Assembly: GCA_009869945.1 (NCBI GenBank)
Contig: WIXG01000330.1
Span: forward strand, 1 to 64,000
Length of the DNA: 64,000 nucleotides
Source: Mesaphorura yosii
Lineage: Eukaryota; Arthropoda; Collembola; Poduromorpha; Tullbergiidae
Reading direction: 5' to 3'
Shown here one piece after another: positions 1 through 64,000 of this stretch; positions within the stretch are counted from its first letter, which is position 1; every line of letters starts with the position of its first letter. Made by a program: the position numbers and the translations under genes. The notes under the pieces are model-generated. The model saw only the letters and a list, made by a program, of their open reading frames with translations. It did not search any database and was not told the DNA's origin.

Positions 1-246
1 ATTCGTAGAATCATCCAAAATAATGCTTTTGAGTTCCTGATTTCTGAAATAGTGCTTTTAGTGCTTTTAATTCTTTTTAAGTGAGTGCCAAATATGTTTT
101 AATGAGCTATCGGATACAAATTCGTAGTTTCAACTGGCGAAGCAGGGCTTATTGCTGAAATTGCTTTTTAGTGCGTTTGATGCTTTTGCCTTGCCTTGGT
201 CATGAGGTATGATTCGTAAATGCTTAATCCCTTTAATATAATTCAG

Positions 247-1282
247 GCTCCACTGCAGTTGGAAAGCTTCTGTACAAACAGAGTGCGTCGACAATGAAAA
301 GGACTAGTTTCGAGTTGGGAGGAAACGCCCCGTTCATTGTGTTTGAGTCTGCGGACTTGGACAAGGCCGTAGAAGGCCTGATGATTTCAAAGTTTAGAAA
401 CTCTGGCCAGGTAAGAAATAAAAATTGTTTAGAACATTAGAAGGACGAATAATATGCTAATTTTAATTCTTAACTCTCTAGACGTGTGTCAGCACAAATC
501 GTGTTTTTATTCATCAAAGCATCATGGAAGAATTCGTTGGGAAAGTTAAAGACGCAATGTCGAAGCTTGTGGTCGGGAATGGAATGGAGCCAAACACCTC
601 CGTTGGTCCACTCATTAATCACGCACAGTATGAGAAGGTAATTCTTACCGCGAAGTTATTTCTTGATGGTGTAAAACACTGATTTTTTTTGTTCAAAAGG
701 TGTCGTCGATGGTGAAAGATGCTATCTCCAAAGGTGCTCAAGTGCTCCAGGGCGGCGGTCCACATTCTCTCGGGAAAACGTTTTATCAGCCGACTTTACT
801 CACTGGAATAAACGAGCAGATGCTCTGTTATAACGAAGAAATATTCGGGCCCGTTGTTTCCATTAAAAGGTTCGGAACATTGTACACCAATCATAAATTT
901 TAATGTTCATACTGGCTGAAGTATTTTTATGGGATTATTATTAGCTTTAAAACGGAGGAAGAAGTGCTGAAAGCAGCAAACAGCACGCGAAGTGGTTTGG
1001 CAGGCTACTTCTACAGTAATGACGTGAGGCAAATATTTCGTGTTGGGAAGAACTTGGAAACCGGAATGGTAATACGGAATGAAAGTAGTCCCTAATTTGC
1101 CGATCCTTTTATCAAATCACATGCATGTTTTGCTTTAGATTGGAATCAATGAGGGCATAATCTCGGCTGCTGAAGCCGCGTTCGGTGGGATTAAAGAGTC
1201 TGGTTTCGGGCGTGAAGGTTCAAGTCACGGACTGGATGAATACACTTACGTGAAGTACCTTTGCGTCGGAAACCTCTCATAA
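247..1282 (+). CDS. ALDH5A1: Succinate-semialdehyde dehydrogenase, mitochondrial (3' part)
   Basis: C-terminal half of an NAD-dependent aldehyde dehydrogenase of the SSADH (ALDH5A) family, which oxidises succinate semialdehyde to succinate in the GABA shunt in mitochondria. Five exons are visible: 247-410, 482-637, 700-869, 945-1068 and 1139-1282; all junctions are GT-AG and keep frame, and the first exon starts after one base of a codon from an exon off the left edge. Seen: the catalytic Glu in FELGGNAPF, the catalytic Cys in GQTCVSTNR, the EEIFGPV motif, and the C-terminal [12 protein letters not shown] stretch typical of SSADH. Odd: the family usually has Cys-X-Cys here, but the second Cys is Ser (AGC at 491-493). 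The protein ends KYLCVGNLS. Bases 1-246 look like intron. Family call is firm; another ALDH5-like paralogue is possible. Confidence 0.93.
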
Positions 1283-2407
1283 AGAGTCGATCAGCAGAAT
1301 TAATTTCTCTGGCACTCTTCCACTTCCATTCTGTTCATAACGTGTCTTTGGTAAATCGTCTTCCAATGGAATCAAAATTTCCTCAACGCGTCTTCCAATT
1401 AGACTATATAAAATTTTAGACTATGCGGTGCTCGCAAGCTTTAATTTCATCAAATGTTACACTTCATGATTAATGTAGCGGTCACACCAGATGTGGTTCA
1501 TAAATAACCATTCTATTTGTCCTTGTTTATGTTTTTCGGAATTTTGATGCTATATTTTCGTGATTTCAGCCAAAATTGCTTTAATTTCATAAATTCTCTG
1601 TGAGAATTATTGCTTGAGGAATAAAACCTTCATTTTGCCCATCCTTTAAGTAGAAGTTCAATAAATTTACTATGCAACAACCGTGTACACGGTGAAGGAA
1701 TTCTGTGGGTTGGCCCGGATTCTGGGTCTAGACGTTGGCATTTCTATTACATCATTGTATGCGAAATGCGACTGCGGTGACTGCGTTGTCTCATTACCTC
1801 GTGTCGTCGCAAAACCTCGTCTTATTCGTTTTACGACATGCGTCCCGCATCCGCATAATATTTCTTAATTGATACTTTTCTGGTTATTTTCACACGAAAA
1901 CCTTGACTGAGTTTCATTTTGGCATTCGCCTCTTCGCTAGCATGCTTCTAAATTCATATTCTGAATGTACAATGTTCGCAGAAACCTAACATAGTGTACG
2001 GTAAGGCAAAGTTGGACGAGTTCTTTTTCTCTGAGCTCGCTCTTTGCGTTGTTCAGGATTTCGGTTTTGTGTCCGAAATACAAATAAAGTACTCGGATGG
2101 CTTAGGGCTCAGCTACGATTCTGAGCTGCTGGCGAAGCCGCGTATGAGAAGTGTTTTAGTGTGTACTTTTGACTCATAAATTTTCCGAAAAGAATCTGCC
2201 ATAATTAATTATTGTTTACTTTTGATTGATGAGATTAAATGCACAGAGCTATTGTCTTTCACGAAATTACGAGTCCGATATTCAGGCCACTATTGTAGAT
2301 CAGAATCAGGCAGGATAAAAATAAAATGAAAAGCGTCCACCATATTCACAAAACTGTCTCATGAATCATTTCACATGAATTTTTTCATAAAGTAAACGAC
2401 CTTTAGT
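1283..2407. other. SSADH 3' UTR and intergenic DNA
   Basis: About 1.1 kb without a gene I can support. It holds the likely SSADH 3' UTR up to about 1680. Two short open frames (1683-1868 and 1994-2179) begin at GTG rather than ATG, resemble no family I know and are probably chance. Confidence 0.5.
1620..1625 (+). terminator. Poly(A) signal candidate for SSADH gene
   Basis: AATAAA lies about 340 nt after the SSADH stop codon, and a second copy sits at 1660-1665. Inferred 3' end of the transcript; no other support. Confidence 0.5.
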
Positions 2408-2413
2408 TCAGTC
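2408..2413 (+). promoter_or_regulatory. Initiator-like TCAGTC element
   Basis: TCAGTC matches the arthropod initiator consensus and lies 74 nt before the ATG of the small secreted-peptide gene. An AT-rich stretch is found about 30 nt upstream. Inference from motif and position only. Confidence 0.35.
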
Positions 2414-2486
2414 TCAATATTTCCTTGAGACTCCCTGTCGAATCTATTATTGATCGCCTGAAATATTCGAACGTTTTCCACTTGCA

Positions 2487-2672
2487 ATGAGGATTTTGAA
2501 CAGTCGATCAAATCATATGTACATTCTTGTTACCCTTTTTATGGCTATATTCATATTTATTGCTTCTGCACAACCGATAAACGATACTCTAAAAGCAGAA
2601 AAACGAAGCATTATCGCAAGTGTTAATCCGTTTCTTGGTGTCACGTCAGCGTATGGGTATTTCCGTGGATGA
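2487..2672 (+). CDS. Putative secreted, amidated neuropeptide precursor
   Basis: A single-exon frame of 61 residues. Residues 11-28 are strongly hydrophobic (MYILVTLFMAIFIFIASA) and end in a good signal-peptidase site, ASA|Q. A short spacer follows, then a dibasic KR site at residues 39-40, then 21 residues running from SIIAS to GYFRG and ending at the stop codon. The terminal Gly would serve as amide donor, giving a 20-residue peptide ending in YFR-amide. There are no cysteines. The layout (signal peptide, spacer, KR, peptide with C-terminal Gly) is that of a classical neuropeptide precursor. The mature sequence fits no family I recognise: it is not FLRFamide, tachykinin, PDF, SIFamide or kinin. 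An initiator-like motif upstream and AATAAA at 2801 suggest a transcript of about 400 nt. A chance ORF remains possible. Confidence 0.55.
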   Translation: MRILNSRSNHMYILVTLFMAIFIFIASAQPINDTLKAEKRSIIASVNPFLGVTSAYGYFRG

Positions 2673-2800
2673 GCCACGGAAATTTGAGACCTGGAAAAAA
2701 GAACTACGTAGCTTAAAATTAGACAGACCTCGTACGCGTGACGAATTTTTTGGCTAGCGATTAATTTTTATGGGTCATAAAATGAAGAACGAGAAGAACC

Positions 2801-2806
2801 AATAAA
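2801..2806 (+). terminator. Poly(A) signal after small secreted-peptide gene
   Basis: AATAAA lies 129 nt after the stop codon of the putative neuropeptide precursor, consistent with a short single-exon transcript. Confidence 0.45.
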
Positions 2807-3598
2807 ATTATTTTAGTCGCATCAATTTCTGAAGCTGGGCGGTCGCAGTCGGAGAGAAACACAGGCATTGGCATACATATTCTACATAAGCCTTAACATA
2901 AAGGAGATCACCGGCACTCTAGGCTCTGTGGCGAGAGGATGGCAAGCGGAGCTTCGGTCTTGCGTCTGTCAAATTAAATATCTCTCTTCTTAATATCCGA
3001 CTCCGTCAGATTTTATGAAGAAGTTCAGGAGCCAAGAGACTTCGATTGTGAGGAAGGAGGAGTTTTTCAATGCCGACTGAGTTAACATTTTAATTGAGTC
3101 TTGAAAAAAATCTGGTTACGGCAAGTCACATCGTCAAACTATGATGAGGAAGATGAGAATGGGTCGGATATGATAACTAGTTGATGATTTGAGCGTACGT
3201 TTGATTTTCGGGTACAACGGAAAACTAAAAAGCTATGGTGAAACTCTTGATATTCTGAAAAAGGTACTCATGGAATACGGGAATATCTGCAGTCTGCAGA
3301 AAAGCAGAAGTCGTCTTAAGAATCTCATGGCTACCCGAAATTTGCAGTTGTTTCACTTGAATTCTCCTTCCAAATTATTATGACACCCCCACAACATGGA
3401 TTGTAAAAAATTGAAAGGATGAAAGCGAGCGGCCCAGATCATCTCATCGGATCACTCTGACTCGCATTCTTTGTCAGTCTCTCTGTCGGAACTGAGAGCT
3501 CAAGAAATATGACGGATTGTGCCAAACTCAAGCCAAATAAGCTCAGAGTTGATTGATTTCAGTTGAAATTGGCGTCAATCAAACGGTTCCGCTTCATT
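2807..3598. other. Intergenic/upstream region of the micropeptide gene
   Basis: No coding frame supported. The last part is probably the promoter or a 5' UTR of the sarcolamban-like gene: an acceptor-like TTTCAG ends at 3562 and an initiator-like TCAGTC begins about 3597. Confidence 0.35.
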
Positions 3599-3634
3599 CA
3601 GTCGACACTCAAAACAATCAGTCATCAAAACACG

Positions 3635-3739
3635 ATGAGTGGCGATGACATCAATCGTGAGGCCAAATCACTGGTGGTAAATTATGTGATTTTGTTGGTG
3701 CTACTGGCCATCTTGTGGCTTCTGTGGTCCGGGGTATAA
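3635..3739 (+). CDS. Sarcolamban-like SERCA-regulating micropeptide 1
   Basis: A complete 34-residue frame with A at -3 of its ATG. It has a short polar head (MSGDDINREAKS) and one transmembrane helix, residues 13-31, running LVVNYVILLVLLAILWLLW. Size, single-helix design and the head-to-helix junction match the sarcolamban/sarcolipin/phospholamban group, which binds SERCA in the muscle sarcoplasmic reticulum and lowers Ca2+ uptake. The LVVNY segment aligns with LFINF of phospholamban, placing an Asn where phospholamban has its functionally important Asn34. The second micropeptide gene lies 1.9 kb downstream on the same strand. Function is inferred from form and pairing. Another small membrane peptide class is possible. 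Confidence 0.68.
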   Translation: MSGDDINREAKSLVVNYVILLVLLAILWLLWSGV

Positions 3740-5565
3740 ATTTTCCACCATAATCGTATGTCAATGTTATCAAAAAGACACATCTCATTGATTCGTTTTG
3801 ACTCCCACAGCTTTGATTTAGAAATGACTTGGAATTGATAACATAGTTACGCAACGTGAACACACTGAATCAGGTAAGTCAATATAATATATAGACAATG
3901 TATCGTTTGGAAAGAAATGGAATAATTTGATCTTGACCAAAGGAGTAACGTGTAGATAGGCCAGTATAAGTAGATCTATATCTTACAGATTTAACTATAA
4001 TCTGAGGCATTGCTAGGGATCAGTCAGGATGATAGCAAAGGAATTACGGGTTACCTCTCAACGAAAACTGTTGAAGGTTAAGCATCATTTCTGCTTGATT
4101 CTTTCATAGTGAACTGTGTCGTGTTGCTTTGAGTCCGGTTCTCTTTGTCAGTCTCACTCTTCGCACGCCTGCTTTTGACCAGAGAACCTGTCTGTTCTTA
4201 GAATTGCCTGAAATTTCCGACGCTGACAATTAGATTTCTTATGACTTAGTAGAATCATATTTGCGAGTCCCTTTTGAAAATCGATTCTTCAACATATTCC
4301 TCACACTTCTGATTGTAGATTTCACGCAAAAATTAATTTAAAAAAAATGAAAAGTAATGAAATAAGGAGTTCCTTTGGTATGAGTTCGCTATTTGAGTCT
4401 TCGATTGAATGTCCTCAAAGCGACGTGTATGTCGAAGTTTCTATTTGATCATGGTAGCTGATTGGTAGCATATGCCCGTCGAGTCTGTCCTGTCCTACTA
4501 TTTCTTACGGAAATTGGTTTTCATGCTATCAAGTCTTAAAGCGTCCAAAAACGCATTCAGTGACAGTCTCAACTTCCGGATGCTAAAAGTTTGACTTGCT
4601 GTCTCAAAGTTAAATGCGAAAGCCGATCCAAGAACGGCGGATAATTAAGTGAATTTGCTTTCATCTTTGCCCTCCAACTGTGCCCAGTGCATTGGTGTCT
4701 CTCTTCTTTCCACTTGTCAAGAATGCGGCCCGGCAAATTCTTCCATTCTTCGTCCGTCAGCATGCAAATAAACGAGACTTTGCCGTTGTACACGAATGCC
4801 CGCACTTCATTTCAGAACCCAATGCGACCGAATAATCTAGTGTAACGAGTACTCGAAAATTATTAAGCTGGTTGCGTCTCTGCCGCAGGTTTGAGTCTCT
4901 TCATCTGTCATTGCATAATGAAATTTTTCTTGCCTCAAACCTCTAAAATAATGCACGATCTGAAAGGAGAAGAAAACGGCTCATTTTCTCGTTCCTTTTG
5001 TGTATCTTTGTTGTGATCTTTTCCAAGAGTAATAATCAGACGGTTATTGGCACCATCGAGGCAAGACAAAGATTTCTTTCATCTCCTCCATTCACAGTTC
5101 TCAACACAGTTTCACGACAGTTGGAAGTTGATAATTGCGGCATTGTGAGTTTATTTATTCTTCGACAATAAACGTGCATAGGTATTCCTGATTCCAGCAC
5201 GCGTACAGAATGTGGCATTGTTCTTGAATCTGAAATCTGTGGGCCGTAAACAAAAAACCTCTGTTTGAGTCCAGTCGTAGTAAATAGTAAATAGAATCTA
5301 GAATCTTAGTGCTTGATCTGACTTGAGCCTTTATCTAAAACCACACTATTTATTTCATTGTCTAGCCGCAATAATGCATGGTGTTGTTACGTGTCTGTCC
5401 AGCGCAGTAAAATAAATTTCAAAAAAACGTGGTTACGTATGCTTTCAGTGTGAACTAAATTGCATTCCGAAGATTTGTACTGTTCTTTTAGAATAGTTCG
5501 GAGTATTTCATGTGTAAGGTATTTTATATTCATGAGCTCCTTCTTTTCGCCAGATAAGTGCTAAA

Positions 5566-5667
5566 ATGGACACCAAAGGTTCTGAGACATATAACTTGAT
5601 CGTTACATATGGCATTCTGCTGCTCCTTCTGTGCGTGCTTTGGTTCCTGTACACATCATTCACTTAA
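5566..5667 (+). CDS. Sarcolamban-like SERCA-regulating micropeptide 2
   Basis: A complete 33-residue frame with a strong start context (AAAATGG), 12 nt after a good splice acceptor. It has a polar head (MDTKGSETYN) and a transmembrane helix from about residue 11 to 29 (LIVTYGILLLLLCVLWFLY), ending in an aromatic tail, TSFT. Drosophila SclB has the same plan: SLFTTF, a leucine-rich helix, then LLYAFY. The Thr-aromatic pair (LIVTY against LFTTF) keeps the register of the SERCA-contact face. It differs from the first peptide mainly by Thr instead of Asn at the phospholamban Asn34 position. It probably shares one transcript with micropeptide 1. Role inferred. Confidence 0.68.
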   Translation: MDTKGSETYNLIVTYGILLLLLCVLWFLYTSFT

Positions 5668-6166
5668 CTGGAAGCAAATTTCCCGCCTGGACATGACTCA
5701 AATCACTTGAAATTAGTCAAAGTACGTCAGAGCCTTAAGATTCGCAAAATATATTTCTAGGGTCGCGTCGTCAGAGAAACGATGAGACGGTTCTTTATGC
5801 ACGGTTTATGAGCACGGTATGTACAACAGAATGATCTCTCTCTAATCCTGAGTTTTTGTGCTACAGAGTGCCGTCAACCGTCAGGCAACAAAATGGACAC
5901 CATTTTCTTATCACTTCTTTCTAATTTACACACGCACCGTCCTGAAAACAACTCATTGGCTTCCGCCCGATGGGCTCATTGAATTGATGAAGACCTGTAC
6001 AACTCCGCATCAGAATTCTTTCTCCGAATCAAATCAGTCATTACAATTAAAGTAATCAGTCGTGCCTTTCAAATTAACTCCGTAGCTCTGTTTTGTTCTT
6101 GTAGTTAATTACAGCCGTTCAAAGAAAATATTATGTTTTGCAAACACTTCCTTCGGATTCTTCAAC

Positions 6167-6172
6167 AATAAA
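6167..6172 (+). terminator. Poly(A) signal candidate for micropeptide transcript
   Basis: AATAAA about 500 nt after the second micropeptide stop; it would end the proposed dicistronic transcript near 6190. Confidence 0.4.
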
Positions 6173-6736
6173 ACACGTCAAATGTTTTTTACGTACTTCA
6201 TACGCGCATTGAAGTAGGCGAGTTATTTTTAGCCTGGATCATCACACAAATCAGCTTTCCAAGTCAAATTTTTGGCTGTCTATCAAACATATCTGCTTCC
6301 ACTGGCAAACTGCTAAGAGAACCAGCTGTTGCTACTCCGAGTATTTTTGTCCTGCCCAACGACCAAGCGTTTTGAGTCAAGATTAGTGGAGACCAGTTAA
6401 AGATCCACTCAAAACTCCATGAACCAGAACCCCGACTGCGTAACTCGTCTGTATACAAGATCTTGTAGATGTACGCACTTTTCATAGACTATTCTCGGGA
6501 CTCATCACAGTATAATCAGTATAATCTTACCTTTTGTCTTTTGCCGATATTTGTTTTCAGTTTTGGCTGCCAACTCAAATCAACGGGGTTTTCAACAAAA
6601 CCTGCAACCATCCGTCAAATACGAAGCACATGACACGTGCCCAAATCTACTCTGCCTTGTACATGCAAAATGAAGAACGGGAAAATGTAATCACCATTAT
6701 ATGCCGACACGTTTTAAAACCAGAGATTCTATGTGT

Positions 6737-6742
6737 TTTATT
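6737..6742 (-). terminator. Poly(A) signal for DBT gene
   Basis: AATAAA on the minus strand (TTTATT on plus), about 145 nt past the DBT stop codon. The stretch between it and the micropeptide gene (6190-6736) has no supported gene. Confidence 0.5.
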
Positions 6743-6885
6743 AAACCCTGACTGATATAGGCTTGTACTGTTCAAATACAATGTTTCAAAAATATAATTT
6801 GGCTCTTTAAAATTCTAAAAATGAGAAAATATAGTTTACCATGATTGCATTCACTAACATGTCATGTCCAGGAGAGAGATGCCGG

Positions 6886-9024
6886 TTACTTCAGCTGCAA
6901 TAACATGGAGGCAGGATTCTCCAAGTAAGACTTCCATAAATTCGAAAATCTTGCCATTGTAGCACCATCGATGAGCCTGTGATCACCAGACCAGCTCACA
7001 TTGAAAATATTTGCTCGAACCACGTTCCCATCCGAGTCAAATCGGGGCAGCGCCTGACACGTTCATAAAGTGTTGGACAATGCTTTAATTAGAGAGGGAA
7101 CCATCATTTCAGGGAATTTAAATGTGTACCTGCACTTTGCCTAGAGCACCGATGCAAACCTCCGGCGGCAGAATGACAGGCTTGGCGTAAGTTCCGCCAA
7201 TCTAAATTCGCATCAAGTGGAAGTTACGGTCAGACAGTAATTTGAGCAAGTGGTACAACTTACGGAACCAATGTTGGACAAGGTAAACGTCCCTCCAGTC
7301 AAGTCGTTGGGTCCCAAAGTGCCATTTAAGCCCAGTTGGTGAAGTCTATTCAAATCAGCTGCAATGTCTAAAATACTTTTGCTCTGAACATTTTTGACGT
7401 TTGGAACAATGAGTCCACTTTTGGTGTCCATCGCCACGCCAATGTTATGCGCTCCCTGTGAAAATATGCGTTTGAATTTCAAATTATGTATTATTTCAAA
7501 TTAATTAGAGATGCAACATTACCTTGTAAATGACGACTTCCTCCGCCGTATCCAGTGATGAATTAAGAATAGGAAATTGTGTCAATGCCAATGATGCGCT
7601 TTTAACGAAGAAAGGCATGTAAGTGATTTTAACGCCATACTCTGCGCCCAAGTTTTGAAATTCTTTTCTCAATTTTATCAGTTCGTTCAAATTTATCTCG
7701 TCGCAATAGCCAAAATGGGGGATGGCCTGAAACAACCGAATCACAAACACATCATTTGTAACACAAATTGGTTAAGCAAAATGCTGTAAAATCAGCAAAT
7801 TATTCTTACATTTGCAGCGGTCATAGTTTTCATCATAGTCTTCGTGTAACCCTTAATTGACTCCTTCCTGTCTGCGACAGTAATCGATGAAACGGCTGGC
7901 AATGGTTTGAGTTGAGGAGTTTCTTTCGAGGTTGTCTTGGGCAGTGGTTGAGCAAGTGTTGGCGCACCGAGCTTTATAGGGCGAGAAGCTGCAACACTTT
8001 TGGGAGTTTTGCCATCGATGTAATTTTGAACATCTTCCTTCAGTATTCGTCCATCTTTGCCAGTTCCCTCAATATCCTTCAAGTCGACCTGTCATCATAA
8101 AGTTCAAAATGAACATCGTGTGGCAGTTTATTGCCGAAATGAGTTGCATTACCTTGTGCTCAGATGCTATTCTCCTGACTGCTGGAGTCGCTAGGACTTT
8201 ATCTCTTCCTGGTTCTTCTTCTGGGAGTCGAATACTCGCTTCCGACCTTCCAACTTGAATGGCATCTCCTTCCTGAACCTCACGGAGGCTGTCGTCTGCC
8301 GAACACATGAAATGGTCGTCATTTACTTTACACCCTGCCTTGAATTATGTTATTGGCCATTTCCTACCAGAGCCTCCACTCGACTGTTGAACCTCAATGT
8401 CAACTAAAGGTGCACCAACAAGAGCCATGTCATCAATCTTGTAATAGATTTTCTTTATTATGCCATCAAATCGCGAAGTAATTGTTACTGATGCTTTGTC
8501 GCTCTGCACTTCACAGATCTGATCGAACTGATTAACCTTATCTCCTTCCTTGACGAACCTGTCAAAAATAGTACAGTCAGAAGTGAGGCTGTATTTCAAT
8601 TGCCTGTTATACTGTGTCTTACCACTCCTTAATTGTAACTTCTTTGATTCCCTCACCAATATCAGAGAGCTTGAATGGGACTACAGGACTCAGCACCGAC
8701 GGTGTTGTGTGAATTATTCGACTAGATTCTAAATGACGGTTTCTCTTGGAACTAGATGTCTTCGAGAAGTGCGCTATGTTGAGACGTTCACATACTCCAT
8801 TAGCAGCTCCACAACTCCTGATTTCGTTGGACAAACTTCGGGTCAGCCATACCCTGCTGGCTCCCTGTTAAAATGATAGAATTTTAGGGTCAGATATGTG
8901 TTTTACATCACACATGTAAAACTTTGTCAATGAACAATGAATGTGCAAGTCGTGTTATTCCTTTCCTTACCTTAATGGCTCCATTTAGACAAGGTAAGCG
9001 AAGATACTTGTACAAATGAACCAT
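6886..9024 (-). CDS. DBT: Dihydrolipoyl transacylase E2 of branched-chain 2-oxoacid dehydrogenase
   Basis: Core E2 subunit of the mitochondrial BCKDH complex, which moves acyl groups from valine, leucine and isoleucine breakdown to CoA. Nine exons on the minus strand: 9024-8971, 8864-8623, 8558-8368, 8295-8153, 8088-7810, 7726-7523, 7455-7264, 7201-7130 and 7053-6886, giving about 514 residues, normal for the family. Seen in order: a basic, Ser/Arg-rich mitochondrial presequence; a lipoyl domain from [10 protein letters not shown] with the lipoyl-lysine motif VQSDKASV near residue 120; a peripheral subunit-binding domain ([27 protein letters not shown]); and the catalytic acyltransferase domain with [23 protein letters not shown] and the active-site His in DHRLIDG close to the C-terminus. 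DBT is favoured over pyruvate or oxoglutarate E2 because of the single lipoyl domain and these motifs. It looks intact. Confidence 0.96.
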
Positions 9025-12000
9025 GTTCTGACTAATTTTATGAATTAAATAACTTCTGGTAGTGTCAGGCAAGCTGGAGCTTCAATTTCCAGCCTTTGAT
9101 GCTTCTTATTTCAATTTTAAGAGATTAACGTGAATTAATTTGGATGAGAATGGCAATACAATTTTTTGAAGAAGCTCAGATGGATTATGTCTAGTTATTT
9201 CATAACCATACCCTGCCACTTCTGCACTTCTTGTGTCGGTCTGAAATAACATTTAATTGTGGTTGGAGTATGGGTTGAAGTATCGCATGAAATGGGAGAT
9301 TCAGAAGTGGGTTTGAAAGAGACAAGTTTAGCGGCGCCTGAGAAACCTCAGAGTTCCTCATTTCAAAATGATCATTTCTCAATTTCCCCATAAATTGCAT
9401 TCGATTCATAATTGGAAATTGATCGCTAAATACGTGAACTGATAATGCGTTTGTCATTCTAGAGTGTCGAATCTGAATCTGAAATGTTTTTCGGATCGCT
9501 GTGTGAATCTTAATATGATTCTTAACTATGAACGCCCTTGGCATGAAGAGCTTCAGTGGACACATCGCAGGAATGCTGGGCGCAATATGCAAGGTCGCAT
9601 TGGTCAATAAAACGAAAGACACACTACAAATCTCAAAAGAACCTTCATCTTTGCAACTTAAACACAAATTGTCAGCATTGTACAAAGTGCTTGAGAATAG
9701 GAAGCTGGGCTCGTGTTTGCTTGGGCATTAAATTTTATTTATTTACTCTTCACCTAGCAAGATTTCTTCGTTATAGAGGCCGCATTTCTTTTAAGCGACG
9801 AATGACTGATTATTAATTACCAAATTCTTAATAATTTCTTCTCCTGCATTTGTCCAGAGGAGATACATGGACTGTATATTACAAACTAGTCAATACAATC
9901 GCAAAAGTAAAATAAATGAAACGTGATTAATCAAAATCGTAGTTGGGATATTATTAGCTACGCTATGCTTCAACTAATGCCCAAGCGTCAGGTACAATTA
10001 TACTCACTTGTTCTTTCCTTTGAGACTCTCGAATGAATAAAACTTTTTATGCGTCATTTATCGCCTCATGAGATGCGGGATTCCCATCTTTTGTTCACTC
10101 TTTACTTCTCGCTAATTTTCACGGTGGCGAGCTTTTACAAGCCCAGTCATAAATTGTTTTCACGCCTATTAGGACACAGTTGGAATTGCAAAGTGCAAAA
10201 AAGTAACGAAGAGGCTCGTAAAATTCTGCGAAACAACTTATGTTGTACGGTTTATGACTGCGACAGACCTTAACGACAATTGACCCGGTCTTAAATTGGG
10301 TTGCTGCCAGTTTTCAGGATAATTACCGCGAAATCAGCTGGTGGCTTGATTCAGCATTAAAAGTTCCAGAGACTCTAAGTCTGACCAAACGAGAAACGAC
10401 TAATGTGTTGGGGACCTTGAATGACTACATTTTTAGAGATGCAAAGTAATGGCCACTTCCCAAATTGACTGTGAATAAGCAAAAAATTCAGTAGCTTTCA
10501 ATTTCAAATGGGTCTAGCCATACCAATTCACATGACAGACTCAACAGTGTTGATTTCTTCATCACTTTAATCAATTAATAGGTGAAGAAGTTGTGTGCAA
10601 CAATGGTTAGACTGCCGCGATTGAACGCTGCGTCCGCGTACAAATGTACTTTTGTCGAATGCCCCCTGAAAAGTTTGTCATTTGTTCAGGCAACTTATTA
10701 GCAGACTTTTATGCCATCATCGTAATTGGCTGGTCGACTCGGCGCAGATCATCGCCGTGCATGTGCACTACGCTTGACCCAATAATGAGTATTATGCAGC
10801 AGTAGCAGCATTTGTACAACAGAAACCGTTTGTGCATTCATCAGGTCAGATGCTGATGATTTGAATAATGCAATGCATACGAATGTAACGTCGTCTGGTT
10901 GGATGTTTCGTTTCATTTCTTATATTTATAGTTGGACAGTTGCAAAAGAGCATCCTCAACTGGGCACAGCGCAGTTGGTCAGGTCAATTCTTTTCGCGCA
11001 TACTGCATGCTTCAGAGCGAACGAGCGAATGATTTTGTGAATGGATTGTCGTCGTTTCGAATGACTTTTGTTACATTGTTTAGAAGGCGAATTTGCAAAT
11101 CGTCCTTTTCCTTCATCACTCTCGCGACGGTTTCTCTCCTGGCGTGGCTGGCCGGCAGGGCTGCTCGTCTGTACAGTCAGCCACGCAAATCGCCGTCGCA
11201 AGCGGAGTGAGGCTGCTCTGGTATGCCTGTGACTGTGACGTGACTCGTACAGGGCACTGCGTTCTGATGTACCCAGATTAACACAATTCATTTTGACACA
11301 AATTCTACATTTTTCGTTGAAGAAAAAAGTGTTGCGGAGGTACACGAGCATGCAACGAGTCGAGTAGTTTGCACCTGAGGGGATACGACACACAATTTTG
11401 GCATACAAATTCACCTGTTTCCCAAATACAAAGTATAAGCATATCATCGCACGTTGTAATACAATTGTCGAATATTTCTCTACGCTGCCCTGCCTGCTTA
11501 ATCTCACAACTTCTCCTTCGCCATCAGTGCAACGTACGTACATTGTACACCAGCACAGCCATGGCGATTTTGACACTAACTGGGCAATGTTAATAACTCT
11601 TTTCTTTGCTCAAGAAACCCAAGACGAGAATAAAAGCCCAAGACACGTCGCGAGACCCAGCCTGCGAGCCGTATATCCATCTACTCAACAATTGTATTAC
11701 ATTCAATTTCAATTATTATTATCTTTTTCACTTTAAAACTTCTGCCTGGCCTTCTCTCATCTTATGCGCATAAGTATACCGCTGGTGCTGCTGTTTGATG
11801 GTCTTATAAGAAATGCTGATCAAATAGAATCTTGAGGTGGTTTGGTGGTGGTTCCACTCTACATGTCCTTCTGTTTCTCGCATGCACATCTTGCCTTCAA
11901 TTGTTGCAATACTACAACAATAATCACTGGTTGGTTTAGTTTCTGTTTTGATCTTGTGTGTGCAACAAATAGAAACATTTTAGAGGTCCTCCGCCATCGC

Positions 12001-12353
12001 GTCCGCTGCAGGCACGTAGTCATACGACTCTCGGACCTGTCGAGAGCTTGGAACAATCCGGCCAGCAGAACACGCGCCCGAATGTCAACTCGGGCACGAA
12101 AGTCAGAGTAAAGAGACCCCAACTTTGGGAAATCCCAATCCCAATCGGATCAGTTGAAGAGAAACTGCCTGATGCTGAGGATACCGTTCAGGACCTGAGA
12201 AAGGAAAAACCCCAAATTTCTTTCTCTCTCCGAGTTTGCGGCTCCCAGTCCCCTTCGGCACTGGCCGCTGTCTTCATTCCCGTCTCTTGAGTGTGTGTTG
12301 CTTTGTGGGACAATAATTCTCCAGGACGGCACTGCATAGTGCAAGTGTGTAAA
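9025..12353. other. Intergenic region between DBT and HSD17B12
   Basis: 3.3 kb holding the divergent upstream regions of DBT (-) and HSD17B12 (+). Open frames here (9200-9685 minus, 161 codons; 10956-11576 minus, 206 codons; 12048-12290 plus) have no recognisable domain and biased, repetitive composition, so I do not call them genes. Confidence 0.5.
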
Positions 12354-15300
12354 ATGCTGGCGTGGGGTGCCGCCATCAAGGCGTTTACAATATTTGGACT
12401 GAACTCGCTGGAGTGGGCCGGGCTGGGAATCACGACGTTCATAATTCTGTATTTTGGACTCGAGTTGCTCCACGTCATCTACAACACATGGCTTGGGCAG
12501 CTATTGGGCCTGCATGCGGACCTCAAGAAAATGGGGCAATGGGCAGGTAAACCAACCTCAGAGAAGCATGCGTAGTGATTAAAATTCTTTCCTCGCCCGA
12601 ACTGAAATTATTGGCAAGTGAAATTTTTTTTTGCAAATGAGCAAAAGGAAATTAAAAGAAGGTTTAGTCAAATTGTTTATTAATTGAAACGGGCGAGTCA
12701 GCCTCAACAAGTGTAAAATTAAATGTTTAGGTTCAATTAATTGGACGCATAAAAGTTCCCCAAGTGCAATGAGATGCATCGAGCGATCCGACTAGTACAG
12801 TGATAAGTTCGATAAGAGTACAGGTACGCAGTGATGCAAGGCAGGAATGGAAAGAGCTGAATGCGAAATTGAATCAAACGCTTGCGAAGCGATGAGACAT
12901 GCAATGCAGACAGACACTTTCACATCCGTTTCACTCAAAAAAGGGTCCTTTTCCTCAAACGGTGTGCACTTGTGCAGCACAACAACAGATTTGTGCAGGA
13001 TTAATAGCCACACATGCAGTCGCACTCTTCTTCTACGCTCGTACAACTTTGTTCACTTTATTATAGAGGGTTATGATGGTTTAGAAACAACTCGCCAGAA
13101 CTTGTGGCATAACAATTCAATCTCTCTCTGATCACTCATGATAGTCGATGATTATCATTCAGAACGTACCATGCAGACGCACGTAATCACGAAGCAGGGC
13201 CTTTATGCATTCATGTTGCAACCTCCGCACAACGCAAAATGCAAACTGTCCCTGTCTCCGCAATCCGCAATGCGTCTTTTAAATTCTCTGCAAATCGTGC
13301 CACACACACAATCGGTTACGCGTGCAAGCGGCCGCCGCAGTTATATAAAGGCTCTGACAGGTGATTGCGTCAAGAAATTACGACTGTCAATGAGACATCG
13401 AAAGTATTATGCAGATTTGATAAGGTTTTAACCTGGATTCAGAGATTCTATCCCAAATAAGCGTACCGCACGCGTCCTAAAAATGCCTCTGTGTATTCTG
13501 AGGCTGCACTATAGTCGACTCTGGTCGCACCCGTTAAATTAACTTAGGCGAATAAGCCTTCTTTATCAATTATGTTGATTCAAGTCAAGGCAAAATAGTT
13601 TATAAGTCAATTAATGCTGCGCCACCGCTTCCAATATTTCTTCAAGAATTTTTAGCTGAAAGAGCTTATTTAGAAGCAAAAGTACACAAAAATAAAAGGT
13701 CAACCCTAGGGAATTTGAATAAAAGCAATGCATAAAATTTTCTATTTTGGAACTTTATTTCAATGATATCAAGCGAGAAATCCCATTTCAGTGAGATTGC
13801 ATTCATGTGCATTGTTAGCGTTGAGTGAGTCCGTCGAGGACTATTTCGGGTGGGTTTCTTCCTCATACGTGCTCGCATGAGCACGTGTTCCTTCCTCCGT
13901 TCATTATTGAAGAGATACTCCGAAGCTCCCTTTGAAATGAGCACGCAGCAGGTACGCAGAGAACTGAGATAACGGAGAAAGGGAAAGCTCGAACCATCAA
14001 GTACGCTGAAACGAAAAGTGTTCCATTCGAGCCTGCATTCAGTTGACCTCATTTCATACCCGTGCTACCCTAATGAACCACATTCCTAACCTTGAGGAAA
14101 TATTCCGAAAGATCCTTCAGTTTGAAATGAAAATTGCAGCCCTCGGACGAGTAAAAATAACTTGCATTTTAAAGTTTCACGTCTCACGGCTGCAGGAGAA
14201 TTAATAGCACTCGCCTTTTAGCCATTCATTGAGACTTATTGCTTCGTATTTCTTGAGGACAGCTAACTTTGAACAAACGTAACATGATTCAAGTCCCAAA
14301 TTACAAGTTCGGGTAGGGAGACTGGGAGGAAGTTAATTGAAGGTTGAGATTCCCATTCCCACAATTCCCACATTCTGTGGCGATAATGGACTCCATTGAC
14401 TCGTCCTTTTTTCTAAACGGGCACCTGTGATGCCGTTTCAGTTGCTCAACATGCAACACGAATACTTCGAAATGTAGCCATTGCTTTGCAAATAGCATGC
14501 AGCTCAAGTCTGACTTATGAAAATGAATAATCCATTCAAACTCGAACGTAATGATATCATGCCAACAATTAAATATTAAAGACCCTATGGATATGGTTTA
14601 TGCAAGCACTTCACAGGAAAACACATCCATCGAAAGGGTACAAACTCGTTTGGTGCCAACTGGTTCTATCAGGAAGTTGAGATAATCATCCCAGGTGATG
14701 GTGCAACCGAGCTGGTTCGCTGCAATTCGTTGTTGGAGATGAAATTGTCCTCTCCCTCACTGCTTATCAGCACTGAATATTTTGGGTACCTCTTTGGCTC
14801 ATTCGTTTAATTTGCATACAGTCAGATCATCGCAATGTATGAATGTGTCAAAGGGAAGTCAGCAGAATTATGCAATATTATATGGATGCGTCGTAGACTG
14901 GTGTGATCGGAAGTCTCGTCTTTCGCAACGTTTCTTCAAACTAATGGACTGATTAGTTACATTATGAGTAATCTGATGGAGTGTTAGTAGGGTGGGTGAG
15001 GCCTGTGAGGGATTTTAAAACTTGGATGTAAACACTCAACCAACGATAATAACAATAATGGTATAAGCTTTGAGGCCTTGACGACTTAGCTGGGCCAACA
15101 GCTAAAATATGAACTGAGCCAATGGCTAAAATATTATTGCGAAATGTTGGCCATTTGCATGCATATAATGCGTGACTTTGATAATTTCAGTGATCACTGG
15201 AGCCACTGACGGAATCGGAAAGTCTTACGCCGAAGAAGTAAGTCTTAGATCAATAACTTGATGCACTTTTAAGCGGTTACTTCGCCTCCCACTAACAAGA

Positions 15301-16320
15301 CCTTGATTTGACTTTGCAGCTGGCTAGACTTGGGATTGATGTGGTTCTCATCAGTAGATCGTTGGATAAGCTCAAGAAAGTCGCTGCAGAAATAGGTACA
15401 CTCAAACCCACGAACAATTAATTGCTCACTCACATATTAGCTAAAGCTTCATGGTAAATGACGTCTGTCTTACAGAAAAGACGCATCAAGTCAAAACGAA
15501 AGTGATTGCCATAGACTTCACAGAGGGAGTGGAAATATACGACCGAATACGCAAAGATCTGGAGGGTCTAGAGATTGGAATTTTGATTAACAACGTCGGA
15601 ATGGCCTACCCGTACCCCGAGTACTACCTGGACATGCCCAATGGAGACAAATTATGTCAGGACATGATCAACTGCAACGTGCTGTCTGTGACCATGATGA
15701 TGCGCATCATTATGCCCCAAATGGCGGAGAGGCACCGAGGTGTCGTTGTGAACATGGCTTCCTTGGCTGCCGTCGCTCCGACTCCCCTCATGTGTGTGTA
15801 TGGCGCCTCGAAAGTGAGTGAACATGTAATGATTTCGCTTGCCTCTTCGCCAGTGGAATCGGGTAAATTCTAGCTCAATCTGAAATTTTGCAGGCGTACA
15901 TGGATAAACTGACACGGGATTTGGTCACTGAGTATGCGGAGAAAGGCATCATTGTCCAGAGTGTACTTCCAGGATACGTAGCAACAAACATGAGTCGAAT
16001 TCGCATTTCCTCGTACACTGCTCCCTCCGCCACAGAGTACACTCAGGTTGCACTGAAAACGATTGGACTACAAACAAGGACCGCGGCATATCCGCCCCAC
16101 AGAATCATGGTATGCAGATGAAGGAGTAAATTCTGCCAAAATGTTCGCACATTCAACACGTGAAATGATATGATTTTGTTTTTTCCGCATCCAGTTGTTT
16201 GGAATTAGTTGGGGCCAGTTTTTCTTACCCAATTATCTATCGAAGGTGGCTTATCGTACAATTCGTCAGATGTGGTTAAAGGCAAAGAAGAATCAGGCGA
16301 GACGTGCCAAATCACAGTAG
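12354..16320 (+). CDS. HSD17B12: Very-long-chain 3-oxoacyl-CoA reductase / 17-beta-hydroxysteroid dehydrogenase 12
   Basis: ER membrane short-chain dehydrogenase that reduces 3-ketoacyl-CoA during fatty-acid elongation; the insect orthologue spidey also affects steroid levels. Six exons: 12354-12546, 15191-15237, 15320-15395, 15476-15813, 15894-16109 and 16195-16320, all in phase, coding about 331 residues. Seen: an N-terminal membrane segment around residues 22-40 (WAGLGITTFIILYFGLELL), the cofactor motif TGATDGIGK at residues 67-75, the NNVGMAYPYP signature of this subfamily, the catalytic Tyr and Lys in YGASK (residues 214-218), and the membrane-proximal PGYVATNMS. The basic, Lys-rich tail (KAKKNQARRAKSQ) recalls the ER-retention end of HSD17B12. 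Intron 1 (12547-15190) is 2.6 kb and holds no gene I can support. Intact. Confidence 0.95.
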
Positions 16321-17519
16321 GATTTCGTCTTTTCTGAGATCTCGATGCAGGGTCGCTGTTATCAGACTCTAACTCTCACGCTGTTATTAGTACTACAACA
16401 TAGTATATCAAAGGAGGTCCTTCAAGCAAGGCTGCAACTGCTGAATTGCGTTGAACGGAACGAGAAAAGGTACACAGATGTAGTATTAAAATGATGAGCT
16501 CCATCGCCATAACTAATTAACGACTAGTGCAATTAGCTTATCCAACTTAACAAAAATCTAACTTTGTTAATTCTTCAAATTGTTTTCAAAACCTTTTTGT
16601 TACTGTTACAGATGCATGCAAGGGTATTGCTAAGTAGAGGTAGATAGACACATGAGTCAGTACAGCCGACGATTCTCTTTATTCTAACTTTAACTCTACC
16701 TTACTTCAGCGGAATCACAGGTCGTGACCCTGGCCCTCTGTATTGCGGGAATTTATTGTCATTTGTCATGTGCAATCAGAAATCCTACGTTTACCTACTG
16801 AAATTATGCAATTATTAACTTAAACTGTATTGCAAGGAGAAAGAGTTTCGTATTTCATCAGTTCAGGTTACACGAAATTGAATACTGTTTGTGATGCTTC
16901 GTAGTTAACAAAGTTAAGCAAGACTGTATTAAATACTGATTGTGTGCCGATTTCCGACGAGAAACCCTCGTTAGTGCGAAGACAAGATGCAATTATTATA
17001 CTTAGGAATAGACTAGAGTAATTTAGGTAGGGTTTTTAGTGCTAATGATTCAAGTCAATGTCAGCTCAATTAATTTCATTAGACAGCTTAATCCCTTAAA
17101 ATAGGACGGAACTTGAGCCTTATCAGTCGCCGATTGATGCTGCTTCGGGTTGAAGAAGTTCCTAGTAAACTAATCTGGACCATGAAAACTCAATCAAGAG
17201 AGGAATTGGGAGAATCCATTCATTTTAGTAATTTGCACTCTTGGTGGATTTTAGAAATATATCTGAGCCGACATGAAGCTCGAATTTTATGAAGAAATTA
17301 AGGATTATATTTACTTGTAAGGGAAATGTTGAATAAATAACGAAATGATCAGACCTACGCTACGAACTACTTGAATAAATAATTCATGAATACATCGAAC
17401 GTTCTAAGATTTTGGCAAATTCATAGATCTTACTTTATTAAATTACTGACTTTTCATTCATAAATTCATGACCCATGAACTGACAAAATTAGTACAAACG
17501 ACAACTACTAAATGCATGA
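16321..17519. other. Convergent 3' region between HSD17B12 and bL35m
   Basis: No supported gene. AATAAA on the minus strand at 17439-17434 fits the bL35m transcript end. AATAAA-like sequence near 17334 could serve HSD17B12, though an earlier site may be used. Confidence 0.45.
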
Positions 17520-18315
17520 CTATCCTCCTCGAGGGCTACGACTTCTCGTGATCCAAAAATTATCTCTTTTATGGTAGGATTCGTAAATGTCATCGACGTA
17601 GTACTTTGGTTTCCTCCAAAACTTGGTCACCATCTGCAAATTTGAAAAAAGGCTATAAGATATCGACTACTAAATATCACTTCAAAGACTCAGGTGCTAG
17701 ATAGGTCAATTTTAAGGTTCTAAACTAAAAATCTCATATTGCTATTAGATAGAACTGCTCTTGAACATGTTCCATGGGCAATGCAAGATGTGGCTGATTC
17801 CGTGATTCTATCCTTAACTTCACTTCTTCGCATATATCGTCCTAACTCACACTTCATGCAGAGTCTTAATCTTAATTTAGGTGTTATTTTGCGTTTGGAA
17901 AATTTACCTTATCGAACATTCTGTTTTGAGTTGCGTTGCAAAATACATGCTGCCTTAATCTTGCCCGTTCAGCATCCGATTTCTTCCATAAGCCCTTGTA
18001 ACGACCGCCGTATGTCCTGATCCAACCTCCCCTGCAATTTACATTAGAAAATCATAATAATTTAGCTTAAAAGACCCGTAACCATCTGATTCGACTAAAA
18101 TAATCGAGTCTAATTACTAATTACCATTGTAGACGAAAGAATCTTTTTATAATTGTCTTCACAGTTTTGCGTTTCCCAGTTAGACGAGAGTACTGAATGA
18201 CAGATCGTGATGGCTGCTGGAGCTGGAGATTAGTTGAAACATTGCCACTGCTTCGTTGAAGGGTGTTTAAGATGCCCTTCATCAGGACTTGGCCATAGGA
18301 GATGATGGTGGACAT
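17520..18315 (-). CDS. MRPL35: Mitochondrial large-subunit ribosomal protein bL35m
   Basis: Small basic protein of the mitoribosome large subunit. Three exons on the minus strand: 18315-18125, 18031-17908 and 17633-17520, coding 142 residues. The N-terminal part (about 45 residues, Ser/Gln-rich with few acidic residues) looks like a mitochondrial presequence. The conserved core starts at SRLTGKRKTVKTIIKRFFRL and continues with a Tyr/Lys/Trp-rich GRYKGLWKKSDAERARLRQH stretch, FCNATQNRMFDKM, and FWRKPKYYVDDIYESYHKR, all characteristic of animal MRPL35. It lies head to head with MIC60, 1.16 kb apart, so the two mitochondrial genes may share a promoter region. Intact; confident. Confidence 0.94.
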
Positions 18316-19477
18316 TCTTTGGCTGCCAGGAATTGCTTAAGAGTAATTTTCTGTCTGGTCCCTCACTCCCACTAGATTAGCACGCCAGTTTTATCAGTTG
18401 ATTGACCATATAAACTGTTCTACTTAGTACTCTATTCGTTTACTAGAGAGTAGAGACCAATCTACGTCTGTAGATCACTTATCAATTAATGAAGTAGCTA
18501 ATTTCCCATGGGTCTGCGTCAGGTATAGGATATATTCTTACAGATGGGAGGAAAAACAATCCGGCGAAATATATCGCTATAGAGGTTCAAACTCGGAGCG
18601 ACTCCTTGCTCAATCCTTTCATATCTCGAGTGCAAGGGAGGTGCAGGATCGAAAAACCAACCGAATTAAGCTGAATTGCATGGAATTCCTTGAGTCTGGA
18701 GCCTGAATTAATCACATACCAATCATGCCAACTGATCAGCTCCTTATGCATGCTGCTGAAAGGTCAATTTGTCCTCATACCATCCATGCGTAAGAAATAT
18801 CATTTGTTATCAGTGGCAAGCGGCTTAATCCTTCTCATTATGCCAGTTGTAGAAGCGAAATCAGCATAGAGCATGAATTCTTCCTCCAATCAGTTAAATC
18901 AATTTGTCGAGTTGCATTAAGAAATAATTCAGTTTCATGAGAAGAAATGTGATATATTAAGAATTTTCAGATTAGATGGGCAAATCTTAATTAGAAGTCC
19001 ACTAGTTCATGCGGGAGTCAATTCACTCGATTCTGCAGTAATTCCAGTCTCGGTCATTACTATTGCATCATCAAGCCTGCTTCAACATTAAACACTGGTT
19101 GAATTTTCTAGAAAAGGCAGAAGGTAATGAACTGTTGTCTTGGAGAGCTCACACAAGAACAAAGTGAGATGAAAATGTTTGGTTGTAAGCTCGCTTCTGA
19201 TTCGCCGAGGCATTTCAGTTGCAGGAGCTGCGATTTCAAATGCATGGGCAAGGCGAGTTGTAATGGTTAAGTACACAACTGGAATTCTCTCAGTTTGCTC
19301 TTGGTCGTCGTACAGTTCGGTCGTCGTTCTCTCCGCGCTGAAAGTGTAAAGTTTAGGTCTAAGTGCAAGCATCAAAGTGAAGCTTCGACTTGAAGACTTT
19401 GAAAGTGATTGTAATCTCAACCCGTCTTTGCGTATTACACAAGTGGAAGTTCAACTTACAATTAAACACTCATTAAA
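18316..19477. other. Divergent promoter region, bL35m and MIC60
   Basis: About 1.16 kb between the start codons of two oppositely directed mitochondrial genes. No coding frame supported; a 110-codon minus frame (19088-19420) overlaps the probable MIC60 5' UTR and looks like chance. Confidence 0.45.
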
Positions 19478-22400
19478 ATGGCTTTGAGCCGTGGAGGAAT
19501 CTGCCGTGTCATGAAGGGACTGGATCGTCAAAAGGTAACCATCATTCTCTCCTTTTTTCATCAGTTTTCCGCATTTCCGGCTAAAGTACGATGGCATAGC
19601 ATTCATATCTTTTGCATTCTTTATCTAATCATCATTTGTGCATCTTTAACATGAAAGTTAATTTGTCCATAAGATAATTGTCTTGAGTTGGGCATTTTTC
19701 TTGTGCACAAAACGCTTTTCATCTTTTTCTTCACTTGCTTCCTCTGCAACTGACGCTCTGACATCATGCGATCATCTGTTTGCTTAACGGCAGTCTCCAG
19801 AATAGGAAGGGAGAAGCGGACGTTGCCCTCTTTCCCTTTCACCTCTCCTAGATTAATGCTTTGTAGGGCTACGCTGTATAGCTTGTCTCGCAGGTGCAAA
19901 CAGTCGAGCACTTTGTGGGTGGCACAAGTTAAGTGAAAGGGTTAGTGATTTAAGCTCCATCTTTGTCCTGCCGCTTGGGACCAATCAGAAGTCGTAACTG
20001 CTCATACGCATACTCCCATACAACATGTTCTTTGCTCAAGATAGCATTGCATTGCACCTGCATTACGTAAATGCGTGAAGTGGATAAACAGAAGCGTAAA
20101 AATAATAAACAGAAGGGTTTGGAACTGCATGCATGACTTCACCTTTGCTTCTCGACTTGCAGCTGGCTCTTTTTCCTATCTGTCAAATGAGTACTGGTGC
20201 ATCACCCAATCCTGGAAAAGATGGGAAGGCTCGGTAATAAATTTAACACTTCATAATTCACAATTCCTTTCATCAGTCCATAGTTTGTCATTAATCTCAG
20301 TAATATTCGTTTAGCGACACAAGCTCAAGTGGAAAAACCGTTGCTGGACTTGGTGCTGTTCTTGCAATTGGTGGTGGCTTAAGCTATGCCTACTATATGC
20401 ATGGCGATAATGAACTGGTTCGTGATAAGATCGAGAGCTTCAAGAAGAGCATTGGAATGACCAGGTCACCAGCCAACCTTGCTGGACCACAAATTATAGC
20501 TTCTGAGGCTCAGTAAGTTTCCTAAGTCATAACAGTAGTTGAATTTTTTGGATCAAGTAAAAAAATTTAATGTACTGAAAACTTGTTTACAGGGCTAACT
20601 GCAGCGGAAAGGATGATTCTGAGAAGAAATGTCAGTCGATAGTTCCTTCATATCTCATCCATTTTTTTTATTATTTGATATAATTAACTATTTCACAATT
20701 TCCTACAGGTGAGGATAGTGACAGTCTTCGCAAGATGGATAAGGAGGAAGAGTTAATTGCAAAGGCGAACTCAGAACTGGAAAAGGCACTTAAGGATGTT
20801 AAACCGAAAGCAGTTGAGGCAACTGACATTGCTTTGAAGGTAAAAATTAATTGCAATCGCCTTTCAAATGAATATATTCCTCGATAACTCTTTACACTTT
20901 GATTTGATTTGATTGTTATTTAACTTTAGGTGTACTGCGAAGCTACTGAACTTATCAAGAAGTTCATGGATCGTGCATATTGTGCCATTGATGATGATAA
21001 TCTGGAATCTCCACTATTCGAGGAGACTTGGTGCGAGGTCTACGAACTGGCTGTTAAACGTTGCGAGAAGGTGAATCAATTTTATTTTTACTCGTAGCTC
21101 CACATTACTATAAATGTCTGGATCGTATCTAACGTCATTGCTTCTTTCCTCGTAGGTTAAAGATGCTGTGAACAAAGGACAATGTGCTTGGGACCTTCTT
21201 TGCCGTCTTCGTGAAGTTATCGAGAATGGCAAGAATTGCAAGTACACTTCCTGCAACCCTCTTCTCCTCACTGCCGAGGAAACTCTTCTTTATGCTGAAC
21301 GAGAACTCTTGAACGCCAAAGCACGCATGGACTGCATCCAAAGCGAATCAAAGTTGGTTGAACAATATCGCAACCTCGTCGAAGACTTCCGTCGAGACCT
21401 CAAGGTAAATAATCAAATCAGCGTCCACCTTAACATGGCCATTGCCAACATGTATGAAATTAACGGCTGCTTTTCTAAACAGGCTGAAGTTGACTCATTG
21501 TTTACTGGAGACAAGGAATGCAAGAGCACCCTGACTGACAATGAGAACGTCTTGATTTTGACTCATGCCTATAAGAAGGTCATTCGTGTTCAAATGGAAC
21601 TTGCTCAATGTCAGGTTTGTAACTCACAGGTTCCATCTGAACAAGCTGAAACTTGCTGCTAAATGCTTTGGGCTTTAACAAAAAAAGACTGATCTCCTGT
21701 AAAGTAATGATGTGAGACACCGACCTAGTATTCTAAATTAAGTCACAAAGTAAAAAAAATAAAAATAAAGGGTTTGTGTGCGTATGTTTGGTTGACTGTG
21801 ATCTTCTTTATTTGCACGCTTTATTTAAGCTTGACTAATGAATAATCTTATAACACATTCGATAAATATTTCATAATTAAATTAGAAAATGTAATATTGC
21901 ACTTCGTAAAGTATTTTTTCCACTATGCACTTGTTCTTGTAATTTTGAGCTTTTGTGAGTTTCGTTAAATTTGTCTAAAAAGTCATGGGCCTTTCTGATG
22001 AACTTTGGTTTTATTCTTGAATTCTGGCACTCGTTTTTGCTGCTGAATGATTTGTTCCTTCCTAGTAATAGTAATTGTCGATTAGACTTAGGGCGATTGA
22101 CCATTATTGCTGCTGCCACCGCCTTGCCGTTTGCTCAGTTAGCGTCTTAGTCATCAGTTAATTATATTAGAAATGTGGTTGATTTTGATGGGTGTGGGCA
22201 GAATTGGACCCACAGTCTAGCTCAGCTAACAATTTTATTCAACAGGCAAAATCCTTCAGCCTGGGTCTCGAAAGTGGCGCTAACAGGGGAAGCTTTGGAG
22301 CCAAGGTAAGTGATCCTCGTCGACCAACTGACAGCCAGCGAAGCAGAGCATTAGCATATTGGCATTGTTTCGATAAAGGTGGAGGGCATGAGGGAATTCT

Positions 22401-23549
22401 ACGAGGGAGAACTAATCAAGGCATTGTCAAGACAAAACATCCTTTACCAGGAGAACTTTGAGCTGGCTAAGCAGGTGCTCCAGAATGAGTTTGAGACTCG
22501 GTTGAAAGCAAAGGACGACTCGATTCAAATTCAGCATCGGGAGGATCTCGTCCATATTTACAAGAGAGGAACCGAGTCCGTCGATTCTATCAAATCCGTT
22601 CTTGCTGGTAATTATTGCCAAGCTACACTTTTTTCCAAATCCTATTGTTACGGTTGCATATCTCATACACGTTGTCCACTCGATGCTTTTAGAGCAAGCG
22701 CTGGGCGAGCTGAAGTCTGACAAACTCAGAAAGTTGTGGGCCCACTGCAATTCTCTGTACAGTCGTATCAACTTTGTAGACCACATCTCGAAAGCTGAGA
22801 ATATCGACACAGCGGTAAAAATCGACAAAGGTAATTCACGTAATTCTCGTAATTCTCGTCTAACGTTAGACTTCTTTGCTTACTGTTCTCAGTGAACAGA
22901 CCTCCATTGACAAATTCACTACTTTAAACAGATCGATTGCTTTCTGAATTTTCTGGAGACAAGTTTGTGGTTCAATTGCTTGAGACGATTCCAGCCAAGG
23001 TGGAGACTACGGAAGGCCTAAAGAGAAGATTTTTCGATAAAATTGACACAACCTGCAGAAACCTGGCTACGTTCAGAAAGGACGAGAATTTTACTTTGTG
23101 GAAATACGCTGTTGGGTCTATTCAGGGACTATTTACGGCGCGATGCGGTAAACTCTTAAATTAATCTTATCTTTCGTTTATGGTGCTCAAGTGACACGAG
23201 TCACACTCATATTTCTGCATCTCTGCCCTGCAGCTGGAGAAAATATTACTCCCAAGACAGTATACGAGGTGCTAGACAGGACAGCCCGCCACTTGAGACG
23301 AGGTCAATTGCTGGATGCAGTCTCATCTCTGAATACCTTAGAAGGTAGGAGAAAGTCAATTTTATCTACATGCACTATTTGCTATTTTTTATGCATTTCA
23401 ATAATTCGGGGTTTGTTTTATTACGGATTTCAACAGGAATGCCGAGGGAAGTATGCAAAGATTGGTTGCTAGACGCAAGATCAGCCTTGGAAGCAAATCA
23501 AACATTATTTGCTCTTATGGTCCATGCCAACTCAGTCAACTTGCAGTAA
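19478..23549 (+). CDS. IMMT: MICOS complex subunit MIC60 (mitofilin)
   Basis: Inner-membrane protein that organises crista junctions as the core of MICOS. Fourteen exons: 19478-19534, 20163-20233, 20315-20512, 20593-20630, 20709-20839, 20930-21070, 21156-21404, 21483-21614, 22246-22305, 22379-22607, 22693-22830, 22932-23147, 23234-23344 and 23437-23549, in phase, about 627 residues. Seen: a short targeting sequence; one transmembrane helix around residues 50-68 (GLGAVLAIGGGLSYAYYMHG); a long charged coiled-coil region; and the C-terminal mitofilin domain from about residue 470 (LWAHCNSLYSRI, RRFFDKIDTTCRNLATF, YEVLDRTARHLRRGQLLDA, CKDWLLDARSALEANQ). Odd: the middle region has about 15 cysteines, and the frame reads through the weak donor at 21615 to a stop at 21661 followed by poly(A) signals, suggesting a short form. 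The join 21614 to 22246 is the least certain; an alternative acceptor at 22201 exists but would shift frame. Confidence 0.9.
21758..21769 (+). terminator. Intronic double poly(A) signal inside MIC60
   Basis: Two overlapping-in-series AATAAA hexamers (21758-21763 and 21764-21769) lie about 100 nt after an in-frame stop reached if intron 8 is not removed. They would support a truncated MIC60 transcript ending near 21790. Confidence 0.5.
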
Positions 23550-26413
23550 ACGTATTATTTCGTTCATCGTCTTTTAGATAGCTTAAACATGAATGGTCTG
23601 AACAATGTGCTAACTCGAAGTGTTGCCTCAAGCCCAAGGGGCTGGTAGTTCCTTCTCTTAGTACATTTACTCGGCTGAGCCGATCTAGTTTCAAATAACA
23701 GTATCCGTTTTTTATTTTTTGTCCGAATTTTAAATTTCCGAATCTGACTTCTACTTTTTCGCACTTTTCAGCGTATGTATTCGACAGTTGACAAACGTTG
23801 TGAGGAGTCTAAATCTTTTTCGACAAGCTAATTATGAGACATCTCTGGGAAATCTATGACGTAACGTAAATGGGATCTATGCTTTTTTGATTAAGTGATC
23901 AAGCATCAGGTTAGCAGTCTGGTAGTGATTAAGTGGCCGAGGGGTCATAAGAAGTTTAGCAGTCTGGCAGTGATTAAGTGGTCAAGCAGTGTAGTCACTG
24001 TGGCTGCCGTCGTTTAAATTAGTTAAACCCAATAAACTCTATTGGCACAACTTCCTCGGGACACTTGTGAGGTAGCCCTTCTAAATGCGAGTAGTTGAAT
24101 CTAAATTGCCATTTGCAAGGGCCTTTGTTCAGTTCCGTTCCGGTTCAAATGTTCACTGCCCTGTCGCTAGAATTAAATTCGCCTTTAAAGTAATGCAAGT
24201 TCTAAAGTGATGTCAAGGGCATGCCCGTAGTCAAAGCTAGTTACTATATGTACAACCACTCAATGCGAAAGTAAGGACGGTGAACAATTCCGTGTGTATA
24301 ATCGCGTAATAATGCAATTAGCATTAATGATAGTTGGAAAAATGTCTTACTATTAAACTTGTGTTAAGTGTTTTGCTTGAAATAAAAATTTATTTTCCAA
24401 AGACATGATGAAATGACCCTGAGTTTGAAAGCTGCTTTAATGGTGTTTCTGATGCGAACGCAAAAATCAGTTAATGCTTGGATGATTTTTAAAACACGCA
24501 CGTTTGTTTATTATACCACGGTTACAATAGCACACATTTATAGTCGCACCTAAGTCCTTAATTTTGATTTATAACTAATGGCCGAAATGTTTTCATCTCT
24601 TTAGGGCGTTGAACGAACGAATGGAAACGAATTTGTAAGCGCTTTACCCTTATTAGCAATTAAGTCTCGTTTACAAATTAAGGTTTACATAGATTACATC
24701 TCCTTTGTTTTTAGCACACATTGTTTGTAGTAACACTAATTGTAATTGTTGTAGTGCGAACACAATTGTTTCTGGAAACCCCAAATTCTCTTGATAATGT
24801 ACGTTAAATTTCGTGCTTGAGATCACATTCAATTCAGTTTTGTTTCAGTGAATGGACGTTCCTCTATCTTAGCAGTGTGTTGAGTGGACATGCCCGAGTC
24901 AAAGTGTACAACTCTAAAGTTCATCCCGTAGTCCAGAATTAGTTAGTGTAATTAAAACATTTCAGGCACGAATGTGCGGTTGCGGTACAATTAAAATATG
25001 TGGATACTCTTCCATCTTCTAGCGCATGCGTTCTAGACCTATAAAGTCAGATTAGAATCTAAAAATCCCCGCAGTTCGTGCCGTTGGCCTGATGTTTACT
25101 AGAATCCTTCATCCTTCCCCTAGTAGACTGACTGACTGCCTTCTTACATCTGAGGTTCATCTGTTTCATGGCTTATGCTAGAAATTAAAGCTATCGTTCA
25201 CAAATTATCACTTAAAGCGCTCAGATACTTAAATCTATTAAACTTAGGTTGTGAGTAAGTATTGTACGATTATCCTAGTTAAAGCTAACATGAATCCGCA
25301 AATGCTTAAAAATTTCATTTGTTGTAAAATTTCGTCTTCCTTATCTGTACGAACAGCTGACTATTTGGCCTTGTTACCCGAATATAAAATCTACTTGCTC
25401 CATGGAGCTACGCCGCAAAGTTGCGTCCTTGAGTCCTACAACCTAAAAGTATCACGTTGTTTAGACCTTAGTAATTTATCACATCTAGTATAGACTACAA
25501 AATATTTTTCCTGTTCTGCGGGAGGCTGAGCAACCTGTTTCTAGTCCTGTAGAATGCAATTTGCTAAATAAATTAAAAGTTTGTACGTAAAATAGACAAA
25601 ACTTCTGAATATCACAAATTAAAACGCAACTTTGATAAGAGATTGATTAGCTACGTAGAATTGTAACGTTGGATTTTGCTAATCCTTATCACATTCGCGT
25701 TCACAAGGGTTTGAAAAATAAAAACGTAAAATTTAATTAACGCTTCTAATTTCAGTCATTTGGTCTCACTTCAGCTGCCTACCACCTGAGAATGGAATTT
25801 GTCACAAGTAAAATTGTCACAGTTTGGAATAGAAATTGGACCACACATTTCGTGAATGGCCAAAGACCCGACCTTAAAATATCTTAAACTCGTCTGCCAA
25901 TTTAGAATCATTCGAAGTGAACGTATTTTTGAAATTATTGTCATTATTTTGGAGAATTAATAGACACGAAGCTAAGCAGTTCGCAATTTCATTTTTTCAT
26001 TTCCTGGTCCTGCACAGACACTGGTTACGTTAACTTGCGTTATCGCAGAAAACTTAGGCAAATTGAAACAGAATCGCATTCCGTTCCCTTTCAGATAAGA
26101 ATACGCTTGACAAATTGAGAATGAGAACTGGAAGGCAGCGTTAAATTAGCTATTAGTAATAGTAAGGAATGTTTAAAGCACCTTATTGGGCTAATTGTCA
26201 TGCAGTCTGATGAGTTTAGCAACGGAATCATATTTAACGAGCATTAACAAAAATTAATGCCTGGGTGAAATTAGAAGATTTCGAAGAAAAGCTGGAAAAT
26301 ATTAAAATAACGACGAGTACATTGTATGACTAATTAAACCTTTTGTCTACTAAATTTGAGCAATTCAAAATTCTTAAATCCTATCCCTATCGTATATGAG
26401 TATTCAATTACTG
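23550..26413. other. Convergent 3' regions of MIC60 and E93
   Basis: 2.9 kb with no supported gene. MIC60 may end after AATAAA at 24031-24036 or 24381-24386. A minus-strand AATAAA (24512-24507) could end a long E93 3' UTR, in which case the two transcripts come close or overlap. Confidence 0.45.
23912..23981 (+). repeat. Short direct repeat, 45-bp period
   Basis: A 25-base unit beginning TAGCAGTCTGG and ending GATTAAGTGG occurs at 23912-23936 and again at 23957-23981 with one difference. A weaker partial copy (TGATTAAGTGATCAAGC) is just upstream at about 23888-23904. It lies in the probable MIC60 3' UTR. Confidence 0.7.
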
Positions 26414-29174
26414 TTAAAATTTCTTGGACAAGTCTAGAAGACTGTTCGCTTCACGGCTAGGACCGAGCCTGGAAAATTTACTTAAAATGTTAAACACAGC
26501 ACTGTCAGAAGCTCGAACGTGGCCGGAATCTTGGTGTTCATTAATGCGGTATCTCAGAGCCTCCGCCTGCTCGACCGAGTTGCTAGCTGTCTCAGGTGAA
26601 GAGGGAGAAGAGTACGTTTCGAAAGGCGCGTTCAAATTCAGATACCGGCTCAGACTCTCTCGCAAGTCAGACGACAGGGGTAGACTGTTCGAGCCTTCCC
26701 CTCCTCCAGCTGCATGACTCTCAGACCTTTCATCATGATTTGAAGGCAACTCAGAGCCCGACAAACTACTGTCAGGGCTTGACCTTTGCGTTGACTTCGG
26801 ACTTGCAGCGCCTCCTTTTCTTTTCGGACGCCGAAGCAAATGTCGCTCCTTGACCTTGTACTCCAGAGTTGAATGAGGAACTCCAAAGTAGCTTCCTATG
26901 TGTTTACCATTATGTCTGGTTAAGTTCTTAATGCTTGAGAGTATTTATCGTTTATTACCTGCCCGATGTACGCTCATCTCTCCATTTTGAACGGCCTTCA
27001 CCGCTTTCAGGAGCGCATCTCGATCGTAATTCCGGTATTTCCCGCGTTTTGGGCGGCTTTTCTTCTCGTCGACATCCGCAACGGATTTATTGGCAACATT
27101 TTGACCCGAACCGGCAGCTTCATGCCTGAGTTCACTTGTACTCACGCCATTGGAATTCACTCCGTTACTTGAGTCGAGTTCCGAGTCGTAGTCGTAAGCA
27201 GAATTGTAGTCAGATTTTAGCTTCTTCCAGGAACCTGCGCCATCCACACGGTGAGTCGGAGTTCTGAAATGTATGAAATCGAACATATTGAGTGAATGGC
27301 GAGCCACGTCGGATTGAGAGTTCAATATTTCGCTTTTACCGCATGCTCATTTGGACGCCGCCATTTCTGTTACTTCTCAGACTTCTCGAAGTCGACTTGT
27401 TGTTTACAGATGGAATTTTGAGAATTGTGTCATGAACTCCGTTCGAGATGTCGCTATTCCCGTCTTCACTGCTATCATTGGGACAATCTGCCGCTCCATC
27501 ATTTGGCAAGAACGATGTGTCTGACCCAAAACCCTGCCTGGATAGTTTACTTCGAAGCCACTCCTTTAGCACCTTCTTTTGGGGACTGATCGCCTCGCCC
27601 GGACTGTATCCCTCTGTCCCATCCTCTCCGTTATCATTGTTTGGATACTCGTCGTGAATAGAGTAAAATGGTGCCAGGTTTGTACTTATTCCAGGATTTC
27701 GGTCTTCAAAATCAGCTCTTAAGGAAGGATGCTCAGCCAAAATCCTTTCCTGGACATTCAGAGGACTATTTGGCATGTTGGAGTTGACCTCCATCATGTT
27801 GACCCTTTTCCGGTCCCCGCCTCCGCGAATGAATGCTCGATCCTTCCCCAACTTGTAAACCTTGTTCCGCAAAGTAGAACGTGGGATTCCATAGATCACT
27901 GCAGCACGCCTAAAATCAAAGATTTCAATTATTTCTCTCTGGATTGGGCAAAGAAATTAGAAAATGGTGACAAACCCTAACGAACCCTACCTCGTGCCTA
28001 GTTTTCCACTCTGAATATCCTTCAGCGCCGCCTCAAGTTCTTCACTTGTGTACCCTCTTCCTGCTCTCTGATTTGATCTTGTCACAACTCTGCTCGTCGA
28101 ACTACTAGACGCATTTCTTGCGCTTTTTCTAAATCCATTTTCAGTCAGATCGTTGCTAGTTTCTATGATGGGGAGCGTTGAGTAATTTCCTTGTACAATC
28201 TCGTTCTCCACATTTCTAGCAAACAAAGCAGTAACGTCTATGAAATTGATAAGAGGTTCAACACTTCAATGAAAATCCGCTCACTTTTTTTTCTTAGTCA
28301 GATCAAGAGGCTCGTCTGAGATGGATTCAGTTACTAAAAGACCTTGAGGAATGGCTAAGTTCACACCGGCGTTTGATTCGGAACCGAATTTTGAGGTAGA
28401 AAAGCTTCTAGCTGCTTCTGTGGGGGCCTGAAAAGAAATCAATACAGTTTGAGAGTCTGTATACTTCGAAGTGGAATTTAGCAAAAACGTTTCTTACTAT
28501 AGTTTGTTGTGCTAGCTGCTGCTGCTGCTCCAATGACTGTAGAAATAATAGACGCTGCGCATCTAGCATTTCAAGCATGCTGTTGTTAAGATTCAGTTGG
28601 TTGAGCTCTTCTGGAATGGCATTGTCAGTCGGAACTCCGGGAACCCCGAAGCCACGGTTGAAGAAGTACCAGTACGGCAAGAAACGAAACAAGTTTTCCA
28701 AAATATCTGAATCAGAAATTCAGGAATACAGTCTGAACTGCGAAGTTTGGAAACTGCCAAGAGACTAACCATTCTTGTCCTCGTTCGTTTCTTCTTCGGT
28801 TGTTTCGGACGGATCAATTTGGGAGTCCTGCGAACAAAGCGGGGATTTAATCGACTCGTTAATTGCAGAGCTCGAGTTTGCACAAGACCCCGACGCCATT
28901 TCAGCCAACTGATCGGCAAGGTCAGATGCACTTGACGTACGAGTGAGTTTGTGTCAGAGGTCTGTCTCGGTTAGACTGCACTGATCAACTGGCAGCATAA
29001 TTGGTGAGATTTGGGGATTAAAACACAGGAATGTACGTACATTTGCTTCTGGTTCTTCGGACACTTCAGTTGGGTCAAAATCGGAAGCCGTTTCCTGAAG
29101 CCAAACTTGTTGTAGCGGATATATTTGTTCCCATTTCTCTTCGCCAACCAGTTCTCTTCCAACGCTCTCCAAGC
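26414..29174 (-). CDS. Eip93F: Ecdysone-induced transcription factor E93 (pipsqueak HTH, LCOR family), first exon not found
   Basis: Nuclear factor that specifies adult programmes downstream of ecdysone in insects. Eight minus-strand exons: 29174-29041, 28908-28770, 28706-28498, 28427-28285, 28215-27991, 27909-27340, 27263-26959 and 26895-26414, about 734 residues, in phase. The first listed exon begins with two bases of a codon, so an upstream start exon is missing. Seen: an N-terminal block beginning GLESVGREL like LCOR-family N-termini; a polyglutamine-containing stretch (SLEQQQQLAQQ); a CtBP-binding motif (EPLDLTKK); pipsqueak HTH 1 (RAGRGYTSEELEAAL to YGIPRSTLRNKVYKLG); pipsqueak HTH 2 (KRGKYRNYDRDALLKAV to FGVPHSTLEYKVKERHL) with a basic tail RRPKRKGG; and a second CtBP-like LLDLSKKF at the very C-terminus. 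Both HTH domains are split by introns. Identity is firm; the N-terminus is incomplete. Confidence 0.93.
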
Positions 29175-32100
29175 CTAAGAAGCCATTAAATTAACAATCA
29201 TGCGCATTATTTATCAGATTGCTGCAGATAAATTTGTATTTCTGAAAAATTCAACACTTGCTATCATCGGGGTTTCTCACATATTATAACTGTAAGATAT
29301 TTCCGTCCAACAAAGAACAACAATGCCCGTGGTCCGCGCAAGGTGCAATTACGGCAAGTAAGGAAAATGCTTCATCCCTCATCACGACCATTTTTTATAC
29401 CTGCTTAACCTTCCTTGATTGACACGGGGCAAGCAGAAGAACCACAGCGCGCTTACATTTCATCGCATGGGATTAAATTATTCAATGGGAAAGGAAGGAA
29501 CCAACCTCTCGGTATGAGAACTAGAAACATTATTACAATAAAATATAATGAATGCATCCTATCCCAATTTATACGAAATGTGAAGCTGTGTCTTGACGCG
29601 ATTTCTCAAAAATCCTCACTTCACTACCGAGCCAAGCTAAATTAAGCAGGAAAACACAAAATGCTTAATTAAAATAAAGTAGTATGAATTTAACTGGTTT
29701 ACGGTCTCACGCTCATAAAACTGACTGTCCTAAATTCGTGGGGTAATTCGTTGCTTAAGAATGATGGACGGGACACGGCGCAGTCGTGTCGATAATTGAC
29801 CTTCAAGTAAATCAACTCAAGCTCACTCATAACAGCATGAAAACTTGAAATCGGATCGTATTTCCGATTGGAAGTCAGCTCTAATCATTTGCCGTATTAT
29901 TTAGTTATTTTGAGAATTTTAATCACATTAATAATCATTAATCACTAATTTTTGAGGACCCCCGAAATACGTGGTACGCGATCGTATGCACTGAAACTCA
30001 TTTTATTCATTCTGCCCTAGGATAAGGCAACTTTGTGAGCAATGCCAAATGAAAGACGAAGAGTCGGCATTTGCAAATCTCGCACGGCACTTCTCCCTTT
30101 TCATATTCTTGTGGCAATTCTTATTCTTGCAGTCAGCGAGAGTAGACAGAGGACGAACGACAGAGGTGGTGCATTAAATTCGCTTGAATTTCATGATCAG
30201 GTGGTCGGCGAGTGCCCCGGTGCATACGGCGTTCGTAATTGATAAATTAATTACTCCTTACCTATAGTGAGCAGGAGTTTCCGAGACCACCGATTCAGCT
30301 CCTTCCGAACTTTGTGTTTAAGGACCTCAGACATGTTGCCGCACACTTGTCCCCCTTACGTCATTCTGGATGGTTAGTTGTTGCCAGCCCAGTGCACTTA
30401 ACAGACACCACTTCGCCACCATGCAGCTCATCAACTGCCTTCGTTAACCTTAACCGTGCTATGCTACGAGTCTATCTACCTCTAAGTACTAAGCTACTAT
30501 TGGGTTCAGTTTAAAGTGGCATTATTTATTATATCATCGTATGTAATTGGAATGTAATGAATATTTTAAGTTAAGATAGGGATAGGAAAAGGAGAAGAAC
30601 CAACAGCAGCAGCAGCAGCAGCCTGTTGCTGAAGAAGAACTGACTGACATTGCAACGCTGACAAACTACCTGTTGCTATATCTCTAAATATAACACAGCC
30701 ATCCCGTGTTCGGCAACCACTTTCTGTTCCATGCACGGCGGCTGGCTGGCACTGGCTCACTCGACTGGTTAATGCTCGTTTCAAGAACCATCCAACTTAA
30801 AAAAAATTACAGAACAACTTACACCAGTTCCAGAACCAAAAGCAAGAATATCGGCAGCAAAAAATAGAACCAGGGTTATAAAAAAGAGTCCAAGAGTTTG
30901 ATTACGCTTGTCCTCAGCAATTCAAGATTCCATCGAATCTATTAGTCTCATGCTCTTCATTTCATGTGTCCTGTGTCCGTGCCATTTACCAATGGCTGTG
31001 CACCATATTTCATAAAAAGTATAGTCCAGTCTCAAATCTCCGTGCTTCAATGCACTTGCGACTTGAAACACAGTGCACGCGTCCAGCTGACTACTCATTA
31101 TCATTATACTCATTATCATTACAGTTCTGGATACCAAGCAAATTAACATCATCATCTCACTGCCGGCGATGCATTTGAACAGAAGCCATGGAGTATTTAA
31201 GCAGTTATCTGTATTCCACCTTATAAATGAAGTTGAGTCCAACGAAAGAGTCCAGAGGAGAATTGAATGAAAGATTCGCATTCGTGTAAACAACATTACA
31301 ATAATTGTCTTTACAGCTGCCTTCGATGAGTTTGATTGGCGGTCAGCATCAGATCAGATTTCTTGAAATGCCGAGTACGAGTGCGACTGAACACGAGTCA
31401 TTTTGCCGCCGCCGTGTCAAATTATTACCGTACCAAAGTAGAACTAGGTCGGAAGATGAAAAGAGTTAAACTGAAAGCCAATGAAACCAGACGATGAGAC
31501 GACAATTTTATTCGAGCTATCGTGACTTGAGTTCTGCAGAAATTTCAATTATTTTATTCGGATATAAAAATTTAGCAATGCGGTGGACTCATGAAATGTC
31601 TCACAAAATGCACTAAGTTAAGATAAATACTGCATAAAATCGAGTATGAATCATTCATGAATCTCTTGCTTGAGATGCAACTGTAACTGGGCCTTCGGCG
31701 TCGGCCGTCAAATTCCTCGTGACTCATGTTTTGGAGAATTGCCTGCCTGATTCCCGTGATGTAGTTAATTACTTTATCATTGCTTTGTCTCGAGTGCGTA
31801 ACCAGGTGAGATAATTAAAGTACTTTAATTTATAGTTGCATACTAGTTTAAGTAAGCAGTAGTTAAAAGTTGACGTATGAACGGCCGTCTCTTGTCTCTT
31901 GCTACTGGCCGTATCGCTCTACAAACGACGTCACTATTTAAGCGACATAAAAATTAAAGGCTTTTAATATACTTTTGAGATATGCCTCAACGTGAATGCA
32001 TAAAGAGGCCTAATTGCAAAGACCTTGTTGCTGATTCGGCAAGCTGCATTTAATGCAAATTGCAAGCAAATATATTGCAAAGGCGAAATCTGCCTCCGCT

Positions 32101-33386
32101 GCATTTCCGGTGACGATTCTTCGTAATCCTATGAATATCTTGACGAAGGGCTCGTACTAGAGAGGGACTATGAACCTATGACTTTTGATTTACAAAGGAA
32201 GAAGAAATTGAGACATTGCACTTGCATCGTTTCCATGATTTCATACTGGTACGAATTTGGGATTTCCCTCTCGAATCTTCCGGTCCGAAACATAATAGAA
32301 TGTTTGAAATTTGACTCTGGTATTGAATGATTTGTTTCCATGTTCCAGAAGCGGCGTGATGGCCTGAAGTGCGAATTGTGAAGCGACGTCAGAACGACCA
32401 CCATCCACCAGTATGTGTTGTGTTTTGTCGTTCGGTGTAAATGAACGGAGTCTTGTGACGTGTATCCGCAAAGCAGCAGCCGTATCTAAACACAGATACC
32501 CGGAAAGTTTCTCTGAGCATGCCGTCGATTCATCTTGTGGCCATGCCATGCCGAAGTCAGCAGACCGGACTCGGTTTGCGTGTGCAATTTTTACGTAAAA
32601 TTATGTAATGCGTTGGTTGAAGGCGAAGAGCACATGCTTGAGGAGGATCAGCTAAGAAGTAAAAAATCAATGAGTGTGACGTATCAGGGAAAGTTTGGAT
32701 GTGCAAAACCCCAAATATTCGCATCATGCACACGTCGTGGCTGAGCATGCGAGGCAGTGGGGGAAGGTGTGTCGGTTCTAGCACCCGCCGTACGAGGTCT
32801 AGCTCGCCTACTACGGAGTCCAGTCCAGAGTAGTTCGTTCCTTCGCGCTACGGGTCTGTCTACTGCTTGCTGTCTACTACTACTCACCAACTTACTACTA
32901 GCGAGAAGATACTACTACAAAAAGCATCAATCAGTCCCACGTATTGTTAGTTGTGAAAAGTACGTGATATTACTAATATTTATTATTGTGCTCTCGAGTT
33001 GTGATGGCCATGAGCTAACCCCGACAACTTTTATACGTCGTGTGCTAGTATCCAGTCTGACGACGAGTGGTTCATTTGCCTGCTAATAATGTAATAATCG
33101 TGAAATTGTTAACTCGAGTTTATAGTCCGCTTTACTTTACAATTGGACGCAATCTCGCGAGCTCCCTTGAAAGTCTCATTCTGAGTTGGCTGTTTGTACA
33201 CAGTTTGTGCTCGGCGTAATAAATACACCGTTCAGCTGTGCCTCAGATTCCAGTTAACGTTTGATTTTTCAACACTTCTCAGTTCTCGTCTCAGTTGCAG
33301 TCATAGTTTGTTTCGTCGTTCGTTCACACTTGATCAGAAAACCCAACTCGCCTGAGCCACATCCGTTGCAGTCGCAAGTCGTCACG
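29175..33386. other. Divergent upstream region of E93 and hexokinase
   Basis: 4.2 kb that should contain the missing E93 start exon and the hexokinase promoter. I found no convincing exon. A 66-codon frame at 30042-30242 (+) starts with a hydrophobic, signal-like stretch (FHILVAILILAVSES) but matches nothing known. A short CAG microsatellite (six units) lies at 30604-30621. Several TCAGT initiator-like motifs occur just before the hexokinase ATG (about 33278-33295). Confidence 0.4.
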
Positions 33387-36300
33387 ATGTCGTGTACCAT
33401 CACAAAACAGGTAACAAAGCCAAATTCAAAATTTGTGTCATGTCAGAGTAGGCAGCCATAATTCTTTGCAGAGAATTGTTTTATTTTTGGAGTCATCAAG
33501 TGACGATGACGGTTAACTCGGGCAAAACGAGTTGCTATTTATATCTCATGTACATAGCATTATGTATACCGCACCGAACGACTATGATTTATTAACACCG
33601 GGACATATTAGCTCCTTCGTTACGTAATGACGAGCGCGACCGCGTGTTGGGCACATTTTCTAAGTCATCGTTTGAGACTAGGAAGTCGGCTTGAAATGTG
33701 TGCTGTTAATTACGTGATGGCATGGCAAGCAATGACGCACGCATGCTCATAACCGTTTGTGCATGCACCGTGTACCAATTTCCTTATTCAGAAGACACCG
33801 AACCCGAAACCCAATTTCCGATTTGTGCTACTTAAACTCGTAGTGAATAAAGGTCGTAGACTTTCAATGGCTTCGCCGATTCTCTTGGATGATTCAAAAC
33901 TGAAACTTTTATAGTTTACATTGCGCGACACGAAGTGTTTCCAGTTAACATTCATAAAAGGCATGTACTTGTCTTGTTCATGCCAACTCAGAATTCGACG
34001 AGTTTGACGAACGCGTGTGATGCCGCTTTCAGCGAGCAGCCTCATGTGCATGTACATATTAAGTTCGACTACAGTTAAACAGTGTCACTGTTTATCCTGG
34101 ACGAAAGATGAAAGTTTCAGTTTCAGCAGCAACAAGCAACATGTTGACAAGGCTGACCTAATCGAGATCATGAGTCAGAGTCAAGTCAATACAACTCAAC
34201 ATGATAAATATTTATATCAAATTTCATGTTCAGATTTCTTCAACGCAGCGCAGGTCCCAGTCCAGTTTTGAAATATATTTTTATTTTGAGAACTTCAATG
34301 TTAAGAAACAAAACTTCCGCTCAGTTTGCCTGGAAAAATTCTCTAATCTTTATCATGATGACGAAATACGATGGCTAATCATTCCGTAGTCTAAAAATAC
34401 AGGGCAGGCGTTTTTCATGTCATCCATACTCGAAACCCTGGATGGAAACAAAATGCGTCTAAGATGACATTTATTTACATCATATCACCCTGTCATTACA
34501 TCGAGCGTGAAATCATTCATCTATCACCAATCTGGAAGTTTGCATTGACATGACCACCGATGACTTCATATGTTGAATTACACCGAAGAAGTACGACTTC
34601 CACCTGCCCGGCAACTAGCTGATGTCATGCTATTCTGCTGCTCTATTATAATAGGGTAGTAGTCGGATTGGAAAACAATAATGCAAGCACAAACGACAAG
34701 CATAATATTGTATGTAATAAGCTATAACTTGGCATGCGTTGCTAAATTGCAGGCCAAAATGCACTCATGACAAGAATTATTAAGTCATCGTGCGGCAAGT
34801 GCACTTCAAAATAATCAAAAGCGAGTAAAGTTAAGGTTTTAGACTGGATTAGCCGAATATCTCGAGCTGAAATGTGTCGAGTGATGTCATGTCATGTTCT
34901 AGTACCCGCATTGCGAGTGCAACTCAAGAAGCCGTGAAACCCTGCAGTTCCTAGTTAGAAATTCCTTACTGTCATTTTAGAACCCATTGTGACTTGGATT
35001 ACGCACGCAAAATTTAACACGTAATTTCGATGTATTATTCCATACATGACAGCAGCACAACGCAGTAGTGCTCGATTGACAGACAAATTCAGCACTTCTA
35101 CTTGACGTGTCTGCTATCTGATCCTTTAATTGTACGACGTCATTCATTGCTCGCAGCTCGCACCCGTTGTAGTCGCATAGTTAATGGAATGATGTTAATT
35201 TGGAATCACGTATGGACATAGTGGCATGCGTGATGAATTAACATTTACCTTAATTAGCATTATCATTTGGCATTTAAGGATGAGTTATCGAATGACATTT
35301 CATTTAATACCTAACCAATCGCCGAGCAGCCATAAAGTCAAAATCAGCCATTGTTGCCAAACAATAATTTTTTGGTGCAGGTGAGAGAAAAGACCAGCCG
35401 GCGGGTACGTCACATTATTTTTCAAGAGCATGCACCAGCATAATATAAGTAAATAAATGCGCGCCGTCGTCAATTTTACATAATTTACCTTAGGCTTGCC
35501 TTTTAATCAGTAATCATCATACGTCAATCTGGATCAGACACTCATAAACTCTTCATGCTAACAATACAATTTGTATGCTCTGCTCTGAGATGACAAACCC
35601 CGCCTACGTTCACACACTGGCCCTACTCTTCTGCCGATTAAGGGTCTATAAGCTTCCGGGTGCTCAAACTTTTACACTTCCATGTTCCGTGATTCACTTC
35701 CTCCATATTCGCAATGTGGCTGTAGCTTTACAGTGCTTGTAGTGTTCGAATACGAATGCGTATACAACAAGAATACTGAATTACTTGAATCGAAGCGAGC
35801 TTGACGACTGACGTGGCTTGTCTTCTACACAAATTGTAATCAATCCTCTGTACACATTTTTTCTCTGCAGGTTGAGAAAGTATGCTCGGAACTCGTGCTC
35901 TCCGATGAGACTCTGCACCGAGTCATGCAACTAATGCTCACTGAAACTGAAAAGGGTTTAAAGAAAAGGTCAAATGAGGAGGCGAAAGTCAAGTGTTTTC
36001 CAACATACGTGAAAGAACTTCCGAACGGAAAAGGTAAGCAAGTCGAGGACTAGAACGCCGCGTCGCACCAAACCAAAGCGCAAAGTCATCATTCAGCAGA
36101 GTGATCTCACGAATGACACTATCATGGCTCAGAAGATTAACTGGTTGGATATCAGTATCAGCAGATTTATTCGGAATGCACGGCCATGGCCTGTGAACCA
36201 TGTCCATTGTTATTTGTCAAATGTGAATTAATCTTTCACTTTCAGAGCGCGGAAAATTCCTAGCCCTCGACCTTGGCGGTACCAATTTTCGTGTCCTTTT

Positions 36301-39300
36301 GATCGAGCTGGGTGGAGACAATAAAGCGCCGTCGAAATTTAAGATGCAATCGAAAATATTTGCAGTGCCTCAGCACATTATGTTGGGTCACGGCAAAGGA
36401 GTGCGTACCAATTCCTTCAATGCTTCCAAAGTGCCGTGGTACAAAGTGCTAAAATTTGGTGTTTTGTATTTTTTTCCAGCTATTTGACCATATTGCTGAA
36501 TGCCTTGCGACTTTTGTTAAGGAACACAACGTGTCTACCGAGAAGCTTCCATTAGGATTTACGTTTTCATTTCCATTGAAGCAGGAAGGGTTAACCAAGG
36601 CCAGACTGGTGACGTGGACGAAAGGCTTCAATTGTGATGGTGTGGTCGGCGAAGACGTGGTGCGACTTCTGCAAGAAGCCATTCTGAGACGAGGAGTAAG
36701 TCACCTCGAAAGTCTTTATTAGTGTCATCATCATTCGATCATACTTACTCGGCATAAAATAATTTCTTTGAGTCCACACTAAAATTTCAGCAAGTGCATT
36801 TTTCCGACTCATGCAGAATGGCTTCCAGGTGTCCTTTAAGAAATGAAGAAAATCGTTTTTCGCTTCATTCGAGCCCAGCCTCGAGTGTTCTAATCGTCTG
36901 AATTGAGATGTTACATAACGTAAATAATTAAATAGGTAGCATGCAAGCAGACGCGCGATGTGCACGTGCAAATTGAATCAAGTGAGAATTCCAATGCACA
37001 AAGGCAATAGTACTTATTAAACCTAATATGCGACTATATTATCAGATGGTAACAGAAAACTGGACACTGTGAATGAGACGTTATGAGCCCGTGCATAGCG
37101 TTATGGCATACAGACTCGTAGTATGTGTGTTGGCCAGCATAATTGTCCAGTATCTCTTATATTATGCACTTTCTGGAAAGGACATTGGAATAGATGTACT
37201 GGCAGTCCTAAATGATACCACTGGAACCCTCATGTCGTGTGCATACAAAAATCCAAACTGCCGAGTCGGGCTAATTGTTGGTGAGAATCTTGTTCGTGTT
37301 TAGCTAGAAACGTTTAGCCGAAAAGAGGAAGAAGTGAGCCGCATGAGCCGCATGACCCAAATAATTTGCCATTTTTTATGATTTTGCTGCTTCTCTTTGC
37401 CCCTCACATGCAAATTATATCACAGACACACGAAATCTCATTAAATTCTCGCGTAGCGCGCAATTTTCGACAGCATTCCTGTGAAACCTGATTTAGAATG
37501 GTCACCGTGGAGCTAAAGAACACATCACGATATAAAAGTCACGCGATGCGCACGCTTTTGCGTGGCAGACTGGCAGATTGGCCAATGTAAAATTTTTAGG
37601 AATTGAACGCAGAACTGGTCGTCTAATTATTTTTGTAAATTGTCTGATTATTCACTACTCACTCAATTATTTCCTTATGTTTGTTCATTTATTATGTAAA
37701 GGAGTAAACCAGCTTTGTACAAGTATTTTTGATTTTTAGGACGTACAAATTGATGTTTGTGCTATTCTGAATGATACAACTGGAACCCTAATGTCATGTG
37801 CATGGTTAAATCCGAACTGTCGTATCGGACTTATCGTCGGTACGTAATTCATCACTACATTCATTTATCTCAAGCGAGCACAGTGGATTTTCCTCTTCCT
37901 TCAATTCTTACGGTGTACCCTCCATTGTCTCATTATTCCCGTTTTCTCTTTCCGTCTTGTCTTCTATAATCTGTCGCTTCACCGTCCTCGATCCGACCGA
38001 TTAAAATTGTGAACAATCAGGGGTTGAATGTGACTAACAGCAAATGTGTTCTCCAACTGAAAGTTTGGCCATTTCCCAACCTAATCACTTGTACGTACAT
38101 GTATTTATTTAAATGCTTAACTATTTAAATGACTTTATTACCAGAATTTATGCTTATCGCTGACTAACATTAACACAATGTGTAGACTAGAATAGACTCC
38201 AACGCTTCTTTACTGTTTCTGTGATGCTTTTATTTACAGACCGCTTTTCATACTGCTAATTGTGTCCTAAACTGACTTTAGTGTGAAATGCTTGTTAAAG
38301 GAACTGGAACTAATGCGTGCTACGTGGAGAAGTTGGAAAATGTGGAGCTGTGGGACGGGGACACCAACGAGCCTAAACAGGTACCTTTAGAACACAAAAT
38401 GCCTAGCCTCCTAAGTAAATGTTGGATTTGAAAGTGCTTTAACACTAATCTTAGCATTGCCATCAGGTAATTGTGAACACGGAGTGGGGTGCATTCGGCG
38501 ACAACGGTTGCCTAGACTTCATCTTGACGCAGTACGATCGCGAAATTGATACAAGTTCCATCAACCCGAAAATGCAATTGTGAGTCTCAATTCACTCGTA
38601 TTGTAAACGAAGGTTGTGTGAAGGCTATACGGAATGCCTCTCGTCCCTTGCAGATTCGAGAAGATGATCTCCGGAATGTACATGGGAGAACTCGCAAGAC
38701 TAATTATTGTCAAACTAACCAGTGATGGGGTCTTATTCGGTGGTCAGGGGTCCGACTTGCTATTTCAGAAAGGAAATTTTTTTACGAAATACATTTCTGA
38801 AATTGAAAGGTGAGAAATGCAATTGGAAAACGGTGACTTTGAATGGTGGCGTAATATTTTGACTTTCTTGTTTGGGAAAATAGCGACAAACCAGGGGAAT
38901 ACACAAATTGCCGACAAATTCTTGAAGAACTTTGTTTGGCTACAATTACTGCTCAAGATTGCAGAGATGTGCGATACATCTGCGAAGTTGTATCCAAACG
39001 TGCAGCTCAACTAGCAGCTGCTGGAGTGGCTTGTTTGTTGGACAAAGTGAGATTTCTTTTCATAAAGAAAGGTCCGAGGGTTTATCCATTATTTCAACTT
39101 TTAACCCTGTATTCGCAACTGTTTTACAGATGAACGACAAAAGCGTGGTTGTCGCTGTCGATGGTTCTGTATATCGTTTCCACCCTCATTTCCACAATAT
39201 GATGACTGAAACCATTCAAAAATTATTGGAAAGCAAAAACCCCGACATAAAGGTAGCCAATTCGATAGTTCGTCGTCTTGTTCCGATTTGGGATTAGACA

Positions 39301-39412
39301 CTGTCATTTCATGTACGCATCTTTCTCATTTCAGTTTGACTTGATGCTGTCGGAGGACGGAAGCGGTCGAGGCGCGGCCTTGGTGGCTGCCGTGGCATCT
39401 CGTAAGCGGTGA
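33387..39412 (+). CDS. Hexokinase with a pair of alternative catalytic exons
   Basis: ATP-dependent hexose kinase, first step of glycolysis, of the single-domain invertebrate type (about 456 residues). Exons: 33387-33410, 35871-36033, 36246-36400, 36480-36695, then either 37181-37280 or 37740-37839, then 38301-38380, 38467-38579, 38654-38809, 38884-39046, 39130-39252 and 39335-39412. Seen: the phosphate-binding [12 protein letters not shown]; the sugar-binding signature [11 protein letters not shown] and [10 protein letters not shown]; the catalytic Asp in NDTTGT (about residue 198); [22 protein letters not shown]; and the adenosine motif [15 protein letters not shown] near the C-terminus. 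No long N-terminal membrane anchor is present. Intron 1 is 2.46 kb without a supported gene. Odd: the fifth exon is duplicated. All junctions are in phase whichever copy is used. Confidence 0.95.
37181..37280 (+). other. Hexokinase alternative exon a
   Basis: 100-nt exon coding [20 protein letters not shown] and then [14 protein letters not shown]. It is preceded by a modest acceptor (GGAAAG) and followed by donor GTGAGA. Same length and phases as exon b at 37740, so either can replace the other. Confidence 0.85.
37740..37839 (+). other. Hexokinase alternative exon b
   Basis: 100-nt exon coding [20 protein letters not shown] and then [14 protein letters not shown]. It has a strong acceptor (TTTTGATTTTTAG) and donor GTACGT. 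It differs from exon a at seven of about 33 residues, all outside the NDTTGT motif. Confidence 0.88.
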
Positions 39413-42400
39413 AATTTAGCTTCAAGTTAATTTTAAGATAAATTTGACCCATGGCACGATACGACAGTTGTATTCAATGCGATAAAGATCAGAATAAACA
39501 GCCATGAATGATCAAACGATGCAGATAGTACGATAGTATTAGTATCAAGCTGTTCAAGTAAGACTAAAAGATACTATTGATAAGAAAGTAGCTATTTTGC
39601 AATATATAGAGAAATTGTACGAATAATTCGACCGCCTACGAGTAAATAATGATGCAGACGTCGTGATTGTTGAGTAATTTTAGCCAAGTGATACGAAGGG
39701 AGGACTCTATATGAACGATTTCTTCAATATGATCAACGCATACGTGGAATTCTACTTCAAATATTGTCTCGTTTCGCTTTTCGAGTTGTGGGATTTAGTT
39801 AAATGAATCTGCAAGGTTTAGAATCGACTCTGCCATAAGCTTTTATTTTCAACTGGAGTTTTGTAATTCCGAGTTCCAGCTAACGTGTAAAGTAATCACG
39901 AGTTCATCAAACGTTGTGTTCGGTTGTATAGTTTTCTTCAACTGCTATCAGAGAATACTTAGGCCAGCAGAAGTGTATTTTATTTTGATACCAAGTCGAA
40001 TTTGTGAAACTAAAACAATTTAGACTGACACTGTAATAATATAGCAGACTTCTAGTGATCATTGTATCAGAAAATGTGTGCACGACTGTTACTTAGTAAA
40101 TAATAAAGATGCAGAGCGGATTCGGAGACAGGATATGACCGACCCAGTCCACGCATGGCCTCGCAGTTATTTTGACACCCGACATTCCATTCGACAGCAT
40201 CATTTCTTTGCTTTCACGAATGCAGAATTGGAAAATGCAACGACGGTTTCTAGATTCAATGAATGCGAAGTACATAAATTCGATATTTGCTACAGCATTG
40301 ATTTATTGAGAATTTTTCATCTTTGATGTCAAATCTCAAGGCTACCTTTTTGTTTAATCTTCGTTCTACATGTACACTTATAATAAAGTGAGAAAATTAC
40401 AACAATAACACACATTGTAGCGCTCAAGATGACCTTCCAGCCGACTTGATCCGATGAATTAGACAAACGACAAAGATAATAATATTCAAAGATTCATTGT
40501 TATGGTAGTACAAATGACTTACAAATTTCTTACCAAGTCGTAGATTTATAAATGACTAAGTATGAAAAATTGTGTGTGCAAATTTTATAGAAGATTGACT
40601 AAAACACGAGAGTTAGAAAACCGAAACAAATCTGCGAATTTGCATGGCATGTTAATATGGTAGTAAAAGTCTTTGCACGTAGTACTGAAAGTCAAAAACT
40701 ATCTCAATTTGACTATAAAGTTAAGACTACTAAAAAAGTATCAAACTTCCTGATTATTTCCGTCTTATGGTAGTTAGCATAGTAGCACCTCTCTCAAATC
40801 ACGTGTCGTTTACTCATGCAATAACGACGTAAAGTAAAGTCCAGTTGCCACACTCCACAATTCTAATGTTACGATTAGTGTATTACAATAATAAGGTTGA
40901 ATATGCACGCAATAACTCCCTAGACGAATTACGACGGTCATTCGTTAGATTAGAAAGCTATGGCTTCAACGCAGTAGTCAACAACTTTAGAGCTAGAAGG
41001 AATAGCAAAATACGTACCACTACGCCCACCCACGACGAATACGAGCTAGTTTGGTTTGGATGAATAAGATCACACGGTTTTGCAACGATCTTCCACCGAT
41101 CGGTGATTCATGGCAATGGCTGATTGCGCTTGCTCGGTGATTAACAAAACTTACAAAAGTGATACTTGCATATAAAAGTTAACAGTACAGCAGATCCACA
41201 AATCATCAAAATTGGCATTCGTCATTTCCTGCGCCTCATCCTTCCAAAGGATATGCACTTTCACTCTGCAGTTTGCAGCAGATTCCTTACTCCATTACTA
41301 CACGCTTAGTAAAGTACCATTCGGTAACCATCTTGGATTGCTTTGCTACACACCTAGTTAACGTTGTAAGCTACCATACTCGTCGCAGAAGAGACAAACA
41401 TTATTACTGTGATAGTCCGAAATCTCATAATATGTTAAAATTAATGATGAACAATCGTGTAGTAATGAGCCATGTCACGTGCTTTAACATTACACAGTAT
41501 TATAATGACTGACAATACTTAGAATTGTAATAGTCTTTAACGCCCTATGAAGACATGTAAGCACAATATTTTGGTAATCAAAATTCGTAGTATTTGAACA
41601 ATGACGGCATTCGAATTGCAATTGTTGCAGTGGCTTCGACTGAGAAGTCCATCTTGCATAAAACGATTCTGCTTGCAGTTGTCGCATTCGACACAAGCGC
41701 AGCGTTACTCATCTACATTCCTGCAGTTAGCATCTTCCTTTAATAACTTAGACAAAATTGTTCTGCATATGGGAAAATGGGGAAAACTTCCAGAAATGGC
41801 TACACGTTCTCAATCATTCGGGTATCTGCACTGGACAGGCTTCTACCTAAAAAGTGTTCAAAAGTCACATTTGAGACCGACAAGTTTCTATGTAGAAAAT
41901 AATATGACTTTCCTCCTTAATGCGACTTTTATAACGAAACTGCTCCCATTACAATCGCAAGCGGTGGCCAGTTAAGCGAAAACGAGTGTCTGATACAATC
42001 ATCAATCTTTCCATGTGAGTTTTCGACAAACTGGTTCTCTTCTATAGTTGTAGAGTCGTTGCATTTGCAATCTGCTTGCTATCCGCGTTATGAAAATACC
42101 TCAATCAAGTGCCGACTGTTCCTAGTTGCTTATCAGTGGGAGCGTAATAACGTTAAGACTTACAAGTAGTTTTAACTTGTCGTACCGGAAGGGTACGTGC
42201 AAGCATTGGTCATTCTTACATCAATATTGTTCCGATTGCATCCGTGTCTCATATCTCACACTTATTGTTTAAAAAAAGTGGAAAACAAAGTGCTAGTTAT
42301 TGTATTCGAGTGAAGAAGTGTCAACAACGTTAAGATACTAAGTATACTCTGGCATGACATTAATAGTTGGCTGATTGAAGCAATCACAATAATGCATGTA

Positions 42401-44078
42401 ATAACGTGTAAAACTACCGAACCGTGGCAATCTAATTAGTTTTCGTAGACATTTAGATTTAGATGAAGCGTACTCTAAATACTGGCCACTACAGTTCGTG
42501 TTCATGTCGTAGTCTTCATAACACTCGACTCTCGTGAGGGACAATTTGAGACTCGATACTTACTCATACGCACGCGTCACGCATTGCTTAGCCTCTTGAT
42601 TTTGGTTTGCAAGTTAAATGGTTGAACAAATGGACGGATAAACTAAAAGGACAAAAGTACTATCAACACCAATTGTATGCTAGTATCAAATTAGAGTTTG
42701 CGTCGATCGGAGGATGTCTTTAAAGTCGCAAGCAAATACTTCTCATGCCTATTTGCGACGTTTAGCTGAATTAGCGGATAGAAAGAGTCAGGCGAAGGAG
42801 TTCGTCAGATGAAGTAAACGATAAATGAAGCCATGCTCAACACAACTGAAAGTAGTTGACATAAAAATATAATGTATTCAGTTAAAATCAGGACATAAGA
42901 AGGGTGTAAAACAAAGGACAGGAAACAAAAGATAACCGACACTAGAAATTATCATCGAAATAAAAAGTATAAAATGGGTGCCATGCGAAAGTCAGATTTT
43001 CAAAACGACTTAAACCCCGATCGTTCGTTACGTAAGTGAGAACCACTGAATGGCACCATGGCATAATTAAGTTGTTAATAAAAAAAAAACTAAAATTCAA
43101 CTCTTAAAAATTGACCATAAACAATGACTAGCCTTAAGATTGCTCACAAATTACAGAAGCTTTGATTCAGACTCGACATGCTAATGCCGAAGAAGGTTTC
43201 CGATAGCAGGTTCAACTCAAGCGCCAACGTTCCGTACCGTTACACACGATTGCAGTTACAAAAGGGTGATAAAACTAAGAGTACCCGAACCAATTGTATT
43301 CAAAATAGAAAACATCTACGATGCTCAGAGGTTCCCGTAAACCAACTAGTAGGCGAAACAAGTGGAGCAAGAAGTGACTCCAAAGAAAGTTCTCGTAGCA
43401 CATTTGTAGGTTTTGATTGTCTAGCATGACTAACAGTTAGTCCCCTGAACAGTTGCAAATTTCAGTGTCTCAATCACGTTGACTATCAAAGTCATTTGAA
43501 CACGGGTTATTCCGCAGATAACGATCTATTTAAGTATTCTAAATTAGTGGTCAGTCGGCGTTGCTAACTACAAAACAAACAGGCAAGTTTTGACTGCGTA
43601 AGCAGGTCTACAAAATTGTGATGGCGTTAAGAGAAAGAGAACTGCGAATACAATTGTCAACAGCTGAATCTTAAAATATAAAACATTATCTCAAAACATT
43701 TCCGCCAAAACTGGTAAACTTTCCTTTGAAGCGTTTATCAAAACCGTAACAAGAGTAACTAGAAAACACATGAGGTACAACAAATCACTACAAAATATGC
43801 TCAGGGAGTTCAAGTTTCATTCATATTGAAATGCGTCTACAAAATCGCAACCCACTACCCTAATATTGCATGCTAAAATTATAAACTCTGAATTCAAAGA
43901 AGACTAAAAAGGCTAGAAAGGCTAAAATCTGAAAGTAAGAAACGACGCTGGCTGGGTTTGCTTCCTTAGACTTGCGAGTTAACGGCGACTAATCTTCTGT
44001 AGTAGTTGGGACTGCGTGAACGAAACAGACAATCAGTATACTGAGAACTAAAGTTTAATGCGCTTGTATTGATTCAAT
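39413..44078. other. Hexokinase 3' end and long downstream region of CPEB
   Basis: 4.7 kb without a gene I can support. Much of it may be the 3' UTR of CPEB (-). On the minus strand it carries TTTTAT hexamers (the CPE core) at 41663-41658, 42866-42861, 42965-42960, 42974-42969, 43274-43269 and 43683-43678. Open frames here (for example 41601-41975 plus) lack recognisable domains. Confidence 0.4.
39493..39498 (+). terminator. Poly(A) signal candidate for hexokinase
   Basis: AATAAA about 80 nt after the hexokinase stop codon. Confidence 0.5.
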
Positions 44079-46891
44079 TTACCGAAAAGGCAAAGACCTG
44101 GGACGATCAGCACCTTCTTTAACTAGTGGTTTGTGATATTCTCGTCCTGAGCGCGAGTGTATAGTAGCCCAGCAGTGCTCGCAGTAGTACTAGTGTTCAA
44201 AACATTCAAGCGTTAGCATTTGCGATCATTTCACCGGAATTGCTCTAGAATGTTTAGTAAATACCTGCAGACAAGTTACGTTTGCACAGAAAAACGGAGC
44301 GAACTTTCCTCCACATCTTCCTCCGCCGCACTCGTCGCAAAGTTGATCATCCAGAACGTACGGTTTCACCTCGACCTGACAATGTACAAGAGGACACACA
44401 TTCAGTAAGGAAGCAAAATGTTTTATCCTTGAACTGTTTAGTAACTGCAACGTCCAAGACATTTTTCCTCATACGGTCATAAGATTTGAAAGCAGATGAA
44501 TAGAAAATCGAAATCATTACCCGCTTGTCAATATCACCATGCTGGAGTTGAACAAACCGAGCGGATATAGCAGCAATGTAGCTTTGTTGATTTGAAAAAG
44601 CTACTCTTCCAGCTCCCTTTGGATATTTCAATTCAGGATCGGTGTCAATGCCAGCATAACAAACGCCTCCATACAGACGATCCATGATCATAGCAAGCTC
44701 GACTGAACAAACAAGGACGCATAGGCTGAGTAACTTCAGAGGCTGAAGAAGAATTCGTCTGGCCACTGCATTGATAGTTGTACGTGTATCTTACCTGCTT
44801 TCAACGGGCGTGGAACTCCACCAACAAACACAGTTTTTCGAGGATCTAACGGCATTGATGCATCCAAAACAAAATCTGCATCCGAAAGTCTCCAGGGTCG
44901 AATCTGTACAGGCTTATCCTTAATAGTTGGTGACGAGACACAAAGATACAGCTTGTCATCATCTTGAATGCAAGCATCAATCAACTGCTGTACAGAACTT
45001 TCCTCCTGAAGTCGGAATTCGAATATTAGTTAAGAAGATTTGAGTCAAATACTCGTGTATTGTATAGTTAATTACCTGAAATAACAAGAACGCATATCCC
45101 TTTGGAGGGAAGTAAGATTTGCTCTCCGCTTTATGAGGCCAATCAACAACTAATGGACCAAAGCGTCTGAAGCTAGCAGTTATCTCTTCTGCAATGTTAA
45201 ATATTAGTTAGCAGACGTAATTTAAATTGGGGTGATTGGCAGATTTAATTTCAGTTATTTCGTATTATCAGCAAGGAAACGAAATGTCATTAGCACAAGC
45301 TCACCTTCATCAATGTCTGGTGGCAAACCACCAACGAACACCTTTCTCGAGAAACGCTCATTGCCATCGACGCCTGAACCAGCACCAGCCATTCCGACAG
45401 ACATTCCCAATCGCGGTGATAAGCTAGTTACAACTGTTGCAGCACCAGTTTGATCAATTTCATCCAACAGAAAGCTACCTCCACCGGAAACTACGTGCTC
45501 GTCTCCCACAGTTGCATAATTCCATTTGGCTACAAATATAATGCAATAAAGTGATGTCATGATACACTGGTAACACGTCGTATGGAAGATAGGTCCATTT
45601 GACTTTGTCCTAGAGCCCCAGAGCTGTCGAGGCCACCATTAGGTGTGTGATCTTACCAGCACGGTTGTCCGGTTCACCGGTTCTCATCATCTCAGATAGA
45701 TACTGCTCCAAGGAACGCATATTATCAAGAGGCCCAGCACCATTACGCTCCTAGGAATAAATGCCAATTTCATGTTAAATAACATTACTGGAAATTCACA
45801 AGTATCATAATTTCTTGCTAGCCTGCTTCCATTATCATTGAGAAGAAAACACGATGCACAGGAAAAGTGGTTTACCTGGTAAAGCTGATCTGGCTCGGTA
45901 CCAAGTCCAACATTATCAAAAGGAGCTTGAAATCCTTTTCCGGTGAAGCCCCGACGAAACGATGGCTGCATCATCATGCCAGGATTTGGTTTACTGCAAG
46001 TGCAAATAATAAATGGAAATATTACTCACTTGTCATCGCCGTCACTACAGAATTGTTTCTCGGGTTTCTGTTCCGATAAACTTCTTAAATTGAAAAATTA
46101 CAAATTTCACTTGCTTTCCAAGTTGGTTTGGCTAATATGTCGTGCACTGTCTCAAGGCCTAACCGAACATATAAAGATTTTCTTAATTTTGACTTTGAAA
46201 TGTAATTATGCACCTACAGACGTGCATAATCGAAACCTTAATTCAGTATTGAGGCTCGGGTCGAGAAAAAATAATGTAAAATCATCTAAATTTACCCATA
46301 AAGAGAGTTGCCAGTCTTCAGCCCTGGTCTCATTTGCTGTCTCGGTTGATAGCCAAAATTCGGAGGAAATCTTCCTAATCCTGCACCAGCACTATTCACA
46401 GCATGTCGTTGGTTTTGCTGAGGAAAAGGTGACCTTCTCGGAACATACGGCCCATTTTGTGTCATTCCTGAAACATATGTACAATTAATAAGGAGCAGGG
46501 GAAGAGATGACACAAATAACTTACCCAAGTTTGGAGGAGGTGGTGGACCGTAGTTTTGATAATAGAAGCCATTTTGTTGGAAACCCAGCGTCGAGTTGAA
46601 GTAGTAGTTGTAGTCCTCAGTTCCTGGTGGTGGTGGTGAAGCCCAAACAGGTGCTAAGTCTGGTGGTCCTCCGATCGAACCTCCAATAGTCGTGGCAGCC
46701 ACAGTGGAGAGTCCACTGATGCTGGATGTCGTTACGATTCCACCGATACCATTGCCACTCCCCGCGACGACAATATTGTTTCCACCGCTTAACTTTAACC
46801 CAATCTCATCATTGTTGGCGACAGCAGCACTGTTACTCTCTGGCGTTGAGGTTGTAGAATTGAGCTTGAAGGTATCATTCTCTTCACTCAT
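44079..46891 (-). CDS. orb2: Cytoplasmic polyadenylation element-binding protein, CPEB2-4/Orb2 type
   Basis: Cytoplasmic RNA-binding regulator of translation that binds U-rich elements in 3' UTRs. Ten minus-strand exons: 46891-46525, 46467-46296, 45993-45876, 45750-45657, 45529-45305, 45188-45076, 45005-44795, 44702-44521, 44375-44265 and 44189-44079, in phase, 567 residues. Seen: a low-complexity N-terminus rich in Gly/Ser/Thr, then aromatic and proline-rich (YNYYF, FYYQNYGPPPPP); RRSPFPQQNQRHAVN as in CPEB2-4; RRM1 from KVFVGGLPPDIDEEEI (about residue 313); CVSSPTIKDKPVQIRPW; RRM2 from KTVFVGGVPRPLKAVE (about 420); and a Cys/His zinc-binding end (CDECGG, CGGKFAPFFCANVTC, YYCEHCWATIHSRSGREYH). 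It ends at PRSLPFR without the usual two further residues. Start chosen at MSEENDTF; an in-frame ATG 16 codons upstream gives a less likely hydrophobic extension. Confidence 0.96.
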
Positions 46892-49857
46892 TGTTATAAA
46901 AACAAGTAACAAGTAGTAACTAATGGCTTGCACGTGCACAAATTAGAAAATGTAGTAACAAATCAGACTCAAAGTAATGAATACTTTATAGTTATGTGGT
47001 TCAGTGTATATACAGCTCCTGACGTGCCTAGCTTAGGGAGGAACAATATTGCAAACTCTGATGCTGCAGAGGGCTTGTCTTCCCAACTCTTATTTTTAAT
47101 GTTAATAGAGAAGAGAAAGGGTCAAGGTGGCAAATTTGGAATACAAATATTTCGAATTCGTTCTCTATTTTAGCAATCCAAGATGGCTGTGGGTGGAAAA
47201 TTTGGTTCTTGACGAGACAGCACGACGACTACCACGGAACTGACTGGTTTGAGTCTCCAAAAAGTACTAAAAGGCTGCACTTACTACAGGAGGAACCAAA
47301 ATATATATGAAATCTCCTACTAAATATTTCCTCGCCTTCGTGTTGGTCGCTAGCGAGAATTCGTGGAGTGGTTCGTATTAGAGCTTTGGAGCAGGAGTAG
47401 TAGACATGTTCGGGTTCTTGCAGCGAAGGTTGGAAACTAGGAGTCTTGCCTTGTGTTGAAAAATTCCGTAGAGTTGGTTCTTGATAAAGTAAGTCAGTCT
47501 TGTTGGTGATGCGTATAGAGCTATGCCTTTCTGACCTTTTTAAGAACTGAAACCGAACATTTGGAAACCGAACCTTCGTTTCTTGGCTGACTCGTCTAGT
47601 AAGTTGGTCGAAATAGCAGCACTCTAGTGATGTGGTAGTATTGGAGTATTTTTATTTCTTCAGGAGACTCAAATCTGCTCTTGCTGTAGTGTGAATCCAA
47701 TGCTGTAGTCTGTGGCGATGAAGACTAAATACATGCGAAGAAAATTCTTGTCTCGCTGAATAAAAATAAAATGAAAGAAAATATAAAAGTATAGTTTTCC
47801 TCCTTCTATTCCATTGCAACACAACTATTACTTATTGCATGTTCCACGTAGTATTAAGTATTCAGCAGCCCGAACATCCATTCATGCATCCATAATCATG
47901 CTAACCGCTAGAGCTCACCCAAGATTCGTTATGTAACTTGGCCTCTTTAAATATCCGAGCCATACTTTAAACCTGCTCTGCTGCAAGCAAAAAGAGTCGC
48001 ACAACACAGCTGATTCTATTATGAAGGCCGTGATGGTTGACTTGGTTGATGGTTCGGCCGACTTTGCTGCGACTGACTACAGGTTAGCGGTCAAGCCTGG
48101 GATATGAATTTAAGCTTTAGACAAACGCCACGGCAAGATTGCCGTTTGCGGTGAAACCATTGGGAGATAAGTCTGGCCAAGTCCAGCCATGCACTAACTA
48201 AACTAACCACCGTTGATCTCATTAAGGGAGTCAATGCCAACGACCACATGGTCGCCTGGACATGTTTACATGTGTATCGTGTAAGTTTTTGCAGGGATGC
48301 ACTGGGCCATCATTTCACCAAAGTCCTTCTGCAATGCAGGTGAGATAAAATGCCCGTGAACCATTTGAGACGAAAACAAATCACAGCGCTCGTTCATTTG
48401 GAAGCATTCATACTTTATACTACGTGGAACGAAGCCTTTGTTGTAACTCACCCATTTCTGAGATCTGAGACCTGACAAATCTGGCGACCCAACCCTGCAT
48501 GTTAGGGGCGGCATGGCCGGAGTCAAGGTAGCCCCCATGCCCCGCGACGAACTGCACCACCCGCTTTCCGTCGGCAGTTTGATGAGCATGAGAATGATGG
48601 GAAGAGAATGAATGCATTGAGTTTCCGAAGAATATCCCATCTTCAATCCGTAGATCATTCATTTTTGGCTCACTTTGTCGATGACAAAATTCTGTCTCCA
48701 GTTTTTGAGCCTACTAATTAAAATGCATTTGAATCAGGCAACAGGCCGTAATCGCGAAAGTTTGTATGTTCCTTCAGATCTTGGGTTCGTTCGTTGATTT
48801 ACAGCTGCTGAGGCATCTGTCTTCATTCACATTCGCTTTTTCCTTACCGTTTTAGAAACGGCAGCTTTTGTCCGTAAGGCAGGCCACTGGAGACAATCCC
48901 AGGGGTGAAAAAAGCTGGCTATACATCACTTTAGAATCCTGAATGTCTATGGAGCGTCAGCGTTCGCCGACACTCCTTTGCCTACTTTGCCATTGTACCA
49001 CATGACTCATGATGGGAGCCGGCTACGGCTTCACCAGTCTTTATCTTCTAGAAGTCTGCTATAATATTGGAGCCTATGCTCTTGATGTTAAATTGAATTG
49101 TAAATCCATGTACTGCAAGAGAAAAGAAGCTTCCAGATCAGTTGAATAGATTGGCTCTGTCCAAATTTAGTTGCGGATCGATGTGGATTCGAAAGAGTGC
49201 GTCGCAAGAAACGGACTTAAGAATGTGAAAGGGTTGAATTAATTCGCACGCCAAATGAACAGGAAGCATGGTCTGCAAACGAACTAGACCGCGGTCAAGG
49301 TAGACTTAAATTGCACGTAAGTAGGAGCTCTCGTGACTCAGCATTCAAGGGTGGATGTGAGACTTGCTAAATTGAGGCAAATAAGTATGGTTTTGAACGT
49401 AGAGTGGTGTTTCCTGTTCTATCCTTCACAAAATGCAGAAAAGTGAGACTGAAAACGAGAGATGATAAAAACCCAATACCAACTTAAATTGATCGGAATT
49501 ATGACATCAAAAAGATGAGCAAGATTATTAGTAAGTTTCCAGTTACATTGTTCACCATATCCTAAGTTGTTGAACTGGTCGAGTAAAAGAAGCTGGTTTA
49601 AGTTTATTCACAATTACATATTCAAATACTTGCATTTATTCATTACGATTGTTAAAGTTTGTTCGGTTTACGGTACAATTTGGATTTCGTGTTAACCCAG
49701 CCTTCTTCATCAGAAATTCACGTTAATAGGATTGCTTTAAAAAACGGCTTTCAGTTTAAACTTTAGTTTAGCTTGTAGAAATGTTCTGCTTGTATACTGT
49801 GGTACGCGAGATAAAAGCATGTGAGTGAACTTATTCGTACGCAGTATAGTATTTACA
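46892..49857. other. Region between CPEB (5') and casein kinase I alpha (3')
   Basis: 3.0 kb. The left part is the CPEB promoter and the right end the CK1 alpha 3' UTR. No gene is supported. Around 48000-48720 there are short protein-like stretches on both strands without start or complete splicing (plus: HGKIAVCG near 48130; minus: VVQFVAGHGGYLDSGHAAPN near 48490-48555), perhaps remnants. Confidence 0.35.
49613..49618 (-). terminator. Poly(A) signal candidate for casein kinase I alpha
   Basis: AATAAA on the minus strand 240 nt past the stop codon; another copy is at 49640-49635. Confidence 0.45.
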
Positions 49858-52688
49858 TTACTGACCACCTCCAGTTGTGGCGCCTGGGACCGTAACCTTC
49901 GTCGGTGGCTGCGACGGCTGAGACTGAGTGTTGGCAGCCATGGTTGCCGCGGTTTTCTGTTTCAGCATGGTCCAGTCAAAAGTGTAGTCGTATTGGTGGT
50001 TCAATGTACGAAACAGAATTCTGAAGAGTTGGCGGAGATACATGTAGTCTGGAACTTCTTCGAAACGCAAACCGCGACAATAATTTAAATACATCGCAAA
50101 CTCGGCGGGGTAGCCCTGCAAGGAAATACTCTTGCTTAGTAACAGGTCAACCGTGTAACGAATTCACTATCTTCAAGCAAGCACACTTCAAGCTGGAGAT
50201 TAGAACTTTGGGCCTACCTTGCACAACAATTCCACAGGAGTCGACATCTTCTTCTCGCTAATTTTCTCATACTTTTGTTTCTTGGTAGCTGCTTTCAACC
50301 CTTGCCATGGAAGACTCCCACGATTGAAATACATCAGTACGTATCCAAGCGATTCCATGTCATCACGGCGGCTGTGAATTAGTCATTAGTGCGATTAGTG
50401 ACGCAATTTTGTAATCTATGCACCACAAAGCAATTCTAGTTTCTCCGGACTGAATTTAAGAATAGCTGTCTGTGCTGTAAGACTAATCACTGAACTGAAA
50501 TTCTGCTTTGATTATGGCCCTCATGGCATGGCTAGTCAAACTAATGTGTCTTCATCTCATCTTCTCTCATACTTGCGACTTGAAATTTCAGGTTCCGTCT
50601 GCTACAAAATGCAGTTTATCACTAACAAATTGATGACTCACCTTTGCTCAATTCCCAAATGAGCATTAATAGAAGCGTAGCGAGCCGTCCCTGTCAAGTT
50701 TTTATCTTCACGGTAGGGAATGTGATGACGAGTGCGAGAATCTCGGTACTTTTTGGCAAGGCCAAAATCGATCAAGTAGAGCTGCAAAAGTAAATTTTTA
50801 GGTCAACATTTGGTCTATCTGCGGTAGCAATATTCTTCCAAACTGAACACTCACTTTGTTGCAGTGACGACCAATCCCCATGAGAAAGTTGTCTGGCTTT
50901 ATGTCGCGGTGAATAAAATTTTTGGTGTGAATGTACTCCACACGGCCGATCATCTGATCCGCCAACATGAGAACTGTCTTGATTGTAAAACGTCGTGAAC
51001 AGAAGTTGAATAAATCTTCAAGGGATGGCCCGAGTAAATCCATGACTAAGACGTTGTAGTCTCGCTCTTGTCCATACCATCTATCAAGTTACAAAGGCGC
51101 ATATTTAAGAATCGCTGCATTATAATTTGCACACCTGGAATGGGACATTAGGGAATCTTTCGGCCAGTGATGTCATAAGTCGTTAAAGCTTCTGCCTGTT
51201 GCCCTCTATAAAATAATTAATGACTTACCACCAGACAAGCAGAAATTGGAAGACGGTGCAAACCCGACGTAATAGAAACTAGCCGCCTGGCCTTACATTA
51301 GCACTCAAATGCGAATAAAATAAAAAAAGCAAGGCCGGTTTTTACCAGAAAACAAAATTAATGAACGTAATTAATTTGCAAGCTTAAGGCACCGTGCTAC
51401 GGTAATACATGAGCTTCAGGTACCGTGTACGAATCATGACTCGACAGGCCCGTCATAGACGGTAGACCTTGGATTAGCTATCAAACCTGAAGGGCGTAAG
51501 GGGGAAGTTATACTTATCCCAACGGTGCAGAATCGATTTTTTGAAACTTCTGATTGATGAGACTTGAAAATCAATGTGAACTTGTTACTGCTGGCAATGA
51601 AACGAGATGCTCTCGCTCTACTTACGTTAATGTTACTTTTGTGACCTATGACATTAAGAATAGGTTGCATTGTTTTCAGCACATTTTCACCCACTTCCTT
51701 ACCGAATGTGCGGAATACCGACGCCTCCTTGTAGGATCTTGTACAATTTGCTTTCATAGAGCAGCTGAGGATGACGAGCCTTACAGCTCTCTAGTTTCAC
51801 AGCAACCTCCTGTAAAGCACCAGAAATCAGAATTGAAATTACTCCTCAAAATCTACTTTTTTCGCTCCTATCTACAGCTAAGAGCATTTTTAGAGGGAAC
51901 TGCTTTCCAAGAAGTTACTTAAAATGACAAAGGCTGTGGCCTCCATCTTGAAGACGTACCTCTCCATTTGTTATGTTGATACCCAAGTAAATGTCGCCAA
52001 AAGATCCGGATCCAATCTTGCGAACGAGGCGATATCTTCCGCCAACGATGAACTCTGATCTCGAGGACGGGGTCGACGAGGCCATGAGACCCTATCAGTG
52101 ATTATTCACACAATTTTAAGCAGTTTTCGTCAACAATTTAATATTTCTTAGTGTATCAAGGAGCAGTAGACAATGCAACCTGACGAACCTGAATACTACT
52201 TTCCATTCTTGCTTCTTCTTCTTCTGGCAATAGCGAATGAAAGCCAGCAATGATCCGCTCGTACTCAGAACCAGAATCAGCTACACAATTCATACAGTTC
52301 AATAATATTTCGTGAACTCGACACAGACAGAGGTAGAACGAAAGCCCACAGAGAAGCAGCCTATACGTTTTCTTGTTGATTCCCTACACTCCCAGCCTCG
52401 TCTCTTATGAAACAGTTTTACCATCGTCATCACTGCGCCCATAGAAACCCAAGCAGACAGTTATGTCTGTACTACTGTCGACTGTACCACTTACCCCACA
52501 GTTTTCAGCCAGCATTAACTGCACACGCTCCCTGAAACCTGATTGCCTGCAACTTCTGCTCTGGCTAACAATGGCTTCATGTACACGCGCAGAGTGAAGC
52601 TCGCCAATGAACGAATGCTTCTCAATTTGGGCTCTCGGCTATAGTCGGCATCAACTCAGAATAGCGCAGTGAACGAGAACTTACCCAT
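49858..52688 (-). CDS. CSNK1A1: Casein kinase I alpha, with spliced N-terminal extension
   Basis: Ser/Thr kinase acting in Wnt/beta-catenin and Hedgehog control and many other pathways. Minus-strand exons: 52688-52685 (ATGG), 52280-52189, 52091-51960, 51809-51703, 51080-50855, 50781-50642, 50371-50218 and 50115-49858, in phase, 370 residues. From the inner ATG at 52085 the protein has 335 residues, the usual CK1 alpha size. Seen: [26 protein letters not shown] (glycine loop), the ATP-site Lys in [10 protein letters not shown], the catalytic loop [26 protein letters not shown], the CK1 signature [33 protein letters not shown], and [13 protein letters not shown]; the tail is Gln/Pro/Thr-rich. 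Odd: two upstream exons add about 35 residues starting [15 protein letters not shown], acidic in its second half, not typical of CK1 alpha. The extension is inferred; the kinase is certain. Confidence 0.95.
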
Positions 52689-55015
52689 TTTCGTCTGGTG
52701 GGGATCGAAAACCGAGTAAAATGAACGAAGAACACTGTCAGTGAATAGCACTACAAACGTGCTCTGAGAGTTTGGCAAAGGCTGTCGAAACTAACGACTT
52801 GTCGCTTATGTGCTATCGTGATGTGGTTACAAGAGACTTACTAACGGGTGAGACTTAATTTCATGTACGGGCGCACCCAAACTCTGGGCATAAAACCGGA
52901 ACCAATTACGCAAAGATTCTGGAGTGGTGACTTTCACCACAATGAACTACTTACTCTTGAGTTTGGTGACCAAGCCTCGAGTTCGCAGTTTGTAGTTATA
53001 AGGTCGCCTTACAACACGACCCACCCATCGCTTTCCTTGTATACCAATCTCAATGCTATGAGACTCCGGGCGTGTACACGAAACGAAGTCTGTTTGAACA
53101 AAGAACAGATCCGATCCGACGCTTACTGTCCACTTCTCGGGATGAGAAACTCTCATTGAGAATGTCTCCTTTCTGTGACTGCTGGCTGTTAGCTTGTCCC
53201 TTCGCTTCGAGTCGGATGGAATTTACTAATGACAAAATACACGGATTTTGTCCATGTAGCCTTTGGTGGACTTTCAATGAGGATGCATCGATGAATGCAT
53301 TTCTCGTGTTTAATCAGTACATTTTGTGTATTGTCTTGCGTCTTTCTTCACAATACTTCCAATATAGTTTTCGTTGAGTAGAATGCTGTCAACCTTTTGA
53401 TTTAACGTTTGGTTTGTTGAAAACATAAAATGAAGGAACACTACAAGGTTTGCATGGCGGAAAAATAAAAACAGAGGTTGATCGGGTCGGTTTATAACAC
53501 TACACGACCAAGCGAGGCTGTAATGCGAAATCAGTGTTACATCTTAAGGTTGCACTTGTGCATACGTTCGGCTTTTGATGCTTCGGGCTGTCTCATTTCA
53601 GTCTTTCATTTCTACCCTTCCCTTCGTTCAGCCAAGTCCAAGTCGAATTTGTCCTGTATACAAAGATTCAGCATTCAATGATGGTGCAGGGTGTAGCAGT
53701 CCCAGAAGAGCTCATCCGTATCGTGAGCTGTGGAAGTGGCGTGGCAGGATGGAAACTCGCGAGATTTCATGTATGTCTGCTCCTTCCAAGTACTGCATAG
53801 ACTCTGGCGGTCTGGCCCCGTAAAAATCAGCCAGAGGATTTTCGAGGTCCGACTCTATCAGGACTCGCACAAAGCTTAGCCACTTTTTGATGTCAAATTT
53901 CTTGACAGCAACCCTTGATATGAGCAAATTTTGCCGAATAAAGAAAGTTTACAGCAAGCAAAGTTGTCTACGGCCACGAAAGAGAGTCTTTAAAAATGTC
54001 GTGGAAATCGTATGGACTCAGTTCGGATGGCACCAGTCAACTGCAATCACCGGTTGTGCCCAGTGCCTGTTTCGAGGTTAGGGCCAGCATAGCATTGCAC
54101 ACAAGAAACTTGGAAGCGAATCCACGAAGGAAGAGCTGAGCGTACAACAGTAAACGCATAATTCCAACGCACAATGCAACCCAATGCATTGCACGGGATG
54201 AGGGTCTTGGTCTGGTGGTGGTGGAGTGCAGTTGTGAGAAAATGTTATTTGCTCTTTGGCAACCTTGGGGAGCAGATCACTGGCGTGTGTTGTGCGACGA
54301 GGATCAGAGCAACTTCCTCTTTTATTCATTATTTGTTTACTAATTCAACAGCAATGGAGCCGTAGCTAGTGGATCCACCATCGTCATCTTGTGTTTTCAG
54401 CTGCATTGTGGTTCTGTGACAATCGACTCGACCGACACGATTCACTGCGAAAAGATTCACATTCACGTCGGTGTTTACTTTGACTATCACCACGATTCAG
54501 CTTGAATAAGTGAGCTCCTGTTACCAATCTGATCTTAGCCAGTGTCGCCTGTCGCGGTTAACTAGAATTTATTCTTGGTTAATCGTCGTATGCAGCAAAT
54601 AATGTCGAAGCAAGTGCCGAGACGAACGGTTCAACGGACGGAAATATCGTTATGATATCAAGATTAGTGTTCGTAAAGCTCTCTAGCTCTTAGCTCTGGG
54701 CAATAATAGTTATGAAAATATCTGGGCTTCCTGAATCCTGACGCAGTGACTTCCTAACTGGTTTTCAAGTTGAGTTGAATTGCCTGTATCAGTACAAGTC
54801 CGATGCCAGTGCGTATAACAGGTACATTTTCGCTAACTTCGATTTGAGATATCTGAAGAGAGTATTCCCATCTCGCCACAATTTCCGAATTCAAAACAGA
54901 AACAAACGACCACAGCGGTAGTCTTCGTTTCAACTGCGAGCGTCCCATAAATTTCACTTCGAGAATATCAGCACCAAAAAGATTATTAGGAGACGGACAG
55001 CGCAACCAGTTACAA
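52689..55015. other. Divergent upstream region of CK1 alpha and RNF38/44
   Basis: 2.3 kb between oppositely directed genes. It should hold promoters and 5' UTR exons of both. I see no coding frame with support. Confidence 0.4.
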
Positions 55016-58953
<3,938 letters not shown>

Positions 58954-60691
58954 TCCTGAAAGTTCAGTTGTTCTCAAGTATCATCGATACGTGAATTGTT
59001 CACTGGTGTACCAGGGAAAATATCTGAATCCGGTTTCAATGGCGAACAAAAGACAAGCTGAGAATGGAGGAACTGAAACCAAATCAAATTGTCAATCATA
59101 TTTTCTTGTTATTGTTAAGTGCAGTGCTTTTAATGTGCGTAAGCAAACGTACTATGTCTGGATTCGGGATTGTAGTTTCTTAATTTTAATATTGCCGTTG
59201 AGTGTATCGGTAGGTAATTGTAGGAACACATATTGATGTACTGTGTGCCCTCTGATGTTACACTTGCTATTTTAGTATTTTCCACTTTCGTAAACTGTGT
59301 GTTTCACACAATTGAAATTAAGATCTGCTTCCGGCTGCAACGTTCAGAAATATATTCTGTTTCCGAATTCTCGCATTCTTGAATCGCGAAATCAAGGGAT
59401 TAAAATAACAGTAATGAGAGAACCTTTTTTTGTCGCTTTTCTTATCTTATCAATTTAGCAGCACGAAATGAGATATCTTGTAATTTGTGATTCTCTTTCC
59501 CCCGAACGTTTTCGTCAGGAGTTTGCTAATGTTTATAAAAGACTTAATCTCTTGTTGAGACTCTTTTCCTCTTTTTTATTACGCATTTATCGAATCGAAA
59601 GAATTACAATTCTCTTCTTAACCTTTTATATCTTTGTCTAAGTTATATTAATTTTTTAGCATTAATAATTTGCATGCCTGAAGTCTGTCATTTTGCATGC
59701 TGATTCATTGTTTTAGACCCTTTCGTCAGTTTCTCGACGTGATAAATTTATAGCAATAATTGTGACAATGTCCACTACTACTTTAGTTAACCTCGCAATA
59801 GTTGCTCAGTTACTTTTATCTTCGCTCTAAAGTAATCTTCAATACTTGGGTTCCCTGGCCTACTCACATTAGTACAAAATTGAAGCAGCAAAAACGCCAG
59901 TGGCCAGTACTTTCACAGCCATTTGTGGGATTTTCTCTCCGTGTGGTGTGTTAAGTTTAAAAATTTAGGAATGCACGCTGCACAGCAGTGACAGAGCTTA
60001 ACTTCGTTTATCGCCTTAATAATTTCTTCCTTCCTTAATATATTTTGTTATATTCGTGCTCCGCTCTCGTATCGTAGAGTTCGTCATCGTACTTAATCGC
60101 TAATGTGAGTTTGTGGGCCATAATTGTACTTTTCTGCACAAAAAGATCGTTTGCTTAGCACTACAATTGTGAATCATTCGGAATATTCCTCTCGTTAGTC
60201 GCCATTTCTTGAACGATGTGAACTTGTGATTACTATGCATTCTTACTCTCTAAGCGATATAAACTTTCTCGAGTACGCAAGTTTAAGCTGACATTCTCTC
60301 TTGACAGATCTCACTTACGTACAATTAATTGTAGGCATTCCAGTCGTTTAGTGAGTCTTGCAATCACAATGAATGGCTCGGTTTTTTACCAAATAAATTT
60401 TAGCAGATATTTTTTTACTATACACATGCGTTTTAGTTCGTTCATTCTTCAATCGTTCTTCAACTCAGACCAGCTGCAGGGTCCCACCCTCGATTCCACT
60501 CCCTACAATGACCATCCCATTGTTTTTCTCCTGTTACAATGTTACATCTGTTTAACTTGTATGAATCCAATGGCCATCCACTGTTAAGCATAAAATATTG
60601 TTTCGCCTCAAGTGTGTCTTCATTATCATTCGTACGTAAGCGTATTTATTACAATTGTTGATCTAGTGGCAATGAATACCTAACTGAGCTC

Positions 60692-60697
60692 AATAAA
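60692..60697 (+). terminator. Poly(A) signal candidate for RNF38/44
   Basis: AATAAA about 1.7 kb after the RNF stop codon, within 210 nt of the facing signal of the next gene. Confidence 0.4.
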
Positions 60698-60900
60698 TAC
60701 TTGTATTACTTTAAATCTATTTCAGTCGTGGTTGAAAACGTTCTGATACTCGATTAATGAAACAATGGGACAGAAGACATATTGACTTGACTGGTGCACA
60801 TTCGTTGAATTTGCAAAGTTCTCCGAATCCTCTGATTTTTACTACTTCCAATTAAGGTTAATGCTATAATAGAATAATTGAAACAGTTATAGAAGTTGAG

Positions 60901-60906
60901 TTTATT
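60901..60906 (-). terminator. Poly(A) signal candidate for CACHD1-like gene
   Basis: AATAAA on the minus strand about 185 nt past the stop codon of the CACHD1-like gene. Confidence 0.5.
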
Positions 60907-61090
60907 CACCGTTTGATACAAATACAAAACTCGGGTTTAAGTCTTTTCGTATTTTTTTTTCAAGCTGCTAAAACAAGAACAGGTAGAAGAGAAACTTGTC
61001 AGGAATAAATTAAGTAGACCGTTGCCTATAGAAATAGAGAAGAAATCGAGTTACGAACTTATAAAATATTTACCCGTTGTGTCTTGAATT

Positions 61091-63989
61091 TCAGTCATTC
61101 ATCAATTGCTGTGGTTGCGGCAGTACTACTAGTTTACGGTCGCTGGCGTCATCAGTCGTGAGGTTGACTTGATTGATGTCAGAATTGTGGCTACGGTGTG
61201 TCTTCGCGTCCACTGCAATTAACGGTCGTGCCCTTGGGAGCGGGATCACATTGCCCAAGTACGGACCTGGGCCCGCTCCACATTCTGATACTGTTTCAGT
61301 CATTGTGGAGTAGCCCAAATCGACGCTACTTGCAACCGGGCTTCGAGGAGGTGGAATGGCGGCAGGGGGTTGTCTTCGTCGTACTCTGGCTACTGGCACA
61401 ACAAGGCGTACGTTGTCGGCGTCGCTGTCACTTTCACCCTGGTCTGGAACGACAGGTACGCCCACCATATTGTCTTGTAATGGAAGCAAGAATAAGTTTG
61501 GTTGGGACTCGGAGACGGTTAAAGCTCGATGTCGATAGCAATAAATAACAAGTGCGATGAAAACGATGAAGACGGATAGCACAACCAGGACTGGCACCAT
61601 TGTTATCTGTGAGTCGTGCTTGGCAGAATGATTGTCTTTGTCTTCTAGGGCAGAACCATTTTCTAAGGTGGCGGCCTCTTTAAGATGCGCGTTGTCTTCT
61701 TTAAGATCTGCGAAAAATATTAAATATTTCCGCATACAATAAGCTCCAATTGCTAGAAGTCAAAGAGCATAAGCTGTATTTTACCGTAACAGTCTGAATA
61801 GGTCAAACATGTTGGCAATGCGAAATTTAGCTGGCACCATTCACAATCCCACGAGCCTTTGCACATACTAGAATAAACAGAGGGAACAGATTCAGAAACT
61901 GGACAACTCAGTACAATTATTATGAAGAAATTAATAATGCTTGACATAAAACATCACTTACGCGGCTTCTTTAATGGAAGTACAGGATCCTTTCACATAG
62001 TCGCACGAAAAATTTCTGAACCCTTGTGACTCATTTCCTTGGCAACTTCCTCCAGCGTCCACTGCGACCATGGGAAGATCTTCGGAAGGAAATTCGCACG
62101 GCACGATATTCTCAGGCAAATCCTCGAAGTTCTTCCTTGTGCAGAAACTTGGCTCTCTTGGACACTCGCAGGGGCATTCACAATCACTTTGTTCCATCCG
62201 GAGACAATTCAAGCATAAGTTATCCACCTGCAAAGTAAAAATTAAATGTATTGACGGCTGATGTAGATCAACTATTAGGGGTAACCAGGAGTAAAACTGT
62301 AATTCGTGACTTACCCTACTGCAAGGACAAAACGCTGTCGGTGAAGAACAATTTTCCCGAACTACCCCAAGAATGAGATTTGTCTCTGGCACAGGAACTA
62401 TGAAATACATGCTACATGGCTCTCCGTGCTGCTTGCTTATTCCGCTTGCACTAAGCAGGAATTTGTACATCCTTTTCAGACTTCCTTGTGTGACGGAAGT
62501 TTCGCTGATTTTGTGACACACGTACTTCTTCAGTCTTGATTTATTCGTTTGTGATTGTTGTAAGATGTCGATCACGGACAACGGCTCCACTTGCGTTAAA
62601 TGCACCTCCGAAGTTTTGTGAACGGAGCCAATCAAATGAGGATGATATACCACAAACTATTTGAGCAAATTCTCTTAGACACCGGGTGCCGTGACATTAA
62701 TGGAGTAATTTATTGGTCACTTACCCCGCTCTCATCAACCAGAAAGCATCTGGTATGACCGCTTCCAGTGTAGCTTGAGTTAGAGTTCTTGTTAGATGTT
62801 TTCTGACTGGATTGATTCCTGCACTCGGGAAGCAGGTCGTCCAAAAGTTTCTGCAAGAAGCCAGCATGAAGGTCCGCTGCAACAACAGCCACTGGAGTCT
62901 TGTGCAGTACTCGACTGAAAGGAGTCTTCAGATCCACACTAATAGCTTGGCTCATTGTAACAATAGGAATCCCAGCTTGTGTGTCAAATTTTGCTTGAAG
63001 GAATATAAGTTTGCCGTCCCCATTCACGGCTTTTGTGTACCACTTGGCAGAACTTGGAGCATATCCAGATGATATGCGGTGTCCAGGATAAGTTAGCTGA
63101 AAACAAACCATTCACACTCTGTTACTTCTCTCACATTTAAGACATTTCTGAACAAAATGATTACAACTTACCAGGAAAGCTCCAGCACCTCCGCTCGCAA
63201 ACCTGTTAAAGAGAAACGCGTGTATGTTATGTGTTATCATAAAATGTCAAGCCAGCAATTTATATTCGATCATTTTTATGTAGAATATGAAGTTAAGTAC
63301 CTCCTTAAAACGTACTTGTTCCAATCAGATTGAAAATATCTCTGCTTCCAAATTTGTACACTTGGAGCGAGCACTCCAATGTGGTGCTTCACTGATGGTT
63401 TCAATTCACCTCGTGGATTTTGTATCATTCCACTGTGGTCTCCAATGAACGCCATCAGGGATAGCAAACGCTTGAAGTTCAGCGTCGATTCATCACGAGC
63501 CATGTCCGCTGGTCTGACAAACGCACTTGGAGCCAGGTACAGCCCAGCTTTAGTTAGACTAACCAACTGGTTACGACAGCAAATATTTTTATCTAGCAGC
63601 AAATGGTGCTGTATTTCGTTTGTGCTCAGTGCATTCTTTTCGAGAACAAATTCGTGTCTTGCAGGACTGCAGCCACCGCTTTCTCCGAACAGAGCCAGGA
63701 CAATCACATAGTTGAAGCTATTAGCCCAAGTGTACGTTATCTGCAGTAGCACACGTTCAAGTAAATAAAGTATCAGGCCAGAGCATTCTAAGGGTCAGTG
63801 CACACTGAAGTCTTACCCAAGTACTGTCACTATCAGCCCGCAGGCTTGCACAGCCTATCTTTTCGGAAAGAAGTCGTTTCTTCAGGGCCGGAAACCCTTT
63901 GTAAACCTCCACCTGCTCAATCGAAACGGAGGAAAATAGACCTCTTGATTGTTCAGGCTTCCCAAATGCGGGGTGCATAATTATTTTGC
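61091..63989 (-). CDS. CACHD1-like VWA/Cache-domain membrane protein (3' part)
   Basis: C-terminal portion of a type I membrane protein related to calcium-channel alpha2delta subunits. Minus-strand exons: 63989-63817, 63740-63301, 63202-63172, 63096-62725, 62656-62315, 62227-61962, 61867-61785 and 61707-61091, in phase; the gene continues past the right edge. Seen: Cache-type sequence (GKIIMHPAFGKPE, ITYTWANSFNYVIVLALFGE, FASGGAGAFLLTYPGHRIS, VAVVAADLHAGFLQKLLDDL); a cysteine-rich juxtamembrane part (DCECPCECP, CKGSWDCEWCQLNF); one transmembrane helix (VPVLVVLSVFIVFIALVIYC); and a cytoplasmic tail of about 150 residues with an acidic patch (ESDSDADNVRLVVPVARVRR). Known alpha2delta proteins are GPI-anchored or have very short tails, so the long tail favours CACHD1, a modulator of T-type Ca2+ channels and Wnt signalling in vertebrates. 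The VWA domain would lie off the window. Confidence 0.85.
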
Positions 63990-64000
63990 CTAGAAAAAGA

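Follow-up and report, generated by a model that had tools for sequence, protein, structure and literature searches.

Two short open reading frames on the forward strand of contig WIXG01000330.1 of the collembolan Mesaphorura yosii raise the question of what kind of peptides they encode and whether these are read from one RNA or from two. The first-pass annotation of the window (the whole stretch of 64,000 nucleotides that was analysed) had reported frames of 34 and 33 residues, and both coordinates and lengths are exact: peptide 1 occupies 3635–3739 (+) and reads MSGDDINREAKSLVVNYVILLVLLAILWLLWSGV, and peptide 2 occupies 5566–5667 (+) and reads MDTKGSETYNLIVTYGILLLLLCVLWFLYTSFT. They lie on one strand, 1.9 kb apart, and each has its own ATG and stop codon. 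Genes this short are missed by the usual annotation length limits. We consider it probable that the two frames encode paralogous sarcolamban-like micropeptides that inhibit SERCA, most likely from one spliced RNA.

A survey of ATG frames of 25–45 amino acids on both strands of the window returned 282 frames. A 19-residue hydropathy of at least 2.0 is reached by seven of these, with peptides 1 and 2 ranked first (2.71) and third (2.55), in keeping with the single helix and polar head that had been read in each frame. The motif L..[NT][FY]..[LIV] occurs in four of the 282 frames, and only peptides 1 and 2 combine it with a hydropathy of at least 2.0. We infer the same topology for both, in which a short polar head precedes one tail-anchored transmembrane helix, the whole peptide being about 30 residues long.

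The two frames are flanked by an aldehyde dehydrogenase exon upstream (window 709–903, +) and by lipoyl and 2-oxoacid acyltransferase exons downstream (7216–8680, −); no Rfam family or tRNA turned up when the window was scanned for them. Elsewhere in the window there are a Psq-type helix-turn-helix exon (27339–27956, −) and an RRM_7 exon (44739–45029, −). At 2487–2757 (+) there are two overlapping short frames, the first of which opens with a stretch resembling a signal peptide and has a KR site (MRILNSRSNHMYILVTLFMAIFIFIASAQPINDTLKAEKR...) and the second of which terminates in ...RDEFFG. Neither has a Pfam match at E ≤ 0.1; this region may be an intron-containing gene for a small secreted peptide.

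According to Pfam, Sarcolamban (PF21898) is the top family for peptide 1 (E = 0.00096, 19.3 bits) and for peptide 2 (E = 0.0012, 19.0 bits), the latter having a second, weak match to DUF3377 (E = 0.062). Neither peptide reaches the curated PF21898 cut-off of 27 bits, which is a line drawn by the database and not a biological feature, and we therefore name them sarcolamban-like. As a yardstick, the Drosophila sarcolamban A and B (SclA and SclB) sequences score 68.8 and 65.4 bits against PF21898, and sarcolipin scores only 16.2 bits (E = 0.0073) against the Phospholamban model, missing its cut-off of 25. The sub-threshold scores would also be expected if the two were single-helix membrane micropeptides of another kind, with a likeness to sarcolamban that arose by convergence of Leu-rich helices, and it is in keeping with such convergence that PF21898 yields sub-cut-off matches in two of 14 control genomes.

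Set against this, a PF21898 profile search of the whole genome (93,006,257 bases) gave just four matches at E ≤ 10, and two of the four are peptides 1 and 2, ranked first (17.7 bits, E = 0.50) and third (17.3 bits, E = 0.62, tied in E with the second), although each is insignificant alone at this scale. The remaining two matches have no ATG-to-stop frame across them. Both were considered as a third paralog and taken as chance: the match on contig C381 (L004; genome E = 0.62) has a stop inside it, and the match on contig C439 (L006:1501–1587; genome E = 3.14) falls in a stop-to-stop frame, SEAKRLTCTFLCIICFFFLLWEYNWQMS, with no Met at its head. By eye, the C439 frame fits the sarcolamban spine and is without an acceptor just before it. 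With the peptides themselves as queries against the genome, each retrieves itself and the other and nothing more at E ≤ 10 (two candidates scored per search); the cross-matches are weak in 93 Mb (E = 0.11 and 0.067), as is the BLASTP match of peptide 1 to peptide 2 (13.1 bits, E = 0.085). A phmmer search of PDB sequences with peptide 1 gave three matches. Sarcolipin is the second of them (E = 0.29), its Asn aligned with that of peptide 1; the other two are designed helical proteins, and that these are found as well, one of them above sarcolipin, is a further point for convergence. Peptide 2 had no match among the PDB sequences, and a two-row profile of both peptides retrieved no regulin from the PDB, only a rhodopsin and a designed pentamer. 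The protein database returned no homologue of either peptide, a result which says little because that search requires shared exact words.

The likeness was examined pair by pair in an ungapped shuffle test of peptides 1 and 2, SclA, SclB, sarcolipin and phospholamban, with head, helix and tail permuted apart and 2000 shuffles per pair. The score of peptide 1 with peptide 2 (66, against a shuffle mean of 29) and that of peptide 2 with SclA (60, against 26) were reached by none of the shuffles, and neither was the score of 46 for peptide 1 with SclB. Few reached the scores of peptide 1 with SclA (46; 3/2000), peptide 1 with sarcolipin (49; 12/2000), peptide 2 with sarcolipin (46; 21/2000) or peptide 2 with SclB (38; 46/2000). 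Phospholamban gave weak results, 193/2000 for peptide 1 and 803/2000 for peptide 2. The known members compared with one another span a similar range: SclA–SclB and sarcolipin–phospholamban 0, SclA–phospholamban 15, SclA–sarcolipin 82, SclB–sarcolipin 141 and SclB–phospholamban 561 of 2000. On these counts the likeness of the peptides to fly sarcolamban is firm at the level of sequence, that to sarcolipin is fair and for phospholamban no direct likeness is demonstrated, and the sarcolamban-like identity proposed in the first-pass annotation is backed by the shuffles as well as by the sub-threshold Pfam matches and a consistent register.

The seven best alignments, of peptides 1 and 2 with each other and with SclA, SclB and sarcolipin, fall into a single unforced register, and that of peptide 1 with phospholamban shares it. 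The alignment of peptide 2 with phospholamban is shifted, as is SclB with sarcolipin among the known members. The common register puts Asn34 of phospholamban over Asn16 of peptide 1, Thr14 of peptide 2 and Thr10 of the fly peptides, a polar residue at this position being also what is found in the SERCA-inhibiting regulins. Relative to Asn34, seven positions are invariant in peptides 1 and 2, SclA and SclB: Glu at −7, Leu at −3, Ile at +3 and Leu at +4, +7, +8 and +11. The weak likeness to phospholamban is what convergence would give, but the likeness to sarcolamban survives shuffles that keep the helix composition, and the single register and the Glu at −7, common to the heads, also argue against convergence, which we regard as improbable. 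The Asn/Thr difference at the Asn34 position, also noted in the first pass, is real in the sequence and is supported by the sub-threshold Pfam matches, the shuffles and the consistent register. Asn34 of phospholamban and Asn11 of sarcolipin contact Thr805 of SERCA and are critical for inhibition, and DWORF, an activator, has Pro15, according to PMC8396278. Proline, the kink mark of DWORF at the Asn34 position, is absent throughout peptides 1 and 2.

The codons of the pair bear on whether these are genes at all. Over 31 aligned codons, and with only two copies to compare, pS is 0.69 (near saturation) and pN is 0.44; seven of the 13 identical residues have different codons, and codon position 2 is identical in 20 of 31 codons, against 13 of 31 for each of positions 1 and 3. 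A pN/pS as low as this arose in 1/2000 codon-order shuffles, a control that also reflects the likeness used for aligning the pair. This pattern suggests an old divergence with the residues kept and not a recent copy of the DNA. Short frames are common, as the 282 in the window attest, and two of them could in principle be open by chance; we hold this to be very improbable, since a genome of 93 Mb has these two mutually similar family matches only 1.9 kb from each other, on the same strand and each with an ATG and a stop, and their silent sites are near saturation while the residues have been kept.

A candidate partner is present, as SERCA was found on contig C36. Its M6 stretch, which includes Gly801/Thr805, agrees with the mammalian sequence at every residue, and Phe88, Phe92 and Gln108 of M2 and the Trp of M9 are kept. 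To our knowledge SERCA grooves are broadly conserved, and so the match is compatible with a regulin partner without being discriminating. Apart from the M9 Trp, the groove contacts compared are those listed in PMC8396278. Each peptide would sit in the ER/SR membrane with its short polar head in the cytosol and its one tail-anchored helix in the M2/M6/M9 groove of SERCA, lowering the calcium affinity of the pump, and the Asn of peptide 1 and the Thr of peptide 2 would face Thr805/Gly801.

Whether one RNA would carry both frames turns on the splice sites and signals around them. The perfect donor previously noted at 3874, CAG/GTAAGT, is present exactly; it is the only donor in 3500–6300 that matches eight or nine of the nine consensus bases, and across the 64 kb there are two perfect donors (MAGGTRAGT) on the + strand and one on the − strand. 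The acceptor is there too, CCAG ending at 5553 with ATG2 starting 12 nt later; this good site is not unique, as the scan of 3500–6300 gave 17 acceptor-like sites including it. Between them, a putative intron of 1680 nt (3874–5553, +) would run from the CAG/GTAAGT donor to CTTCTTTTCGCCAG. The putative exon 1 (3600–3873, +) is drawn from this donor and an initiator-like TCAGT at 3598–3602 (+), a motif which we take to be the arthropod initiator; it would place +1 at 3600 and give a 5′ UTR of 35 nt, although with 99 copies of TCAGT on the + strand of the window the site at 3598 is weak evidence. The putative exon 2 with its 3′ UTR (5554–6190, +) is drawn from the acceptor and an AATAAA poly(A) signal at 6167–6172 (+). 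Introns at the five SERCA junctions inspected fit in stretches of 101–131 bases, so that an intron of 1.68 kb would be long, though not strange. The joined RNA of this model is 911 nt in length: ATG1 follows a leader of 35 nt, a spacer of 146 nt separates frame 1 from ATG2, and ATG2 has the context AAAATGG; the ATGs in the spacer, at 3758, 3764 and 3824, are all in one 26-codon frame (3758–3838, +).

The dicistronic RNA of the first-pass annotation thus fits the splice sites, and further AATAAA signals within the putative intron, at 4767, 5167 and 5411, would also allow separate RNAs. Both peptides would then still be real SERCA regulators, so that this alternative overlaps our own explanation in all but the single RNA: the RNA for peptide 1 would stop at an intronic poly(A) site, and that for peptide 2 would begin with another first exon that is spliced to 5554, or at a promoter within the intron. 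Apart from the intronic signals, it draws on the position of ATG2, 12 nt past the acceptor with no earlier ATG in the exon, and on the three spacer ATGs that precede it. The sole strong donor in 3500–6300 follows peptide 1, however, so no alternative first exon inside this interval has a strong donor, and in the fly a single transcript carries both peptides (PMC8136307). Separate RNAs are possible but the less likely arrangement, and the splice sites lead us to lean towards a single dicistronic RNA, in which 3600–3873 would be joined to 5554–∼6190. Translation of peptide 2 would then depend on leaky scanning or reinitiation past the 26-codon spacer frame, unless the peptide comes from an alternative RNA.

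The origin of the pair was approached by a quartet comparison of peptides 1 and 2, SclA and SclB over 26 shared columns. The identity sums are 28 for the split that joins peptide 1 to peptide 2 and SclA to SclB, 22 for peptide 1 with SclB and peptide 2 with SclA and 18 for the third split, with bootstrap shares of 0.89, 0.11 and <0.001 (0.90, 0.10 and <0.001 with BLOSUM62). These values, from four short sequences, mildly favour separate tandem duplications, or homogenization of the copies, over an old A/B pair. More tentatively, the pair may have arisen twice, by separate duplications here and in Drosophila that each led to two frames on one RNA; the copies here would have become two inhibitors that differ in strength, a sarcolipin-like one with Asn and a sarcolamban-like one with Thr, and a single message would supply them in a fixed ratio.

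The host genome has 66 matches to the R&R cuticle domain, a family typical of arthropods, and four to odorant-binding proteins; the insect odorant receptor (7tm_6) gave no match in a search without a positive control, by which absence is not proved. No COX1 was found. Taken together, the odorant-binding-protein and receptor results suggest an animal other than a winged insect. The sarcolamban-type pair is thereby extended to an arthropod that, with the same reservation, gave no sign of an insect odorant receptor. Peptide 1 keeps the vertebrate-type Asn and so links the fly form, with Thr, to sarcolipin, with Asn. The two sequences can serve as a template in searches for further genes of this type, and the difference between them allows a natural test of how Asn versus Thr affects inhibition.

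Among the known systems, phospholamban (PF04272) is the most distant: it has the L-x-x-N-[FY] core in common with peptide 1, in the same register, but only 4/24 identities with each peptide, weak shuffle results and peptide 2 out of register. Its cytosolic helix carries the Ser16/Thr17 site, and peptides 1 and 2 have no such helix. Sarcolipin (PF05366) is closer, with 7/25 identities to each peptide in the same register, Asn11 matched by the Asn of peptide 1, a Trp at +12 and a short tail, although its RSYQY luminal tail is missing from both peptides. Closest are the Drosophila sarcolambans A and B (pncr003:2L, PF21898), like peptides 1 and 2 a pair of tandem one-helix peptides, which have in common with them the spine E-x3-L-x2-[NT]-[FY]-x-I-L-x2-L-L-x2-L-[WY]. 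The fly Thr at the Asn34 position is matched by peptide 2, whereas peptide 1 differs with its Asn; position +12 is Trp here and Tyr in the fly; the peptides are longer (34 and 33 residues, against 28 and 29), as are their heads; and the pairs within each species are more alike than the pairs across species. PMC8136307 describes SclA and SclB as two peptides of 28 and 29 residues from one transcript, an arrangement likely shared by peptides 1 and 2, and a review (PMC11475943) calls the fly peptides redundant. The tandem sarcolamban-like pair of M. yosii is thus an extension of a kind already known from the Drosophila pair and not a new system.
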